A DNA stretch of 64,000 bases from the NCBI RefSeq assembly GCF_001045435.1, contig NZ_LFNG01000009.1, forward strand, positions 62,001 to 126,000, given 5' to 3'. The notes beneath the pieces were generated by a model, which ran no database searches, was not told where the DNA came from, and worked only from the letters and a program-made list of their open reading frames with translations. This document shows, in pieces, positions 1-64,000 of the stretch. This DNA is from Chryseobacterium koreense CCUG 49689. GTDB lineage: Bacteria; Bacteroidota; Bacteroidia; Flavobacteriales; Weeksellaceae. Each line of letters starts with the position of its first letter. Position 1 is the stretch's first letter. The translations under genes and the position numbers were made by a program.

Positions 1-434
1 TTTGCCATGATTCCTCCTACTCCACCAAATATATATGGACTTAGCAGGTCTTTCTGCTCGTCATTGACCGGAAAGAAATTATATTCGAAAATCGCGTCGA
101 GTTCCAAAATGGAGTTGGTCCCCCACAGCTGTCTGTTTCTTCGGTAAGGTTCCTTCGCATATTCATCCACAAACTGCACATTGCTGTACCCGAAATTCAA
201 CCTCACCGTTTGATAGGGATTGAAGTTCATGCGGTACATCACCGAGGCGTAAAATGGAATCCCATAATCTGAAATATTACTTAGGATTGGTTGCTGCAAA
301 ATATAATTGGTTCTCCCTATGTCGCCCACCAGATTGCTCATTCCCAGCTGCACTCCGATTTCATGTCGTTGTCCTTTTGCGGAAAACGATAAGATCAAAG
401 CGATGAAAAGGAAAAGATTAATTTTTTTATGCAT
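1..434 (-). CDS. DUF6089 family outer-membrane protein (3' end outside window)
   Basis: Reading the minus strand from ATG at 434 gives a signal peptide (MHKKINLFLFIALILSFSAKG) followed by short beta-strand-like segments (IGVQLGMSNLVGDIGRTNY; RLNFGYSNVQF; LDAIFEYNFFPV; SPYIFGGVGG). This is the pattern of DUF6089 proteins, PorT-like eight-stranded outer-membrane barrels of Bacteroidota that usually sit next to uppS and bamA. The gene runs off the left edge, so only about 145 residues are seen. An in-frame ATG at 458 would add eight residues, but it lies only a few bases past the predicted transcription start, so 434 is preferred. Barrel assignment is from family resemblance; the exact role is unknown. 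Confidence 0.75.
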   Translation of the reverse strand, partial: MHKKINLFLFIALILSFSAKGQRHEIGVQLGMSNLVGDIGRTNYILQQPILSNISDYGIPFYASVMYRMNFNPYQTVRLNFGYSNVQFVDEYAKEPYRRNRQLWGTNSILELDAIFEYNFFPVNDEQKDLLSPYIFGGVGGIMA

Positions 435-469
435 CAAAGATCGGGAAAGACTTTTCATAAATAATTTTG

Positions 470-477
470 CAAATATA
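470..477 (-). promoter_or_regulatory. Candidate -7 box (TATATTTG) for the DUF6089 gene
   Basis: TATATTTG on the minus strand matches the Bacteroidota -7 consensus TAnnTTTG and lies 35 bases upstream of the ATG at 434. No clear -33 TTTG is seen at the usual distance, so this is a motif match only. Confidence 0.4.
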
Positions 478-617
478 AAACATTTTTACTTTAAGGAAAT
501 TCTTAAATTTTAGTTAAATAGACTCAAAAATACATAATTTCCTAGGTACAAAACGATAAAAATATTTTTTTATGATTTTTTAATGAAAAGTGAGTCTTAG
601 CTTGATCCGATTTTGGC

Positions 618-3098
618 TCAATTATTTCCGAAGATTTTCCGCATTCTGTTTCTAATTTTGATCAGCCAGGGTTCACGGTAATTTTTGTCTTCTTCAAAAT
701 AGCCATATCCGTATCCATATCCGTATCCATATCCATAGGAATTTGGCGCTTCAAAGCCATTATACACCAAACCTAGATTTCTAACCTCATGTTTATGATA
801 TTTTTCGGTGATCATTCTCAGCATATGTTTTTCGGTGTATTGGTGTCGCACCACATAGATACTGGCATCCGCATATTTCATGAGTTCAAAAGGATCTGCT
901 ACCAAACCCACTGGTGGAGAATCGATGATGATGAAATCGTATAGGTTTTTCAGCTCCTGAAGGAATTTCACATTCCTTTCACCCATCAGCAATTCCGAGG
1001 GGTTTGGCGGTATTGGCCCCGAAGTCGCCACATTGAGATCGGGAATTCTGGTTTGATTAATGATTTGCTGCACCTCCACTTCGCCAGTCAGGTAATTGGA
1101 GATTCCATATTTGTTGTCAATCTTAAAATCGCCGAAAATTTTTGGCTTTCTAAGGTCCATTCCCAAAAGAATGGTTTTTTTGCCACTCAGAGCCAGTACC
1201 GAAGCCAAGTTCATGGACACATAGGTTTTGCCCTCACTTCCAATTGATGAGGTGACCAGTATTATTTTGGATTGGCCATCTTCCTTATGCAGAAACCGAA
1301 GATTGGCCCTCACTCCTCTGAAAGCTTCAGCAACAGATGATCTGGGCTGCTCCAGTACCGTCAGGTTTGTTTCATGCGGATTTTTACCAATTACTCCAAG
1401 CAGAGGGATTCTGGTGGCCTTCAGAAGTTCTTTGATATTCCTGATCCTGTTATCTATCACCACATTGATCCCCAAAATGAGGAGCGGAAGCAGCAGCAAA
1501 CCTCCTATGATCATATATTTTGTTTTCTGCACATCTGGCGCGATGGGAGCTTGCCCCAAATTTTTAGCCGGATCAATCACGGTGATGTCTGATTTGCTGG
1601 TGGCAACCCGGATCTGGGTTTCGTTTTGTTTTGAGAGCAAACTGTTATAGGTGGCCTCAATCATGTTATAACTACGTTCTGCATCCAGGTATCTTCTCTC
1701 CTTTTCCGGATAACTGTTCAAATCAATATTGGATCGGGCAATTTCATGATCTATTCTGGCAATTTCATTATAATAAGTGGTAAAGTAACTTCTGAGCGAG
1801 CTGTGTGAGCTGGATCTTGCCTCGTTGATCAATCGGTTGATTTCCCTCACCGGTTCCGAATTGGGAGTGTATATCAGTTGAAGTTCGCGGCGTTTTGCGT
1901 AAAGGGCTTTTAATTCTGAAATTGTTGCGGTAAATAAACCATCTTCCACTCCTGCCGCGTTGGTGCTGATCATGCGGTCCAGATTTTGGGACGCCAACGA
2001 ATTCTGGATATTGTTCAGCGAGTTGATTTTTGTGATCAAATCTGCTTTTTTGGCCTCTAGCGTTTTGATGTTTTGTATGGTTTTCTCATCCCGGTCTTTC
2101 ACGTTGTAAAGTCCCTCGGTGATCTTCAGGTTGTTTAATATCGCACCGCTGGAATCGAGCTTTTTTCTGATATTCCGCAGATTGTCAATCAGGTACTGCT
2201 CCGTATTTTTGTCAACTGTATTTCTATCTATCAGTCTTTTTTTCTGTAATTCATCAACCGAGATGTTTAAGAAATTCACGGTTCCATTCAGATTATAACC
2301 TTTCTTAGTAATAATCATGATCGTATTGATTTCTTTGTCAAAATCCACACTGATGGTTGAGATCAGATTATTCACCATTTCATTTACGGTGGACAAAGTA
2401 ATGATGATGTTATCAAAACGGATGGAGCTGGGATTTTCATTTTTCACTAATTTGAAGCGCAGATTAGGACTTGTAAACCATTGTCCGACGGCAATGAACT
2501 GGTTTTCTGGCCGCACATAATTTGGGATAGTTGAAAAAGATTCGCTCTCATAGGAATATAAAGAGGTGGAAGAATCTTCCTTAGGAAGAATGACCTCATA
2601 CCGATCTCCACCTTTTGGGACAAGTTTTATAGGATAATTGACTTGCTGTAAATGAGCGGGATCAATTTCCACAAAAACCGGAGAATCATAGCGATCCAAA
2701 TAGGTTTGCTTTATCAAACCGGTGGTAGCATAATTAACATACAGCCCAAGCTTTTTGACCAGATATTCATTATGAGACCTTGAGAGCAACATCTTTTTAA
2801 GATAAACCCCATCCTGGTTGCTGTTTTGTCCCCAAATGAAATTGATAGATTGGTTCGGAGTGAAATAACTCGCGGTATTATTTGAAATACTTAAAGATAA
2901 ATTAGAGGCATAAATTCGCTGCGCATAATATTTGCTGTACACCCAGGAAATGGCGTATCCCAGCAAAGCCATCAGTACAAACCAATACCAGTTCCTTAGT
3001 ATTCGGGACAAAAAATGTTCGAAATCAAAAAAGGCAAAAGCACCAATTTCCTCTGTGCCGCTGTTTGAGCTTTTCAAATTTTCTTTCGCAGGAATCAT
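618..3098 (-). CDS. wzc: Polysaccharide biosynthesis tyrosine autokinase (Wzc/GumC type)
   Basis: 826 residues. An N-terminal Wzz-type chain-length domain lies between two membrane segments (about residues 35-55 and 530-550), with a long coiled coil between them (about 300-500). The C-terminal half is a BY-kinase: Walker A GSEGKTYVS, Walker A' LGMDLRKP and Walker B FIIIDSPPVG. The tail carries seven tyrosines in an alternating YG run (about 788-800), the expected autophosphorylation cluster. Such inner-membrane kinases work with a Wza channel to set polymer length and drive export. The gene begins 4 bases after the wza stop, so the two are probably cotranscribed. It is the last gene of the operon. 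Confidence 0.93.
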   Translation of the reverse strand: MIPAKENLKSSNSGTEEIGAFAFFDFEHFLSRILRNWYWFVLMALLGYAISWVYSKYYAQRIYASNLSLSISNNTASYFTPNQSINFIWGQNSNQDGVYLKKMLLSRSHNEYLVKKLGLYVNYATTGLIKQTYLDRYDSPVFVEIDPAHLQQVNYPIKLVPKGGDRYEVILPKEDSSTSLYSYESESFSTIPNYVRPENQFIAVGQWFTSPNLRFKLVKNENPSSIRFDNIIITLSTVNEMVNNLISTISVDFDKEINTIMIITKKGYNLNGTVNFLNISVDELQKKRLIDRNTVDKNTEQYLIDNLRNIRKKLDSSGAILNNLKITEGLYNVKDRDEKTIQNIKTLEAKKADLITKINSLNNIQNSLASQNLDRMISTNAAGVEDGLFTATISELKALYAKRRELQLIYTPNSEPVREINRLINEARSSSHSSLRSYFTTYYNEIARIDHEIARSNIDLNSYPEKERRYLDAERSYNMIEATYNSLLSKQNETQIRVATSKSDITVIDPAKNLGQAPIAPDVQKTKYMIIGGLLLLPLLILGINVVIDNRIRNIKELLKATRIPLLGVIGKNPHETNLTVLEQPRSSVAEAFRGVRANLRFLHKEDGQSKIILVTSSIGSEGKTYVSMNLASVLALSGKKTILLGMDLRKPKIFGDFKIDNKYGISNYLTGEVEVQQIINQTRIPDLNVATSGPIPPNPSELLMGERNVKFLQELKNLYDFIIIDSPPVGLVADPFELMKYADASIYVVRHQYTEKHMLRMITEKYHKHEVRNLGLVYNGFEAPNSYGYGYGYGYGYGYFEEDKNYREPWLIKIRNRMRKIFGNN

Positions 3099-3102
3099 CT
3101 TA

Positions 3103-3969
3103 TCAAAGCTTGGTTAGCAGTAGGTAAATAGTCATTGCAGTGGTGAGCAAAGTAATACTGGTGCTCAAAGTCTGTATCGGATCCTTTCCAAAACCATTCA
3201 GGTTTTTTCCTCGGGTGCTCAGGAGGATTTCATCTCCATTTTGAACCCAATAGTATGGGGAATTCATTACATCTTCGCGGGTGAGGTCAATTCTGGCAAT
3301 CTTGATCCCCTCCGGAAGCTTTCGGTGAATCACGACATTCTTTCGGTCGATGGTCCGGTTCAGTCCCCCATTAATAGCAATTGCTTCGCTGAGGGTCAGA
3401 GTATTCTTATGGGCTTTCTTTTCCCCGCTAAGTTCCGCGGACTCCACATCACTTAAGATGTAATAAGTAATTCCGTCCGTATTCAATCTGACTTCAGACT
3501 TACCCTCCACAAAATTTTCGTTAACCTTTTGTTGAATTTCTTTGGTAATGTCTTCTATGGTTCTTCCCTCCGCCTTGATGTAGCCAATCCCGAAAATATT
3601 GATGTCGCCATTAGAATCCACTTTTAATCCGTTGAAATAGAAATTGCTGTTTCCGCCTTGTCCGGTATTTCCTGCAATCATTCCGGCGGTGGCAGCTGTA
3701 GATACCACATTGGCACCAGAAATCTGTGATGGCGCATTAAGTGCCGAATAGAATTGGGCGGCATCTCCTTTTGGCGTGGTGACGATATTCAGGTTCAGGA
3801 TATCATTTTTGGTCACTCGGTAAACCGGAATGTTATAGGGCACTAATCCTTCTTCATTGATGACTAAATTTTCATTGGGTTGAAAATAGCGGACATCTTT
3901 TGTCGATATACAAGAGGAGAGAAAAAAAGTGCTCAGTATTAATAATCCGGCTTTAAATAGATTCATCAT
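3103..3969 (-). CDS. wza: Polysaccharide export lipoprotein (Wza-like)
   Basis: 288 residues. A signal peptide ends in a lipobox LSSC, with Cys20 as the predicted lipidation site. A Poly_export domain follows (about residues 50-180; DILNLNIV and IGYIKAEGRTIEDI), then a SLBB-like repeat (LSEAIAINGGLNRTIDRKN) and a hydrophobic C-terminal segment (about 265-285) that may form the outer-membrane helix of the channel. It is the outer-membrane partner of the kinase encoded 4 bases downstream. ATG at 3969 and ATG at 3966 are both possible starts. Family and operon position agree. Confidence 0.92.
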   Translation of the reverse strand: MMNLFKAGLLILSTFFLSSCISTKDVRYFQPNENLVINEEGLVPYNIPVYRVTKNDILNLNIVTTPKGDAAQFYSALNAPSQISGANVVSTAATAGMIAGNTGQGGNSNFYFNGLKVDSNGDINIFGIGYIKAEGRTIEDITKEIQQKVNENFVEGKSEVRLNTDGITYYILSDVESAELSGEKKAHKNTLTLSEAIAINGGLNRTIDRKNVVIHRKLPEGIKIARIDLTREDVMNSPYYWVQNGDEILLSTRGKNLNGFGKDPIQTLSTSITLLTTAMTIYLLLTKL

Positions 3970-4008
3970 TTCATTTTGATCTGTAAAAATAATAAATAAT
4001 TGATTAGC

Positions 4009-5118
4009 TTATTTCCTTAACAATAAAATAAGTTTCGGAATATAGGCGCCGATAAATCCCAACATTAAAATTACCAACAAAAGTAAATTCACATTGATAT
4101 GTCTAAAATAATAGGCGACCATCACTATAAAGACAAAATAAGCTATAATATAAAATGTTGATTTTCTGTGAGATAGTCCAAGATCTAATAAAGAATGATG
4201 AATATGGTTCCGATCTGCCAAGAAGGGCGATCTCCCCAAAATGAGACGGATGATGATGACATTCAAAGTATCCGTTATCGGCAGGATCAGAATCGCCATA
4301 GCAATTGCTGGTGCGCTCTGAAGATAATATCTCGGCACATTTGGGAGCTTTTTGTCGATAAAGATATCGATAAAGTTGATCGCGGTAAACGCGAGTAAAA
4401 ATCCCAAAATCATGGAACCCGTGTCGCCCATGAAAATCTTCTTCGATTGATTGCCGGAGAGGTTATATACTAAAAAACCCAATACAGAACCGATGATTAC
4501 GCCCGAAAGCACTACCAATGGATAATTATATTCCCCCAAACGGAAATAGCTGATCCCGAACATTGCGCTGCACAATACAGAACAGGTCCCCGCCAAACCG
4601 TCAATCCCGTCGATCAGATTAAATGCGTTGATCAATATGATAAAAGTGAATATACTGATCAATATGCTCACGTAATAATTAAGCTCATAAATCGCAAACA
4701 GCCCGAAGAAGTTTCTGATTCTGACATCAGAACCTATCACGATCAAAGCGGTCACCACAATTTGGGCGATGAGTTTTTTATAGGCCCGCATCACCACGAT
4801 GTCATCCATCACTCCAATATAGAGCAAAATGACCATGGAGGCAAAAAGAAATTTATAAAGCTCAAAAAGCTCAAATGCAAAAATCGATGCACAGACTGAA
4901 ATTGAAAAAAACATGGCAATGCCTCCCAAATTAGGGATTTTCCTCAGATGGGAGCTTCTGATGCCCGGCTCATCGATCAAATTCTTTTGGAGGGAAATCT
5001 TAAGGATGGGCGGAATGGAACAAAAGGTAATCAGAAACGAAAACAAGGTTCCCAACACCAATTTCGCATAGAAAAGTGGAATCCCTAAATCTTTCAGTAA
5101 AAATTTAATCTCTTGCAT
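4009..5118 (-). CDS. Undecaprenyl-phosphate sugar-1-phosphate transferase (MraY/WecA family)
   Basis: An integral membrane protein of 369 residues with about ten hydrophobic helices. It transfers a sugar-1-phosphate (GlcNAc-type in WecA) to undecaprenyl phosphate, the first step of lipid-linked polymer synthesis. Family signatures are visible: GVMDDIVVMRA (Asp pair), NLIDGIDGLAG, MGDTGSMILG, and DRNHIHH near the C-terminus. The start at ATG 5118 is chosen because it lies 4 bases after the stop of the upstream epsG-like gene; an in-frame start at 5175 would run 19 codons into that gene. The sugar specificity cannot be read from sequence. Confidence 0.9.
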   Translation of the reverse strand: MQEIKFLLKDLGIPLFYAKLVLGTLFSFLITFCSIPPILKISLQKNLIDEPGIRSSHLRKIPNLGGIAMFFSISVCASIFAFELFELYKFLFASMVILLYIGVMDDIVVMRAYKKLIAQIVVTALIVIGSDVRIRNFFGLFAIYELNYYVSILISIFTFIILINAFNLIDGIDGLAGTCSVLCSAMFGISYFRLGEYNYPLVVLSGVIIGSVLGFLVYNLSGNQSKKIFMGDTGSMILGFLLAFTAINFIDIFIDKKLPNVPRYYLQSAPAIAMAILILPITDTLNVIIIRLILGRSPFLADRNHIHHSLLDLGLSHRKSTFYIIAYFVFIVMVAYYFRHINVNLLLLVILMLGFIGAYIPKLILLLRK

Positions 5119-5122
5119 AACG

Positions 5123-6253
5123 TTACCAAAGTGCATTGGTGTATCTGTCTGATGTAAATCCTGCACGATGTCCATTTCCTTTGCCGAAGTAAAAGAACAT
5201 CATCACAAAATAGGTCATAAAACCCACATATAAGGTTTTCTTCGCCTGGTCTCTCACGGCATAAACCAGATTCGGCATACAAAACATGGTCACAAAAAAC
5301 ATATATGCTCCCGGAAGCCGAACCGCAAAAATCTCATTTGACCTAAAAAAATAGAACAGCGCCATCCCAAAAACGGCCAGGTTCCGCATATATTCATACC
5401 ACCACACCTCTTCGCAGCCTTTCTTATCGTATCGAATCAAAATGGTAATGAAGGCTAATTTCACCAGGTCATTTAATCCTGCTTCCACTTGTGTTCCGTA
5501 ATACCGGTCATCTAAATATCCGGTATATGCGCTAGAAATGTCTTGAGGCGTCATCGAGCTAAAAAATCCCCCAGCAAACCGGTAAAGTTCCAGTGGTGAT
5601 GAAAGCAGCGCAACCACCAATACCCAAAAAATCCTGGTACTGTTCATCGGGACCTTCACAATCCAATATGCGGGTAAAAATACGACCGCAGTCTTGTGGA
5701 AACCCAACGCAATATACATGCAGAGCAAAAACATCAAAAGGTTTCTCTCCTTGATAAATCTAAACGACGCCACGCAAACCGCAATTCCCAAACCCTGCCT
5801 CATCTGCCCAGAATCCTCGAAAAACATGATCGGCATAAAATAAAAAAGCAAAGCCAAAGAAGGGAAAGCCACATTCTTGTAGATGGTAGTGAATTTCAGG
5901 CTCACCGCAATGATCGCCATGATGAGCGTAACCCAATAAAACGGAAGCCCAACATCAAAAACCAACTTATTGATGAGTACAAAAATCCATTCTATCTCTT
6001 CGGTATTTGGACGAAGCAGCGCCTTGTCCCACACATCGCCATAGCTGGTATATAGAGAGAAACCGCTAAAAAGCATTTTGTAAACCGGGTAGTCCGCCCC
6101 CACATTAATCCGGAAACCGACCGCAATCACTATCAAAACCCCACTAATCCAGACAAAAACACTTTGTTTTTTTTCCAACCGAAAAATCTCATAATAACTT
6201 GCAAATGCAAGAAATAGAAAGATTACGATGAAAATCGGGTGTAAAATTGGCAT
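5123..6253 (-). CDS. epsG: EpsG family polysaccharide polymerase (Wzy-like)
   Basis: 376 residues, very hydrophobic, with about ten transmembrane segments. The N-terminus (YYEIFRLEKKQSVFVWISG, then RINVGADYPVYKMLF) and the loop FEDSGQMRQGLGIAVCVASFRFI are typical of EpsG proteins, which polymerise repeat units on the outer face of the inner membrane. It lies between the GT2 gene (19-base gap upstream) and the initiating transferase gene (4-base gap downstream), as expected in an exopolysaccharide operon. Assignment rests on the RQGL motif and topology; no biochemical specificity can be inferred. Confidence 0.85.
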   Translation of the reverse strand: MPILHPIFIVIFLFLAFASYYEIFRLEKKQSVFVWISGVLIVIAVGFRINVGADYPVYKMLFSGFSLYTSYGDVWDKALLRPNTEEIEWIFVLINKLVFDVGLPFYWVTLIMAIIAVSLKFTTIYKNVAFPSLALLFYFMPIMFFEDSGQMRQGLGIAVCVASFRFIKERNLLMFLLCMYIALGFHKTAVVFLPAYWIVKVPMNSTRIFWVLVVALLSSPLELYRFAGGFFSSMTPQDISSAYTGYLDDRYYGTQVEAGLNDLVKLAFITILIRYDKKGCEEVWWYEYMRNLAVFGMALFYFFRSNEIFAVRLPGAYMFFVTMFCMPNLVYAVRDQAKKTLYVGFMTYFVMMFFYFGKGNGHRAGFTSDRYTNALW

Positions 6254-6272
6254 TTATAGAGGAGTGTGTTTT

Positions 6273-7265
6273 TTATAAAATCATCCGCAATAATTTCTGC
6301 TGACCCAAAAAATAAAGCAAATAATAAATTTTTTTTCTTATAGGCAAATATAAGAGATAATTCTTTCCAAATCTCCTATATCGCAAGATTTCTGATATCG
6401 AAATGCCATTTTCTTTAATAAATTTCTTTTCCGCAAAAGACATTTTTCGGTAAACAGACTCGTCTTTTATGAATGCCAAATAAGCCAAAAAAGTATACAC
6501 ACCCTCTAGAATCTGAAAGTTTTTCAGTTCCCGGGATCTTGTGGAATATTTGGATCTCCGGTAAGCAGCGCTCACTTCCTCAACCGCTTCCAAAATATCA
6601 AGTCCCTTTTCAGTGTGGGTTCTTGTGATTGATTCTGATCTTTCGAAATATTGATAGTGGTAATTTTGAGTCTGGGCCAATGTAGTACACTGGAGCAAAA
6701 GCTGCGGAATCAGCTGAATATCCTCAAACTGCACCCCTTTTTTGAACCTTTTGCCTTCAAATAATTCCTTTTTGAAAATCTTGTTGCAGGCAAAATAACT
6801 CAAGTCAGAAAAAACGGATAAGTTCTCCTCCAAAAGTATTTTTTCGGGCAGATTCGGAATTTGGGTGAGCTTTTGCGTCACTTCTCCCTCTTCATTTACT
6901 TTTTGCAAATTGCAGATCACCAGCTCCGCCGAATGTTTTTTCGCCAGATCATGCATTTCCAGAAACATGTTTTCGGAAACGTAATCATCACTGTCCACAA
7001 ATCCTATGAACTCGCCGTTTGCCCTGTCCAGTCCGAAATTTCTAGCATCACCCAATCCACCATTTTCTTTGGCGAATGATTTTATTTTTTCGGGAAACCT
7101 CTCCTGAAATTCATCAATAATGAGCTGGGAACCATCTGTGCTGCCATCATTCACCACGATGATCTCAATTTCCTCCAAAGTCTGATTCACAAGCGATTTC
7201 AGGCATTTTTTCAAATACCTTTCCGTATTAAAGACCGGAACGATGATTGAGACCTTTACCATCAT
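6273..7265 (-). CDS. Glycosyltransferase family 2
   Basis: 330 residues. The GT-A fold starts at residue 4 with VSIIVPVFNTERYL. It has the NDGSTDGS nucleotide-binding motif, GLGDARNFGL and the DxD-type metal motif GFVDSDDYVS (about 90-100). The C-terminal 100 residues are basic and less conserved. It should add one sugar to the lipid-linked repeat unit. The start codon overlaps the stop of the upstream gene (TAATG at 7267-7263), which implies translational coupling; the second ATG at 7262 is also possible. It is the only soluble glycosyltransferase in this locus. Confidence 0.9.
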   Translation of the reverse strand: MMVKVSIIVPVFNTERYLKKCLKSLVNQTLEEIEIIVVNDGSTDGSQLIIDEFQERFPEKIKSFAKENGGLGDARNFGLDRANGEFIGFVDSDDYVSENMFLEMHDLAKKHSAELVICNLQKVNEEGEVTQKLTQIPNLPEKILLEENLSVFSDLSYFACNKIFKKELFEGKRFKKGVQFEDIQLIPQLLLQCTTLAQTQNYHYQYFERSESITRTHTEKGLDILEAVEEVSAAYRRSKYSTRSRELKNFQILEGVYTFLAYLAFIKDESVYRKMSFAEKKFIKENGISISEILRYRRFGKNYLLYLPIRKKIYYLLYFLGQQKLLRMIL

Positions 7266-8791
7266 TATAGTTTTTTATAGAGAAAATAGTCTTTTCCGAT
7301 GGGTCGGATTTTATAAATCCAACTTAAAATTTCGGGCGCATTCCGGTGTACTTCCGAAATAGGGTAAGTTTTCACCAACCGGTAATTGGCATCAAAATAC
7401 TTCAGATCTTCCGGTTTCATGTGGTAATAAAGTCCACCGGGTTTCTTACTGATGGTCAAAATATAGTCGGGCTTAAAATCCCTCACCGAATTCATCCACC
7501 AAAATTTTTCATCCTTTACCATTTCATCATTAATCCTTTTGTTGACTAGTCCTACCTCATCATAAGTATAAAGCCCGGTATAGAAAGGAATTATTCCTGC
7601 CGGTTCCAAAATGATCGAACGGTTCATGCCTGAATTTTCTGCCTTAAGGTCTTTCGCGATCTGAACCCGCTGTTTCTCTTCCATATAACCAATGGTGAAG
7701 GACTGCCACAGCTGAAAAATATACAATCCGAAAAAGGCCAAAAATACGGAAGGAATCCACAACCTTTTCCGCCAACGGAAAATATTTAGAAAATAATAAA
7801 GTACCGGAATAAACAGAAAAAGGCGCGGCAGCCAATAATACCAATCGAAATAGGCTTTCATAACTGAGAAAATAGCCATCTTCAGCAAAGCGAAAACTAC
7901 TACCGCTACCAAAATAACCTTTATTCTAAATGAAATTTTGGCATTTCCACTGAGGATTCTTGAAAATGCATAAGCCAAAAATCCCAAAAATGCAAGAAAA
8001 ATCGCCAGGGTCCACCAAGCGTGCTTTTTGATCAGTCCGCCATAATAAGCCCATTGGTAAAAGAAATATCTTGGCTCGTGATTTGGCGTAAGGTTTTTAT
8101 AGGCCAATTTTTTGGCGGTAATCGTATGATTTACAAACTCTCCGAAATAGAAAAAATTAAAGGCTAAGACGCTGACCAAGCCTAAAATCCCGCCAAGCAT
8201 GAAAATAAAATTGATTTTTCTTCTAATCACCAAATCCGCCAAAAAGATCACTCCCAAGAAAATCACTGCATCTATTCTGGTCCATACCAATAATATGGGG
8301 AACAGTACAAAAGCCCATCGTCGATCTTTGAAAAGACCATAATAAATAAGGCCTGCATCTAGAAAAAATAAAATCCCATACTCCATCCCCAAACAAGAAG
8401 CGGTGAGCGCAGGCGGAGTCATATTGAAAAGGATCACAAAGAATCCCCTTTTCAAGACATCATGGCTGAAAAGAATTTTGCCTATCCAGATCGATCCTAT
8501 CGCAAATAAGATGCTGCTAAAAACCAACACCGGATAAATAAAGTTCCCGCCGAAAATCATTTGGAAAATAGCAGAAATTCCCATATAAAGATGGGTGGTG
8601 GAAGCAGAAATCCTTTCATCTCCATTAAAGCCAATCACGCCATATTGAAGTAGATTTCTTGCCACACGCCACGTAATAAAAGAATCTTCCTGCAAGTGCT
8701 TACTGAGAAAAACAGGGATTTTGATGATTAAAGTAACCAAAATCAACAAAAATGAACTAGAGAAAATTTTTAGTAAGAATCTACTCATCAT
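7265..8791 (-). CDS. GT39/ArnT-like integral membrane glycosyltransferase (putative)
   Basis: 508 residues with about ten to twelve hydrophobic helices and a soluble C-terminal part of about 120 residues. The N-terminal loop SFITWRVARNLLQYG, ending in short acidic stretches, resembles lipid-linked sugar transferases of the GT39/ArnT/PMT group, which use polyprenyl-phosphate sugars outside the inner membrane. It is first in the polysaccharide operon, downstream of a good TTTG/TAnnTTTG promoter. The family call is tentative; a general DUF2029 or mannosyltransferase-like label would fit equally well. Confidence 0.6.
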   Translation of the reverse strand: MMSRFLLKIFSSSFLLILVTLIIKIPVFLSKHLQEDSFITWRVARNLLQYGVIGFNGDERISASTTHLYMGISAIFQMIFGGNFIYPVLVFSSILFAIGSIWIGKILFSHDVLKRGFFVILFNMTPPALTASCLGMEYGILFFLDAGLIYYGLFKDRRWAFVLFPILLVWTRIDAVIFLGVIFLADLVIRRKINFIFMLGGILGLVSVLAFNFFYFGEFVNHTITAKKLAYKNLTPNHEPRYFFYQWAYYGGLIKKHAWWTLAIFLAFLGFLAYAFSRILSGNAKISFRIKVILVAVVVFALLKMAIFSVMKAYFDWYYWLPRLFLFIPVLYYFLNIFRWRKRLWIPSVFLAFFGLYIFQLWQSFTIGYMEEKQRVQIAKDLKAENSGMNRSIILEPAGIIPFYTGLYTYDEVGLVNKRINDEMVKDEKFWWMNSVRDFKPDYILTISKKPGGLYYHMKPEDLKYFDANYRLVKTYPISEVHRNAPEILSWIYKIRPIGKDYFLYKKL

Positions 8792-8889
8792 TGTAATTTT
8801 AATGATAGCGGTTGAACTTTGCGTGGATTTTCACACGGCGACTGCTGCAGATTTTGCCTGAAAGAAACATCAGCAAACCTGTATTTTAG

Positions 8890-8904
8890 GAAATTCTGAA
8901 TTTC
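8890..8904. repeat. Operator-like inverted repeat in the polysaccharide operon leader
   Basis: GAAATTC and GAATTTC are perfect 7-base arms around a single T. The centre is about 20 bases downstream of the predicted transcription start, a position suited to a repressor site or a small hairpin. Function is inferred from position only. Confidence 0.3.
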
Positions 8905-8924
8905 TCATTTGTGGGTTTTGCCCT

Positions 8925-8957
8925 CAAAAATAGGAATTTTAAGTTTAATTCCTCAAA
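8925..8957 (-). promoter_or_regulatory. Promoter of the polysaccharide operon
   Basis: A -33 TTTG (8957-8954) and a -7 TATTTTTG (8932-8925) are separated by 21 bases on the minus strand, a good Bacteroidota promoter. It overlaps the 3' end of the upstream arginase-like gene and predicts a leader of about 125 bases before the ATG at 8791. Confidence 0.55.
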
Positions 8958-10021
8958 AGCCGGGCATCCAGAATTCCCCTTTTCGCATTTTCATATTCAA
9001 ACCTGGAGCAGGGAATCAGTTCCTCACTTTTTTCGCTCTCGCCAAAATACCACAAGTCGGTGAAGGTATCTCTCTTAAATGAAAACTCCCGGTCGTCGAT
9101 CATTACCCAAAACGTTTCGAAGTTTTTTTCCTTCGGGTGGCTTCTCCGGATGTTTATTCCCTCCACCAGATGCCAAATCATTTGTGCCAGAAGCTGGTGA
9201 TTTGAAGATTCTGCGGAGTCTGCATTAAAGTTAAAAATTCCGGCAGATTTCAGGTTTTCACTTAGTCCGATTTCCTTCATATAGGCACAGATTTCGCGTC
9301 TGTTCAATCCATTAACCTGAGGATTTACCGAGAAACCATCGCCCAAACTTTCTACTGCATCACAATTCACGGTCACCAAATCTGCCCTCCTGAAAAATGG
9401 TTCGGTTTTTTCCGTGGAATTCATCATTTCTGCTAAGCGGATGATTTCAAACTCCACTTCCTTCATGAGTTTCACGGAATCGATCTCGTTGAGGTGTTTC
9501 TGATAACCCAGATGATGATAATTTTTAATGCTGAAGCTCTTTGAACTAAAAATCTTGGAGAGAAAATTCTTCTCGGTGATCTCCTCGCCTTCACTGGAGA
9601 GGGAGATCACATTGGAAATCTGGGTATAATTGATGTCTTTTTGATGAAAGTTCAGTGCAGAAAAAAGCGAAAAAGCCAGATCGTTGCTTCCCCCGATAAT
9701 GATGGGAACGGTATTTCGGTAATGGCACATGGAAATGACTTCCTGCAAAATATAGTGTGAATCCTGGTGGGTCTTTCCGGAAATCAAATCGCCTAAATCT
9801 CCTATCGGCACTTCGAAATCAAGTTTGGAAAGACGATACAATTCCCGGCGAACATTCACGAAATCATTGATTTCTGCATCACCAAATTTGATTCCACGAT
9901 AATCTGAACAAAAAACAAGTGCAATTCCATTTTCGTGAATTTCATTGGAAATCATGTTTCCAAGCTGCCAATTTTCAGATTTAAATTCTTTTGGTGGAAT
10001 AATGATGTCTACAAGATTCAT
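8945..10021 (-). CDS. Arginase/formimidoylglutamase-fold protein with degenerate metal site
   Basis: 358 residues, aligned by pattern with the arginase/agmatinase/formimidoylglutamase (HutG) superfamily. These are cytoplasmic enzymes that hydrolyse guanidino or formimino groups at a binuclear Mn site. Family members carry GGxH, DAHxD and SxDxD. Here the matching places read IIGGSND (no His), ISLSSEGEE (no DAHxD) and VNCDAVES (second Asp lost). The fold therefore looks preserved but the metal centre does not. Many flavobacterial genomes have it annotated as formimidoylglutamase and it often lies near topA. Activity is doubtful; a structural or regulatory role is possible. Confidence 0.7.
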   Translation of the reverse strand: MNLVDIIIPPKEFKSENWQLGNMISNEIHENGIALVFCSDYRGIKFGDAEINDFVNVRRELYRLSKLDFEVPIGDLGDLISGKTHQDSHYILQEVISMCHYRNTVPIIIGGSNDLAFSLFSALNFHQKDINYTQISNVISLSSEGEEITEKNFLSKIFSSKSFSIKNYHHLGYQKHLNEIDSVKLMKEVEFEIIRLAEMMNSTEKTEPFFRRADLVTVNCDAVESLGDGFSVNPQVNGLNRREICAYMKEIGLSENLKSAGIFNFNADSAESSNHQLLAQMIWHLVEGINIRRSHPKEKNFETFWVMIDDREFSFKRDTFTDLWYFGESEKSEELIPCSRFEYENAKRGILDARLLRN

Positions 10022-10067
10022 TGGGAAATTTGCAATTTGAGTTTTAGGTAAGGTCTTTGCTTTCGCA

Positions 10068-10075
10068 CAAATTTA
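10068..10075 (-). promoter_or_regulatory. Candidate -7 box (TAAATTTG) for the arginase-like gene
   Basis: TAAATTTG matches TAnnTTTG, 47 bases upstream of the ATG at 10021. A TTTG lies 15 bases further upstream, slightly closer than ideal. Confidence 0.4.
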
Positions 10076-10137
10076 AGTAAAAGCAGCTTGCAAAAAAAAC
10101 CCAAAAAATATAATTTCTTTGTTTAAAGCAGGAATGT

Positions 10138-13100
10138 CTAATTTTTAATGATCTTTCGGCTTACAGATTTTCCATTTTTAAGTTGAATCTTCACTAAATA
10201 AACTCCTTTCTGCAAAGCAGCTGCGTTCACAATGCCGTTGTTTACCACCCCTGCCAATAGCAGTTTTCCGGAGAAATCATAGATTTCAAAGCTTTTTACA
10301 TCCGCGTTACCGATGTGGAATTCTTCTGCGAAAGGATTTGGAAACAGTTGGATTTCTGATTTTGTGCTGTTTGATTGGGTGACCGATTCCACATCCAATG
10401 TTGGCGCGGTTCCCAATGGAAGACCAAGTAAACGTTTTTCCTCTTTTGCACATCGCACAGACATACCTGCTTGTGGATAAGCCCCCGTTCCAGTCTGCAT
10501 TTTATTTCCCTGGAACTGCATGGATAATGCAAAACCAGTATAAAGGTCTGCCAATGAAGCGGTCCAAACTCCGGATCGTTCATAGGAAATATTTTTGTCG
10601 CCCAGCTCGCCGCGCATACCATCCTTAGGGAAATTACCGATTTGAAACGTGGTACTTGGAAATTTCCAACCTTGGCTCACCGTTTGTCCTTCATAGTAAT
10701 TGACTACATCATGCCACTGATCCTGGATGACGCCCAGTTTTCCATACGCATCATTCTTATAGCCATTGTACCAAGGTGAACTTCCTTTGGAGCCAGAATA
10801 CAGGTTGGCGAAAGTTACATCGGGAACCCTCCATCCACTTGGACATGGATCAAAAGGTGATTTTTTATCAGAGTGTCCCCATCTGTTGTCTGCTTGCGAG
10901 CGTTCGTCAGAAACCCAATCCCTGACCTTTGACAAATCATTTCCGAAATGATTGCCGCCGTCATAAATCGCGCCTAATCCTTGCTGATAAAGAAAAACCA
11001 ATGGATTTTCTGCAGCATATTTTATATTTTGTTCGATTTTTTTGGCCTTCTTAGGATCTTGCGAACCGTAATTGCCATAGGCTTGTGTAAATTGCTGGGC
11101 ATATTGCGCCTCATTCACCGCAATGGAGTTTGGGGTGTATGCACCTCCATTATTAAATCCAGGAAGATAAATGGTTTGCGATTTTGGGTTAGCAAATGAT
11201 GGTATAGGATCTTTCCTTCCCCATTGATAATGCAAACCATTGGAAATTCCGGATTCTAAAGATGCATCTTCTGCACCCAGATTTCGATCCATGAATACCG
11301 TCTGCAAAGGCGGAAGTTGACTTTTGGTTGGATTGACAAAATTATAGGGAACAGAAATCGGGGTTTCTGTGGTGTAGGTAACCACGTTTTCGGTTGGATC
11401 ACTTGCTGTTTTCCAAATATGCCAACTCCAGTAAGCGGGAGTGGTATTATTATTGGAATGTAGTGAGATTACGGCATTTCCTGTTTCTCCCGGTGCAAAT
11501 TGCACCATGATTACGGATTCCCTGGGATCTTGTGCGTTTAGCTGTAGTTTTACATTCGTGATCATCGCAGGATTTGTGGTCCACAAAAGATTTGCGATCA
11601 AATTCGTGGTGCTTCTGGATTCATGATCTGTAAGCAGCTGATTGTACACCGAAAAGGCTTTATTTATTGGAATTTCTATGGATGGCTCATTGACCACAAC
11701 ATAGGAATTCGGATTTGCTAACCCGTTTCGGTAATTTTCTTTTTCGCGAACAAAATATTCTGTTACAAAGTTTCCTATTTGCGCCAAATTAGGATCTTTG
11801 ATGCATTTCACGGCGTTGCCGGATCTTGTGGGGTGAGTCTGGTTATTGTAAATGGCGTGCAGCCCAACACTCGTTGTTGTTCGATTGGCATCGGAAATCA
11901 ATGAAAACACCCGCGCCCCGTCAAAACCGAAAGTTGCGCTCCAAATTGCGCCATTGGCATTAGAATCCTGATACATGATCCCAACCGGCGAATTGGGCGA
12001 ATTGGGGTTCGGATAATAAACATAAGCTCCCGGATTAGAGATGATTCCGATGTTTCGGGCACCTCCTTGCGCATTGGTGAAATCCATACCTAATCCCGGA
12101 TAAACCTTGATCCCATCTAAATTTGCGTTGATCTGATTGGGAAATACCTGGTGCAAGTTCACATTGCTATCATCATTGTTCCAATCATGTTTCCCAAAAA
12201 AAGACAAATTGTTGTTTTTCGTTATCCGACCGTAATAGGAAGGAACACGCCATCCGTTCGGACAAGGATCTAATTCGGATTTCAGTTCATAGGAACGGCT
12301 CTCGTTCTTCAGCGCAGTATTGGAGCTATTTGCATTGCTGTTTCCGCCTTTGGCATTATCTGCCCACAGATCCCAGGTCACATAATCCGGATCTGCTCCG
12401 TCAATTCTGTATCTGCTATTTGAAAACCAGTTTCCGGTGGCATCAGTATTTATGATATATTTGATGGGATTTTGTACCGAGTACTGGATATTTTTTTCAA
12501 TTTCATCAAACGGTCGGATCACCACCGGAATTGTATTGACGGGGTCAATCTGCTTATGCTTCAGCGCACCCACCTCTCCCGTGATCTCATAAAAATATCC
12601 ATCTTTATTAACCAGCGGTGGAAACGGGTCCTTTCTGCCCCACTCATACATCAATCCGCCAGATTTCTGCCACTGGTCATTGAGAAAACTGTTGCTTACT
12701 GCGCCCAAATTCCGATCCATATATTCTATTTGGACAGGCGTCATATTGATGTCGGTTTCAAAACCCTGTGAATAGCTTACTCCATTGGTGGGATTATCGG
12801 TAACCCAAATATGCCAACTCCAATAAATGACTCCGCCCACTTTGAACGCGACTACCGCGTTGCCTTTTCCTTTGGCTGCATTTATTTCCACTTTCATTTT
12901 GGCATCTTCCGGTGTGGCTCCGCTTACAATGGAGACTTGGGAGATCAGCCCCGGTACATCCTCCCAATATATACTTGCCTGCTGTTCTCCATCAGGAATT
13001 GGCGTATTTGTACCGTTGGTTTTTAAATATTGGTAGTTCGCCCACATCTTATAGGCCTTTTTCACAGGAATCAGCAGTCCGCCATAATTATGTGCAGAAG

Positions 13101-13209
13101 CTTGATCAATATCGAAAATGTAGCTGTTGGGAGCTTTGGAGTAATTCGCTGTTTGAGCAGTCACGATACTTGCTAAAAAGCAAGTCATGAGCAAATGAAG
13201 TCTTTTCAT
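10138..13209 (-). CDS. T9SS-exported protein with two FISUMP-like domains
   Basis: 1023 residues. A signal peptide (ends near TAQTANYS) is followed by two similar units of roughly 450 residues. Each contains YWSWHIW, MDRNLGA, (Y/H)xWGRKDPxP and DPCPxGWRVP, the hallmarks of the Fibrobacter succinogenes major paralogous (FISUMP) domain. The first pair is near residues 165-200 and 315, the second near 635-665 and 785. The last 70 residues form a type A T9SS sorting domain (FPNPFAEEFHIGN, IYDFSGKLL, GVYLVKI, basic end KIIKN). The protein should cross the outer membrane by the Por system and be surface-attached or released. Its function is unknown; an adhesin-like role is a guess. Confidence 0.85.
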   Translation of the reverse strand: MKRLHLLMTCFLASIVTAQTANYSKAPNSYIFDIDQASAHNYGGLLIPVKKAYKMWANYQYLKTNGTNTPIPDGEQQASIYWEDVPGLISQVSIVSGATPEDAKMKVEINAAKGKGNAVVAFKVGGVIYWSWHIWVTDNPTNGVSYSQGFETDINMTPVQIEYMDRNLGAVSNSFLNDQWQKSGGLMYEWGRKDPFPPLVNKDGYFYEITGEVGALKHKQIDPVNTIPVVIRPFDEIEKNIQYSVQNPIKYIINTDATGNWFSNSRYRIDGADPDYVTWDLWADNAKGGNSNANSSNTALKNESRSYELKSELDPCPNGWRVPSYYGRITKNNNLSFFGKHDWNNDDSNVNLHQVFPNQINANLDGIKVYPGLGMDFTNAQGGARNIGIISNPGAYVYYPNPNSPNSPVGIMYQDSNANGAIWSATFGFDGARVFSLISDANRTTTSVGLHAIYNNQTHPTRSGNAVKCIKDPNLAQIGNFVTEYFVREKENYRNGLANPNSYVVVNEPSIEIPINKAFSVYNQLLTDHESRSTTNLIANLLWTTNPAMITNVKLQLNAQDPRESVIMVQFAPGETGNAVISLHSNNNTTPAYWSWHIWKTASDPTENVVTYTTETPISVPYNFVNPTKSQLPPLQTVFMDRNLGAEDASLESGISNGLHYQWGRKDPIPSFANPKSQTIYLPGFNNGGAYTPNSIAVNEAQYAQQFTQAYGNYGSQDPKKAKKIEQNIKYAAENPLVFLYQQGLGAIYDGGNHFGNDLSKVRDWVSDERSQADNRWGHSDKKSPFDPCPSGWRVPDVTFANLYSGSKGSSPWYNGYKNDAYGKLGVIQDQWHDVVNYYEGQTVSQGWKFPSTTFQIGNFPKDGMRGELGDKNISYERSGVWTASLADLYTGFALSMQFQGNKMQTGTGAYPQAGMSVRCAKEEKRLLGLPLGTAPTLDVESVTQSNSTKSEIQLFPNPFAEEFHIGNADVKSFEIYDFSGKLLLAGVVNNGIVNAAALQKGVYLVKIQLKNGKSVSRKIIKN

Positions 13210-13586
13210 GAGTCAAAAAATATTACATTTCTATCGTAAATTTTTCAACATCATTTGTGTAGTGATTCAATTAAACTATTTTCTGTTTAATTTTAACTTC
13301 ATTTGTGTTTGGCCAAATGTATAAAAATAAAATCTTATATAAATCATCATTTTCTATATTTTTTTTTGTTTTTTTTAATCTTGTCACAAAATTATTCTCA
13401 AAAATCAAATATATTTCACGATATGAATATTGGGAACTGCCGATAAAGAGTTCAGAAAATGACAAAATAAATATTCTTAAAATAGTGAATTATTAAAAAT
13501 TAAATATCTAGTGCCAATTATAATTCCGATATATAAAGAAAGTTGGATATTCCACATCTGAAAAACAAAAAAAACCAAATCGCAAG
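13210..13586. other. AT-rich intergenic region, no gene recognised
   Basis: A very AT-rich stretch between the start of the T9SS gene and the topA terminator. Short open frames on both strands have no recognisable protein features. A possible -7 box TACATTTG (minus, 13321-13314) could serve the T9SS gene with a leader near 100 bases, but no -33 element is evident. Confidence 0.5.
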
Positions 13587-13616
13587 AAAAAAAAACTGCG
13601 ACCAAATAGTCGCAGT
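13587..13616 (-). terminator. Rho-independent terminator of topA
   Basis: An 8-bp perfect stem (13595-13602 with 13609-13616; ACTGCGAC / GTCGCAGT) with a 6-base loop. On the minus strand it is followed directly by a run of nine T. It lies about 30 bases beyond the topA stop codon. Confidence 0.85.
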
Positions 13617-13645
13617 TCTTATAATATAGATATTTTCCGAAAATT

Positions 13646-16186
13646 TTACTTTTTCTTAACCCCCGTTTTCTTTGCGGCTGCTTTTTTTACCGGCGCTTTT
13701 TTCGGTTGCTCCTTGAATGCATTTTTATCTTGCGCTGAAATCCATTTTTTCACCTCATCCAAAGAAACTTCCTTCAGTTCCTCCGCTGTGTATTTTTCAT
13801 CATTTTTGTTTTTGGGGATTTTGAACATTGCTTTTCCGAACTTGATGAATGGTCCCCATCTTCCGTTCTCAATAGAGATTTTCTCTTTTTCCCATTGTTG
13901 GATGTAGCGGTTTGCTTCCTTCTCCAATTTCGCATCGATCAGTTCATTGATATCGCTTTGGGACAGGTTCGCGAAATCATATTTCTTAGGGACATTCACA
14001 TAGATCGACTGGTATTTTATGAAAGGTCCAAATCTGCCGGTTCCTTTGGTCACCGGTTCGCCCTTATAAGTTGCAATTGGGGCATCTGCGATTTTCTTTT
14101 CCCTGATAATTTCTTCAGCCCTCTCCTGGTTCACGGAAAGCGGGTCTTCCCCTCGAGGAATTGAGATGAATGTTTCTCCCCATTTTACATAAGGTCCAAA
14201 CCTGCCAACTCCGATGGTTACAGGTTTTCCTTCAAAATCTTTCAGATCAAAAGGAATTTTGAATAACTCCAGTGCCTCTTCCAAAGTGATGGTCGCAATA
14301 TTTTGACTTGCCATCAAACTGGCAAAGATTGGCTTTTCTTCATCATCTTGCTCACCAATCTGCACCATGGGTCCGAATCTTCCAATTCTTGCGATCACGT
14401 TCTTACCGGATTTGGGGTCTATTCCAAGATGCCTTTCTCCTGTTGCACGTTCTGCGGTTTCCTCCACGTTTGAAATTTTTGGGTGAAACTCCTTATAGAA
14501 ATTCCCCAATACTTCCTTCCATTTTTCGGCCCCATTGGCAATTTCATCAAAATCCTGCTCCACTTTCGCCGTGAAACCGTAATCCAAAATCTCTGCGAAA
14601 TTGTTGGTCAGAAAATCATTCACTACTTCACCAATATCGGTGGGAACGAATTTATTTTTATCTCCACCAAATTTTTCAACCAAGACCTGTTTCTTAATTT
14701 CTTTGGTCAAAGTCATTTTCACGATTTCTCTTTCGTGCGGAAAAACTTCACGCTTGTCCACATATTCGCGGTTTTGAATCGTTTGAATCGTTGGCGCATA
14801 AGTAGATGGACGACCGATTCCCAACTCCTCCAGCTTTTTGACCAAAGCCGCCTCGGTATATCTTCCGGTAGGTTTAGTGAATTTCTCGGTGGCTTCAATT
14901 TTTTCATAGGTCAACACTTCGCCTACCGAAACTTTCGGCAGCAGTTTATCGGTATTTTCCTCCTCGTCCTCATCGGTTTTCGCAATTCCATAAACCCTTA
15001 AGAATCCATCGAAAATAATGACTTCTCCATTTGCTTCAAAATGCTGCGGAAGTTTGGGATTACCGATCTCAATGATGGTTTTTTCAATTTTTGCATTGGC
15101 CATTTGCGATGCCATTGCTCTTTTGTAGATAAGTTGATAGAGCTTATTCAGCTGCACATCTCCTACAGATTTCACTGAAAAATCGGTCGGGCGAATAGCT
15201 TCGTGCGCTTCTTGTGCAGATGCCGATTTTGTGGTGTAATTTCTTGGATTGGAATACTGTTCGCCGAACTCTGAAATGATTTGCGATTTTGCAGCATTGA
15301 TGGCTTCCTGCGAAAGATTCACGGAGTCGGTTCGCATATAAGTAATATATCCTTCTTCGTAAAGTCGCTGTGCAACTCGCATCGTGGTCGTAACTCCGTA
15401 TCCCAATCGGTTACTTGCTTCCTGCTGTAAGGTGGAAGTGGTAAATGGTGCCGACGCAGAACGGGTTCCGGGTTTTTTTTCCACGTTCAACACTTTGAAC
15501 TCTGTATTTTTTGCCAGGTTTAAGAATTCTTCGGCTTCATTCTCTTTGGAGAAATCTTTTTTCAGTTTCGCCGAAATATCCTGCTTTTGCGAATTTTTGA
15601 AAATCCCATCCACTTTAAATGAAGATTTTGGAACAAACTCCCGAATCTCATTTTCTCTATCCACAATTAATCTCACCGCCACGGACTGAACTCTTCCTGC
15701 AGAAAGTCCGGTTTTGACTTTTTTCCAAAGGACCGGCGACATTTCAAAACCCACGATTCGGTCCAAAACCCTTCTCGCTTGTTGTGCATTAACCAGATTT
15801 TGGTCTATTTTCCTGGGATTTTCAATTGCCTTTAAGATGGCATTTTTTGTGATTTCGTGGAAGACGATTCGTTTGGTGTTCTCTTCATTGAGTTTTAGTT
15901 CCTGCGCCAAATGCCACGCAATCGCCTCTCCTTCACGGTCTTCATCGGAAGCGAGCCAGACGGTTTCGGCTTTTTTCACCGATGTCTTCAGTTCGCTCAC
16001 AATTTTCTTTTTGTCGGCTGAAACCTCATAATCGGGCGTGAAAGTGGTCAAGTCGATTCCCATTCCTTTCTTGGGTAGATCGCGGATATGTCCGAAACTG
16101 GATTTCACTTCGAAATCCTTTCCCAAGTACTTTTGAATGGTCTTCGCTTTCGCAGGCGACTCAACTATGACGAGATTTTTTGACAT
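13646..16186 (-). CDS. topA: DNA topoisomerase I (type IA)
   Basis: 846 residues from ATG 16186. It relaxes negative supercoils through a transient 5'-phosphotyrosine break. The TOPRIM domain opens the protein (LVIVESPAKAKTIQKYLG; SDEDREGEAIAWHL), and the active-site tyrosine lies in YITYMRTDSVNLS. The C-terminal third lacks classic zinc ribbons and instead has repeated GxxGRFGPxxKxG blocks (IGRFGPMVQIG, VGRFGPYVKWG, TGRFGPFIKYQ, NGRWGPFIKFG), typical of bacteroidal TopA C-terminal repeats, then a Lys/Ala-rich tail. An upstream start at 16243 is rejected because it lies upstream of the promoter. Confidence 0.97.
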   Translation of the reverse strand: MSKNLVIVESPAKAKTIQKYLGKDFEVKSSFGHIRDLPKKGMGIDLTTFTPDYEVSADKKKIVSELKTSVKKAETVWLASDEDREGEAIAWHLAQELKLNEENTKRIVFHEITKNAILKAIENPRKIDQNLVNAQQARRVLDRIVGFEMSPVLWKKVKTGLSAGRVQSVAVRLIVDRENEIREFVPKSSFKVDGIFKNSQKQDISAKLKKDFSKENEAEEFLNLAKNTEFKVLNVEKKPGTRSASAPFTTSTLQQEASNRLGYGVTTTMRVAQRLYEEGYITYMRTDSVNLSQEAINAAKSQIISEFGEQYSNPRNYTTKSASAQEAHEAIRPTDFSVKSVGDVQLNKLYQLIYKRAMASQMANAKIEKTIIEIGNPKLPQHFEANGEVIIFDGFLRVYGIAKTDEDEEENTDKLLPKVSVGEVLTYEKIEATEKFTKPTGRYTEAALVKKLEELGIGRPSTYAPTIQTIQNREYVDKREVFPHEREIVKMTLTKEIKKQVLVEKFGGDKNKFVPTDIGEVVNDFLTNNFAEILDYGFTAKVEQDFDEIANGAEKWKEVLGNFYKEFHPKISNVEETAERATGERHLGIDPKSGKNVIARIGRFGPMVQIGEQDDEEKPIFASLMASQNIATITLEEALELFKIPFDLKDFEGKPVTIGVGRFGPYVKWGETFISIPRGEDPLSVNQERAEEIIREKKIADAPIATYKGEPVTKGTGRFGPFIKYQSIYVNVPKKYDFANLSQSDINELIDAKLEKEANRYIQQWEKEKISIENGRWGPFIKFGKAMFKIPKNKNDEKYTAEELKEVSLDEVKKWISAQDKNAFKEQPKKAPVKKAAAKKTGVKKK

Positions 16187-16200
16187 CCTGAAAATTTTTG

Positions 16201-16230
16201 CAAAAGTAGAGGATTTTTTTTTAGTGCAAA
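16201..16230 (-). promoter_or_regulatory. Promoter of topA
   Basis: On the minus strand a TTTG (16230-16227) and TACTTTTG (16208-16201) are separated by 18 bases. This fits the flavobacterial -33/-7 pattern and places the transcript start about ten bases before the ATG at 16186, giving a very short leader. Confidence 0.65.
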
Positions 16231-16346
16231 TTTTTCTACCCATTTCTCTTTAAAACCGCAAGGTTTTTGCATTGACTCGTGTGAAATAATTAACAGTGTT
16301 TGAACTGAAAATCATTCTTGTTAAAGTTCAATATATAGGAAGATAC

Positions 16347-16354
16347 TACCTTTG
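16347..16354 (+). promoter_or_regulatory. Candidate -7 box (TACCTTTG) for the DUF2062 gene
   Basis: TACCTTTG matches TAnnTTTG, 19 bases upstream of the predicted TTG start at 16373. The -33 element is not clear. Confidence 0.4.
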
Positions 16355-16372
16355 TAAAAAGATTTTTAAGCA

Positions 16373-16849
16373 TTGCAAAACTTCATCAAAAATAGCATCC
16401 AAAGCCAAAAGGTTTTTTACAGATATTTTCGGAGAAAAGGATTCCGAAGGTTTCTAAAAGAAAATGTGCTGGAAAGTGAGGGAAGCAACGAGACAAAAGC
16501 AAAATCAATTGCGCTTGGGATTTTCATTGGGATTTCTCCGTTTTGGGGGCTGCATTCCTTTTTGGCAATTTCGCTTTCCGTCTATTTCAAACTGAACAAA
16601 GTGCTGACTTTCATGGCTTCCCAGATTACTTTTCCGCCGCTGATTCCATTCATCATTTTCCTTTCGGTCTTGGTGGGAGCGCCTTTTGTAGGTGGGGAGA
16701 CTTCATTTGAAAACATCACTTTCAATACAGAATTCATAAAGAGCAATTTACTTCAATACATAGTTGGAAGCCTCATTTTGGCGGCATCATCGGGTGTCTT
16801 TTTCGGATTTCTATCTTATTTTGTTTTGCGCTTATTCAATAAAAAGTAA
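16373..16849 (+). CDS. DUF2062 domain membrane protein
   Basis: 158 residues. The DUF2062 core is clear: ALGIFIGISPFWGLHSFLAI, then NKVLTFMASQITFPPLIPFI, with three to four hydrophobic segments. DUF2062 proteins are small inner-membrane proteins, sometimes fused to glycosyltransferases; the molecular function is not established. There is no ATG in a suitable place, so a TTG start at 16373 is used, consistent with a -7 box 19 bases upstream. It is divergent from topA and monocistronic. Start confidence is lower than family confidence. Confidence 0.8.
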   Translation: MQNFIKNSIQSQKVFYRYFRRKGFRRFLKENVLESEGSNETKAKSIALGIFIGISPFWGLHSFLAISLSVYFKLNKVLTFMASQITFPPLIPFIIFLSVLVGAPFVGGETSFENITFNTEFIKSNLLQYIVGSLILAASSGVFFGFLSYFVLRLFNKK

Positions 16850-17085
16850 GCTTCACATCTCTTTTTGCCAACTATTTTAGGCTGAAATTGATAAGAATGT
16901 CTTAATTTTCAGCCAAAAAAGAAAGTTCCCTGTCATTAATCACCTCCTGTTTGCAATAATTTTTTTTAAATTCGTCAAATCCGGTACATTGACATTTCTC
17001 AAACATGCAATAACTTAAAAAAACTGACCAATTTCATCCAAGTCTTCATCTGGGAATTCCAGAAAAAGCGTCTGAAACATAAAAC
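16850..17085. other. Intergenic region with an imperfect hairpin
   Basis: An inverted repeat (GGCTGAAATT at 16880-16889 with AATTTTCAGCC at 16904-16914) lies 30 bases after the DUF2062 stop. No T-run follows, so it is not a typical terminator. Nothing else was recognised upstream of the kinase gene. Confidence 0.4.
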
Positions 17086-18546
17086 ATGAGTCCTTTTGAA
17101 ATCATCATCGAAAACGAAACTTACGGAAGCATTCTATATTTTGTGCTTGGCGGGCTAGTTTTACTTTCGGCTTTCCACCTGATGATGTTTTTCCAGAACC
17201 GGCAAAGCTCCTATCTGCTCTACAGCCTATATGTGCTTTCTTCATTTCTGGCTTACCTTCCGGTTGCAGAAAACGGCTTCATCGCGCATCTATCGGATCT
17301 CCTTCGGTTTGATCATTCCTCAAAACAGTTCTTCACCTTTACTTTCAATTGCATTTACTTTTTCTTTTTTACGGCGTTTCTGAACATTAAAAAAATTAAT
17401 GCAAAGTGGTACAAGATCATCACTTTGCCGGTCATTATCCTCATGGTGCTTAACGTTTTGAGCTATTTGATGGTTAATATTTTCAAGAATGAGCAGCAAT
17501 TCATCCTGATCCAAAAAATCTTCATTATCCTTATTACCATTCAAACCGTAGTTTCCTTCATGATTTTAATGAAAGTGAAAAACAACCTTAAATATTACAT
17601 TATTTTCGGTGGCATCTTTTTATTTCTGTGCTCGATGATCGGCGAAAAGTCCATTCGCGAACTTCCCTTCATCAACATTTCAAAAAAAATGGGCGACTTC
17701 ATATTCTATATAGGACTTTTCATTGAAAATATTGCATTCTCTGTTGCATTGGGACATCGGCAACGAATCATCACTAAAGAAAAAAAGATATTCCACGACA
17801 ATTTCGTCAATGAACTCAAGAAAAATGAATTATTGAAAAACCAGATTCATACCGAGAATCAGAAAAGGGTACTCGTGGAAAACCAACAGATCAGATACCT
17901 TCAGGAGATTTCAGACTTGAAGCTGTCCATCCTGCAAAGTCAGATGAACCCGCACTTTATTTTCAATGCGCTGAATTCCGTGAAGTATTATATTTTAGAG
18001 CATGACACCGAGAATGCGGCGGAATATCTCACCAAATTCTCCAGAATCATACGCACCATTCTGTATGCATCCACGGTGAAAGACTTCACCCTGGAACAGG
18101 AATTGGAAACCATCAAAATTTATGTGGAAATAGAAAATCTTCGATTTTCAGACCATATCGATTTCACCATTAATATCTCACCGGAAATCGATATCAAAGC
18201 AGTCACACTTCCGCCCATGGTTTTGCAGCCGTTCATTGAAAATGCAATTATCCACGGTATTTCCACCGTTCAAAATAAAAAAATACAAACTGATATTCGG
18301 AAAAAAGACGGCTTTATTGAAATTGCCATTTCAGACAACGGCATCGGTCGAAAAGAAGCGGCAAAAGCAAAAGCCAGTTCCAACCCGAATCGCAAATCAA
18401 TGGGAGTCCGGATCGCGAATGAAATGATGAGCACTTATTTTGAAGACGAAAAACACCGAATCACCTACTTCGACCTGGAAGAAAACGGTGCCGCCGCAGG
18501 AACAAAAGTGTTGATTGAAATCCCGTGGCGCAACCAATTGAACTAA
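17086..18546 (+). CDS. LytS-type sensor histidine kinase with 7TM N-terminus
   Basis: 486 residues. About seven hydrophobic helices in the first 220 residues (7TMR-DISM-like) are followed by a coiled-coil linker (about 225-275). A His_kinase (PF06580) domain has the phospho-acceptor motif QMNPHFIFNALNS (His290). An HATPase_c domain follows with the N-box LQPFIENAIIHG and G-box SDNGIGRKEA. Kinases of this family normally signal to a LytTR response regulator encoded next door. None is adjacent here: the next gene is ileS. The ligand is unknown. Confidence 0.88.
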   Translation: MSPFEIIIENETYGSILYFVLGGLVLLSAFHLMMFFQNRQSSYLLYSLYVLSSFLAYLPVAENGFIAHLSDLLRFDHSSKQFFTFTFNCIYFFFFTAFLNIKKINAKWYKIITLPVIILMVLNVLSYLMVNIFKNEQQFILIQKIFIILITIQTVVSFMILMKVKNNLKYYIIFGGIFLFLCSMIGEKSIRELPFINISKKMGDFIFYIGLFIENIAFSVALGHRQRIITKEKKIFHDNFVNELKKNELLKNQIHTENQKRVLVENQQIRYLQEISDLKLSILQSQMNPHFIFNALNSVKYYILEHDTENAAEYLTKFSRIIRTILYASTVKDFTLEQELETIKIYVEIENLRFSDHIDFTINISPEIDIKAVTLPPMVLQPFIENAIIHGISTVQNKKIQTDIRKKDGFIEIAISDNGIGRKEAAKAKASSNPNRKSMGVRIANEMMSTYFEDEKHRITYFDLEENGAAAGTKVLIEIPWRNQLN

Positions 18547-18618
18547 AAGCAAAACTCAGATTTCGGTAAAAATTCCGTATATTCGCAACCTTAATTTTTC
18601 GAACAGAATTTGCTGACA

Positions 18619-21600
18619 ATGAAGAAGTTTAACGAATATAAAAACCTTGACTTAACCGCAGTTTCAGATCATATCATAAAATTCTGGAACCAAAACGAAA
18701 CCTTTAAAAAATCTGTGGAAATCCGCGAAGGACAACCGGAATTCGTATTCTATGAAGGACCGCCTTCTGCAAACGGAATGCCGGGAATCCACCACGTGAT
18801 GGCTCGTGCGATTAAAGATATTTTCTGCCGTTTCCAAACCCAAAACGGGAAAAAAGTTTTCCGAAAAGCAGGTTGGGATACCCACGGTTTGCCAATAGAA
18901 TTGGGCGTGGAGAAAGAATTGGGAATCACCAAAGAAGATATCGGCATAAAAATTTCGGTCGAGGATTACAACAAAGCTTGCCGCGAAGCGGTAATGCGTT
19001 ATACGGACGTTTGGAATGACCTTACCGAAAAAATAGGTTATTGGGTGGATCTGGAAAACCCATACATCACCTACGAACCGAAATATATGGAAACCGTTTG
19101 GTGGCTCCTGAAGCAGCTTTATGACAAAAATTTATTGTACAAAGGTTACACGATTCAGCCGTATTCGCCAAAAGCGGGAACCGGACTTTCTTCCCATGAA
19201 TTGAATCAGCCGGGAACTTACCGTGATGTTTCGGATACCACCGTTGTTGCGCAGTTTTCGATTAAGAAATTCTCAGAAAATCTAGCATCCAAACTTTCCG
19301 CTCTGCAACTCTCCAACACTCCTACGCAAATTCTTGCTTGGACCACCACTCCGTGGACTTTGCCTTCAAACACCGCACTTGCAGTGGGAAAAGACATTGA
19401 GTATGTTTTGGTGAAAACATTTAACCAATATACTTTTGAGCCGATTAATGTGATTTTGGCGGCTGTGCTTTTGGAGAAAAATTTCGGCAAAAAATATTTT
19501 CAAGGAACCGATGAAGATTTCGCAAACTACACTTCTGAAAACAAAACGATTCCTTACCAAATTTTGGCGGAATTCACCGGAGCAGATTTGGCCGGAACCG
19601 ATTATGAGCAATTGATTCCATGGTTTTTGCCGGCAGAAAATCCGGAAAAAGCATTCCGAGTAATTGTAGGAGATTTTGTGACCACTGAAGACGGAACCGG
19701 AATCGTGCACATTGCGCCGACTTTCGGTGCAGACGACAACCGAGTTGCACAGGAAAACGGAATCCCGCCGATGTTGGTGAAAGATTCCCATGACAACTTG
19801 GTTCCACTGGTGGACTTGACCGGAAAATTTTTGAAAGGCGACCAAGTTCCTGAAGTTTTCAGCGGAAAATACATTAAAAACGAATATTATGATGACGGAA
19901 CTGCTCCTGAGAAATCTTGGGATGTGGAATTGGCAATCCTTTTAAAAACAGAAAACAAGGCTTTCAAAGTTGAAAAATACGTGCACTCCTATCCGCACTG
20001 TTGGCGAACTGACAAACCTGTTTTGTATTATCCATTGGATTCTTGGTTCGTGAAAATGACTTCTGTGAGAAACCGTTTGGTGGAACTGAATGAAACCATC
20101 AACTGGAAACCGAAATCCACAGGTGAAGGAAGATTTGCAAACTGGCTGGAAAATGTAAACGATTGGAATCTTTCCCGATCAAGATATTGGGGAATTCCTT
20201 TGCCTATTTGGAGAAGCGAAGATTTGAAGGAGGAGAGAATTATTGGTTCGGTTGAAGAACTGATGACTGAAATGGAGAAATCCATCGAAAGCGGTTTTAT
20301 GGCGAAAAATCCTTTTGAAGGATTTGAAATCGGAAATATGTCCGAAGAAAATTACGCAAAGGTTGATTTGCACAAGAATTATGTGGATGAAATCATCCTG
20401 GTTTCAGATTCCGGAAAACCGATGAAGCGCGAAAGCGATTTGATTGATGTTTGGTTTGATTCCGGTTCAATGCCTTATGCACAATTGCATTATCCTTTTG
20501 AAAACAAGGAATTAATCGATGGCAGAAAGGCGTTTCCTGCCGATTTCATCGCAGAAGGAGTTGACCAGACCCGTGGTTGGTTTTATACGCTTCATGCGAT
20601 TGCCACGAGTGTTTTTGATTCCGTTGCCTATAAAAACGTAGTTTCGAATGGTTTGGTTCTGGACAAAAACGGCCAAAAAATGTCGAAACGTCTGGGAAAT
20701 GCAGTGGACCCTTTTGAAACTTTGAAAAAATACGGTCCGGATGCGACAAGATGGTACATGATATCCAATGCGAATCCTTGGGAAAACCTGAAATTCGACG
20801 TGGAAGGAATTGACGAAGTTCGCAGGAAATTCTTCGGAACACTTTATAATACCTATTCGTTTTTTGCGCTTTATGCAAATGTGGATGGATTTGATTATGC
20901 TGAAAAAGAGGTAGAAAACCGCCCGGAAATTGACCGGTGGATTCTCTCTGAACTCCATATTTTGGTAAAAGAGGCCACAGAATTTTATCAGGATTATGAA
21001 CCGACAAAAGTCGCGAGAGCCATCAATACTTTCGTTAATGACAATTTAAGCAACTGGTATGTAAGACTTTGCAGAAGACGTTTCTGGAAAGGCGATTACA
21101 CCGAAGATAAGATTTCGGCATACCAAACATTATATACCTGTTTGGAAACGGTGGCGAAACTTTCTGCACCTATTGCGCCATTCTTTATGGATCAGCTCTA
21201 TCAGGATTTGAATTCCGTAACCGGAAAAGATGCTGCCGAAAGTGTTCATTTGACAGACTTTCCGAAGGTTAATGAACAATTGATTGACCTGAATCTGGTC
21301 GAAAAAACGCATTTGGCACAAAGCATAACCTCGATGGTGTTTTCACTGAGGAAAAAAGAAAACATCAAAGTTCGGCAGCCACTGCAAAAAGTGATGATTC
21401 CGGTTTTGGATAAAAAAACGGAAGAGCAGATTTTGGCAGTTTCAGAACTCATCAAACAAGAAGTGAATGTGAAGGAATTGCAGTTGATCAACGCGGAAGA
21501 AGCGTCCCATTTAATTGTAAAACAGATCAAACCAAACTTCAAAACGCTTGGTGCGAAACTTGGAAAAGACATGAAAGCCGTTGCTGCAGAAATCAATGCG

Positions 21601-22026
21601 ATGACTTCAGACCAAATCGCAAATTTGGAAAAAGAAGGTGTGATGACTTTTTCCGGTCACGAAATCGCACTTGAAGATGTGGAAATCCTCACCAAAGATA
21701 TTCCGGGATGGACCGTGACCAGTGAAGGGAAAATCACTGTGGCATTAGATTTGACGATCACCGACGAATTAAAATCCGAAGGAATCGCCCGGGAATTCAT
21801 CAACAGAATCCAGAATTTGCGCAAAGAAAAAGATTTCGAATTAACTGACCGAATTGTAATCACTTTGGAAGAAAATTCACCATTTAGCAAAGAAATTATT
21901 AACAATACGCCATATATTTCAGAAGAAGTATTGTGCAATCAAATAGAATTTGTAAATTCACTGTCAATTTTTGACGAAATCGAGATTGATGAAGTAAAAT
22001 TTAAAGTTAACGTAGGAAAAGTTTAA
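18619..22026 (+). CDS. ileS: Isoleucyl-tRNA synthetase, long type with GIHH signature
   Basis: 1135 residues from ATG 18619 (a TTG nine bases upstream is in frame but less likely). It charges tRNA-Ile and edits valine. The class I core is complete: signature 1 at residues 56-59 reads GIHH where most IleRS read HxGH, and KMSKR is at 687-691. The editing domain (about 200-400), the WFDSG segment and the anticodon-binding domain (about 770-930) are present. A long C-terminal extension (about 930-1135; IREFINRIQNLRKEKDFELTDRI-like block) marks the eukaryote-like IleRS2 type. It is the first gene of a plus-strand run reaching lspA. Confidence 0.97.
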   Translation: MKKFNEYKNLDLTAVSDHIIKFWNQNETFKKSVEIREGQPEFVFYEGPPSANGMPGIHHVMARAIKDIFCRFQTQNGKKVFRKAGWDTHGLPIELGVEKELGITKEDIGIKISVEDYNKACREAVMRYTDVWNDLTEKIGYWVDLENPYITYEPKYMETVWWLLKQLYDKNLLYKGYTIQPYSPKAGTGLSSHELNQPGTYRDVSDTTVVAQFSIKKFSENLASKLSALQLSNTPTQILAWTTTPWTLPSNTALAVGKDIEYVLVKTFNQYTFEPINVILAAVLLEKNFGKKYFQGTDEDFANYTSENKTIPYQILAEFTGADLAGTDYEQLIPWFLPAENPEKAFRVIVGDFVTTEDGTGIVHIAPTFGADDNRVAQENGIPPMLVKDSHDNLVPLVDLTGKFLKGDQVPEVFSGKYIKNEYYDDGTAPEKSWDVELAILLKTENKAFKVEKYVHSYPHCWRTDKPVLYYPLDSWFVKMTSVRNRLVELNETINWKPKSTGEGRFANWLENVNDWNLSRSRYWGIPLPIWRSEDLKEERIIGSVEELMTEMEKSIESGFMAKNPFEGFEIGNMSEENYAKVDLHKNYVDEIILVSDSGKPMKRESDLIDVWFDSGSMPYAQLHYPFENKELIDGRKAFPADFIAEGVDQTRGWFYTLHAIATSVFDSVAYKNVVSNGLVLDKNGQKMSKRLGNAVDPFETLKKYGPDATRWYMISNANPWENLKFDVEGIDEVRRKFFGTLYNTYSFFALYANVDGFDYAEKEVENRPEIDRWILSELHILVKEATEFYQDYEPTKVARAINTFVNDNLSNWYVRLCRRRFWKGDYTEDKISAYQTLYTCLETVAKLSAPIAPFFMDQLYQDLNSVTGKDAAESVHLTDFPKVNEQLIDLNLVEKTHLAQSITSMVFSLRKKENIKVRQPLQKVMIPVLDKKTEEQILAVSELIKQEVNVKELQLINAEEASHLIVKQIKPNFKTLGAKLGKDMKAVAAEINAMTSDQIANLEKEGVMTFSGHEIALEDVEILTKDIPGWTVTSEGKITVALDLTITDELKSEGIAREFINRIQNLRKEKDFELTDRIVITLEENSPFSKEIINNTPYISEEVLCNQIEFVNSLSIFDEIEIDEVKFKVNVGKV

Positions 22027-22088
22027 CCATTGTTGAAAAGTACTAAGTTTTTAGATGGACTTGAACTTTTTGAACCAAATTAAAAATT

Positions 22089-22469
22089 ATGACTGAAGAC
22101 AGACAACGATACAGCGATGCTGATTTGCAGGAATTTAAGAAAGTGATTCTGGAAAAAATAGCCAAGGCAGAAAAAGATTTGATGCTCATTAATGAAAGTT
22201 TTTTGAACGACCAAAACAACGGAACCGACGATACTTCCCCGACTTTTAAGGCATTCGAGGAAGGGGCGGAAACCCTGAGTAAGGAACAAAACGCCATTCT
22301 AGCCGGAAGACAGGAAAAGTTTCTGCGTGACCTGAAAAACGCATTAATCCGCATCGAAAATAAAACCTACGGAATCTGCCGAGTCACCGGGAAACTCATT
22401 CCGAAAGAAAGACTCATGGCTGTTCCGCACGCTACTTTGAGTATTGAGGCGAAGAATATGCAGCGATAA
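22089..22469 (+). CDS. TraR/DksA family regulator lacking most zinc cysteines
   Basis: 126 residues. An N-terminal coiled coil (about 5-45) contains the acidic DD motif region (NGTDDTSPTFKAFEEG). A C-terminal zinc-finger-like block follows (YGICRVTGKLIPKERLMAVPHAT). DksA proteins bind the RNA polymerase secondary channel with ppGpp and modulate rRNA and stress promoters. The usual CxxC-x17-CxxC is reduced here to a single Cys (ICRVTG and VPHAT replace the CxxC pairs), so zinc is probably not bound. It lies 62 bases after ileS. Confidence 0.85.
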   Translation: MTEDRQRYSDADLQEFKKVILEKIAKAEKDLMLINESFLNDQNNGTDDTSPTFKAFEEGAETLSKEQNAILAGRQEKFLRDLKNALIRIENKTYGICRVTGKLIPKERLMAVPHATLSIEAKNMQR

Positions 22470-22563
22470 ATTCGTTTAGTGTACCCATTGAAATGTGCAT
22501 TGTATAAGGTGTTCCTAAAAATACGTTATGCTTTGTACATTTTACTTTTTAGCCATTTAAATA

Positions 22564-22806
22564 ATGAATACGATACTCATCATTTTGGCGGTCCTCGTGA
22601 TCTTCGCTTATTTTTTCCGAAAAGAAATTAAAGAAAAAGTTTTGCCGGATGAAGAAAAGAATTACACGATAGACGACAAATTCAATTCCGAAAAGATTTC
22701 CAGACAGAAGGAAATCGACCAATTGCTGAGCAAAATGGGAGAAAACGGCATCGATGATTTGTCGGAAAAGGATCGGAAAAGGTTGGATGAGTTATCGAAA
22801 AAATAA
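22564..22806 (+). CDS. Small membrane-anchored protein with DUF6576-like tail
   Basis: 80 residues: one N-terminal helix (about 3-18), then a charged cytoplasmic part. The end (ISRQKEIDQLLSKMGENGIDDLSEKDRKRLDELSKK region) matches the short DUF6576-type motif also found at the C-terminus of flavobacterial rhomboid proteases. The function is unknown. It lies in the ileS-to-lspA run, before a strong hairpin. Confidence 0.6.
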   Translation: MNTILIILAVLVIFAYFFRKEIKEKVLPDEEKNYTIDDKFNSEKISRQKEIDQLLSKMGENGIDDLSEKDRKRLDELSKK

Positions 22807-22818
22807 GAATAAGTCATA

Positions 22819-22851
22819 AGCGTTGTTAAGGCTTTGAGCCTTAACAACGCT
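22819..22851. repeat. Perfect 15-bp inverted repeat between two small genes
   Basis: Arms AGCGTTGTTAAGGCT (22819-22833) and AGCCTTAACAACGCT (22837-22851) are exact reverse complements with a 3-base loop. No T-run follows on either strand; six C follow on the plus strand. It could be an RNA hairpin controlling the small genes, or a dispersed repeat. Confidence 0.7.
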
Positions 22852-22869
22852 CCCCCCAAAAAAAATAAA

Positions 22870-23028
22870 ATGGAATCAATCATCGTTCACCCCAAAAACC
22901 AAATGGAACTCAATGCGCTGAAAAGCACCTTGAAGGAAATGGGCATTAAAATTGAAAAATTTCACACCCGGAATTCCAAAACTGAAATCAAACCTTCTGT
23001 AAAAAAAGAAACCAAACCTAAAAAATAG
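22870..23028 (+). CDS. DUF2683 family small protein
   Basis: 52 residues from ATG 22870. The first 30 (ESIIVHPKNQMELNALKSTL, then KEMGIKIEKF) match DUF2683, small antitoxin-like proteins of Bacteroidota. The tail is lysine-rich. No toxin partner of recognisable type is adjacent: the neighbours are the DUF6576-like gene and lspA. An in-frame TTG at 22834 falls inside the hairpin and is not used. A DNA-binding or antitoxin role would be inference only. Confidence 0.6.
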   Translation: MESIIVHPKNQMELNALKSTLKEMGIKIEKFHTRNSKTEIKPSVKKETKPKK

Positions 23029-23042
23029 AAACGGAAAAAGAC

Positions 23043-23080
23043 CGTGGAGACGCAGGATGAAAATCTCTGATCTCCACGCT
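23043..23080. repeat. Hairpin upstream of lspA
   Basis: CGTGGAGA and TCTCCACG form an 8-bp inverted repeat around a loop of about 20 bases, directly before lspA. No T-run follows. It could shape translation of lspA; no known class was recognised. Confidence 0.35.
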
Positions 23081-23099
23081 CATCATCTCCAAGCTCATC

Positions 23100-23747
23100 A
23101 TGAAGAAAATCGCACTCATCACCTTGCTCATCCTTTTTATCGACCAGGCTTCTAAATTCTACATCAAAACCCATTTCCAGTTGGGAGAAAGTGTTCCCGT
23201 TTTGGGACAGGACTGGTTCCGGCTCACTTTCGTGGAAAATCCGGGAATGGCTTATGGATTCCATTTCGGGGGATTAATCGGGAAGTATTTTCTGGTGATT
23301 GTGAGGCTCTGTTTAATTGGCGGAATGATCTATCTTTTCAGAAAGTGGCTAAAAGAGGGAATTCACAGCAACTACCTTTTGATTCCCATGGCGATGATTT
23401 TAGCCGGTGCCATCGGAAATTTAATTGATGGAATGTTTTATGGATTGATTTTCGACAGCGGAAGTGTTTACGAAGAGAGTATCCAGCGATGGATCGATTA
23501 CGGAGGAGTTTCCAAAGTGGTTCCGTTTGGCGAAGGATATTCATCTTTTATGAAAGGCTGCGTAGTGGATATGCTGCATTTCCCGCTTGTGAACTGGAAT
23601 GTTCCTGAAAACTTCCCGCTGATTGGCGGAAAGCACATTGAGTTCTTCAAATATATTTTCAACGTGGCGGATTCCGCAATTACAGTCGGCGCAGCTTTAC
23701 TGTTGATTTTCAGGAAGAAGGCTTTTCCACATGGATTGGAATTTTAG
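23100..23747 (+). CDS. lspA: Lipoprotein signal peptidase (signal peptidase II)
   Basis: 215 residues. It is an inner-membrane aspartyl protease that removes signal peptides from diacylglyceryl-prolipoproteins. The catalytic aspartates lie in NLIDGMFYG and NVADSAITVG, with family motifs DQASKFYIK near residue 12 and NPGMAYGF near 50. The protein is about 50 residues longer than the enterobacterial enzyme because of an insertion between the catalytic blocks (about 110-175), a common feature in Bacteroidota. Many lipoproteins in this window would be its substrates. Confidence 0.95.
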   Translation: MKKIALITLLILFIDQASKFYIKTHFQLGESVPVLGQDWFRLTFVENPGMAYGFHFGGLIGKYFLVIVRLCLIGGMIYLFRKWLKEGIHSNYLLIPMAMILAGAIGNLIDGMFYGLIFDSGSVYEESIQRWIDYGGVSKVVPFGEGYSSFMKGCVVDMLHFPLVNWNVPENFPLIGGKHIEFFKYIFNVADSAITVGAALLLIFRKKAFPHGLEF

Positions 23748-23760
23748 TTCATAGAATAAA

Positions 23761-23802
23761 GAGCATAGAGCATAGAGCATAGAGCATAGAGCATAGAGCA
23801 TA
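23761..23802. repeat. Tandem heptamer repeat, six copies
   Basis: GAGCATA is repeated six times without mismatch, ending 20 bases before the ATG of the SanA-like gene. Seven is not a multiple of three and the run holds stop codons, so it is not coding. Its position in the promoter/leader makes copy-number change a possible expression switch. Confidence 0.85.
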
Positions 23803-23822
23803 GACGAAATTAGTAAGTGCTG

Positions 23823-24464
23823 ATGAAAGTTTTAAAAAAAATAACCTTCCTATTCCTGATACTTTTTGTGTTAGGAATTTTTTCTGTTTGGTTGGCCAAC
23901 TTGACGGTTACCAAAAGTACCGCGAAATATGTCACTGCTGACCTCTCAAAACTTGGCGATCAAAAAGTGGGTCTGGTTTTGGGAACCAGCGAAAAAACCG
24001 GCAGAGGATACACCAATTACTATTTCAAATACCGCATCGACGCCGCCGAAAAACTCTATAAATCTGGAAAAGTGAAATACCTGATCGTAAGCGGCGACAA
24101 TTCCCAAAAGAATTATAACGAGCCGGAAGATATGATGAACGCGCTCATTGCGCGCGGAATTCCGAAGGATAAAATCTACCAGGATTTTGCTGGTTTCCGT
24201 ACTTTGGATTCGGTGCTTCGGGCCGAAAAAATTTTCGGGCAAAAATCCTTCATCATCGTTTCTCAAAAATTCCACAATGAAAGAGCAGTTTATCTTGCAC
24301 GAAAAAACAATATCCAAGCTTATGGCTTCAATGCTGAAGACGTGAAAAAAATGGGCGGCCTGAAAACCAAAACCCGCGAATATTTAGCCAGGGTAAAGGT
24401 TTTTGTGGATTTGCTTTTCGAAGTGGATCCCAAGTTTGGTGGGGAAAAGGTTATGATTCCTTAA
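23823..24464 (+). CDS. sanA: SanA/YdcF-like DUF218 membrane protein
   Basis: 213 residues from ATG 23823; an in-frame GTG at 23817 is possible. One N-terminal helix (about 8-28) is followed by a DUF218 domain with GLVLGTSEKTGRG, KYLIVSGDNSQKNYNEPEDM and FIIVSQKFHNERA. This matches the SanA group (vancomycin exclusion at high temperature in E. coli), proteins of the periplasmic side of the inner membrane that affect envelope permeability. The exact reaction is unknown. It follows lspA after a tandem heptamer repeat. Confidence 0.85.
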   Translation: MKVLKKITFLFLILFVLGIFSVWLANLTVTKSTAKYVTADLSKLGDQKVGLVLGTSEKTGRGYTNYYFKYRIDAAEKLYKSGKVKYLIVSGDNSQKNYNEPEDMMNALIARGIPKDKIYQDFAGFRTLDSVLRAEKIFGQKSFIIVSQKFHNERAVYLARKNNIQAYGFNAEDVKKMGGLKTKTREYLARVKVFVDLLFEVDPKFGGEKVMIP

Positions 24465-24487
24465 TACGAATGATTACTTTTCCCATT

Positions 24488-25183
24488 TCACTCACACGCC
24501 TTCCAAACAGAATCATTCTCCGGAACCGGAGCGATAATTTCAAGATTTTCTTTGGTTACAGGATGCACAAACTCCAACTTTCTGGCATGAAGGTGGATTC
24601 CGCCATCTGGATTGGAACGTGCGGAACCGTATTTTAAATCGCCTTTAATGGGAACCCCAATTTTGGACAACTGCGCACGAATCTGGTGATGTCGACCGGT
24701 TTCCAAATCGATTTCCAATAATTGAAAATTATCCAACTCTTTAATTATCTGATAATTGAGAATAGATTCCTTCGCTCCCGGTGAGGGTTTCGGAAAAACG
24801 GTCGCTTTGTTGGTCTTTTCATTTTTCTGCAGATAATGAGTCAAACGCTGGTTTTGCGGAATCATTTCCTTTGGGACAATTGCCCAATACGTTTTCCTGA
24901 TTTCCCGGTTTTTCACCATCTGCGTCAATCTCGAAAGCGCTTTTGAAGTTTTGGCATAAATCACCAATCCGGAAGTTGGCCGGTCAATCCTGTGAACCAA
25001 ACCAAGGAATACGTTTCCTGGTTTTTGATCACGTTTTTTGATGAAATCCTTGATCAGCTCCAGCAGTGAAAAATCGCCGGTCTTATCACCTTGCACGAGT
25101 TGCCCCACTTTCTTATTGATGACGATGAGGTGGTTGTCTTCAAAAACGATTTGTGATTCGGTGAAGTTTCGGGATTCCTGCAT
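24488..25183 (-). CDS. RluA-family RNA pseudouridine synthase
   Basis: 231 residues without an S4 domain. The catalytic motif HRIDRPTSGLVIYAKT (Asp of HRxDxxTSG) is at about residues 65-80, with the later conserved blocks ETGRHHQIRAQL and GDLKYG. It isomerises uridine in rRNA or tRNA. The small size and missing S4 domain fit the TruC/RluA-like group; the target site cannot be read from sequence. The stop is convergent with the sanA-like gene, 23 bases away. Confidence 0.92.
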   Translation of the reverse strand: MQESRNFTESQIVFEDNHLIVINKKVGQLVQGDKTGDFSLLELIKDFIKKRDQKPGNVFLGLVHRIDRPTSGLVIYAKTSKALSRLTQMVKNREIRKTYWAIVPKEMIPQNQRLTHYLQKNEKTNKATVFPKPSPGAKESILNYQIIKELDNFQLLEIDLETGRHHQIRAQLSKIGVPIKGDLKYGSARSNPDGGIHLHARKLEFVHPVTKENLEIIAPVPENDSVWKACE

Positions 25184-25270
25184 GGATGAATTTTATGGCC
25201 TCAAAATTACGCTAAAAATTAAACTTTGGAAAATAGGTGACCTTGACATTTCTTTTAAAAAAAAACCGTA

Positions 25271-25777
25271 TCAATATAGCTTTTCAAAGAAAAACTTCTG
25301 CGAGTCGAAAGCAATTTCTTCCACATTGATTTCGGATTTTTTGATCCAGACCGTTTCCGAGATTTCTGACAATTCCAGTTTTACTTCGAACTTTTCAGCA
25401 ACCTCATATTCGTAAAAAAGGTCTAAAGTGTGGTAAGGAATGTTTTTGTATAGATAGATATTGGGCAAGCTTGCCAAATATTTGAGTTGGGAAACGTCAA
25501 CACTAATTTTCATTTCCTCAAAAAGTTCACGCACACAGGTTTGTTCGGCATTTTCTTTCGGATCCACAAATCCTCCCGCTAAATCTAATTTTCCTTTTCG
25601 CGGTTCCTGATTTCTTCTGGTGAAAAGGATTTCATTGCCACAGCGGATTACCACTGCAACCGCACCTGCAACATTATGAAACAATACGTAGTCGCAATTA
25701 GAGCAGCTCCATTTCTTTTCGCCATCCCAGATCAGGGTTTTATGTCCGCATTTTGGGCAAAATTTCAGATCATCCAT
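25271..25777 (-). CDS. NUDIX hydrolase with N-terminal zinc ribbon
   Basis: 168 residues from ATG 25777. A zinc ribbon (FCPKCGHKT, WSCSNCDYV) precedes a Nudix box GFVDPKENAEQTCVRELFEE, which has all catalytic Glu residues of Gx5Ex7REUxEExGU (the final Gly is Met). This arrangement resembles NADH pyrophosphatase-like or nucleotide-sugar hydrolases. The start overlaps the xerD stop by eight bases (ATGGATGA), which suggests coupling. An ORF start at 25831 would run deep into xerD and is rejected. Confidence 0.9.
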   Translation of the reverse strand: MDDLKFCPKCGHKTLIWDGEKKWSCSNCDYVLFHNVAGAVAVVIRCGNEILFTRRNQEPRKGKLDLAGGFVDPKENAEQTCVRELFEEMKISVDVSQLKYLASLPNIYLYKNIPYHTLDLFYEYEVAEKFEVKLELSEISETVWIKKSEINVEEIAFDSQKFFFEKLY

Positions 25778-26684
25778 TCGCAACTCGGTTTCGCGGGTGG
25801 TAATTGATAATAACATCCCGAAGTTCTTCATTTTTCAAATGGGTGTAAATTTCTGTGGTGGCAATGCTGGAATGACCCAACATTTCCTGAATATATCTCA
25901 AATCTGCCCCATTTTGCAAAAGATGTGTAGCAAAGGAATGTCTGAAAGTGTGTGGCGAAATCTTCTTGCTGATGCCCGCTTTTTCGGCCAGTTCTTTGAT
26001 GATGATAAAGACAATAACCCTTGACATGGCCGAGCCGCGGCTATTTAGAAAAAGGATGTCTTCAAAGCGTTTGTTGATCTTGTTTTTCATCCGAACATCC
26101 CGGATAAAATCCTTGATCAGTTTTGCGGTAAATTCAGCCAGCGGAACAAATCTGGTTTTATCGCCTTTTCCATCAATTTTTATGTAAAGTTCTTTAAAAT
26201 TGATATTAGAAATCCGCATATCGATCAATTCGGAAACCCGCAAACCGCATCCGTACAGGACTTCTATCATGCAGTGGTTCCTTTTACCCAGATCAGTGGA
26301 AACATCAATGGCGTTGATGATCCTTTCCACATCGTGAAAACTAAGGGTATCTGGAAGGTAAAGCCCCAGTTTCGGGCCTTCCAGCAAAGTGGAAGGATTA
26401 TCTTCCCGTATTTCATCTTCGGAAAGATAGTTGAAGAATGCTTTGATGGACGAAATCCATCTCGCCTGAGTGCGTTCGCTGAATTTTTGCTTCGAAAGCT
26501 GGAACAGGTATTCCTGGATATTTTCATAAGAAATATGAAGCGGACCGGTGTTTTCCAGATCCCGTTCGGAGTAATCACGGAGCTTTTTGATATCCCGTAG
26601 ATAAGCATCAAGTGTGTTTTCAGAAAAGTTTCGTTCGAACTTCAGAAAATTCTCAAAGTCTTTAATTTTTTCATCCCAAGTCAT
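25770..26684 (-). CDS. xerD: Site-specific tyrosine recombinase XerD
   Basis: 304 residues. The N-terminal SAM-like core-binding domain (about 1-95) is followed by the catalytic domain with Arg in GLRVSELIDM, HxxR in HTFRHSFATHLL, GHSSIATTEIYTH (His and nucleophilic Tyr) and the IDGKGDKTRFVPL beta-hairpin Lys. XerD with XerC resolves chromosome dimers at dif during division. Length and motifs suggest the housekeeping enzyme rather than an integrase, and there are no attachment sites or mobile genes nearby. Confidence 0.93.
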   Translation of the reverse strand: MTWDEKIKDFENFLKFERNFSENTLDAYLRDIKKLRDYSERDLENTGPLHISYENIQEYLFQLSKQKFSERTQARWISSIKAFFNYLSEDEIREDNPSTLLEGPKLGLYLPDTLSFHDVERIINAIDVSTDLGKRNHCMIEVLYGCGLRVSELIDMRISNINFKELYIKIDGKGDKTRFVPLAEFTAKLIKDFIRDVRMKNKINKRFEDILFLNSRGSAMSRVIVFIIIKELAEKAGISKKISPHTFRHSFATHLLQNGADLRYIQEMLGHSSIATTEIYTHLKNEELRDVIINYHPRNRVANG

Positions 26685-26717
26685 TTTGTGTGTTTTTAAT
26701 GGTTTTATGTCAAGTTT

Positions 26718-27143
26718 CTAGGTCAAGTCTTCATTAGATATTTTCAGTATTTCAATTCCATGATTTTTAAGAAATGCTATTCCGTCATTGTCAGAATATT
26801 CATCCACATAAACTATTTTCTTGATTCCGGCCTGCAAAACGAGCTTGCTGCATTCCTTGCAAGGCGAAAGGGTGAGATAAAGCGTGGCGTCTCTGGCGGA
26901 TTGGGTGGATCCTGCCAATTTCAAAATGGCGTTGGCTTCTGCGTGCAAAACGTACCAATGGGTTTTTCCGGCATCATCTTCGCAACAATTTTCGAATCCG
27001 GAAGGTGTTCCATTGTAACCGTCGGAAATAATCATTCGGTCTTTCACGATCAGTGCTCCCACTTGCCGCCTTTTGCAATAGGACAGTTTTGCCCATTCCT
27101 TCGCCATTTTCAGATACGCGATGTCAAACTTGGTGATGATCAT
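26718..27143 (-). CDS. dCMP deaminase family protein (ComEB-like)
   Basis: 141 residues. The zinc site is complete: LHAEANAIL (His and catalytic Glu) and SPCKECSKLV (two Cys). KRRQVGALIVKDRMIISDGYNGTPSG is the substrate-loop pattern of dCMP deaminases. It converts dCMP to dUMP for thymidylate synthesis; some homologues are annotated ComEB. It is 33 bases upstream of xerD on the same strand. Confidence 0.92.
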   Translation of the reverse strand: MIITKFDIAYLKMAKEWAKLSYCKRRQVGALIVKDRMIISDGYNGTPSGFENCCEDDAGKTHWYVLHAEANAILKLAGSTQSARDATLYLTLSPCKECSKLVLQAGIKKIVYVDEYSDNDGIAFLKNHGIEILKISNEDLT

Positions 27144-27194
27144 TAATCTTCGGGTATAAATTAAATCTACATGTTTCCATTTTTTATCGATGCT

Positions 27195-27962
27195 TTAGAA
27201 AGCCGGCTTTCTCTTTTCAAGAAAAGCTGCAACACCTTCTTTTTTGTCTGCCATTTCAAAAAGTTCACCGAAAGATTTGATTTCATTTTCAAACCCTGCA
27301 TCGGTATCAGAAAGGTTCACCGCCGCTATTGCTTTTGAAATTGCCATCGGAGAGTTTCTGGAAATCGTGATGGCCAATTCTTTTGCTTTGGGTAAAAGTT
27401 CCTCCGGGCTGAAAACATCATTGACCAATCCGATTTCTTTCGCTCTTTGTGCGGAAATCATTTTTGCCGAAAAGATCATTTCATTGGCCAAACCTTTTCC
27501 TACCAACTTTGGTAAACGCTGTGTGCCACCATATCCCGGAATTAATCCCAGAGTCACTTCCGGCAGTCCGAGTTTGGCATTATCTGAAGCATAGCGAATG
27601 TGGCAGCTCATCGCCAGTTCCAAACCTCCACCTAACGCAAAACCATTGATCGCGGCAATCACGGGTTTATTCAGGTTCTCTATTTTATCAGTCATGCTTT
27701 GGTGACCTTTTGTGGCAAGTTCCTGCGCTTGTGCACTGCTAAAATCCGAAAACTCCTTGATGTCTGCACCTGCAACGAATGCTTTTTCACCACTTCCGGT
27801 GATAATCGCAGTGCGGATACTTGAATCTTTGGCGATTTGATCCACCGCTTCACTGAGTTCGGCAATGGTTTTCACATTGAGCGCATTCAGGCTTTGAGGA
27901 CGGTTGATGGTGATCGTCGCAACGGGTCCTTCGGTTTCGAAAATGATATTTTCGTATGACAT
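27195..27962 (-). CDS. Enoyl-CoA hydratase/crotonase family enzyme
   Basis: 255 residues of crotonase fold. Oxyanion-hole segments AFVAGADIKEF and NGFALGGGLELAMSCHIRYA are present, with the catalytic Glu region LPEVTLGLIPGYGGTQRLPKLVG. It hydrates trans-2-enoyl-CoA, as in fatty acid or butanoate pathways. Length matches the family (about 258). No beta-oxidation partner lies next to it, so the pathway is open. Confidence 0.92.
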   Translation of the reverse strand: MSYENIIFETEGPVATITINRPQSLNALNVKTIAELSEAVDQIAKDSSIRTAIITGSGEKAFVAGADIKEFSDFSSAQAQELATKGHQSMTDKIENLNKPVIAAINGFALGGGLELAMSCHIRYASDNAKLGLPEVTLGLIPGYGGTQRLPKLVGKGLANEMIFSAKMISAQRAKEIGLVNDVFSPEELLPKAKELAITISRNSPMAISKAIAAVNLSDTDAGFENEIKSFGELFEMADKKEGVAAFLEKRKPAF

Positions 27963-28131
27963 ATATCTTTATTAGTATTGAATCGTTTAATATAATGCAA
28001 ATTACTACTTTTTCCTGACAAGATAAAACCTTTTTAATTATTTGATGAACAATTGGTTTTTCAATGGGAAAATTCTGAATTTTGCGGAAAGTAGCGAATA
28101 TTATTCCACAGCAAAAAAAGAAGAATCTTGC

Positions 28132-28875
28132 TTAATGGCAGGTTTCGTGATTTCCCTGCTGATGTTCGTTGGAATTATTATGAATGACTTTTAGTGCTTC
28201 CTTTTTAGGCGAAATTAAGGGTATTCCGATTTCCATTCCGCGAAGGATGAATAACCCACCCAGAATAATCATCATCACAGGGACTATTTTCAAGACTTTG
28301 ATTCGAAATGCGTTGGTCATTAAGCTTCCCAGTAGCACTACCGAAAACATAAAGGGGAGCGTTCCCAAACCAAAAAGCGCCATGAAAACTGCACCCTTCC
28401 AGATTCCTCCTGCCGCCAAACTCGCGGTCAGTGCCATGTAAACCATTCCGCACGGTAGAAATCCATTGAGTATTCCGGTGGTAAATCTGGAACGGTAATC
28501 GGCTTTTTGCAGCAATTTTCCCAGATTCATTTTCAGCCGGTAAAGAAACTTGGACAGAAAAGGGATTTTAGAGGCGAAATCTTTACCCCCAAAAGAGAAA
28601 ACCGCCATCACGATCAAAATAATACCCACGGCAATCGTTAAATATTGTTGAATTCCGGCCATTTCAAAACCTTGACCCACAATGCCTAAAATTGCTCCAA
28701 GAAGCGAATAGGTGAAGATTCTTCCGAACTGGTAAATCAAGTTTTGGAAGTAATAGTTGGTGGATTGCTTTTTGGTCAATCCCATCGACAATGCAATCGG
28801 TCCGCACATTCCTATGCAGTGAAATCCAGATGCGAAACCCAGTCCAATTGCCGAAATGATGAGTGTTAATTCCAT
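28132..28875 (-). CDS. TauE/SafE-type membrane protein of the cbb3 cluster (UreH/DsbD_2 group)
   Basis: 247 residues with six to seven helices. The N-terminus has GFHCIGMCGPIALSM, a CxxxC helix typical of the UreH/DsbD_2 group. The end is His/Cys-rich (NNSNEHQQGNHETCH), which suggests metal binding. It overlaps the FixH gene by ten bases, and such proteins are routinely the last gene of flavobacterial cco operons. A role in copper delivery or thiol transfer for oxidase assembly is inferred from context, not seen directly. Confidence 0.8.
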   Translation of the reverse strand: MELTLIISAIGLGFASGFHCIGMCGPIALSMGLTKKQSTNYYFQNLIYQFGRIFTYSLLGAILGIVGQGFEMAGIQQYLTIAVGIILIVMAVFSFGGKDFASKIPFLSKFLYRLKMNLGKLLQKADYRSRFTTGILNGFLPCGMVYMALTASLAAGGIWKGAVFMALFGLGTLPFMFSVVLLGSLMTNAFRIKVLKIVPVMMIILGGLFILRGMEIGIPLISPKKEALKVIHNNSNEHQQGNHETCH

Positions 28876-29321
28876 AAAACGTCGTAATCCAACTGGAAGG
28901 GCTTATTGTTCTGCTTCCACTTTAGCATCAAAGTGTAAGATCCCTGTTTGAGAACTTTGGCAGGAATCAAAACCGAGTTGCCGCCATCCAGCGATAATTC
29001 CTTTTTCACATCCAGATTCTTGTCATCCGTCCTGAAGAGCACGAAGCTGATGTTCTTGTGGTCTGGATGCTCCGAGGCGGGAAAAGTGATTTTTATTCCG
29101 TCTTTAGTTTGCTGATAAACGGGTTTCTCTCCGAGTTGCTCGGCATTTTTCTTGGCGTCTATAACCGTTTGGTAAGCCAGTTCGTCTTCGTAATAGTTAT
29201 CGGAAACCAGCTCGGAATTCTGTTTCCCGTTCGGGAAAACCAAAACCATAAACATGATAAACCCTATAAAAGCTGCCAATGCGATGGCAACGCCGTGTCC
29301 CCAATGAAAGTTCTTAAACAT
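28866..29321 (-). CDS. ccoH: FixH/CcoH family cbb3 assembly protein
   Basis: 151 residues: one N-terminal helix (about 8-30; GHGVAIALAAFIGFIMFM) then a periplasmic FixH domain (YYEDELAYQTVIDAKKNAEQL). CcoH interacts with assembled cbb3 oxidase and is needed for its stability. It lies 6 bases after ccoG and overlaps the next gene, so the three are probably translated from one mRNA. Confidence 0.9.
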   Translation of the reverse strand: MFKNFHWGHGVAIALAAFIGFIMFMVLVFPNGKQNSELVSDNYYEDELAYQTVIDAKKNAEQLGEKPVYQQTKDGIKITFPASEHPDHKNISFVLFRTDDKNLDVKKELSLDGGNSVLIPAKVLKQGSYTLMLKWKQNNKPFQLDYDVLWN

Positions 29322-29327
29322 TGATTA

Positions 29328-30791
29328 TTAAAATTGAATTTTAAATGGCCCCTCAAAATAAGTATCGAAAGAGTCCAAAAGTTTTCCGGATTCGTCATAA
29401 ACGCCTATTTTCACGTTCTGTTTTGAAAGTTTGATCTCTTTCTCCGGGAATGAAATATTTACTGTTCCTCTGATCATGTCGTCCTTCTTCATTAAAATGG
29501 TTCCAGATTCGCTCAGGGAAATTTCACCGTGTTGCGGTTCAATGACTTTGATGGTCACCTTCTGGTCCTTATTGGATTTATTTAGGAAGGTATAATTGTA
29601 GGTATTGGTAATCTTGCCGTCTCTCACGAAATAAGATGCTCCTGCCGGTTTGATGAATTTGGCTTCCATGGAACCTCTGTTTCCCAGCAAGAATCCAAGG
29701 AATGCGACCATCAGTATCAAAACCGCGGTATATGCTTTCATTCTGGAGGTAAATTTGAACGGCACCTCCTTTTCAATTTCATCTTCGGTTGCGTAGCGGA
29801 TCAGTCCTTTTGGCAATCCTACTTTCACCATCACCTCGTCACAGGCATCAATACAGGCGGTACAATTCACACACTCCAGCTGTTGGCCGTCTCTGATGTC
29901 GATTCCGGTCGGGCAAACCACCACGCACTGATTGCAGTCAATACAGTCTCCTTTTCCGGCTGCTTTTCGATCTTCGCCTTTTCTCCATTTGGCCCGGTTT
30001 TCTCCCCGTTTAAAGTCATAATACACATTGATCGTTTGCTTATCAATCAGTACACCCTGCAATCTGCCATAAGGACAAACCAAGGTACAAACCTGCTCAC
30101 GGAACCAGGCGAATGTGAAGTAGAAAGCCGCCGTGAACAAAATCATGACCATGAAATTGGTCAAATTCACGAAAGGTCCTTCCTGCATGATTCTGAAAAC
30201 TTCTTTGTAACCCACGATGTACATGAACATCCAATGCGTGATGACCAGCGAAATAAGAATGTAAATTCCCCATTTAAGGAATCTTTTCCAGATTTTTTCG
30301 GCGTTCCATTCCTGTCGGTCAAGTTTCATCTGTTTGTTTCGGTCTCCTTCAATCGCGTATTCAATTTTTCTGAAAACCATTTCCATGAAAATGGTTTGCG
30401 GACAAATCCAACCACAAAAGATCCGACCAAAAACCACGGTAAACAGAATAATGAAAACAATGGAGGTAATTGCGCCCAATGCGAGGATAAAGAAATCCTG
30501 CGGATAAAAAGGTTGCCCCAAAATAAAGAATTGCCGATCCAAAATATTGATCAACAACAGTGGATTTCCGTGAATTTTCACGAAAGGCAACACAAAAAAC
30601 ACTACAAGTAAAAGAATCGCGACAAGTGTGCGGTAATTGGTGTACTTTCCACTGGGCTTTCTAGGGAAAACCCACTTTCGCTTTCCGGTTTGATCCATAG
30701 TTCCTACGGAATCCCTGAAAGTTTCTGCCTCGATTACCTGTCCTTCGCCGCCCATTAATTCTTCGCGGTAAGATTGCTGCTCGTCTGCCAT
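29328..30791 (-). CDS. ccoG: Cytochrome c oxidase accessory protein CcoG (FixG/RdxA)
   Basis: 487 residues from ATG 30791; an in-frame GTG at 30821 adds ten residues. About five membrane helices surround a ferredoxin-like domain with two Cys clusters (CIDCNQCVVVCP and CVNCTACIDACD), plus CGWICPQTIF and CTLVCPYGRLQG. A FixG C-terminal Ig-like domain follows (about 380-487). CcoG is thought to reduce copper or handle electrons during cbb3 assembly. It lies between ccoP and ccoH, the expected place. Confidence 0.95.
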   Translation of the reverse strand: MADEQQSYREELMGGEGQVIEAETFRDSVGTMDQTGKRKWVFPRKPSGKYTNYRTLVAILLLVVFFVLPFVKIHGNPLLLINILDRQFFILGQPFYPQDFFILALGAITSIVFIILFTVVFGRIFCGWICPQTIFMEMVFRKIEYAIEGDRNKQMKLDRQEWNAEKIWKRFLKWGIYILISLVITHWMFMYIVGYKEVFRIMQEGPFVNLTNFMVMILFTAAFYFTFAWFREQVCTLVCPYGRLQGVLIDKQTINVYYDFKRGENRAKWRKGEDRKAAGKGDCIDCNQCVVVCPTGIDIRDGQQLECVNCTACIDACDEVMVKVGLPKGLIRYATEDEIEKEVPFKFTSRMKAYTAVLILMVAFLGFLLGNRGSMEAKFIKPAGASYFVRDGKITNTYNYTFLNKSNKDQKVTIKVIEPQHGEISLSESGTILMKKDDMIRGTVNISFPEKEIKLSKQNVKIGVYDESGKLLDSFDTYFEGPFKIQF

Positions 30792-30884
30792 TTGTTCTTT
30801 TGCATTAAAAAAAGAAAACACGCTCCATATCCCTTGATTTAAAAGATACCGAAACGTGTTTCCCTATATGTGTATATTTAAGTG

Positions 30885-31763
30885 TTATTTCTCCCAGTGA
30901 GCGACTGTTCCTTGTGGAGCAGCACCACCTTGAGCAGGAGTAATTGGTTGTACTTCTTGGTTAATGTGATAGACATAAGCGGCCACATTTTGAATATCAA
31001 ATCCGGTTAAAACTCCATTTTTTCCCCATGCCTGCATCGCAGGATTGTTTGGCGAACCGTTTTCAACCACGTGAAAAACATTTTTGAAAAGCGTTTTTTC
31101 CGGTTGGTTGATCCAGGAATTATCGGTCAGGTTTGGCCCGATTCCTCCTTTCCCACCTTCGCCGTGACAAGAAACACAGTTGGTCTTGAAGACCTCTTCA
31201 CCTGCCGCAATATTGTCTGGTGAATAAGTTGCATTCTCTATTGTTGGTGGCGGAGTGTTCTTGATATATTCGGCAATACTTGCGGTTTGCGCTTTGTATT
31301 CCGCATCGTACTCAGAAGTTTGGTGTGCGAAATCAGTGAAGGAATAAGCAAGAATATAAACGATGCAATATGCAACCCCAAACCAGAACAGTCCAAGCCA
31401 CCATTTTGGCAACTGGTTGTCTAGTTCCATAATTCCATCAAAACCGTGGTCAATCAGGATGTCTTTTTCTTCAGTGTTTGACTGCTTTTGGAATGCACTC
31501 TGATAAAGCCCTTTGAAATAAGGAGTTTTCCTTAGTTCCAGATATTGAGCTTTCTCTGCTTGGTTCAATTTTGAGAATTTTTGGTTCTCAATCAAGTCCC
31601 CAATCGCATGATGGATTAAGGCCAGAATCACACTGATTACCGCAGTTCCCCAGAAGTAAGGAGAAGTGAGGAATGAAGTGCTCTGCACAAACATGAAGTA
31701 CACAATGAATAAAATCACTAGTATTACAAGAATTGTAATATATACGGGTGTTCTCTGTTTCAT
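30885..31763 (-). CDS. ccoP: cbb3 oxidase subunit CcoP with a single haem c motif
   Basis: 292 residues. Two N-terminal helices (about 8-28, 36-52), a third helix near 120-140 (PKWWLGLFWFGVAYCIVYIL, the FixP N-terminal signature), then one cytochrome c domain with CVSCH at 196-200 and distal Met candidates near 243. Classical CcoP has two CxxCH motifs; only one is present here. It passes electrons to CcoO/CcoN. Located 21 bases downstream of the ccoQ-like gene. Confidence 0.93.
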   Translation of the reverse strand: MKQRTPVYITILVILVILFIVYFMFVQSTSFLTSPYFWGTAVISVILALIHHAIGDLIENQKFSKLNQAEKAQYLELRKTPYFKGLYQSAFQKQSNTEEKDILIDHGFDGIMELDNQLPKWWLGLFWFGVAYCIVYILAYSFTDFAHQTSEYDAEYKAQTASIAEYIKNTPPPTIENATYSPDNIAAGEEVFKTNCVSCHGEGGKGGIGPNLTDNSWINQPEKTLFKNVFHVVENGSPNNPAMQAWGKNGVLTGFDIQNVAAYVYHINQEVQPITPAQGGAAPQGTVAHWEK

Positions 31764-31783
31764 AATAGTTAATTTTTTAAAAA

Positions 31784-32005
31784 TTAAAGTTTACCGGCGG
31801 TACCGTCGTCTTCATCATGTTCGTCATCGATGTTGTCGTCGTCCAAAGGAGCGTTCGCAGCATCATCGTAATATTTTTTCGGGCGGGAGAATACAAAGTA
31901 AAGAATCCCCAGAAAAAAGATGATGAAAAGAAGTAGGGCAATTGTCTGAAGCAGACCTGCGTTCTCACCGTTTGACAATATGTCCCTAAAACTTTGCGGT
32001 ATCAT
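31784..32005 (-). CDS. ccoQ: CcoQ-like small cbb3 subunit
   Basis: 73 residues: one helix (about 19-39; LQTIALLLFIIFFLGILYFVF), a basic RPKKYY stop-transfer, and a very acidic tail (DDDNIDDEHDEDDG). Position between ccoNO and ccoP and the helix-RPKKYYDDAA pattern fit CcoQ, which stabilises the complex. Small proteins of this kind are identified mainly by context. Confidence 0.82.
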   Translation of the reverse strand: MIPQSFRDILSNGENAGLLQTIALLLFIIFFLGILYFVFSRPKKYYDDAANAPLDDDNIDDEHDEDDGTAGKL

Positions 32006-32028
32006 TCGATTTGTACTTTAATTATGAA

Positions 32029-34308
32029 TTAGTTTGTGCTTGCAGTTTTTATTTCAGTTGTTTTAATGTCTGTACCGAGCCTTTGCAGATAAGCGATCAA
32101 GGCAATGATTTCCTTTTTCTCCAGCGGAGTGAAGTTAGCCGGATCTGCCGCTTTTCTCTCTTCATATGCTTTTTTCACGTCAGCTGCTTCAGAGTAAATC
32201 TGTTTCACGATGTGAGCTGCCTGATTATCTGCCCATTGATTGGCTGAATCAATTTCCGCTTGTGTGTAAGGAACATCGAAAACATTCTTCATCAATTCAA
32301 TTTTAGCGACCATTTTGCTTCTGTCCAAATCATTGGCAATCAACCAAGGGTAACGTGGCATGATGGAACCTGCCGAAGTAACTCTTGGGTTCAGCATGTG
32401 TTTGTAATGCCATGAACTTGGGTTTTTGCCACCTTCTCTGTGCAAATCCGGACCGGTTCTTTTGGAACCCCAAAGGAATGGACGGTCATAAATAAATTCA
32501 CCCGCTTTGGAATATTGCCCGTTTTTACCATTAAATCTCACCACTTCATCACGGAACGGACGAATAACCTGGGTGTGACAAGCATTACAACCTTCTCTAA
32601 TATAAAGGTCCCTACCTTCTAATTCTAATGGCGAATAAGGTTTCACGGCAGCAATGGTCGGTACATTATCCTTTATCGTCAAAGTCGGAACAATTTCCAC
32701 AAAACCACCGATTGCTACTGCAACGAATGAAAGCACTGTCAACAAAGTAGGCATTCTTTCAATCCACAGGTGAAGTCCTTCTCCTTCTTTTCTTTGATTG
32801 CTGATTTTTGCCAATGCCGGCGCTTCCGCAGGAACTTCTTTCTGGAATGAACCACTTCTCACCGTTGCAATTACGTTGATTGCCATCAAAATTGCACCGG
32901 TAATATAAAGCAATCCACCCACAAATCGCATTTCATAATAAGGGATAATCGCGGTCACGGTATCCAGCCAGTTTTTGTAAACCAAGGTTCCGTCTGGATT
33001 GAATTGCTTCCACATCAAACCTTGGGTAAATCCGGCGATATATAAAGGAACCGCATAGAAAATAATTCCCAAAGTTCCCAACCAGAAATGCCAGTTTGCC
33101 AGCTTGGTTGACCACAGCTTTGTTCTCCACATAATCGGCAGTAGATAATAAATCATACCGAAAGTCATGAAGCCATTCCAACCAAGGGCGCCAATATGAA
33201 CGTGACCAATTACCCAATCGGTAAAGTGGCCGATTTTATTTAAAGTTTTAGTGGCCAGAACCGGACCTTCGAAAGTCGCCATACCATAGCAGGTTACCGC
33301 TACCACAAAAAATTTCAGTACCGGATTTTCTCGAACCTTGTCCCAAGCTCCTCTTAGAGTAAGGAGTCCGTTCAACATTCCTCCCCAAGACGGAGCAATC
33401 AGCATGATAGAGAAACCTGTTCCCAAAGCTTGTGCCCAACCCGGAATTGCAGTGTACTGCAAATGGTGTGGACCTGCCCAAATATAAACGAAAATCAATG
33501 ACCAGAAATGGATGATCGATAATTTATACGAGAACACAGGTCTGTCTGCTGCTTTTGGAAGGAAGTAATACATCAACCCGAGGATTGGAGTCGTCAACAC
33601 GAATGCTACCGCATTGTGACCATACCACCATTGAACCAAAGCATCTTTAACTCCAGCATAAGCGGAATAGGATTTCCAGCCCGTAAATGATAATGGAACT
33701 TCTAAGTTATTAAAGATATGCAACATGGCGATCGCAACCCAAGTTCCAAGGTAGAACCAAATGGCTACATACAGGTGACGAACCCTTCTGTTGATGATCG
33801 TCATGAACATATTGATACCAAAGATCACCCAAATCACCGTAATCAGAATATCGATTGGCCATTCATGCTCAGCATATTCTTTTGAAGTATTGATCCCCAA
33901 AAAGAAGGTGATCACTACCGCAACGATCATCAATTGCCATCCCCAGAAGTGAATCCACGAAAGCGTATCGCTCCACATTCTTGTTTTCAGAAGTCTTTGC
34001 AGCGAGTAATAAGCTCCGGCAAAGAAACCGTTACAAACAAATGCGAAAATTACCGCACTGGTATGAATCATCCTGATACGTCCAAAACCGAATGCCCCAT
34101 GCGAATTGATTAAACCCTGCAAATTTCCGCTCTGCAAACTTTTGATGGTGACATCATCGGTTCCAAGGAAATATTCAGGAAGCTCCGGATAGAAAAGCAT
34201 CAAAGCTGCGGTAAGTCCGAATAAGAAGCCGATAATCCCAAAGATTACGGTCGCATAAAGGAACGCGCGCACAATGCCGTTGTCATAACTAAACTTTTGT
34301 GTTTCCAT
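32029..34308 (-). CDS. ccoNO: Fused cbb3 oxidase subunits I and II (CcoN-CcoO)
   Basis: 759 residues. The first about 480 are the twelve-helix CcoN with haem and copper histidines (MIHTSAVIFAF; WWYGHNAVAFVL; GPHHLQYTAIP; HVHIGALGWNG). The last about 220 are CcoO with a membrane anchor near 510-530 and a haem c motif CNACH near 572-578, then WLIANDLDRSKMV. The subunits are separate genes in proteobacteria; fusion is common in Bacteroidota. This is the catalytic core, a high-affinity terminal oxidase for microaerobic respiration. Confidence 0.97.
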   Translation of the reverse strand: METQKFSYDNGIVRAFLYATVIFGIIGFLFGLTAALMLFYPELPEYFLGTDDVTIKSLQSGNLQGLINSHGAFGFGRIRMIHTSAVIFAFVCNGFFAGAYYSLQRLLKTRMWSDTLSWIHFWGWQLMIVAVVITFFLGINTSKEYAEHEWPIDILITVIWVIFGINMFMTIINRRVRHLYVAIWFYLGTWVAIAMLHIFNNLEVPLSFTGWKSYSAYAGVKDALVQWWYGHNAVAFVLTTPILGLMYYFLPKAADRPVFSYKLSIIHFWSLIFVYIWAGPHHLQYTAIPGWAQALGTGFSIMLIAPSWGGMLNGLLTLRGAWDKVRENPVLKFFVVAVTCYGMATFEGPVLATKTLNKIGHFTDWVIGHVHIGALGWNGFMTFGMIYYLLPIMWRTKLWSTKLANWHFWLGTLGIIFYAVPLYIAGFTQGLMWKQFNPDGTLVYKNWLDTVTAIIPYYEMRFVGGLLYITGAILMAINVIATVRSGSFQKEVPAEAPALAKISNQRKEGEGLHLWIERMPTLLTVLSFVAVAIGGFVEIVPTLTIKDNVPTIAAVKPYSPLELEGRDLYIREGCNACHTQVIRPFRDEVVRFNGKNGQYSKAGEFIYDRPFLWGSKRTGPDLHREGGKNPSSWHYKHMLNPRVTSAGSIMPRYPWLIANDLDRSKMVAKIELMKNVFDVPYTQAEIDSANQWADNQAAHIVKQIYSEAADVKKAYEERKAADPANFTPLEKKEIIALIAYLQRLGTDIKTTEIKTASTN

Positions 34309-34313
34309 ATAAA

Positions 34314-34529
34314 TTAATCACTTTTTTCTACTGTATCTTTTTTTTGATCCTCCTCATTCACCTCACTTGATTCCTTTTCCTCCTTGATAAGCTCATTATC
34401 GAGTAAAATGCGCACTGCCGGCGATTCGTCATCCTCAAACTGTCCCTTTTTTGCATTTACAATAAAAATGATCAAGAAGACTACAGCCAACGTAACGCTG
34501 CACAAAATCATCAAATAAAGTATATCCAC
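34314..34529 (-). CDS. ccoS: cbb3 assembly protein CcoS
   Basis: 71 residues: an N-terminal helix (about 3-24; ILYLMILCSVTLAVVFLIIF), then a short acidic tail. CcoS is required to insert cofactors into cbb3 oxidase. The gene lies 5 bases upstream of ccoNO and 113 bases downstream of ccoI, matching the usual ccoI-S-N order. The tail contains many Glu and Lys residues but no known motif. Confidence 0.88.
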   Translation of the reverse strand: MDILYLMILCSVTLAVVFLIIFIVNAKKGQFEDDESPAVRILLDNELIKEEKESSEVNEEDQKKDTVEKSD

Positions 34530-34642
34530 GCCGCTGCAAATTTAAAAATAATGTGGCTCAAAAATAGCCAAAAATTATGATTTTATTCAAAGACTGTTAA
34601 TTATTGTTAATTTAAAACCCTTCTAAATAAGAAACCATATTA

Positions 34643-37033
34643 CTACCGTTTGATTCTGAAATATTTAATGCTTCGGTACCATGTGGCAGCAGAAGTGAAC
34701 GCCACCACCGATATTGAACTTATCGGCATCAGAATCGCTGCGAAAAGCGGTGAAACATATCCTGCCACCGCAAAACTTACCCCTATCACGTTATAAAACA
34801 AACTGATCGCAAAAGTCATTTTTACAATGGTCATCGCGTCCTTTGAAAATTGCAGATACTTATGAAGATCCACCACTTTCTCGCCGGACATGATGACATC
34901 CGATGATGGGGTGAATGAATTGGTGTCATCTGCAACTGCAATCCCAATATTGCTCTGCTTCAATGCTCCCGCATCGTTTAAGCCGTCTCCCAGCATCGCA
35001 ACTTTTTGATTGCTGTCCTGCAAGTTTTTGATGTAGTTCAGCTTATCTTCCGGACTTTGGTTGAATGCCATTCCTTCCACATTCGGAATCATGGTTTTCA
35101 GCATTTTTTCTTCTGATGAATTGTCACCGCTCAGAATATGGATTTTGTAGCCATAAAGCCTTTTGAATAAAGATTTTAAATTTTCTCGGTATTCATTCTT
35201 AAAAATAAATTTCCCCAGAAATTCGTCATTTTTTCCGATATGGACCGCCGTTTCCAAATTCCTGGATTCCTGCCCGACCAAAGTCGAAGAACCAATTTTG
35301 TAAATCGTGCCACGAACAGAAGCTTCATACCCTTTTCCTGGAATTTCCTTAAAATTCTCAACCGGAAAATACCCGTCTTCAATCTCTAAGAAGTCATATA
35401 GCGCTTTTGATAAAGGGTGGTTGGAATTTTTGACCAGACTTTTGATGTTCTGCAGGTCAAATTCCTGAAGGGGCGCTCCTTCATATTTAATGTCTGCTCT
35501 TTTCTGATGGGTGATCGTTCCGGTTTTGTCAAAGACCAAAGTTCCGATCTTTGAAATTTTCTCGATGGTCAAAGCATCTTTCACGTAAAATTTGTTCCGT
35601 CCCAAAATCCGCATCACATGACCAAAAGTAAAGGGAGCAGATAGCGCCAATGCGCATGGACAGGCAATAATCAGAATTGCGGCAACCACCTGAAACATTT
35701 TCTCGAAATCTACCTGGATCCAGTAAATACCTGAAATTAAAGTGATTCCCAAAATAACAAAGGTGAAATATTTGGAAATATGGTTGGTCAGCGTATCCAG
35801 TCCTGTTTCGTGTTTTTTAAAAGCTTCCTTATTCCAAAGCTGGGTCAAATAGCTTTGATTCACGGTTTTAATGACCTCCAGTTCCAGCGCGGAACCCATC
35901 TGTTTTCCTCCTGCAAAAATTTTGTCGCCCGCCGTTTTCGGAATGGAGGCACTTTCACCGGTGATAAAACTGTTGTCGATATTTCCTTCGCCATTGATCA
36001 AAATGGCATCAACCGGAATAATTTCCTGATTTCGAACCATAATCCGGTCACCCACCTTTAACTCTGAAAGTAAAATATTTTCCTGTTTTCCGTTAAAATC
36101 GACCTTAGTGACTGCAATTGGATAAAATGATTTGTAATCTCGGTCGTAAGAAAGTGCGCTGTAAGTTCTCTTCTGGAATAATTTCCCCATCAGCATAAAA
36201 AACAAAAGACCGCACAACGTGTCAAAATATCCCGCACCATAATCGGTCAGTACTTCATAAATACTTCTTCCGTAAAGCATTAAGATTCCCAACACAATCG
36301 GCACGTCGATATTCACAATCTTATGCTTCAAGCCAAACCAGGCCGATTTGAAATAATCTGAGGCAGAATAAAATACCACCGGTGTCGCCAATAAAAACAT
36401 GATGAACCGGAAAAGGCTCTTGTATTTGTCAAACCAAAAATCGCTGGTTCCCATCACTTCTGCCGCATATTCCGGATAGGAAAAAAACATTCCGTTCCCG
36501 AAAGCAAATCCTGCAATCGCCCATTTGATCAATAAAGTTTTGTCATAGGATTCCTCTTTCTTTTCGGCGGTCTCTAAATTAATGACGGGTTTGTAGCCTA
36601 AATTGGTAAGGAATTTCGCGAGTTCACTCAGCTTCAGTTCTTTTTGGTTAAAAGAAATCTGAACAGTCTTGCGGGTAAAATTAACCTGTGAATAATTGAT
36701 ATTGGCATTCAAATTCTGAAGACTTTCCAGCAGCCAAATGCAGGACGAGCAGTGAATGACCGGAATTTTTAAAGTCACCAAACTGGTGTTCCCCTCCGAA
36801 AAATCAGTGACTTTATCGAAAATTTCGGGCGCGTCGAGATAATCAAACTGGGAAATATTTTCGTCATCCGGTCGAATTCCTGAACGTTTATTGAGCTCAT
36901 AGAAATTCCCCAAATCATGGATGTTCAAAATTTCATACACCGACTTGCAGCCCACGCAGCAAAAGACCTTCTCATCGAAGGACACCCGTTCTTTCGATAA
37001 ATCCTGACCGCAATGAAAACAATTTTCCGCCAA
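34643..37033 (-). CDS. ccoI: Copper-translocating P1B-type ATPase CcoI (FixI)
   Basis: 796 residues from TTG 37033. A cysteine-rich N-terminus (CFHCGQDL, FCCVGCKSVY) is followed by an HMA-like domain with CSSC (IPVIHCSSCIWLLE), the transport motif CPC (IACPCALALSAP), the phosphorylation site DKTGTITH and the hinge GDGLNDAG. It exports Cu(I) for the oxidase. An open frame to 37057 exists, but its first codon lies inside the predicted -7 box TAATTTTG, so transcription would start downstream of it; TTG 37033 (giving MAENCFHCG) is chosen. Confidence 0.95.
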   Translation of the reverse strand: MAENCFHCGQDLSKERVSFDEKVFCCVGCKSVYEILNIHDLGNFYELNKRSGIRPDDENISQFDYLDAPEIFDKVTDFSEGNTSLVTLKIPVIHCSSCIWLLESLQNLNANINYSQVNFTRKTVQISFNQKELKLSELAKFLTNLGYKPVINLETAEKKEESYDKTLLIKWAIAGFAFGNGMFFSYPEYAAEVMGTSDFWFDKYKSLFRFIMFLLATPVVFYSASDYFKSAWFGLKHKIVNIDVPIVLGILMLYGRSIYEVLTDYGAGYFDTLCGLLFFMLMGKLFQKRTYSALSYDRDYKSFYPIAVTKVDFNGKQENILLSELKVGDRIMVRNQEIIPVDAILINGEGNIDNSFITGESASIPKTAGDKIFAGGKQMGSALELEVIKTVNQSYLTQLWNKEAFKKHETGLDTLTNHISKYFTFVILGITLISGIYWIQVDFEKMFQVVAAILIIACPCALALSAPFTFGHVMRILGRNKFYVKDALTIEKISKIGTLVFDKTGTITHQKRADIKYEGAPLQEFDLQNIKSLVKNSNHPLSKALYDFLEIEDGYFPVENFKEIPGKGYEASVRGTIYKIGSSTLVGQESRNLETAVHIGKNDEFLGKFIFKNEYRENLKSLFKRLYGYKIHILSGDNSSEEKMLKTMIPNVEGMAFNQSPEDKLNYIKNLQDSNQKVAMLGDGLNDAGALKQSNIGIAVADDTNSFTPSSDVIMSGEKVVDLHKYLQFSKDAMTIVKMTFAISLFYNVIGVSFAVAGYVSPLFAAILMPISSISVVAFTSAATWYRSIKYFRIKR

Positions 37034-37054
37034 TTTAAGTAAAATTTTAACAGG

Positions 37055-37062
37055 CAAAATTA
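37055..37062 (-). promoter_or_regulatory. -7 box (TAATTTTG) of the cco operon
   Basis: TAATTTTG matches TAnnTTTG, 22 bases upstream of the TTG start. No -33 TTTG is seen at the right distance; a palindrome sits directly upstream instead, as expected for an activator-dependent promoter. Confidence 0.5.
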
Positions 37063-37064
37063 TG

Positions 37065-37078
37065 ACAAATAAATTTGT
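37065..37078. promoter_or_regulatory. Palindromic operator candidate between ccoI and the Crp/Fnr gene
   Basis: ACAAAT-AA-ATTTGT is a perfect 14-bp palindrome. It abuts the -7 box of ccoI on one side and overlaps the -33 TTTG of the divergent regulator gene on the other. It does not match the E. coli FNR or CRP consensus closely. Binding by the adjacent regulator is inference. Confidence 0.45.
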
Positions 37079-37105
37079 GCTTCGGGTTTAATTGTCCTAT
37101 TTTTG
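37074..37105 (+). promoter_or_regulatory. Promoter of the Crp/Fnr family gene
   Basis: TTTG (37074-37077) and TATTTTTG (37098-37105) are 20 bases apart, a good match to the flavobacterial promoter, with the ATG at 37123 eighteen bases beyond the -7 box. Confidence 0.55.
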
Positions 37106-37122
37106 CTGATAAATGTCATAAT

Positions 37123-37836
37123 ATGTCACTTGAAAAACAAACCCTTATTGAAGAGAGTCTGAAAAGTACTTTTAATGAAGAATCGTTTAAAAACACGCTC
37201 TCGGCAGCTGATTTCGAAAAATACTTGTCATCTCGACAATTCTTGAAATTCCATAAAGGCGAAACCATTTTTGAAGATGGTGAAATGGCCAAAGGTGTTT
37301 ATCTCATTAAAAATGGAACTGCAAAACTCTCCAAATTGGGCGTTTATGGCAAAGAACAAATTCTCCGCTTCATCAAAGAGGGCGACTTAATCGGATACCG
37401 CTCCATCCTTTGTGGCGAAGATTTCCAGGCAAAGGCAGAAGCGATGACCGATCTGGAAACCTCATTTCTTCCGTCTGATGTTTTCCTGCATTTATTGGAG
37501 GTAGATTCCAAACTCTCATTCGTAATGCTGCAGAAAATCGCTTTCGAATTGGGGGAATCTTCAAATACCGTGACTTTCCTGGCACAAAAAACCGTGAGAG
37601 AACGGCTGGCGGAAATCCTTTTGCTGCTGGAGCAGAAATTGGGAACTGATCCTGAAGGATTCATCAAAATATCATTAACCCGCGAAGAAATCGCAAACAT
37701 CATTGGAACCGCCACAGAAAGTGCGATCCGCCTTATTTCTGAATTTAAGCAAGACGGATTAATAGAAGTTGAAGGCCGCCTTATCAAAATCCTGAATCAT
37801 GAGAAGTTGATTAAGCTCGGTCACGTTGTCATATAA
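37123..37836 (+). CDS. Crp/Fnr family transcriptional regulator
   Basis: 237 residues from ATG 37123. A cyclic-nucleotide-binding-like domain (about 30-140; FHKGETIFEDGEMAKGVYLIKNG) and a dimer helix are followed by a winged helix-turn-helix (LTREEIANIIGTATESAIRLISEF). Only one Cys is present (ILCGED), so the four-cysteine FeS oxygen sensor of FNR is absent. It is divergent from the cbb3 operon, an arrangement seen widely in Bacteroidota and suggesting that it controls that operon. An upstream start at 37075 lies before the promoter and is rejected. Confidence 0.92.
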   Translation: MSLEKQTLIEESLKSTFNEESFKNTLSAADFEKYLSSRQFLKFHKGETIFEDGEMAKGVYLIKNGTAKLSKLGVYGKEQILRFIKEGDLIGYRSILCGEDFQAKAEAMTDLETSFLPSDVFLHLLEVDSKLSFVMLQKIAFELGESSNTVTFLAQKTVRERLAEILLLLEQKLGTDPEGFIKISLTREEIANIIGTATESAIRLISEFKQDGLIEVEGRLIKILNHEKLIKLGHVVI

Positions 37837-38006
37837 TTAATTGGTGGGAAATACTAATTAATATTGCCTTAAAGCTGGTTGAACTGATCTATTTCGGGTT
37901 TGTTATTTTAAGAATGCAGCCGAAATGAAGTTTTTTCCAATTGCCAAATTTATTATTTCCCAATTCCATTATTCATTTTTAATAAATCATTATTACTTAC
38001 CCCAAA

Positions 38007-38822
38007 ATGAGCGTACATTCCGAAATCAAAAAAATAACCACCGAGACTTTGCGAAAAATGAAATTCGACAAAGAAAAGATCACTATGCTCACCGCTTATG
38101 ATTTCACGACTGCTAAAATGGTGGACGCAGGCGGAGTTGATGCCATTTTGGTGGGCGATTCCGCATCAAATGTAATGGCGGGCTACGAAACCACTTTGCC
38201 CATTACTTTGGACCAGATGATTTACCACGCTCAATGCGTAATCCGCGGAGTTGACCGAGCGTTGGTCGTGGTGGATTTGCCTTTTGGCAGTTACCAGTCC
38301 AATCCCGAAAAAGCGCTGGAATCCGCAGTAAGAATCATGAAGGAATCCGAAGCACACGCCATAAAACTCGAAGGTGGAAAGGAGGTGGAAAAATCCATCA
38401 AAAAAATCGTCAATGCAGGAATCCCGGTGATGGGACATTTGGGATTGACCCCACAATCCATTTACCAATTCGGAACCTATAAAGTGCGTGCAAAAGAGGA
38501 GGAAGAAGCCGAAAAACTCATCAGCGATGCCAAACTTTTGGAAGAACTGGGCTGTTTCTCTGTAGTTTTGGAAAAAATACCCGCGGCTTTAGCCAAAAAA
38601 GTTACAGATAGTGTTTCCATTCCAACCATCGGAATTGGAGCCGGACCACATTGTGACGGGCAAGTTCTCGTGTACCACGACATGGTGGGAATGAACAAGG
38701 ATTTCTCGCCGAAATTCCTGAGGAGATACCTGGATTTATATACCGAAATTACCGGCGCGGTTTCCCAATATGTGAAGGATGTGAAAAGCACGGATTTCCC
38801 TAACCAAGAAGAGAGTTACTGA
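38007..38822 (+). CDS. panB: 3-methyl-2-oxobutanoate hydroxymethyltransferase
   Basis: 271 residues. It transfers a hydroxymethyl group from methylene-THF to ketoisovalerate in pantothenate (CoA) synthesis. Family motifs are clear: [85 protein letters not shown]. Length matches PanB. Its stop codon overlaps the ATG of the next gene by one base (TGATG). No other pan genes lie in the window. Confidence 0.97.
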
Positions 38823-39148
38823 TGAAAAAGGATACCGCGCTCATTCAGGGAGTTTTATCCATCGCGGCATTGATTTGTCTGGTGGTGGGATTTTTCAACC
38901 TTTTGTCTCCCGAACTCAACGATTTATTGTTCCACAAGGTTTTCTACGTTTTGATCGGTGCCAGTTTCTTTTTGCAGGCCCCGATGTTGGCAAACAGGAA
39001 TTTCCTATATCCAATGTATTTGGCGGCAATTCTTTGCGTGATCGGCGCATTTGTTCCGGCCGGATCATCGTTTTCTTCAGTGAAAACAATCGGACTTTTT
39101 GCAGGAGTGATTTTGTCTTTGTTTAATAGACCGAGAATGCAGAAGTAA
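38822..39148 (+). CDS. Small membrane protein downstream of panB
   Basis: 108 residues with three to four hydrophobic helices (about 9-30, 40-55, 62-80, 88-103) and almost no soluble part. No family was recognised. The TGATG overlap with panB implies translational coupling, but nothing in the sequence shows a role in pantothenate metabolism. Confidence 0.65.
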   Translation: MKKDTALIQGVLSIAALICLVVGFFNLLSPELNDLLFHKVFYVLIGASFFLQAPMLANRNFLYPMYLAAILCVIGAFVPAGSSFSSVKTIGLFAGVILSLFNRPRMQK

Positions 39149-39206
39149 CATTTTTTCAAACGGATTTTTCGAAGTAATTGCATCATTTTTTTCCTAAATT
39201 TTCACC

Positions 39207-39980
39207 ATGCAGGAAATCATCATTTGCCTCGTCGCTCTACTCGCTTCCGGACTTACTTTCTTTTCGGGATTTGGTTTGGGAACGATTCTGCTGCCAGTTT
39301 TCGCACTTTTTTTTCCGGTGGAGATCGCCGTGGCTTTGACGGCGATCGTGCATTTCCTCAACAATGTCTTTAAATTCTTTCTAGTCGGAAAAAACATCGA
39401 TAAACAGGTCCTGTTGCATTTCGGGATTCCGGCAATTGCGGCTGCTTTCTTGGGTGCATTTCTCTTGAATTATCTTTCGGAACTAAAGCCGATTTTCGAA
39501 TATAAGCTTTCAGGAAAAACTTTTGAAATCACCGCAATCAAAGTGATCATCGCATTTTTACTGATTTTCTTCTCCCTTTTTGACCTGCTTCCCAAGTTGA
39601 AAAACCTGGAGTTTAATAAAAAATACTTGCCCATCGGTGGATTATTAAGCGGTTTTTTTGGTGGCCTTTCCGGAAATCAAGGCGCTTTGCGTTCTGCATT
39701 CTTGATTCGGGTAGGTTTGACGAAAGAGTCGTTTATTGCGACCGGTATCGCGATTGCATGTTTGATCGATATTTCCCGACTATCAGTGTATGCCGAAAAC
39801 ATCAGCAATCACCACGAATCCCTCAATTGGAACCTCGTGATTCTCGCCACTCTTTCCGCTTTTATCGGAGCCTATTTCGGCAATAAAATGCTGAAGAAAA
39901 TGACGATTTCCTTTTTGCAGAAATTTGTTGCGATCGCTCTGATCATCTTCTCGGTCTTTTTGGGAATAGGGATTTTGTAA
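39207..39980 (+). CDS. TauE/SafE family membrane transporter
   Basis: 257 residues with seven to eight helices. The N-terminal half (LASGLTFFSGFGLGTILLPVFALFFPVE, then TAIVHFLNNVFKF) and the internal repeat GLLSGFFGGLSGNQGALRSAFLI fit PF01925 (sulfite/organosulfonate exporter-like, DUF81). The substrate is unknown. It ends 3 bases before the convergent haem-binding gene. Confidence 0.88.
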   Translation: MQEIIICLVALLASGLTFFSGFGLGTILLPVFALFFPVEIAVALTAIVHFLNNVFKFFLVGKNIDKQVLLHFGIPAIAAAFLGAFLLNYLSELKPIFEYKLSGKTFEITAIKVIIAFLLIFFSLFDLLPKLKNLEFNKKYLPIGGLLSGFFGGLSGNQGALRSAFLIRVGLTKESFIATGIAIACLIDISRLSVYAENISNHHESLNWNLVILATLSAFIGAYFGNKMLKKMTISFLQKFVAIALIIFSVFLGIGIL

Positions 39981-39983
39981 ATT

Positions 39984-40442
39984 TCAGTATTTCCCCGACT
40001 TCAAAATCTCCTCAAAGTAATTCACCAGCAAGACCCTTTCAGCTTTCGTCAGATTGGCTTCCGAATGCTGCGCAATGTATCCCGGCATCGGCATGGAATA
40101 ACTCTTGATGGATTTTGCCGAATTCTCGAGCATGCTTTTCTTTAAATCTTGATTGTAATTCGCCCACTCCGAAAAATTCAAATGTTCTCTGCCTTCATTG
40201 ATATGGTGTTTGATGGACCAGGAAATTGGTGCAACAAAAGCATATTTCGGATAAACAGTCTCGTTGGAATGACAATCGTAACAAGCTTTTTTCAGAATTT
40301 CTTGCACATTTTTAGGCGTTTGAAAAACGGACACAAAATTTATCTTTTGATCGATGGGTTTATTGGTTCGGTCAACCGGGATGAATTGGATCAGCGCAAT
40401 TACAATCAAAAACCAATAAACAATATTCAAAAAGGTTTTCAT
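39984..40442 (-). CDS. Haem-binding domain protein
   Basis: 152 residues: one N-terminal helix (about 4-20), then a Haem_bd domain (PF14376) with CYDCHSNETVYPKYAFVAPISW. The CxxCH is a c-type haem site facing the periplasm. The start codon overlaps the stop of the Ig-like lipoprotein gene by 4 bases, so the two are coupled. An electron-transfer or sensing role is inferred from the haem motif. Confidence 0.88.
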   Translation of the reverse strand: MKTFLNIVYWFLIVIALIQFIPVDRTNKPIDQKINFVSVFQTPKNVQEILKKACYDCHSNETVYPKYAFVAPISWSIKHHINEGREHLNFSEWANYNQDLKKSMLENSAKSIKSYSMPMPGYIAQHSEANLTKAERVLLVNYFEEILKSGKY

Positions 40443-42124
40443 TTAGATTTAATATTTTTCGGCACAGTGTCGGTGGGAGTTGCAGGCAATTGCGGAGTGG
40501 TTTCCGGTCCGTCCTTTTTGGGATTCAGATTCCAGATCTCGCGAATTTCCCACAGCGGTCGAATATCTATTTTCTTTTCAAAAACATACACCTCTTCCGC
40601 AAATTCATTGTTTTCAAAATCGGCAGTGTCCCAACTTCCGTTTTCATTATTGTCCACCAAAATCCTCAATTGGTATTTTCCGGGTTTTACCGCATTGAAG
40701 GTTTGCTTGGTTTCCTTTCCAAATTTGGAATAGGCCACATCTCCTGTTTCGTTCAGCATCTGCAACCAAAAATGATGAGTGGGCGCATTTTCCAGCGTCA
40801 CGAAAAACGTACCGTAATTTTCAGTTTTATCTGTCTGAAAATCAAAACGGTAAGATTTTGCATTGCTTTCAAAAAAGGAGGAAACGGTTTCTTTCGGTAC
40901 CGTCAAAGAGTATTTTTTTCCTTCCTTAAAATTGGATGAAAGCCTTATTTCAAAAGGATTTTTCTCGGATACTTTTGCGGTAAATTCTTGCTGGATGCTG
41001 TCTGAAACCAGTTTCCATTTTTCGGGCTGAATTTTATCCACGTAATAATTCGAGCTGAATACGAAGTCTTGGTTGGGTGGCAGCAGATTTCCTTTTGCAT
41101 TAGAAAGTGTCATCTCATTCTTTGCATTGAACCGGTAAAACATGGAGGCTGAATCTTTCTTTACCCCATTGTCATAAGCAAATTTCAGATTTTCACTTTG
41201 GGTAATTCCCAGGTTTTCCTTTTTCGCATCAAACCAAATATATAGGGAATCGGATTTTGGAACATGGGTGACTTGGTAATTTTCTGGTCTGTTTCCTTTT
41301 GCAGTTACTTTCACTTCATCCGGATTTCCTTCAAAAAGCATCAGGATTCCGCCCGGAACTTCCTTCATTTCAGTATATCTCACCTTTTTTTTGGAGGGAA
41401 AAAGATCTATTTTTAACCCCGAAATGCTTTGATTCAAATCCAATTCTTCCTTGAGGAAACCCACACTTTCCTTACCCGCATCAAAAACCGAATTCGAATT
41501 GGCATCTTCAAACGCCAAAATCCGGTATTTTCCCGGCGACAGGTAATTCAGTTCAAAATAACCGTCCGGATCCGCTTTGGTAATGTAGTAGGGTTTTTGC
41601 CGGTAATTCATGGTATCTTTTACTTGATAAAGTCCCACGACCAAACTTTTTTCATCTGCTTTCGCATCCTTATTGGGAATTAAGGTTTTTACTTCGCCAC
41701 TGATGTATAAATCGTCGATTTTCTCACCGGTCGAAAACGCGAAATTATAATATTTAAGGGCGTTGCCTTCATTATTATCCACGATGGCATTCCCGAAATT
41801 GAAATTATAGGTCGTGTTGGCTTGAAGCATTTCATCCCACTTAATCAGCAAGTATTTATTCGCCACTCCGGAGGGAAGAATTTTCTTGATTTTGATCGGC
41901 GGAGAAATAATGAGGTTTTTATTGATTTCTTTCAGCGTGATGTACTCATCAAAATCAATGCGGAGTTCCCTGATGTCTATCGGAACACTGATTCTGGCGG
42001 AGTCTATATTGCTTCCCACCACTCTCGGTGGAATCGTGTCTTTGTTGCCGCCAACCGGCGATCCGACTCTGGCACACGAAAACAATAACCAACTGAATAT
42101 AAAAAGAAGAAGTATTCTCTTCAT
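40439..42124 (-). CDS. Ig-like domain (Big_5) lipoprotein
   Basis: 561 residues. The lipobox (WLLFSC, Cys17) is followed by SPVGGNKDTIPPRVVGSNIDSARI, typical of flavobacterial Big_5 Ig-like proteins. The middle region has DANSNSVFDAGKESVGF and the end has DNNENGSWDTADFENNEFAEEV, both carbohydrate-binding-like, calcium-loop style turns. It is predicted to be lipid-anchored outside the inner membrane. Its function is not established. It overlaps the haem-binding gene by 4 bases. Confidence 0.85.
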   Translation of the reverse strand: MKRILLLFIFSWLLFSCARVGSPVGGNKDTIPPRVVGSNIDSARISVPIDIRELRIDFDEYITLKEINKNLIISPPIKIKKILPSGVANKYLLIKWDEMLQANTTYNFNFGNAIVDNNEGNALKYYNFAFSTGEKIDDLYISGEVKTLIPNKDAKADEKSLVVGLYQVKDTMNYRQKPYYITKADPDGYFELNYLSPGKYRILAFEDANSNSVFDAGKESVGFLKEELDLNQSISGLKIDLFPSKKKVRYTEMKEVPGGILMLFEGNPDEVKVTAKGNRPENYQVTHVPKSDSLYIWFDAKKENLGITQSENLKFAYDNGVKKDSASMFYRFNAKNEMTLSNAKGNLLPPNQDFVFSSNYYVDKIQPEKWKLVSDSIQQEFTAKVSEKNPFEIRLSSNFKEGKKYSLTVPKETVSSFFESNAKSYRFDFQTDKTENYGTFFVTLENAPTHHFWLQMLNETGDVAYSKFGKETKQTFNAVKPGKYQLRILVDNNENGSWDTADFENNEFAEEVYVFEKKIDIRPLWEIREIWNLNPKKDGPETTPQLPATPTDTVPKNIKSK

Positions 42125-42138
42125 TGATAAATTTTGAA

Positions 42139-42146
42139 CAAAAGTA
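42139..42146 (-). promoter_or_regulatory. Candidate -7 box (TACTTTTG) for the Ig-like lipoprotein gene
   Basis: TACTTTTG lies 14 bases upstream of the ATG at 42124 and next to the stop of the upstream gene. No -33 element is clear. Confidence 0.4.
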
Positions 42147-42151
42147 AGAAA

Positions 42152-43429
42152 TTATTCGCTGTAAGAATCGGGATTTCCTTGCGGATTCGCTTTCCGCAAA
42201 CTGTCATTTTCGTTCATTTCTTTGCGGAATTTTTGCATTTCATAAGGGAAATTTTCAAACAGTCCGGAAAGCGTCAATGCGGAATAAACCTTACTGGAAT
42301 ATTTATTTCCGATGGCCACAATGGTCACTTTCGATTTTAGCAAATGTCCGAAAACCGAGTTCGTTCCATGCCACCATCCGTTGTGGTAGGTCAATTTCTC
42401 ATTCGCATCGAAAACCTTCATCCGGAAACCGATACCGTAATTATTTACTCCCGGCCTTTCATTGCTGTGCGGTTGGAAGACCAAATCGTACAAATCATGC
42501 CGAAGGAAGTTTTTCGCATACATCGCTTTGGAAAAATTCAGCAAATCTCTCGGCGTGGTATAAACATTTTTATCGCCGTAAATCAAATCCAGCCGGTCAT
42601 AGGGATAAACTTTCGGTCCACGTTGGTAAAAAGATTTGGCAGCAGTCGGGATATCTTTCTCTTGAAAAATGTAGGTGTTTTTCATTTTTAAAGGTCGAAA
42701 TACAATTTGCTGCATCGCCTCCGGAAAAGGCATTCCTGATACTTTTTCGATAATCAAAGCAAGGAGCGCGAAATTCGTGTTGCAGTATTCAAATCCCGTG
42801 TCGGTATCGCGGGAAAGATCCGGTTTGTACCGAATCAGCATCCGGAGCATATCCTGATTGCTGATGAATTTTTTGGAAAGTTCAGCCGGTTTCGGTTCTA
42901 TTTTTTCTATGAAATACTCATATTTCGGCAAACCGCTTCTTTGGGTTAAAAGATTGAAAACCGTGACTTTAGGATAAGGAAAATCCGGAATGAATTTAGT
43001 GACATGGTCATAAAGACCAATCTTTCCGCCTTCCACCAATTTCAAGGTTGCCATGGCGGTAATCGGTTTGGAAACGGAAGCCACATGAAGCGGAACATTC
43101 GCCGTGATGGGTTCCCCATTTTGGTCCTGACCGAATCCACGGTAGTTTTCGTATAGAATTTGATCGCCTTTCGCCACCAAAAATCCACCCCACAAATCAC
43201 CTTTTTCCCAAACATTTTCATAATATTTTCTAATTACGGAAACAATGGAATCCCGGTTTTCGAGTTGCTCGTCTTTGCGACTGAAGACATCGTCCAGATC
43301 AATATTTCCGAAATTGGGCAACTCGGTTTTTGAGCTCGATTCGGAGTCATTGTTCGCGGAATCCTTTTTACAGGAAAGAAGTACAAAATTGAATAGGATG
43401 AGCACCGAAATGCTTTTGAGAAACTTCAT
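42152..43429 (-). CDS. Serine hydrolase, beta-lactamase class C fold, lipoprotein
   Basis: 425 residues. A lipobox (VLLSC, Cys20) is followed by an acidic, Ser-rich linker. The catalytic SxxK is SVSKP (about 117-120), and the second motif is YCNTN (YxN). HNGWWHGTN near residue 365 stands at the KTG-like position. Such enzymes are D-alanyl-D-alanine peptidases or esterases of the envelope; the substrate cannot be assigned. It lies 27 bases upstream of the Ig-like lipoprotein gene. Confidence 0.88.
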   Translation of the reverse strand: MKFLKSISVLILFNFVLLSCKKDSANNDSESSSKTELPNFGNIDLDDVFSRKDEQLENRDSIVSVIRKYYENVWEKGDLWGGFLVAKGDQILYENYRGFGQDQNGEPITANVPLHVASVSKPITAMATLKLVEGGKIGLYDHVTKFIPDFPYPKVTVFNLLTQRSGLPKYEYFIEKIEPKPAELSKKFISNQDMLRMLIRYKPDLSRDTDTGFEYCNTNFALLALIIEKVSGMPFPEAMQQIVFRPLKMKNTYIFQEKDIPTAAKSFYQRGPKVYPYDRLDLIYGDKNVYTTPRDLLNFSKAMYAKNFLRHDLYDLVFQPHSNERPGVNNYGIGFRMKVFDANEKLTYHNGWWHGTNSVFGHLLKSKVTIVAIGNKYSSKVYSALTLSGLFENFPYEMQKFRKEMNENDSLRKANPQGNPDSYSE

Positions 43430-43509
43430 CTGAAAATTTTGGGGTCAAAAATCTCCGCAAGTTAAGAAGTTTTCAGAGAGTTTTTTAGGACTGAAGTCAT
43501 AAAGATTTG

Positions 43510-44466
43510 TTAAGAAACGGCAAACTCCGCCAAAATTTTATCCACAATCACCTGAGCCAACTTTTCCTTGCTTTGGATCGTCCAACCCGCAATATGGGGG
43601 GTCACGATTACTTTTTCTGAATTCAAAAGAAACTTCAGATCCTCATTTTCATGGTTGCCGGGTGAAGAAGGAGCATCCAGATTTTCAAAAGATGCCTTTT
43701 CATATTCAAGGACATCCAGCGCCGCGCCTTTTATCTTTCCTTTTTTAATGGCTTCAACCAGATCTTTGGTTTTCACATTTTTTCCCCGCGCCGTGTTCAC
43801 GAAATAGAAATCTTTTTTCATCGCCGAAATGAATTCTTCATCGATCAAGTGGTGAGTTTCCGGAGTTATCGGAGTATGCAGACTTAAAATATCAGTTTCA
43901 TTTTTGAGCGTTTCCAGCGAAACCTGGGTTCCTGATTCATCTGAAAGATTAGGCAAGATATCATGAAAAATAACATTCACACCAAACCCGGAAAGCCTTT
44001 TTGCAACTGCTTTTCCCATATTTCCGTAACCAATGATCCCGAATGTTTTCCCCTTCAGTTCGTCACCGCGGTTTTCCTCACGCCTCCAGATTCCGCTTTT
44101 CACCTCATCGGACGCAATGAACAACCGGTTCATCAGAATCAGCAACATTCCCAGAACGTGTTCCGCAACTGAATCACGGTTTCCTTCCGGTGAACTGATC
44201 ACTTTTATGCCTGAACTTTTAGCAAAATCAACATCGATATTTTCCAGTCCCGCTCCCACTCTTGCAATGAATTTGAGATGGGTCGCGTGTTCCAGAAAGT
44301 TTCTGTCGATGGGGATCCTGCTTCTGATAATGATTCCATCATAATTTGAAATCTTTTGCAGAACTTCATCATAAGGTGAATCAAAATCTTCCTCGAACTC
44401 AAAACCTTTCGGAGAAAGCTGTTCCGTAATTAAAGGATGGTTTTTGTCCAGTAGCAGTACTTTCAT
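43510..44466 (-). CDS. serA: 2-hydroxyacid dehydrogenase, SerA-like
   Basis: 318 residues. NAD-binding GIIGYGNMGKAVAKRL and the catalytic triad segments NTARGKN (Arg), ALDVLEYE (Glu) and TPHIAGWT (His) are present. IIRSRIPIDRNFL and FIARVGAGLENIDVDFA match phosphoglycerate dehydrogenases without the C-terminal ACT domain. It likely oxidises 3-phosphoglycerate in serine synthesis; glyoxylate reductase activity is an alternative. No serC is adjacent. Confidence 0.85.
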   Translation of the reverse strand: MKVLLLDKNHPLITEQLSPKGFEFEEDFDSPYDEVLQKISNYDGIIIRSRIPIDRNFLEHATHLKFIARVGAGLENIDVDFAKSSGIKVISSPEGNRDSVAEHVLGMLLILMNRLFIASDEVKSGIWRREENRGDELKGKTFGIIGYGNMGKAVAKRLSGFGVNVIFHDILPNLSDESGTQVSLETLKNETDILSLHTPITPETHHLIDEEFISAMKKDFYFVNTARGKNVKTKDLVEAIKKGKIKGAALDVLEYEKASFENLDAPSSPGNHENEDLKFLLNSEKVIVTPHIAGWTIQSKEKLAQVIVDKILAEFAVS

Positions 44467-44498
44467 GCTGATGCAAATTTATCGATTTTGGTACTGTA

Positions 44499-45014
44499 TT
44501 ATTCTTGGAACAGTTTGCGCAATTCCACCGAATCCATCGGTTTCATTCTTCCGGATAGGATCAACGAAAGTTCCTTTCGCCTCAAAGCGGCTGCAAATCT
44601 GGATTTTTCCACTTCTGTTTCGGGCTCCATCTGTGGAATCGGAATGGGCCGGTTGAATTCATCCACTGCCACAAAAGTGTAGATCCCTTCATTGGTGTGG
44701 ATTTTCCGCTGATTAATCGGGTCGTCTAACCACACATCCACATAAATCTCCATGGAGGTTGAAAAAGCTCTGGAGACTTTGGATTCCAAAACCACGATGC
44801 CGCCTTCCGGAATGGGTTCATTGAACGAAACATGATTCACAGAAGCAGTGACCACTCTTCTTTCGCAGTGTCTGGCTGCTGAAATCGAAGCGCACCGGTC
44901 CATTTTTGCAAGCAGTTCGCCGCCGAAGAGATTCCGCAAAGAATTGGTTTCGTTGGGCAGCACGATATTCGTCATGACGGTCAGGGATTCTGACGCTTTT
45001 TTTATTTTTCCCAT
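44499..45014 (-). CDS. Acyl-CoA thioesterase (hotdog fold)
   Basis: 171 residues. The single hotdog domain carries NSLRNLFGGELLAKMDRCASISAARH with the catalytic region and VTASVNHVSFNEPIPEGGIVVLES, typical of YciA/ACOT-type thioesterases. It hydrolyses acyl-CoAs to free acids. Length matches the family. It is 25 bases downstream of the HU-like gene on the same strand. Confidence 0.9.
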   Translation of the reverse strand: MGKIKKASESLTVMTNIVLPNETNSLRNLFGGELLAKMDRCASISAARHCERRVVTASVNHVSFNEPIPEGGIVVLESKVSRAFSTSMEIYVDVWLDDPINQRKIHTNEGIYTFVAVDEFNRPIPIPQMEPETEVEKSRFAAALRRKELSLILSGRMKPMDSVELRKLFQE

Positions 45015-45039
45015 TGAGTTCTAAGGTGTTTTGAACATT

Positions 45040-45750
45040 TCATTTTGTCACCTGATTTTCAGGTGCAGTTACAGGATTCGCATGGAGGTCGGCATGAATG
45101 GAATCGGTATTGATTTTCGGGGAATCCACTTTCACAGGAGTTTTCACCAGCTTCTTTTGGGGTTTCTGATCCGGAATTTTGTCGAAAGATTTCTTGCCAA
45201 AAATAAATTCGGGTTGGGTTATTCCAAAATAGGTAATGGCCCCGATTCCTATCAGCAAGGTCAAAACCCACCATCGGGAACTATTGAATTGATAGGCGCT
45301 TTTCTCAGGATTTTTCTTGGTTTTGGGTTTTGGGTTCTTGATCTCAGAAATGTTGATCTGTTCCAGTCCATAAAAATCCGGCGAAAGATGCGCGGTCCTT
45401 AATCCCGAAAAATTGATTTTTTCGTCATTCAAGAAAAATGTCCCGAGATGCTCCACCGCAAGCGTTTTCTCTTTGTACAAAGTCCCGTTCCAGTAATTGA
45501 TCATTTTCCTGACCTCAATTTCCGCATCAATCTGCGGGATTTTCTTTTCCGCTGAAACATAACTCGGAAAGTCTGTGCTTTCCCACTCGAAATCCGTCGT
45601 GAAAGCTATTTCACTTCCTGGAGGCAGAATATGCGCTGCATCCTGATCCACCTTTGCATTGGCATTTTTCAAATAAAAGGTTCCGAAACCACTGATGGAA
45701 GTGGCGCCATTTTGCCGCAGCGAATCGAGAATGAGGGAAGAAAGTTTCAT
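45040..45750 (-). CDS. CCDC81-like HU-domain membrane protein
   Basis: 236 residues. Residues 1-125 hold two HU-like half domains of the CCDC81 type (ISGFGTFYLKNANAKVDQDAAHILPPG and AVEHLGTFFLNDEKINF). A Lys-rich linker leads to one membrane helix (about 165-183; WWVLTLLIGIGAITYFGI) and a Lys/Pro-rich extracytoplasmic tail. Related flavobacterial proteins end in a SPOR domain; none is visible here. The topology would place the HU-like part in the cytoplasm. Function is unknown. Confidence 0.75.
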   Translation of the reverse strand: MKLSSLILDSLRQNGATSISGFGTFYLKNANAKVDQDAAHILPPGSEIAFTTDFEWESTDFPSYVSAEKKIPQIDAEIEVRKMINYWNGTLYKEKTLAVEHLGTFFLNDEKINFSGLRTAHLSPDFYGLEQINISEIKNPKPKTKKNPEKSAYQFNSSRWWVLTLLIGIGAITYFGITQPEFIFGKKSFDKIPDQKPQKKLVKTPVKVDSPKINTDSIHADLHANPVTAPENQVTK

Positions 45751-45790
45751 ACCATGGCAAATTTATGTTTTTTGCGGACTTTATCAAAAT

Positions 45791-45816
45791 AAAAAAAGAC
45801 CGCATTTCCGCAGTCT
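45791..45816 (-). terminator. Rho-independent terminator of the TonB receptor gene
   Basis: AGAC-C-GC / GC-A-GTCT (stem with one mismatch, 6-base loop). On the minus strand it is followed by at least seven T. It lies about 100 bases after the receptor stop codon. Confidence 0.65.
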
Positions 45817-45912
45817 TCTTCTAGGATTAGATCTCAATTACTTTGCAAATTTCACCAATCCAGTTCCGGAAACCATTTTGATTTTACGGAGATTCCCGCC
45901 GGTTTTCAGGAT

Positions 45913-48012
45913 CTATTGGAATAAAATACTCATCCCAAACAAAAAGTTGATTCCTGCCTGTGAAAAATAAATCGGTCCATCCCACACATAACCATTATTG
46001 ACATATTTTTTGTTAAACAGATTATTGACCAGCAACTTAAAATCAACAGGGGTCCTATTTAGGTTTAAGGTATATTTCGCGTTAAAATCGGCGAGGAAAT
46101 AATCGGGAAGCTTTAGATTTTCGGCATGGGTGTTGTCCAAAAATTGGCTTCCAACATATTGATTTTGAATTCCTAAACTAAAATTTTTACTCGGACTGAA
46201 TTGGAGCAGAATATTTCCGATGACGTTTGGTGAAAAAGAAATTGGAGTATTCCCCAGATGTTCAATCCCGGAATCGGTTTCGTTTTTGAAATCTTTGTTT
46301 TCATTTTTGCTTAAAGTGAGATTTCCCGAAAGGTTCCACTGCTCAGAAATTTTCGCCATTGCGCCAAGTTCAATTCCCATTCTGTAACTTTTACCGGAAT
46401 TCACGCGGATAAATTCGCCCACATTATTGATTTGCCCGTTCAAAACCAGCTGATTCACATAATTCATATAGTACAGATTCGTGGTGAACGAAAAATCCCC
46501 GAACGATTGCTCAATTCCCACCTCGTAATCGTGGAGTTTTTCCGGTTGGGTTTCCGGATTGGCAAACAGGTCGTCGCGGTTCGGCTCCCGGTGTGCGTGT
46601 GCATAGGAAAGAAAGATTTTTCCATGTGGAATTTTGTAATTCACCCCAAATTTCGGATTGAAGAAAAGCCACTTCTGATCCAAATCTGCACCTTCACCGT
46701 CTCCAGACTGCAAAATCGTGGTATTGTACTGAATGTTTCTCAATTGCAAATCTCCAAAGAATTCATAATCACCGGCCTTAAAAATGGCTTTCGCAAAACC
46801 GGCCATTTCGTTTTTCACCGAGTGGTTTCGGTAATACTCAAACTCGTTGATCTGTGGGAAATAAACGCCGGTCACATCACCGTGATGCCATCCATCATAC
46901 CGGTTTGCAACAATCCCAAAATTCAGGTCCAAGTTTTCAAATTTCCCGTAAAGAGTAGAAACTCCGCCATAGAAATCGTTATCCAGCCATTTTTTCCTGA
47001 TGAAGTCGCTTCGCGTTATTCCGCCCTGATTGGGCAGATTGTATTTTGAAAACTTCGCATCCTGTTTGTAGTTTTCGTAGTAGCCTTTTCCTTTGGTATA
47101 ATGGAATGTCGTCTCCAGATTCCAGTGTTCATTGAAATTCTGGTTCCACAGCAACTGGTAATGGTTTTGACGATAATTGTCGGTTTCGTTGTCATAATAC
47201 CCTATGATATTTTCCCAATTCGAATCATAAATCGCACCGGAAGGATTGAATTTCGGGTTGGTTTCCCAAGTTGCCTTGTCGATGCCGTTCCACGCTTGGT
47301 AGGTTTTTTCTTTTCCGCCAAAAGCGATGAAACGGATTTTAGTCTTATTCTCCTCGAAAAGTGCGGTGAAATTATAGGAATCCAGATCCGAAAAAGCGCG
47401 GTCAATATAGCCATCGGAATGGATTTTTGCGTACCTTCCCATCACGGAAAGCCGGTTGTTCCAGAATTTCCCGGAACCGATTTCAGCCGCGTACTTATAG
47501 GTGTTGAAAGATCCGTAAGAATTATCCGATTTTACGTAGAATTTCTCATCGGGATCTTTCGAAATCACATTCACGCTTGCTCCAAATGCGGAAACGCCGT
47601 TTGAAGAGGTTCCCACGCCGCGCTGAATCACAATTTGCGATGCAGAACTCGTCAAATCCGGAACATCCACAAAGAAAGTTCCCTGGCTTTCGGAATCATT
47701 GTAAGGAACGCCGTTCATCATCACATTAATCCCGTTTCCACCCACTCCGCGAATCCTGAATCCGGTGTAACCAACACCATTTCCGGCATCGGAAGTCGAA
47801 ATGACCGACATCTGGTTTTTCAGCAAAATCGGCAGATCCTGACCGAGATTTTTTGGATCCAGATCGCGCTGAACATTAATGATTTCTTTAGCGACAGGAA
47901 GTCGTTTGGTAAAGTTGATGGACTCAATTTCGGTCGTCTTAACCGAGTCCTTTTGAATTTGTGCATAAAACACAGCCGGACTCAGAAGTCCTAAAAAAAA
48001 TAATCCTTTCAT
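45913..48012 (-). CDS. TonB-dependent receptor controlled by a TPP riboswitch (putative thiamine receptor)
   Basis: 699 residues from ATG 48012. The signal peptide (ends VFYAQIQKDS) is followed by a plug domain (KEIINVQRDLDPKNLGQDLPIL; VGYTGFRIRGVGGNGINVMMNG) and a barrel of about 550 residues ending in FLFGMSILFQ, with terminal Gln rather than the usual aromatic. It imports a substrate across the outer membrane using TonB/ExbBD energy. The TPP riboswitch in its leader points to thiamine or a precursor. An open frame continues upstream to 48249 through the riboswitch and is not a real extension. No thi genes are adjacent. Confidence 0.92.
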   Translation of the reverse strand: MKGLFFLGLLSPAVFYAQIQKDSVKTTEIESINFTKRLPVAKEIINVQRDLDPKNLGQDLPILLKNQMSVISTSDAGNGVGYTGFRIRGVGGNGINVMMNGVPYNDSESQGTFFVDVPDLTSSASQIVIQRGVGTSSNGVSAFGASVNVISKDPDEKFYVKSDNSYGSFNTYKYAAEIGSGKFWNNRLSVMGRYAKIHSDGYIDRAFSDLDSYNFTALFEENKTKIRFIAFGGKEKTYQAWNGIDKATWETNPKFNPSGAIYDSNWENIIGYYDNETDNYRQNHYQLLWNQNFNEHWNLETTFHYTKGKGYYENYKQDAKFSKYNLPNQGGITRSDFIRKKWLDNDFYGGVSTLYGKFENLDLNFGIVANRYDGWHHGDVTGVYFPQINEFEYYRNHSVKNEMAGFAKAIFKAGDYEFFGDLQLRNIQYNTTILQSGDGEGADLDQKWLFFNPKFGVNYKIPHGKIFLSYAHAHREPNRDDLFANPETQPEKLHDYEVGIEQSFGDFSFTTNLYYMNYVNQLVLNGQINNVGEFIRVNSGKSYRMGIELGAMAKISEQWNLSGNLTLSKNENKDFKNETDSGIEHLGNTPISFSPNVIGNILLQFSPSKNFSLGIQNQYVGSQFLDNTHAENLKLPDYFLADFNAKYTLNLNRTPVDFKLLVNNLFNKKYVNNGYVWDGPIYFSQAGINFLFGMSILFQ

Positions 48013-48035
48013 TCTTTTAATTTTTAAGATTAATT

Positions 48036-48050
48036 GAATAAAAGGGGTGA
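48036..48050 (-). promoter_or_regulatory. Switch element complementary to riboswitch P1
   Basis: CACCCC-TTTTAT on the minus strand is complementary, with one bulge, to AUAAAGGGGUG at the 5' edge of the riboswitch. It lies 24 bases before the start codon and is a candidate expression platform, inferred from complementarity. Confidence 0.45.
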
Positions 48051-48105
48051 TTATGGAAATGTGCAGTACAAAAATAAAATTACGCAGATATTCGTATTTC
48101 AAAAT

Positions 48106-48186
48106 TTGCACGTCCCTAAACAGCATTACCTGTTCCAGGTTCATTGGGTATAATCTCAGCTTTTCACGGCACCCCTTTATTTCTGC
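48106..48186 (-). ncRNA. TPP riboswitch (THI element)
   Basis: The minus strand carries the conserved thi-box parts in order: GGGGTGCC (48176-48169), GCTGAGA (48160-48154), ACCC, GAACCTG, CAGGTAATGCTG and AGGGA, ending near 48112. This matches the consensus thi-box almost throughout. It lies between the DUF2752 gene and the TonB receptor, in the receptor's leader. TPP binding should repress expression, as in other bacterial TPP switches. Confidence 0.95.
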
Positions 48187-48217
48187 ATGCGAAACTACAA
48201 AAAATAAAATGATTTTT

Positions 48218-48595
48218 TTACAGATTCCGAAAAATAAAATAGAAAACAATGATCCCGAGAATCAGCAGTAGTGAGTTCAGACCAAATAAAAAACGGTTTG
48301 CTTTTGGAAAACGGTCCCTAACCCCGCGAAAACCAAAAGCCATTGCCAAAACCGCATAAGGAATAGAAATGACCATTAACGCATTGTACTCAAAAGCCTT
48401 CTTGAAGTTTAAATGGAGCAATTGGTGAAAAGCCCTTTGCGAACCACAACCGGGGCAGTTCAACCCGGTAATCGATTTAAACGGACAAGCCGGAAAAAAA
48501 GAATGATCCGCCGGATTCAGTAAAAAATACACCGAACCCACAACCAGAATTAGAAGAATAAATAGAAATCGGCTGTTATTCTTAAGAAATGACAT
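48218..48595 (-). CDS. DUF2752 membrane protein
   Basis: 125 residues with three helices (about 9-28, 65-82, 98-122). The DUF2752 motif CPFKSITGLNCPGCGSQRAFHQLLHLN is clear. DUF2752 proteins are small membrane proteins of unknown function, common in Bacteroidota and Actinobacteria. It stops about 30 bases upstream of the riboswitch on the same strand. Confidence 0.88.
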   Translation of the reverse strand: MSFLKNNSRFLFILLILVVGSVYFLLNPADHSFFPACPFKSITGLNCPGCGSQRAFHQLLHLNFKKAFEYNALMVISIPYAVLAMAFGFRGVRDRFPKANRFLFGLNSLLLILGIIVFYFIFRNL

Positions 48596-48827
48596 CAGTT
48601 CAGGCAGATTTTAATAATTGGTTAAAAATATAAATATCTGATTTAAGGTGCAAATGAGCCTTATTGCCGCTGAACTTTCACCGGATATTCAACTCAAACC
48701 GCCTTAGTAATCACCTGAAATAGATGTTCCACATTCTATTTATATTTATTCTAAATGAACAATGGCTATACCTTGCTGAAAAATTTCGTATTTTTGAACT
48801 TCGAAATTTTCATTAAAATATACCGAT
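48596..48827. other. Intergenic region upstream of aconitase
   Basis: Divergent promoter region between the DUF2752 gene (minus) and acn (plus). It contains one -7 match for acn (separate entry); nothing else was recognised. Confidence 0.5.
48789..48796 (+). promoter_or_regulatory. Candidate -7 box (TATTTTTG) for aconitase
   Basis: TATTTTTG matches TAnnTTTG, 31 bases before the ATG at 48828. The nearest upstream TTG is only 13 bases away, so the -33 element is doubtful. Confidence 0.4.
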
Positions 48828-51098
48828 ATGACTTTTGACATTGATATGATTAAAAAGGTGTATGCCCGCTATCCGGAAAGAATAGAGGCAGCACGAAAAG
48901 CAGTTGGAAAGCCCCTCACTCTTTCAGAAAAAATCCTTTATTCCCACCTTTGGGAAGGAAAAGCCAAGCAGTCTTATGAAAGAGGAAACTCTTATGTGGA
49001 TTTCGCGCCAGATAGAGTTGCGATGCAGGATGCAACCGCACAAATGGCTCTTCTGCAGTTTATGCAGGCAGGAAAGGCAAAAGTAGCGGTGCCGTCAACG
49101 GTGCACGCAGACCACCTCATCCAGGCAAAAGTGGGCGCCGAAAAGGATTTACAGGTAGCTTTAAATAAAAACTCAGAGGTTTTCAACTTTCTGAGCTCCG
49201 TTTGCGATAAATACGGTATCGGATTCTGGAAACCGGGAGCAGGAATTATCCACCAAGTGGTTCTTGAGAACTACGCATTCCCGGGAGGAATGATGATTGG
49301 AACAGACTCACACACGGTAAACGCCGGCGGATTGGGAATGGTAGCCATCGGAGTAGGTGGCGCAGATGCGGTGGATGTGATGTCCGGAATGGCTTGGGAA
49401 CTGAAAATGCCGAAATTGATCGGTGTAAAACTCACCGGAAAATTAAACGGGTGGACCGCTCCAAAAGACATCATTCTTAAAGTTTCAGGAATTTTAACCG
49501 TGAAAGGTGGAACCGGATGCATCATCGAGTATTTCGGTGAAGGAGCACAATCCATCTCCGCAACGGGAAAAGGAACCATCTGCAACATGGGTGCAGAAGT
49601 GGGAGCCACTACTTCTACTTTCGGATATGACGATTCCATGAGAAGATATCTCGCCGCAACCGGAAGACAAGACATTGTGGATGAAGCAGATAAAATCGCC
49701 GAACACTTAACCGGTGACGCAGAAGTTTATGCAAATCCTGAACAATATTTCGACCAAGTTATTGAAATCGACCTGAATGCTTTGACCCCTCATTTGAACG
49801 GACCTTTCACTCCGGATTTGGCGACTCCAGTTGCAGAATTCCACGATAAGGCAGTGGCAAACGGTTGGCCAATCGAAGTGGAATGGGCATTGATCGGTTC
49901 TTGTACCAACTCCTCTTACGAAGATTTGTCCAGAGCAGCTTCCATTGTGGAAGATGCATTCGCAAAAGGGGTGAAACCTAAAGCGATTCTGGGAATTAAC
50001 CCAGGTTCCGAGCAGGTGAAATTCACCGCGGAAAGAGACGGATTCCTGGATTCTTTCAGGAAATTTGAATCCGCAAGAATCTTTACCAACGCTTGTGGAC
50101 CGTGCATCGGACAATGGGACCGAGAAGGTGCAGACAAAGAAGAGAAAAACTCCATCATTCACTCTTTCAACAGAAACTTTGCGAAAAGAGCGGACGGAAA
50201 CCCAAATACACACGCTTTCGTGGCATCGCCGGAAATGGTTGCTGCAGTGGCGATCGCAGGTCGTTTAGACTTTAACCCCATCACCGATACTTTGACCAAC
50301 GAAAAAGGGGAAGCCGTAAAATTGAGCGAACCTGTTGGACTTGAGCTCCCTCCAAAAGGATTTGACGTGGATGACAACGGCTATCAAGCGCCTTCTGAAG
50401 ACGGATCCAACGTGGAAGTTATCGTAAGTCCTACTTCGGACAGGTTACAGATTCTGGAAGAATTCCCAGCTTGGGACGGACAAAACATTACCGGTGCCAA
50501 AGTTTTGATTAAGGCTTTCGGAAAATGTACAACCGACCACATTTCCATGGCGGGACCTTGGTTGAAGTACAGAGGCCACCTCGACAATATTTCAAACAAC
50601 ATGTTGATCGGGGCAGTGAACGCTTACAACATGGAAACCAATAAAGTGAAAAACGAAATTACCGGCGAATACGGTGAAGTTCCCGCAGTTGCAAGAGCTT
50701 ACAAAGCCGCAAAAATCCCAACCATTGTGGTAGGTGACGAAAATTACGGCGAAGGTTCTTCCAGAGAACATGCCGCAATGGAGCCGAGACATTTAGGGGT
50801 GAAAGCTGTTTTGGTAAAATCATTTGCGCGTATCCATGAAACCAACCTGAAAAAACAGGGAATGCTTGGATTGACTTTCGCAGATAAGGCAGATTACGAC
50901 AAAATCCAGGAAGATGACACAGTGAATTTCCTAGATTTGGACCAATTTGCACCGGGAAAACAGATTACCCTGGAATTCGTTCACGCAGACGGAACCAAAG
51001 ATATCGTGAAAACGAACCATACCTATAACGAACCTCAAATCGAATGGTTTAAAGCAGGCTCCGCGCTGAATTTGATCAAGCAGATGGAAGCGAATTAA
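48828..51098 (+). CDS. acnA: Aconitate hydratase (mitochondrial-type)
   Basis: 756 residues, the length of the mitochondrial-type aconitase. It isomerises citrate to isocitrate in the TCA cycle. The 4Fe-4S ligands lie in [11 protein letters not shown] and [36 protein letters not shown] and the swivel domain [17 protein letters not shown] are complete. It is followed by a clear terminator and trpS. Confidence 0.96.
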
Positions 51099-51143
51099 AT
51101 AATCAATTAAGGCGTTTGAATCCTTTAATGATTCAAATAATGA

Positions 51144-51172
51144 AACCGTTCAGTAATGAGCGGTTTTTTTTT
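51144..51172 (+). terminator. Rho-independent terminator of aconitase
   Basis: AACCGTTCA / TGAGCGGTT forms a 9-bp stem (one G-U pair) with a GTAA loop and is followed by a run of T (51166-51172). It lies about 45 bases after the acn stop. Confidence 0.85.
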
Positions 51173-51221
51173 ACCCTGAACTTAATAAAAATCAACACCA
51201 CAATTCATTTCCGCCAAAATT

Positions 51222-51239
51222 TACTTTTGCGTATTTTTG
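51222..51239 (+). promoter_or_regulatory. Two candidate -7 boxes for trpS
   Basis: TACTTTTG (51222-51229) and TATTTTTG (51232-51239) both match TAnnTTTG, 48 and 38 bases before the ATG. Which one is used cannot be decided here. Confidence 0.45.
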
Positions 51240-51276
51240 CGGGAATTTGTTATCATTCAATATTTATTTTTAAAAA

Positions 51277-52245
51277 ATGTCACGAATCCTCACCGGAATA
51301 CAGGCTACAGGAACACCGCACCTCGGAAACCTCTTGGGGGCGATTATTCCCGCCATCGAACTATCTAAAAATCCAGAAAACGAATCGTTCCTTTTCATTG
51401 CCAACCTTCATTCTTTGACCCAAATTAAGAATGCGGCGGAATTAAAGCAAAACACTTACGAAATCGCTGCTGCATGGCTTGCTTGCGGACTCGATACGGA
51501 AAAAACTTTTTTCTACAGACAAAGCGATATTCCGGAAGTCTGCGAACTTTCCTGGTACCTGTCGTGTTTTTTCCCGTACCAAAGGTTGACTTTGGCACAT
51601 TCGTTTAAAGACAAAGCCGACCGTCTGGAAGATGTGAACGCCGGGCTTTTCACCTATCCCGTTTTGATGGCAGCAGATATTTTGCTCTATGACGCCGAGA
51701 TTGTTCCCGTGGGAAAAGACCAATTGCAGCATCTGGAAATGGCGAGAGACATGGGCGCAAGATTCAACCATCAAATGGGCGAAGTTTTCGTGCTTCCACA
51801 AGCCGAACTGCAGGAGGACACCAAATACGTTCCCGGAACCGATGGTCAAAAAATGTCGAAATCCAGAGGAAATATCATCAATATTTTTCTTCCCGAAAAG
51901 CAGCTGAAAAAGCAGGTCATGGGAATTGAAACCGACTCCAAATCACTGGAAGAACCGAAAGACCCGGAAACCGACAAAGTTTTTGCCTTGTATGAATTAA
52001 TCGCGACGCCTGAACAAACTGAAGTGTTAAGGCAAAAATACCTCGCCGGAAATTTTGGTTACGGACACGCGAAAACAGAACTGCTGAATTTGATTTTAGA
52101 AAGATTCAAAACGGAAAGGGAAAAATTCGATTACTACATGAACAACCTGCCCGAATTGGAAGAAAAACTCCGGGAAGGTGCAGAAAAAACAAGAACCATC
52201 GCCGCACAAACTTTAGAGAAGGTCAGAAAAAGTCTGGGCGTTTGA
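51277..52245 (+). CDS. trpS: Tryptophanyl-tRNA synthetase
   Basis: 322 residues, a class I enzyme that charges tRNA-Trp. Signature 1 is GTPHLGNLLGA and signature 2 KMSKSRGN. DILLYDAEIVPVGKDQLQHLEMARD is the Trp-binding region. The length fits the bacterial family. It is preceded by the acn terminator and its own promoter and followed by a serine hydrolase gene after 36 bases. Confidence 0.97.
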   Translation: MSRILTGIQATGTPHLGNLLGAIIPAIELSKNPENESFLFIANLHSLTQIKNAAELKQNTYEIAAAWLACGLDTEKTFFYRQSDIPEVCELSWYLSCFFPYQRLTLAHSFKDKADRLEDVNAGLFTYPVLMAADILLYDAEIVPVGKDQLQHLEMARDMGARFNHQMGEVFVLPQAELQEDTKYVPGTDGQKMSKSRGNIINIFLPEKQLKKQVMGIETDSKSLEEPKDPETDKVFALYELIATPEQTEVLRQKYLAGNFGYGHAKTELLNLILERFKTEREKFDYYMNNLPELEEKLREGAEKTRTIAAQTLEKVRKSLGV

Positions 52246-52281
52246 TTTCCCACTTTTTAATGGGTCTAAAAGATTAATTGA

Positions 52282-53418
52282 ATGCTAAAAAAAACGCTTC
52301 AAGGTTTTGCCGCCGCCTTGGCTTTACTGATCGCACTTGCTTACAGTTTCGGTTACGACTACCTGTTCAAGGGAATTCGCGAAACCTACTTGCGGGGAGA
52401 AACCGGCTCATCCATTGAGGACGGAAACTATTTCCCATCGCACCTCATCGCGAAAGGGCAACCGATTCCCTGGCAAAAAGATTCACTTTACAACAAAAAA
52501 CCTTTACCGAACGATTTAGTTGATGCCTTGAATAAATCAAAAACAGTTTCCTTTCTCGTCATCAAAAATGGGAAACTCCTTCATGAAGAATACTGGGACC
52601 ACTACAACCAAAATTCAAAAACCAATTCTTTTTCAATGGCAAAAGCAGTCAATGTGATGCTTCTGGGAAAAGCAATAGAGGAGGAAAAAATCAAAGGTCT
52701 GGACCAGAAATATTCGGATTTTTTCGAAAACTATAAAAATGTGGAATTCGGGAAAGACCTCACCATTGGCGATTTGGCTAAAATGGAAGCCGGTCTCGAC
52801 TGGACTGAAAACTATAAAAACCCGTTCCTTCCCAATGCAAAAGCATATTACGGGAAATCTTTAGCAGAAGCCGTTTTCCTGCGCGGATTCAAGGAAAAAC
52901 CGGGAACCAAATTCGAATATCAAAGCGGCGCTTCCCAACTTCTGGGATTCGCCATCAGAAAAGCGATTGGCAAATCCATAGCGGAATACACCTCCGAAAA
53001 ACTCTGGAAACCTCTCGGAATGGAGCAAAACGCAGACTGGACCGTGGATGAAAACGGAATGGAAAAAACCTTTTGCTGCATCCAGTCCAATTCCCGTGAC
53101 TTCGCAAAACTCGGACAATTGTTTTTGGATGGCGGAAAAGTCGGGAACCTGCAAATAATGAATCCGGCTTTCCTGGAAGAAATGAAAACGCCCACCAAAC
53201 TATCAAACGGAGTTTATGGAATGGGACTTTGGATCAATGAGGATGCCCCGATCAAACATTACTATTTTCGCGGGCTTTATGGACAATACATCATCATCAT
53301 TCCCGAAAAACAAATGGTGCTGGTGAGAACCGGAACCTATAAGGATGAACAGCAGGATGAGAAAGGACGGCCGCAACTGGTGAGGTTCATGGTGGATGAA
53401 GTGCTGAAGAACTTCTGA
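52282..53418 (+). CDS. Serine hydrolase, beta-lactamase class C fold, membrane-anchored
   Basis: 378 residues. A single N-terminal helix (about 8-28) precedes the catalytic domain: SxxK as SMAKA (about 117-121), YQSGAS (Y-x-S at the YxN place) and VRTGTYKDE as the KTG-like end. The substrate is unknown. It ends at the edge of the repeat array: the stop codon TGA lies in the sequence TGATTAAGC, which resembles the repeat unit boundary. Confidence 0.88.
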   Translation: MLKKTLQGFAAALALLIALAYSFGYDYLFKGIRETYLRGETGSSIEDGNYFPSHLIAKGQPIPWQKDSLYNKKPLPNDLVDALNKSKTVSFLVIKNGKLLHEEYWDHYNQNSKTNSFSMAKAVNVMLLGKAIEEEKIKGLDQKYSDFFENYKNVEFGKDLTIGDLAKMEAGLDWTENYKNPFLPNAKAYYGKSLAEAVFLRGFKEKPGTKFEYQSGASQLLGFAIRKAIGKSIAEYTSEKLWKPLGMEQNADWTVDENGMEKTFCCIQSNSRDFAKLGQLFLDGGKVGNLQIMNPAFLEEMKTPTKLSNGVYGMGLWINEDAPIKHYYFRGLYGQYIIIIPEKQMVLVRTGTYKDEQQDEKGRPQLVRFMVDEVLKNF

Positions 53419-53467
53419 TTAAGCTGGAGTTCCGGTTGGTGCATTTGATTTCTAACACTCCTTTTTG

Positions 53468-54106
53468 TTTGCTAATTGATCCTATTTTTCTTGACGCAAA
53501 GTTTTATGTTTTGCAACGCACTATTTTAAGAAGGCAAAGTCTGGTCCGCTGCCGCGGACTGATCAAGCGTTTGGTGGGATGCCGCCGTATTTGGAATTTA
53601 AGGCGCGCCAAGAACATTGTTCTTTCTAGTGTTTTTAAACTTCGTTTTGTTTGCGAATTGATCCTAATTTCTTGACGCAAAGCTTTATGGTTTGCACCGC
53701 ACTATTTTAAGAAGGCAAAGTTTGGTCCGCTGCGGCGGACTGATCAAGCGTTTGGTGGGATGCCGCCGTATTTGGAATTTAAAGGTGCGAAAAACATTGT
53801 TTTTTCTAGTGTTTTTAACTTCGTCTTGTTTGCGAATTGATCCTATTTTTCTTGATGCAAAGTTTTATGTTTTGCAACGCACTATTTTAAGAAGGCAAAG
53901 TTTGGTCCGCTGTGGCGGACTGATCAAGCGTTTGGTGGGATGCCGCCGTATTTGGAATTTAAGGCGCGCCAACAACATTGTTTTTCCTTGTCCCTTTAAA
54001 ATAATTTTTGTTTGCAAATTGATTTAATTTTTTCTGACGCAAAGTTTTATGTTTTGTGCTGCACATTTAAGTAGACAAAGATTTCCGACAAGACGGTTGA
54101 TCAAGC
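53468..54106. repeat. Repeat array A: three 179-182-base tandem units plus a diverged fourth
   Basis: Units begin at 53468, 53650, 53829 and 54011 with TTTGCnAATTGATC-like sequence. Each full copy carries ACGCAAAG, AAGAAGGCAAAGT, a hairpin GTCCGC-nnnn-GCGGAC with loop TGCC, TGCG or TGTG, then TGATCAAGCG and GGAATTTAAGG. The fourth copy is shorter and its hairpin resembles array B. Open frames here are low-complexity translations of the repeat. No spacers are present, so this is not CRISPR. Confidence 0.9.
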
Positions 54107-54131
54107 GTATGAGGGAACAGTGCAAATCTGG

Positions 54132-54509
54132 TTACAGATTATTTACGACCCGATGGATTCCGTTTTTCAGCAATGCGCTGTTAAAATTAATAATCAACCC
54201 GAGTTTAATTCCCGACAGTTTTAAATAAGTTTTTGTGCGTAAAAAATCGGTTGGATGTATTTCATGAACCGACTTATTCTCTACAATTACTTTTTCCTCT
54301 ACAATCATATCGATCCGATAAGCTTTGTCAATTTGGGTTTCCTTGTAAATAGTCGGTTGATAAACTTGTGTCCTCACCTGAAAACCCAACTTTTCCAACT
54401 CATATAAAAGCGCAGCTTCATAGGCGCTTTCCAAAAGTCCAACACCTAATGTTCGGTGTACTTCCAAAGCAGCACCAATGATCGCATAGGAAAGCTCGTT
54501 TTCAGTCAT
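54132..54509 (-). CDS. GxxExxY protein (PDDEXK_3 nuclease-like)
   Basis: 125 residues from ATG 54509. GLLESAY (24-30) is the eponymous GxxExxY motif. YRIDMIVEEKVIVENKSV supplies the Asp67 and Glu77-x-Lys79 of a PD-(D/E)xK core, so the nuclease-like site looks intact. The end (NFNSALLKNGIHRVVNN) is typical. The family is multicopy in many Bacteroidota genomes and has no established function. It lies between two repeat arrays in opposite orientation. An open frame to 54620 would read array B and is rejected. Confidence 0.9.
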   Translation of the reverse strand: MTENELSYAIIGAALEVHRTLGVGLLESAYEAALLYELEKLGFQVRTQVYQPTIYKETQIDKAYRIDMIVEEKVIVENKSVHEIHPTDFLRTKTYLKLSGIKLGLIINFNSALLKNGIHRVVNNL

Positions 54510-54531
54510 CTCTATTTTCCGATAAAAATAG
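54510..54531 (-). repeat. Hairpin just upstream of the GxxExxY start codon
   Basis: TCTATTTT and AAAATAGA form an 8-bp stem directly before the start codon, between it and array B. It could limit translation or mark the element edge. Confidence 0.4.
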
Positions 54532-54557
54532 AAATTTATTTTCAATTCAAACACCCA

Positions 54558-54906
54558 CTTAATCAACCGACTTGTCGGAAAACTTCGCCTCCTTAAAAAC
54601 AATTGCCTCCTTAAAAACAACGCGCCGCATCAATAAAACTTTGCGCAAAAATTTCCCTTAAAAATCAAAAACCAGAAGCATCCAATTTCCACAATTCAAC
54701 CACCAGCTTAATCAACCGACCTGTCGGAAAACTTTGCCTCCTTAAAAACAATGCGCCGCATCAATAAAACTTTGCGTAATAATTCCCCTTAAAAATCAAA
54801 AACCCAGCGTCCAATTTCCTCAATTCAACCACCAGCTTAATCAACCGACCTGTCGGAAAACTTTGCCTCCTTAAAAACAACGCGCCGCATCAATAAAACT
54901 TTGCGT
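54558..54906. repeat. Repeat array B: three tandem units, inverted relative to array A
   Basis: Units begin at 54558, 54707 and 54836 with CTTAATCAACCGAC. They are 149, 129 and about 70 bases long (the last truncated). Each holds CCGACnTGTCGG (small hairpin), CTTTGCCTCCTTAAAAAC and CAATAAAACTTTGCG. Read on the minus strand the core is homologous to array A (ACGCAAAGTTTTAT, AAGGAGGCAAAGT, hairpin, TTGATTAAGC). The first unit has an internal duplication of TTGCCTCCTTAAAAAC. Confidence 0.9.
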
Positions 54907-54943
54907 ATTATCTCCATTTAAGATTTGATATCTTTTATTTCCG

Positions 54944-54951
54944 TAAATTTG
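54944..54951 (+). promoter_or_regulatory. Candidate -7 box (TAAATTTG) for sufS
   Basis: TAAATTTG matches TAnnTTTG, 20 bases before the ATG at 54972, with TTTG 16 bases further upstream. Confidence 0.45.
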
Positions 54952-54971
54952 AACCATTCTAAATAATAAAA

Positions 54972-56192
54972 ATGTTCGATTTACAAAATATCAGAAAACA
55001 GTTTCCAATCTTATCCCAAAAAATAAACGGCAAAGACTTGGTCTATCTAGATAATGCAGCGACCTCACAAAAACCTGTGCCGGTATTGGATTCGTGGCAA
55101 AAATACTACACCGAAACCAATGCAAACGTTCACCGCGGCATCCATACTTTGAGCCAGATTGCAACTGAAGAAATGGAACTTTCAAGGCAAAAAGTTCAAA
55201 AATTCATCAATGCTAAAAATCATTTCGAAGTCATCTTTACCAAAGGAACCACGGAAGGCTTAAACCTCATCGCATATTCTTTGACCAATTGGATCAAAGC
55301 AGGGGATGAAATCATCATCTCACACCTGGAACACCACTCGAATATTGTGCCATGGCAAATGCTCTGTGAAAGAACCGGCGCCAAACTGAAAGTGATTCCC
55401 ATGGATGAAAACGGAACCTTGCAACTCGATTACCTGGATGATAATTTGAGCGAAAAAACCAAAATCGTTTCCGTCAACCAGGTTTCCAATGCTTTGGGGA
55501 TTGTGAATCCCATTGAGCAAATTATTGCGAAGACCCGCGCAAATTCAAACGCCTTCATCGTCATAGACGGTGCGCAATCTGTTCCCCACCAGAAAATTGA
55601 CGTTCAGAAAATGGACTGCGATTTCTTCGTTTTCTCCGGGCACAAAATGTATGCGCCGATGGGAACCGGAATTCTTTACGGAAAAGAAGAAGTGCTTAAA
55701 AAAATCCAGCCTTTCCATGGCGGTGGCGAAATGATTGCGACCTGCACCTTCGAGAAAACGACTTATGCAGACTTGCCGTTTAAGTTTGAGGCAGGAACAC
55801 CAAATGTCGGCGGAAATATTGCTTTGGGCGCCGCGATCGATTTCATGGAAAATATCGGACAGCAAAATATTCAAAATCACGAAAACGCCTTGCTGGATTA
55901 TGCCCAGAAAAAACTCTTAGAAATCGACGGCTTGAAAATCTATGGCGAAAAAGCGGTGAGAACCGGCGTGGTTTCCTTCAACCTGGAAGGAGTTGGGATT
56001 TCGTCCGACGTGGGAATGATCCTGGACAAACTGGGAATCGCCGTGAGAACCGGCCACCACTGCACCCAGCCGATTATGAATTTCTTCAATATTGCCGGAA
56101 CCGTTCGTGCGAGCTTTGCGGTGTACAACACTTTTGAAGAAATCGATATTTTGGCGGATGGAGTCAGGAAAGCGCAACGAATGCTTTCTTGA
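54972..56192 (+). CDS. sufS: Cysteine desulfurase SufS
   Basis: 406 residues. A PLP enzyme that transfers sulfur from cysteine for Fe-S cluster assembly. YLDNAATSQKP, HLEHHSNIVPWQ, the PLP lysine in FSGHKMYAPMG and the catalytic Cys in RTGHHCTQPIM are seen. Class II (SufS) character is shown by the NVHRGIHTLS motif. No other suf genes are adjacent, so it may be a split copy. It starts 65 bases after array B. Confidence 0.95.
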   Translation: MFDLQNIRKQFPILSQKINGKDLVYLDNAATSQKPVPVLDSWQKYYTETNANVHRGIHTLSQIATEEMELSRQKVQKFINAKNHFEVIFTKGTTEGLNLIAYSLTNWIKAGDEIIISHLEHHSNIVPWQMLCERTGAKLKVIPMDENGTLQLDYLDDNLSEKTKIVSVNQVSNALGIVNPIEQIIAKTRANSNAFIVIDGAQSVPHQKIDVQKMDCDFFVFSGHKMYAPMGTGILYGKEEVLKKIQPFHGGGEMIATCTFEKTTYADLPFKFEAGTPNVGGNIALGAAIDFMENIGQQNIQNHENALLDYAQKKLLEIDGLKIYGEKAVRTGVVSFNLEGVGISSDVGMILDKLGIAVRTGHHCTQPIMNFFNIAGTVRASFAVYNTFEEIDILADGVRKAQRMLS

Positions 56193-56260
56193 TTACTCAC
56201 CGGTTTTCTTGCCACGAATTCACGAATAATACATTCAAAGTAGCACGAACGCATCATATT

Positions 56261-56302
56261 TTAAACTACAAAACCTGCCGGAAGACAGGATTTGTGGTTT
56301 AA
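56261..56302. terminator. Strong hairpin between convergent sufS and bcp
   Basis: TTAAACTACAAA and TTTGTGGTTTAA pair over 12 bp (one G-U), followed by an A/A mismatch and CCTG/CAGG around an 8-base loop. It could act as a bidirectional terminator, although T-runs are short. Confidence 0.55.
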
Positions 56303-56369
56303 GTAATCTTTATCATTTTAATGCATTTCACATGCCTTCAAAGCAAAATTCATGCATTCGGAGTAATTT

Positions 56370-56822
56370 CTAAGCAGACTCCAAAATCTGTTCAGCGGCG
56401 ATTTTTGATTTCACATCTGAAATTACTCTGGTGCAGATCCCCTTTTCATCGAAAAGAAAAGTAGTCCGCACAATTCCCATGTAAGTTTTCCCGAAAGTGT
56501 TTTTCTCTTGCCAAACCCCGAATTTTTCAATGACTTCATGATTTTCATCGGACAGCAAATCATATTTAAAACCAAACTTTTCGTGGAAGTTTTTTTGCCT
56601 TTTCACCGAATCCGCAGAAATCCCCAACAGTTGGAATCCCGCTTTCCTTAATCCCGAAATATGGTCATTGATATTGCAGGCTTCCACAGTACAGGTCGGG
56701 GTATTCGCTTTCGGATAAAAGAAAATCACGAGCTTTTTACCCAAAAGTTGGGAAGACTTTATGGTTTTACCGTCTTGATTTTGCAGCTCGAAATCCGGGA
56801 GCTGGTCGCCAATCTTAAGCAT
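56370..56822 (-). CDS. bcp: Thioredoxin-dependent thiol peroxidase (Bcp-type peroxiredoxin)
   Basis: 150 residues. It reduces hydroperoxides using thioredoxin. The peroxidatic Cys sits in PTCTVEACN (first Cys, about residue 43), with a nearby second Cys typical of atypical 2-Cys Bcp enzymes. IFFYPKANTPTCT and GKTYMGIVRTTFLFDEKG are family blocks. Length matches. It is divergent from nth, sharing a 32-base gap between start codons. Confidence 0.93.
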   Translation of the reverse strand: MLKIGDQLPDFELQNQDGKTIKSSQLLGKKLVIFFYPKANTPTCTVEACNINDHISGLRKAGFQLLGISADSVKRQKNFHEKFGFKYDLLSDENHEVIEKFGVWQEKNTFGKTYMGIVRTTFLFDEKGICTRVISDVKSKIAAEQILESA

Positions 56823-56828
56823 AATTCT

Positions 56829-56836
56829 TAATTTTG
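56829..56836 (+). promoter_or_regulatory. Candidate -7 box (TAATTTTG) for nth
   Basis: TAATTTTG lies 18 bases before the ATG at 56855. It also rules out the in-frame TTG start at 56834, which falls inside it. Confidence 0.45.
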
Positions 56837-56854
56837 TGTAAAGTTACTTTTTAT

Positions 56855-57475
56855 ATGACCAAAAAACAAAGAGCCGAAACCGTTTTACGCGAGCTCGAAA
56901 AACTATATCCCGAAGTCCCGATTCCTTTAAACCACAAAGATCCTTTTACCCTTCTCGTCGCGGTGGCACTTTCTGCCCAAACCACGGACAAAAAAGTGAA
57001 CCAGATTACCCCGAAACTTTTCGAAAAAGCAGACACTCCGGAGAAAATGGCGAAACTGGAATTCGAAGAAATCCGCGAGCTGATCAAAGAAATCGGCTTA
57101 ACCAACCAAAAGGCAAAAAACCTGAAAAGCATGTCGGAAATCCTGGTGGAAAAACATGCCGGAATCGTTCCACAGACTTTTGAAGAACTGGAAGAACTGC
57201 CCGGAGTTGGCCACAAAACGGCAAGCGTGGTGATGAGCCAGGCTTTTGGATTTCCTGCATTTCCGGTGGACACCCACATCCACCGATTGATGAAACAGTG
57301 GAAACTCACGGAAGGAAAAAATGTGGCGGAAACCGAAAAGGACGCCAAAAAGCTCTTTCCAGAAAGCACTTGGAACAAGGTGCACCTGCAGATTATTTTT
57401 TACGGAAGAGAATATTCGCCGGCGAGAGGAAGCCGGGAAAAAGACTTCCTGACGAAAATGGTGTTGGGGAATTAG
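56855..57475 (+). CDS. nth: Endonuclease III without Fe-S cluster cysteines
   Basis: 206 residues from ATG 56855. It removes oxidised pyrimidines and cuts abasic sites. The helix-hairpin-helix ELPGVGHKTASVV contains the catalytic Lys, and FPVDTHIHRLM the catalytic Asp. The C-terminal loop that normally holds C-x6-C-x2-C-x5-C is replaced by FYGREYSPARGSREKDFL; no cysteine remains in the protein from this start. The enzyme therefore probably lacks a 4Fe-4S cluster. It stops 79 bases before the convergent guaC. Confidence 0.9.
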   Translation: MTKKQRAETVLRELEKLYPEVPIPLNHKDPFTLLVAVALSAQTTDKKVNQITPKLFEKADTPEKMAKLEFEEIRELIKEIGLTNQKAKNLKSMSEILVEKHAGIVPQTFEELEELPGVGHKTASVVMSQAFGFPAFPVDTHIHRLMKQWKLTEGKNVAETEKDAKKLFPESTWNKVHLQIIFYGREYSPARGSREKDFLTKMVLGN

Positions 57476-57554
57476 GGAGAAAATAGAATTCAAAAAATGA
57501 GCGCTCAAGAAAATTTCCAGAGCGCTGAATTTTTAATACCCTAAATCCCGGCGA

Positions 57555-58595
57555 TTAATTTCCGAAAACCTCATTATGCTGCTCCTGAACCCGGATAAAA
57601 GTCGTTCTTTTGGAAAGTTCACGCAGTTGCGACGCGCCCACGTAAGTACAGGTGGAACGGACACCGCCCAGAATATCTTTCACGGTTTCCGCAACGGGTC
57701 CTTTATAGGGCACTTTCACCGTTTTTCCTTCGGAAGCGCGATATTCTGCAACACCTCCCGAATGTTTATCCATAGCCGTTTGCGAGCTCATTCCGTAAAA
57801 CAATCTGAATTTCTTCCCATTTTCCGTAATGATTTCGCCGCCACTTTCATCATGTCCGGCAAACATGCCGCCCAGCATCACGAAATCCGCACCGCCACCA
57901 AACGCTTTCGCAACATCTCCCGGGATTTTGCAGCCCCCGTCAGAAATAATATGGCCTCCAAGTCCGTGCGCCGCATCTGCACACTCTATGATTGCGGAAA
58001 GCTGCGGATAACCGACTCCGGTTTTAATCCTGGTGGTGCAAACAGAACCCGGACCGATTCCGACTTTCACGATATCTGCACCCGCCAAAATCAATTCTTC
58101 CACCATTTCTCCGGTCACCACATTTCCCGCAAGGATGGTTTTGCCGGGAAAATGCTTTCTGGCCCTCTTTACAAATTCCACAAAATGCTCGGAATAGCCG
58201 TTGGCAACATCAATGCAGAGAAACTGAATTTTCGGATGTTTAGCCATGATCTGCTTGATTTTTTCCTCATCATCTTTTCCTGTTCCGGTGCTTACTGCGA
58301 TATATTCATAAATGGAATCCGGCTGGTTGGTCAGGAAGCGATCCCATTCTTCCAGGGAATAATGCTTATGGACGGCCGTCACTATTTTCTCCTTCGAAAG
58401 TGCCACCGCCATTTCAAAAGTTCCCACGGTATCCATGTTTGCCGCGATAATCGGCACGCCGCTCCATTTTTTCTCCGAATTTCTAAAAGTGAAAGTTCGC
58501 TCCAAACTTACCTGTGCCCTGGATTTCAGGGTAGATCTTTTCGGTCGGATCATCACATCCTTAAAACCCAGCTTTATTTCATATTCTATGCGCAT
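57555..58595 (-). CDS. guaC: GMP reductase
   Basis: 346 residues from ATG 58595, the family length. It converts GMP to IMP with NADPH in purine salvage. [13 protein letters not shown] holds the catalytic Cys, and [13 protein letters not shown] is the flap. [25 protein letters not shown] and the NAD-site region are clear. An open frame to 58649 crosses the promoter and is rejected. Confidence 0.93.
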
Positions 58596-58969
58596 CGTAA
58601 TGTTTTTTAAATTATTAAACGAAGTTAAGGGAAATAATTTTTGGAACAAAGGCTATGTGGATGGCCATCACTGAAATGCAGTAAAAATCTTGAATATCAC
58701 CTTAATACGAATTCCTGCCGCCCCAAAATAAAAAAAAACTTTTGTTGAAACAATCCAGTCTGCATACTCATAAAAAGAATGGCTATGTTTTAGCAACCGG
58801 CATCATTCAGCTGCCTCAGATCATCTTCATCCAATACCAAATCTGGGGATGCATGCTCATCTCCTCCACTTTCAAGAAAAAACTCTACTTTTGAGTGTGC
58901 TTAACAATGGGAAGATTACACCGCCATCCTTATCAACGCCAGTCATTGTACCACCCACATTATAATAAT
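58596..58969. other. Intergenic region with possible gene remnant
   Basis: Contains the guaC promoter and a -7 match TACTTTTG (58886-58893, plus) for the next gene. On the minus strand two frames at 58790-58946 give protein-like text (MTGVDKDGGVIFPLLSTLK, then VEFFLESGGDEH and DEDDLRQLNDAGC before a stop), as if a coding end was broken by a frameshift. Nothing else was recognised. Confidence 0.3.
58620..58650 (-). promoter_or_regulatory. Promoter of guaC
   Basis: TTTG (58650-58647) and TAACTTCG (58627-58620) are 19 bases apart on the minus strand, a near-consensus promoter (TTCG in place of TTTG). It supports the ATG at 58595. Confidence 0.5.
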
Positions 58970-59611
58970 ATGAAATTCCGCTTAATTTATTTAATTGCTT
59001 TTTTGATAATAAGTCTTTTCGCCATCAAATATTGGGACTTCTCAGAAAAGTATTCAGAAATAAGATTTGAGAAAATCACCCCAACAATAGGGTTAGACCA
59101 ATTAATAAATGTTGATAAGAGACAAATTAATTATTTGAATTCACTGTATTATAAAAATGAATTTATTGGATTTAACGCTATCGTAAAGAATCACTATGTC
59201 ACCGTAACTAAAATAGGGGAAAATATAAAAAAAATAAATATCCTGCCAATTTCAAAAAAACCAATAAATCATGGAGTGATTGGTTTACCTCCTTCCGACA
59301 TAAATGATGTTATAGCACGTTATATAGATTTTTCGCTTCTCTTTCCTAATGGCGATAATTTATCTTGTCATACAGATGGGGTAATCGTAAAGACTTTTGA
59401 TTCACATTTTAAGGAAATAGTATTTAATGCCTCAAATATTGATTTCTTATTTGATACGGAACAAAATAGAAAATATTTTGGTTATGTGGGCATAAGGCAA
59501 ATTTCTTCTGTTAGCTTTGTATGCTTCGATGAGGACTTATTTTTAATAAATGTACACCCTCTGAAAGGAAATAGTTTCCGAAGTTTACATGAAATATTTG
59601 CCATTAATTAA
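58970..59611 (+). CDS. Hypothetical membrane-anchored protein
   Basis: 213 residues from ATG 58970. One N-terminal helix (about 3-22; RLIYLIAFLIISLFAIKY), then a predicted extracytoplasmic domain of mixed alpha/beta text with two Cys (LSCHTDG and SFVCFDED). No family was recognised. Codon use is more AT-rich than in the neighbours, and flanking DNA holds gene remnants, so transfer is likely. The in-frame start at 58895 would add 25 residues without membrane-type features and is rejected. Confidence 0.55.
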   Translation: MKFRLIYLIAFLIISLFAIKYWDFSEKYSEIRFEKITPTIGLDQLINVDKRQINYLNSLYYKNEFIGFNAIVKNHYVTVTKIGENIKKINILPISKKPINHGVIGLPPSDINDVIARYIDFSLLFPNGDNLSCHTDGVIVKTFDSHFKEIVFNASNIDFLFDTEQNRKYFGYVGIRQISSVSFVCFDEDLFLINVHPLKGNSFRSLHEIFAIN

Positions 59612-59629
59612 ATTTTTATTATTTAGCAT

Positions 59630-59976
59630 TCACTTCCAAAAATCCGGCAACACCGTGCTGTAGTTTGTGCCCAAGCTTTCCAAACTGTCCACACTTCGCA
59701 GCAGATCAAACAGAACCGAGCCATCTTTTAGGCACCGATGACCTTGATCAAAAAACATCCAGATTCCTGCCCTTGTTTCAAAAAAAAGTGCCCAGGCCGC
59801 CAAAATCACAAAAAAGAATTTTTGAATTAGTTTTCGAAAAACCCTTGAAAGGACATCCATATATTTCAGATTCTTTTGGGAATGGGTTTCCCTCCCGGAC
59901 TGATTTCATTTTTTTGCGCGCATCCATCACAAGAAATATCAAAAACCCAAGGATGAAAAGAGCTCTCCACTTTTAG
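59630..59976 (-). pseudogene. Possible frameshifted small membrane protein
   Basis: Two overlapping minus-strand frames look coding. The first (from about 59976) reads LFILGFLIFLVMDARKKMKS, a membrane helix then a basic stop-transfer. The second (59860-59630) reads MDVLSRVFRKLIQKFFFVI and later GTNYSTVLPDFWK before a stop. Joined, they would make one protein with two helices. No family was recognised. This may instead be a real 76-residue gene at 59630-59860. Confidence 0.25.
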
Positions 59977-60238
59977 AAATTGGACCTCGAAACTCATCTT
60001 TTACATTGCAGACTTTTCCAAAATCTGCAAATTTCATCATTTTGACCCGGCATGCGCTAAGCATTCAATTATACAAACCACAAAAATAACGCCATAATAC
60101 TGGTAATAACCTAAAAATAATAGGGTTGTATTGATAAATTCATGTCGACACCCACGCGTTCTGAAAGCATGATACTCTCCAACCCGTAAACTCCAAAAAA
60201 CCAATAGTAGAGAGCGTTGAGACAAGGTTTTTAGTTTT

Positions 60239-60278
60239 AACGATTTATAAATCGTTACGTATCCATTTATAAATCGTT
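60239..60278. promoter_or_regulatory. Tandem operator-like palindromes
   Basis: AACGATTTATAAATCGTT (60239-60256) is a perfect 18-bp palindrome. ATTTATAAATCGTT recurs at 60265-60278, exactly 22 bases after its first copy, about two helical turns. This is typical of paired binding sites for a dimeric regulator. The target genes are unknown. Confidence 0.4.
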
Positions 60279-60376
60279 CCATCAAACTCTTGCATAAGTC
60301 TTAGTTGACACGCTAACTTCGTTCCCAAATTCAAGTCATACCGAGCCGAAATGTCAAACCTTTTAAACCTAACATT

Positions 60377-60505
60377 ATGAAAAAATCAAAAGGACATTTA
60401 TGGGGCGTCATTCCCCAAGGGTATTACCCTTCGCTTGCCATAAGCAGGAAAATCACCTCCACTTCAGATGGAGGAACGGAATCGCGGCATGAAGATACCC
60501 TATAA
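60377..60505 (+). CDS. Possible 42-residue peptide gene
   Basis: ATG 60377 opens a 42-residue frame (MKKSKGHLWGVIPQGYYPSL, then AISRKITSTSDGGTESRHED, then TL). The frame also contains strong DNA inverted repeats (AAGGGTA-T-TACCCTT; CCTCCA/TGGAGG), so it could instead be a structured leader RNA. No homologous family was recognised. Confidence 0.25.
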   Translation: MKKSKGHLWGVIPQGYYPSLAISRKITSTSDGGTESRHEDTL

Positions 60506-60702
60506 AGATTAAAAAATTGAATTTGTACAACTTCATTTGGGAATTATATTCCATGCATGTTATCAGTGCAAAGCTGATCAAACTTTAATCCCCAAATAAG
60601 AGATTAAGGTTTTCGTCCGACAACGCAGTTTGTTGGAATACCAAATAAAATCTAATTAAAGTTTTTACGGTAATCTTTTTTGATGCATAAAAAGACCAGA
60701 TT

Positions 60703-61023
60703 ATGAAAATCAGAACATTTTTTAACGGAGCCGTTTTAGCTGCCGCAGGTTTATTTGCCGCAGCAACGACCTCTTCATTTGCCCAAAAGGAAAATGGAGA
60801 ATTGGCCGACACCACTTACTTCTACATATCTTCGGATAAGAGTGAGGATGCGTTTCAAGTGGTTTCGCATTGGAATGTGACCAATAGCAATGGAAGTTGC
60901 GGGTCATTAGTACCTAACAGGCCCTGCAGCATCACTGTGCCCCAGGGAAGCACCTTGAGTACCGTGCTGAACGGGATGAGCAATGAAGAGATCCTTGCCA
61001 TTTCGAGCGGTTACAAAGAGTAA
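60703..61023 (+). CDS. Secreted DUF6520-like small protein
   Basis: 106 residues. A signal peptide (MKIRTFFNGAVLAAAGLFAA, ending near SSFAQK) is followed by a small domain with two Cys (GSCGSLVPNRPCSITVPQ). This fits the DUF6520 pattern: short exported flavobacterial proteins with a C-x7-10-C end, found near SusC/SusD genes. It converges on the SusD gene, 47 bases away. The function is unknown. Confidence 0.6.
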   Translation: MKIRTFFNGAVLAAAGLFAAATTSSFAQKENGELADTTYFYISSDKSEDAFQVVSHWNVTNSNGSCGSLVPNRPCSITVPQGSTLSTVLNGMSNEEILAISSGYKE

Positions 61024-61070
61024 ATTTCATTTTTAAAAAGGGGGTGGGCAAAGAGCCCGCCCCCGATTTA

Positions 61071-62414
61071 TCATCTTGGGTTTTGAGGCATCCCCGTCAT
61101 TTGAATAATATCCTCAGGGAGCGCCACCGCGTACCTTAAGTCGTTGGGAGGTAAAACAAATGTGGTTCCGTTCACGATTCTGCTTATTGTGATCCCTGCC
61201 CCTTCCCGATTATAGCGTTTCAGGTCAGCCCACCGAACACCCCTGAAAAGCATTTCTTTTCGCCTTTCCTTCCGTATGATCTGTAATGCGCTCTGAGCGT
61301 CTGTTGCGGTGAAAGGAATGAAGGTGCCCGTTTTCCATCTGTTTATCAACAGCGCATTCAAGAATACCATTGCTTCCGTATAGTTTCCCGATGCCGCATG
61401 TCCCTCTGCCGCCGTAAGGTAAAGTTCATCAGTGGCCAGACTTGCCGATCTGGCTGTACCGCCGGAAAAGTTCCCCTTAAATAAAACGTTTTGCGAGGCA
61501 TCCAAGCGAAAATACATTTGTTTTCGCAGATCGTTATTCTCATAGCTGTCGTAGATGCTTTGAGGAATTTTCGCTTTTGTGGCCGCCAAAAAAGGGGAAT
61601 TCACCCGGGATAAAGGGAAAATGATTTCAGTATGGATCGGCAAAAAAGGATTGGTTGACCCAGGGTTTAGAGCATTAAAGTTCAGCAGTTCGTTTTTAAT
61701 GGCTAACGCCGCAGAGGCATATTGCGCCGCTTTCTGATATTCGCCCATGAAAAGGTAGGTCCTCGCAAGCAGGCCCAAAGCGGTCCTCTTTGAGGGACGA
61801 GATACCGCAATCTGATCATTGGGCAAGAGTTCTGCAGCGGTGAGCAGGTCACTAAGAATCTGCCGATACGTTTGCTCTACCGATGAGCGAAAAGAGGGAA
61901 TATTCATGTCGGGATCCAGACGGATGGGAAGCCCTAAATCTTTCGCAGCCGTTGCAGGATTATAGGCCAAACACCATATCTGTGCCGCTTCCAAATAGGC
62001 AGCAGCCCTTAACACCAATGCTTGTCCGCGCACATTTTCGGCTTGAGGAATCTGGTAGTGCTCCAAGTTGAACAGCACGTTATTGTAGATATTGATCTTG
62101 CTGTAGGTAGTCTGCCAGTCACTGCTGACGGCAAGCGACACATAATCGGGCTTCCAGGTGTATAGCCTTTTTTCAGACTCGTTTGGAAACGTGTTGAAAT
62201 CCGCATCCGATACCCAGATGTCGTCCGCTGATATTTCGGCACTGTTCGGATATTGCCCCAAAAGGAAATACCGATCCACAATTGCTTGATTGTCTTCCAG
62301 TTGATCAGGAATGGATAACCGGGAGTCGGATTTTTCACTTAAGAAATCACGGCAACCCATCAAAGGGATTACCATTAGTGCCGCGAAGGCCGTTGCTGTA
62401 AAGTATTTTTTCAT
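61071..62414 (-). CDS. susD: RagB/SusD family outer-membrane lipoprotein
   Basis: 447 residues. The lipobox PLMGC (Cys21) is followed by the SusD N-terminal pattern (DQLEDNQAIVDRYF; SADDIWVSDADF) and TPR-like helices (LGLLARTYLFMGEYQKAAQYASAAL). The end has RKERRKEMLFRGVRWADLKRYNR, a SusD_RagB signature. It binds a nutrient at the cell surface and delivers it to the SusC channel encoded 12 bases upstream. The substrate cannot be assigned. Confidence 0.93.
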   Translation of the reverse strand: MKKYFTATAFAALMVIPLMGCRDFLSEKSDSRLSIPDQLEDNQAIVDRYFLLGQYPNSAEISADDIWVSDADFNTFPNESEKRLYTWKPDYVSLAVSSDWQTTYSKINIYNNVLFNLEHYQIPQAENVRGQALVLRAAAYLEAAQIWCLAYNPATAAKDLGLPIRLDPDMNIPSFRSSVEQTYRQILSDLLTAAELLPNDQIAVSRPSKRTALGLLARTYLFMGEYQKAAQYASAALAIKNELLNFNALNPGSTNPFLPIHTEIIFPLSRVNSPFLAATKAKIPQSIYDSYENNDLRKQMYFRLDASQNVLFKGNFSGGTARSASLATDELYLTAAEGHAASGNYTEAMVFLNALLINRWKTGTFIPFTATDAQSALQIIRKERRKEMLFRGVRWADLKRYNREGAGITISRIVNGTTFVLPPNDLRYAVALPEDIIQMTGMPQNPR

Positions 62415-62425
62415 TTTGATAAGGT

Positions 62426-64000
62426 TTAAAAGTTAGCGCGGAACCCCACACTGTAGGTAGTAACCGGTTTTAAAGATTCGTTTCCGAATGAATAATCGGG
62501 ATCAAGGTTTGCAGCATTTGCCTTCCAGATCAGCCCAACATTATTGACAGATCCATACAATTCGATTCTTTTTAAAGCCAAATTTTTCAGAAAATCGGGA
62601 CTGAGCTGCCAGTTGAGCGTGATGAACTGCATTCGCACATGATCCGCTTTTTCCACAAGCACTTCCGAACCCGCAAAAAACTTGTCACGTATGGCATTTG
62701 AAGTCAATATTTCGGATGGAATATTGGTGTGATTCTCATCTCCGGGATTTTGCCAGCGGATGGCGTAATCACTATGCCCGATGCCGGAATTCACCAGGTC
62801 GTTGTAATTGATGGAACCTCTTCGGAACCAATACCCCAATTTGTAGGTGATGCCCAAATCCAAGGAAAAACCTTTATAAGAGAAGGTGTTCATCAGGGAC
62901 CCAAATACGGTGGGAATAGCAGAGCCAAAATATTTCAGGCCTTCAATCCCTTTATCCGAATTTAATATTGCAGCATAATTGGTGCTCACCTCGCCATTGA
63001 GGTATCCCCGTGGGTCACCGGTTTGAGGATCAAGGCCTGCCCAGCTATAGGCAAAAATGGCATAGACCGGCATTCCGACGGTTCCGGAAATACCCACCCC
63101 TGAGTTTGCAGTCGGAACATAGCTTGATGCCAAAGTGTTTTTCAGGTAGTAGTCGGTGATTTGATCTTTGTAAGTGCTCATATTAAATTGGGTGTCCCAC
63201 TGAAAGCTTTTGGATATGATGTTGCGCGTTTTTAGCGCTATATCCATCCCCACTCCCTTCATCCCGGCCACATTCATCAGCATATTGTTGATCCCGGTGG
63301 TGTAATCCAATTGCGCGGTCCCGAAAAGGTTGGTCCCTGTTTTGGTAAACCATTCCACCGTTCCCGCAATCCGCTCATTCTGGGTGGCGAAATCAATCCC
63401 CAGATTGATGATGCGTGAGGTTTCCCAGCGGAGGTTTGGATTGTAGAAATTATCGATTCGTGCCGTGGGAGTGCCGGTATAAGGCGACATCATGGTGTCG
63501 TAAATAATGGTGGTCAACGCCACCATGGACGGATCGATATTGCCATTGAATCCGTACGAAGAACGAAGCTTCAAATTGGACAGCCAGTTTACCGAAAAGA
63601 ATTTTTCGTTATTGATGTTCCATGCGGACCCTACCGACCAAAATGGATTCCATTGGTCGTTGGTTTTTAAGCCGAAAAGGTTGCTGGCATCCCTCCGGAT
63701 GCTTGCAGAAACGGTATATCTTTTGTCGAAAGTATAGGCACCGTTCGCATAGAGCGATGCAAATCGGATGTTTTTCATCTGCATCGACTGGTTGGGTATG
63801 ATGTATTCCAAACTGCCAGTAATCAAATTAGGATAAAGGGTGGTGAAATCCACATTTGCCGAAGCCTGGGTGTCTTCATTAAAACCATAGTACCTGTTGC
63901 TGTGGTTGTGCATTTTAGTCTCCCGCGTTTCCACTCCCGCTATTGCAGTTACTGCATGTTGTTTCCAAACCCTGTTGAAGTTGATTTGCCCACGGATGTT
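62426..64000 (-). CDS. susC: SusC/RagA TonB-linked outer-membrane protein (5' part outside window)
   Basis: The open frame runs from the right edge to 62426, about 524 residues of the barrel. Family text is clear: RYTVSASIRRDASNLFG, NPFWSVGSAWNINNEKFF, LKLRSSYGFNGN, NPNLRWETSRIINLGIDFA, and an end in VTTYSVGFRANF with terminal Phe. The plug and signal peptide lie beyond the window. The SusD gene follows 12 bases after its stop, the usual pairing. Confidence 0.92.
   Translation of the reverse strand, partial: NIRGQINFNRVWKQHAVTAIAGVETRETKMHNHSNRYYGFNEDTQASANVDFTTLYPNLITGSLEYIIPNQSMQMKNIRFASLYANGAYTFDKRYTVSASIRRDASNLFGLKTNDQWNPFWSVGSAWNINNEKFFSVNWLSNLKLRSSYGFNGNIDPSMVALTTIIYDTMMSPYTGTPTARIDNFYNPNLRWETSRIINLGIDFATQNERIAGTVEWFTKTGTNLFGTAQLDYTTGINNMLMNVAGMKGVGMDIALKTRNIISKSFQWDTQFNMSTYKDQITDYYLKNTLASSYVPTANSGVGISGTVGMPVYAIFAYSWAGLDPQTGDPRGYLNGEVSTNYAAILNSDKGIEGLKYFGSAIPTVFGSLMNTFSYKGFSLDLGITYKLGYWFRRGSINYNDLVNSGIGHSDYAIRWQNPGDENHTNIPSEILTSNAIRDKFFAGSEVLVEKADHVRMQFITLNWQLSPDFLKNLALKRIELYGSVNNVGLIWKANAANLDPDYSFGNESLKPVTTYSVGFRANF

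Follow-up and report, generated by a model that had tools for sequence, protein, structure and literature searches.

Inverted arrays of short words bracket most GxxExxY nuclease genes and may be the ends of a mobile element: a locus of Chryseobacterium koreense and its counterparts

We analysed a stretch of 64,000 nucleotides (the window), which is part of contig C9 of the 3.15 Mb genome of Chryseobacterium koreense CCUG 49689 (G000 below). A first-pass annotation had noticed in it a GxxExxY nuclease-like gene between two inverted tandem-repeat arrays. The features of the locus are the following, in coordinates of the window:

52282..53418, forward strand: upstream host gene, serine-hydrolase-like (open reading frame; its family matches are all below the curated cut-offs).
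53463..53640, forward strand: unit A1, outer half-unit of array A, with words and hairpin (repeat search, Tandem Repeats Finder, half-unit alignment).
53534..53569, forward strand: word and hairpin motif GCAAAG..stem..TGATCAAGCG in A1 (motif search).
53641..53820, forward strand: unit A2 of array A (same evidence as A1).
53715..53750, forward strand: the same motif in A2 (motif search).
53821..54000, forward strand: unit A3 of array A (same evidence as A1).
53895..53930, forward strand: the same motif in A3 (motif search).
54002..54127, forward strand: unit A4, gene-proximal half-unit of array A (half-unit alignment; inverted pair with array B).
54132..54509, reverse strand: GxxExxY gene, a PD-(D/E)XK nuclease of 125 amino acids by the TIGR04256 and PF13366 profiles and a structure model.
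54528..54680, reverse strand: unit B3, gene-proximal half-unit of array B (repeat search, half-unit alignment).
54681..54809, reverse strand: unit B2 of array B (repeat search, Tandem Repeats Finder, half-unit alignment).
54810..54935, reverse strand: unit B1, the outermost of array B, as cut for alignment (Tandem Repeats Finder, half-unit alignment).
54972..56192, forward strand: sufS, downstream host gene (open reading frame, family match; syntenic in relatives).
56210..56227, forward strand: solo word doublet TGCCACGAATTCACGAAT, just downstream of sufS (doublet search), which resembles the ends of another element subfamily.

The element starts close to the stop codon of the hydrolase-like gene. 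Tandem Repeats Finder places array A at 53463-54056 (period 180, 3.3 copies, score 939), which confirms the three and a half units of about 180 bases described at first, and array B at 54603-54907 (period 129, 2.3 copies, score 545). According to our unit cuts, array A extends over 53463-54127, where three units of about 180 bp are nearly identical and the one next to the gene has diverged, and array B, cut manually, extends over 54528-54935 on the opposite strand; its three units were rightly counted in the first-pass annotation, but they measure 126-153 bp and not 70-150. The repeat search found two 62-nt inverted pairs between the arrays, at 74-76% identity, one of which (76%) joins 54066-54127 in A4 to 54685-54746 in array B. 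The seven half-units, cut manually and put in one orientation (A4 being taken as 54002-54150), align as a single family: identity, calculated on aligned columns with gaps excluded, is 91-93% among A1-A3, 82-91% among B1-B3 and 76-87% for the remaining pairs, which contain 35-76 gap positions. The two arrays are thus inverted and share a homologous core, as had been claimed.

Every half-unit has the same layout: (G)ACGCAAAGTTTTAT, about 16 bp (more in B3), TTTAAGNAGGCAAAGTTT, a hairpin region and TGATNAAGC. The hairpin region reads GTCCGC..GCGGAC in A1-A3 and is of the TCCGACAAG/AGG..CGG type in A4, whose stem has a mismatch, and in all B units. Because their hairpin type differs from that of A4 and of all B units, A1-A3 look like later tandem copies; because the hairpin region of A4 resembles the B type, A4 and B3 look like the original inverted pair. 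The tandem copies of arrays A and B look like later local duplications of both ends of the element. Other array pieces exist elsewhere in G000, several of them at contig ends: the assembly breaks at word arrays or at a GxxExxY fragment at the ends of C13, C20, C37 and C39 (L005, L010-L014, L016), and copy numbers in draft genomes may therefore be underestimates. A scan of the whole window for exact doublets gave 2 matches, against 0-2 in ten shuffles, so that exact short doublets alone are unusable as a detector. The window also contains, at 23760-23804, 6.4 exact copies of the 7-nt unit AGAGCAT.

The protein matches TIGR04256 with 132.4 bits (cut-off 35) and PF13366 with 125.3 bits (cut-off 22). 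It has G24, E27 and Y30 of the G..E..Y motif as well as D67, E77 and K79, which confirms the 125-residue PDDEXK-type protein with intact catalytic residues of the first reading, with one correction: the Q91 of the QxxxY motif, present in 181 of the 187 aligned locus proteins, is an R in the window copy, the only R among the 187. This Q is a common feature of the family and is not curated as a defining one; the remaining features place the window copy in the family. The catalytic D and E-x-K residues are kept in 184 of the same 187 proteins (the alignment includes the window's own locus, and D was accepted for E77). R91 may impair the window nuclease despite its intact D67, E77 and K79. The structure prediction (pLDDT 96.4, pTM 0.89) gives, with high confidence, a compact PD-(D/E)XK nuclease, nearest Cas4. 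Foldseek returned no match below 1e-3 for this model (best 1.6e-3), hence the likeness to Cas4/RecB-type and Hjc-type nucleases is at the level of the fold only. A solved relative was also sought by sequence, and the sole match, S100-A8 at E 0.77, is not believable. Pfam and NCBIfam gave only PDDEXK_3 and GxxExxY at E <= 0.001, with no Y1 (HUH) domain and no known transposase or recombinase recognised in the gene. No PHROG match was found at E 0.01. A known anti-phage defence protein was rejected (0 families of the PADLOC models at E 0.1), and so was a phage or plasmid vehicle: the L196 protein, our one query, matched 0 of 50,697 phage records and 8 of 72,556 plasmid records. We found the family in 152 of the 296 Bacteroidota genomes sampled, and a single search gave 5,303 clustered homologues. 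We found no function for it in the open-access papers searched, and no title or abstract among the matches listed describes word arrays flanking GxxExxY.

To judge from the synteny of its relatives, the window locus is an insertion between the hydrolase-like gene and sufS. The synteny search covered 36 genomes, G000 included, and returned loci for 29 relatives, in 27 of which the hydrolase-like gene lies within 1.5 kb of sufS. The gap between the two genes is 68-325 nt in 26 relatives, 625 nt in G032 and 1,553 nt in the window. That of G032 contains a decayed GxxExxY gene and array pieces; the other 28 relatives have no GxxExxY match at this site, and gene-less repeat pieces similar to AACGCAAAGNCGCAAAG are found in the gap of L029, L032, L039, L040 and L042. 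In the nearest relative, G028, the alignment of the site begins at 54892 of the window, inside B1: this "empty" site is not pristine, as the aligned stretch starts with an apparent remnant of the outer end of the array. In the window the GxxExxY gene is antisense to both neighbours. Profiles, synteny and half-unit alignment together support the description, already given in the first-pass annotation, of a defined element in which a gene lies between long inverted repeats without a recognised transposase.

How general is this arrangement? TIGR04256 matches were found in 33 of the 36 genus genomes, 119 matches in sum. We retained a genus set of 92 loci, the window's included (the 27 others are fragments or weaker matches, five of them above 100 bits), a phylum set of 30 loci, and a multi-phylum set of 80 loci whose record titles we read as about 12 phyla, mostly Bacteroidota and Ignavibacteria; 78 of these 80 were scored, two being dropped for short flanks. 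For each locus the 300 nt upstream of the gene were aligned with the reverse complement of the 300 nt downstream, and a score of at least 30 was taken as a pass. In the genus set 61 of 92 loci pass, against 0 of 183 control stretches of the same loci, and 8.6% of 1,500 pairs of mismatched arms from different loci reach 30. In the multi-phylum set 53 of 78 loci pass, against 3 of 234 controls; the titles of these 53 are those of about 10 phyla, and the loci of Chlorobiaceae and Eremiobacterota are below 30. In the phylum set 18 of 30 pass, against 6.3% of 600 mismatched pairs. We also used a register-free test, in which some 6-mer must occur at least twice in each arm. The counts are 54 of 92 against 17 of 276 (genus), 13 of 30 against 2 of 90 (phylum) and 43 of 78 against 7 of 234 (multi-phylum). 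The arm score is failed by 31 of 92 genus, 25 of 78 multi-phylum and 12 of 30 phylum loci (32-40%) and the 6-mer count by 41-57% of loci; in some failing loci, for example the copies at the rfbB-rfbA junction, the words are present by eye but out of register. Hence most GxxExxY genes are bracketed by inverted arrays of short repeated words. The first-pass annotation had proposed that GxxExxY genes without repeats elsewhere would make its pairing a matter of chance, and the genes elsewhere turn out to lie mostly in inverted arrays. What they share with the window is the layout of short inverted words and not the repeat sequence, which in its exact form is common only in G000 and G032.

Each arm repeats a short word that is read from its end towards the interior; examples are ACCACAAAAGTCACAAAAG, AACCACATAGTCACATAG, AACACATTAGTCACATTAG, GCCACGAATGCACGAAT, TTTAACCATTAAGGAATTAAG and TTACACAGAGTTACACAGAG, among others. 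The word differs between elements and is common to both arms of one element. In the multi-phylum set, words recur at 10 bp (431 against 39 in controls), 21 bp (146 against 56) and 31 bp (77 against 15), which is close to the pitch of B-DNA. In the genus, counted with one locus per site, the peak is spread over 8, 9 and 10 bp (50, 54 and 45 against 10, 11 and 12). Comparison of the two arms over 71 phylum and multi-phylum loci shows agreement at 93% in the words and at 62% in the spacers; for 16 genus representatives the values are 88% and 81%, a contrast that is not significant (p=0.09). The contrast is favoured by construction, since a pattern found on a single arm supplied the word positions and the words served as anchors of the alignment.

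We grouped the 92 genus loci by their flanking DNA into 25 sites, and built a tree of 86 proteins on which the word was followed for 24 site-by-word representatives (loci marked "?" by the automatic word count were excluded). The word changes 11 times on this tree, against a mean of 15.05 and a minimum of 12 in shuffles, with 0 of 500 shuffles as low. At site s2 there are two separate protein clades, one with CAAAG and the other with CATTAG/CATAAG words; the CAAAAG word is found in neighbouring protein clades at sites s4, s9 and s23 and in L090 at s13. At site s7, CAAAG and CGGAG words occur within a single clade, therefore the word can change within one clade and site. At L134 (contig C1 of G008, about 809143-810114), four doublets with a spacing of 178 bp adjoin an s12 GxxExxY gene, and extra fragments there match the end of that gene, a parallel to array A of the window.

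Copies of the ends are also found without the gene. The doublet AACCACAAARNCACAAAR, with the CACAAAG word, occurs in 20 of the 36 genomes, 43 times in G006, and its reversed control 3 times in all; summed over the 36 genomes there are 139 CACAAAG doublets for 4 word-matched genes. At least eight exact inverted pairs of them span 139-149 bp (G003, G004, G007, G024 and four in G006), and others span 97-273 bp; three sites of the 139-149 bp type were read. When as many as 4 mismatches were tolerated at each end and the pair closest to 143 bp was chosen, 25 of the 50 loci that we examined had a pair of 124-192 bp; many of these pairs enclose a central palindrome and have T or A tracts on the outside. 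The mini-elements of G006 among L336-L352 are about 140 bp long and have AACCACAAAGTCACAAA ends; several have a GAAAATCTATAGATTTTC-like centre, and some are at sites common to other species. A second pattern, TGCCACGAATKCACGAAT, occurs in 15 of the 36 genomes (control 0), and pairs of only 42-50 bp occur.

These solo copies were counted with copies at the gene excluded and compared between genomes with and without a gene of the matched clade, four genomes bearing the gene in each test and relatedness being ignored; for TGCCACGAATKCACGAAT the expectation (commoner with the matched clade) was fixed before the result was seen. Genomes with the s2 CAAAG clade (G004, G008, G018 and G032, the word of the last read by eye) have 5, 12, 16 and 5 copies of AACCACAAARNCACAAAR, against a median of 0.5 and a maximum of 43 in the others (p=0.0023). 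Genomes with the s12 clade (G006, G008, G016, G033) have 26, 19, 6 and 3 copies of TGCCACGAATKCACGAAT, against a median of 0 and a maximum of 12 (p=0.0011). When solo copies are compared with the non-matched gene, p is 0.07 and 0.18. Genomes whose words are related to the pattern but not the same were counted as "without", namely those with s7 genes for AACCACAAARNCACAAAR, and those with s5 genes or L119 (G032) for TGCCACGAATKCACGAAT; the s7 genes with the related word AAACACAAAGACAC (G009, G012, G021) go with 1, 1 and 0 copies of the CACAAAG pattern. Gene-less end copies are thus commoner in genomes with a word-matched gene, with one clear exception: G006 has its 43 CACAAAG doublets without a matched-clade gene, and carries a 43-position GxxExxY fragment elsewhere.

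The motif of the window itself (GCAAAG, 10-26 nt, TGATNAAGCG) is found 8 times in G000, three of them in the window, 19 times in G032 and no more than twice in any of the remaining 34 genomes; the reversed control gives 3 matches altogether. Its flanks, GCAAAG and TGATNAAG, are conserved in 15 copies of the subfamily. We examined the hairpin on 14 of the 16 36-nt copies of G000 and G032 (two copies of one sequence were omitted) plus one from C39: 83% of cells pair, against at most 40% when the stem is slid, and 7 cells show a double change, against 2.3 in shuffles (0 of 500). The number of pair types is 3, against 4.2 in shuffles (500 of 500 at least as high), and 37 of 500 shuffles reach its 3 double-change pairs. 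The attention first given to repeat hairpins is apt for the window's subfamily; across the family the common feature is the word array.

The junction between rfbB and rfbA, for which loci were obtained from 30 of the 36 genomes, also displays insertion polymorphism. Thirteen loci are empty, with 17-19 nt from the aligned end of rfbB to the start of rfbA; five have GxxExxY with an ACGAATT word; and nine (L137, L141, L142, L146, L150, L152, L161, L163 and L165) have a gene between inverted arrays of words like ACTCAAT, assigned by eye to one kind by resemblance to L163, the only one of the nine submitted to the profile scan, whose protein is an S23/four-helix bundle (TIGR02436, PF05635). One locus has a gap of 95 nt. 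L138 and L155 have a different open reading frame, which fills about 475 nt of the junction, without word arrays by eye, and the junction tolerates several types of insert. Among 30 further S23 loci (L276-L305), 9 reach an arm score of 30, against 1 of 90 controls, and their words recur at 7-8 bp (raw spacing, without control stretches). Empty counterparts exist for two mini-element sites as well; in one of these cases, two genomes carry instead pieces with a CACGAAT-like word. The comparison suggested by the first-pass annotation has thus yielded empty sites at sufS (with the reservation made for G028), at rfbB-rfbA and at two mini-element sites. Its other half, target duplications, gave nothing by eye: none was established at sufS and none is evident at the other three places, where the flanks are T/A tracts and the species compared are diverged. 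Nor did these three places establish a fixed target.

We took as neighbour the longest open stretch on each side, and considered, for GxxExxY and S23 genes only, the loci with co-directional neighbours: GxxExxY genes point in the same direction as such neighbours at 21 genus sites against 1, at 23 against 2 phylum loci and at 63 against 4 multi-phylum loci, and S23 genes do so in 25 cases against 1. This bias suggests that the GxxExxY gene is expressed as part of a transcript of the host, or else that copies lying antisense are lost. By itself it does not favour movement.

The reading that we prefer, and to which we give roughly even chances, is that the element has been spread by its nuclease, which would recognise the word arrays belonging to it, in the way proposed for RAYT and REPs. 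The locus is a short insertion element with a lone GxxExxY nuclease as its sole recognised gene, and its ends are inverted arrays of a short word, joined to a hairpin in the window's subfamily. The helical spacing suggests that the enzyme would most likely bind its own word in several copies along a single face of the DNA, and the intact PD-(D/E)XK residues suggest that it would cut at or beside the element ends. Through binding and cutting, the element and also the gene-less copies that carry its ends would reach new intergenic sites of a genome. Many elements are shared at orthologous sites, so movement would be rare at best. The RAYT-like role put forward in the first-pass annotation receives indirect support from the fit of word and tree, the word-matched solo copies, the gene-less inverted pairs, the lack of phage matches and the few plasmid matches. 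We infer the mobilisation itself, as well as the direction of causation and the route of re-integration. More tentatively, with chances that we put somewhat below even, GxxExxY genes with helically phased inverted word arrays may be phylum-crossing intragenomic mobile elements for which a Cas4/RecB-like nuclease is the lone driver, with a word of its own read by each protein clade and with S23/IVP genes and their 7-8-bp words as a parallel class; both gene families and many intergenic repeats would then have one explanation. The S23 parallel is also the strongest argument for caution on a nuclease-driven reading: S23 is not a nuclease and has the same layout at the same site, so the word-array layout does not need the GxxExxY enzyme.

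It might be instead that the gene-less arrays are native and that GxxExxY is a homing-type nuclease, which cuts them, is copied in by repair and homogenises arrays that are not its own. This would account for the position of the gene between half-units (in three gene-less copies of G032, two motifs stand head to head at this place, 2 nt apart), for the large excess of CACAAAG doublets over matched genes, for the two protein clades at one site and, by gene conversion, for the same word in both arms. We consider it unlikely, as the spread of the gene-less arrays is not explained by homing alone, and the differing words at s2, s7 and rfbB-rfbA would require whole-element replacement or concerted change. 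One may also suppose that host recombination, slippage or some unseen enzyme moves the arrays or makes them grow, GxxExxY and S23 being retained cargo which, for example, protects or tames the element. Two unrelated cargo families with the same layout and site are what passengers would give, and the 63 against 4 multi-phylum genes that point with their neighbours would be expected if the gene were transcribed by the host and kept for a function. Such passengers seem improbable to us, however: the word fits the protein tree across sites, the solo copies follow the matched gene, and the S23 period of 7-8 bp is not the 10, 21 and 31 bp of the multi-phylum GxxExxY arrays, so each family has its own array type.

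Could the arms act in RNA? In an element working like the intervening sequences (IVS) of 23S rRNA, the arms would pair in the transcript and be cut by RNase III, and the pattern in the DNA would be a by-product. S23/IVP genes with the same layout and the strong sense orientation between co-directional genes would agree with this, and passages of PMC4990558 describe IVS elements with complementary ends cut by RNase III. The mismatches between arms, however, show no excess of G-U over A-C (57 against 63 in 71 loci, 84 against 84 over 132 loci), which led us to reject an RNA stem under selection, and the spacers are free to differ. The multi-phylum spacing of 10, 21 and 31 bp fits B-DNA better than the 11 bp of A-form RNA, and the window gene is antisense to both neighbours. 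We therefore regard an RNA-level element as very unlikely. That the gene is paired with unrelated local repeats by chance would agree with the window's exact repeat being common in two genomes only; the arm-score, mismatched-arm and 6-mer controls reduce its probability to almost nothing, and at the level of the family, with 61 of 92 loci against 0 of 183 and 53 of 78 against 3 of 234, we rejected it.

We finally compare the element, read as one spread by its own nuclease, with known systems. The 23S rRNA IVS with S23/IVP genes (PF05635, TIGR02436) is likewise a short element with one small gene and inverted-repeat ends, according to passages of PMC4990558; S23-type genes that are not in rRNA also have the word-array layout, and occur at the rfbB-rfbA site. 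The window element, in contrast, is not in rRNA, lying between the hydrolase-like gene and sufS, it encodes GxxExxY, and we favour recognition of words in DNA over pairing in RNA. Terminal inverted repeats, gene-less short copies and empty sites recall MITEs and insertion sequences; unlike them, no transposase or recombinase is recognised in the GxxExxY gene, no target duplication was seen and the ends are degenerate word arrays. With 125 amino acids only, the window protein also differs from Cas4/RecB-type and Hjc-type PD-(D/E)XK nucleases. The TAACTGA heptamers, sets of short direct repeats in intergenic DNA of Bacteroidetes, Cyanobacteria and Beggiatoaceae (main text of MacGregor 2015, PMC4679880), have a 7-nt unit that resembles S23-type arms of period 7-8, and may belong with them; the terms S23, intervening, four helix and nuclease have 0 occurrences in that main text.

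A close likeness is to REPs and REPINs with RAYT, in which the gene is flanked by its own repeats, gene-less inverted pairs exist (the REPINs described in PMC3116915) and the type of repeat co-varies with the protein. A REP is one tagged palindrome and the common end feature here is an array of short words; the GTAG or CGTC tags given for REP palindromes in PMC3733652 are absent from the window's subfamily, whose flanks are GCAAAG and TGATNAAG. RAYT is a Y1/HUH transposase and the enzyme here a PD-(D/E)XK nuclease, so that the GxxExxY system, having no Y1 domain, the defining feature, is not RAYT. If the nuclease reads its own phased words, the GxxExxY family would gain a function and a body of short intergenic repeats an origin; the family would also supply natural pairs of enzyme and word, with repeated changes of the word, and a type of mobile element moved by a PD-(D/E)XK enzyme alone. 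To our knowledge, and in the open-access literature searched, no system combines such an enzyme, such an end design and such a pairing of word and protein. The likeness of the GxxExxY system to RAYT is one of working and not of membership: a gene is flanked by repeats which are also dispersed as inverted pairs.
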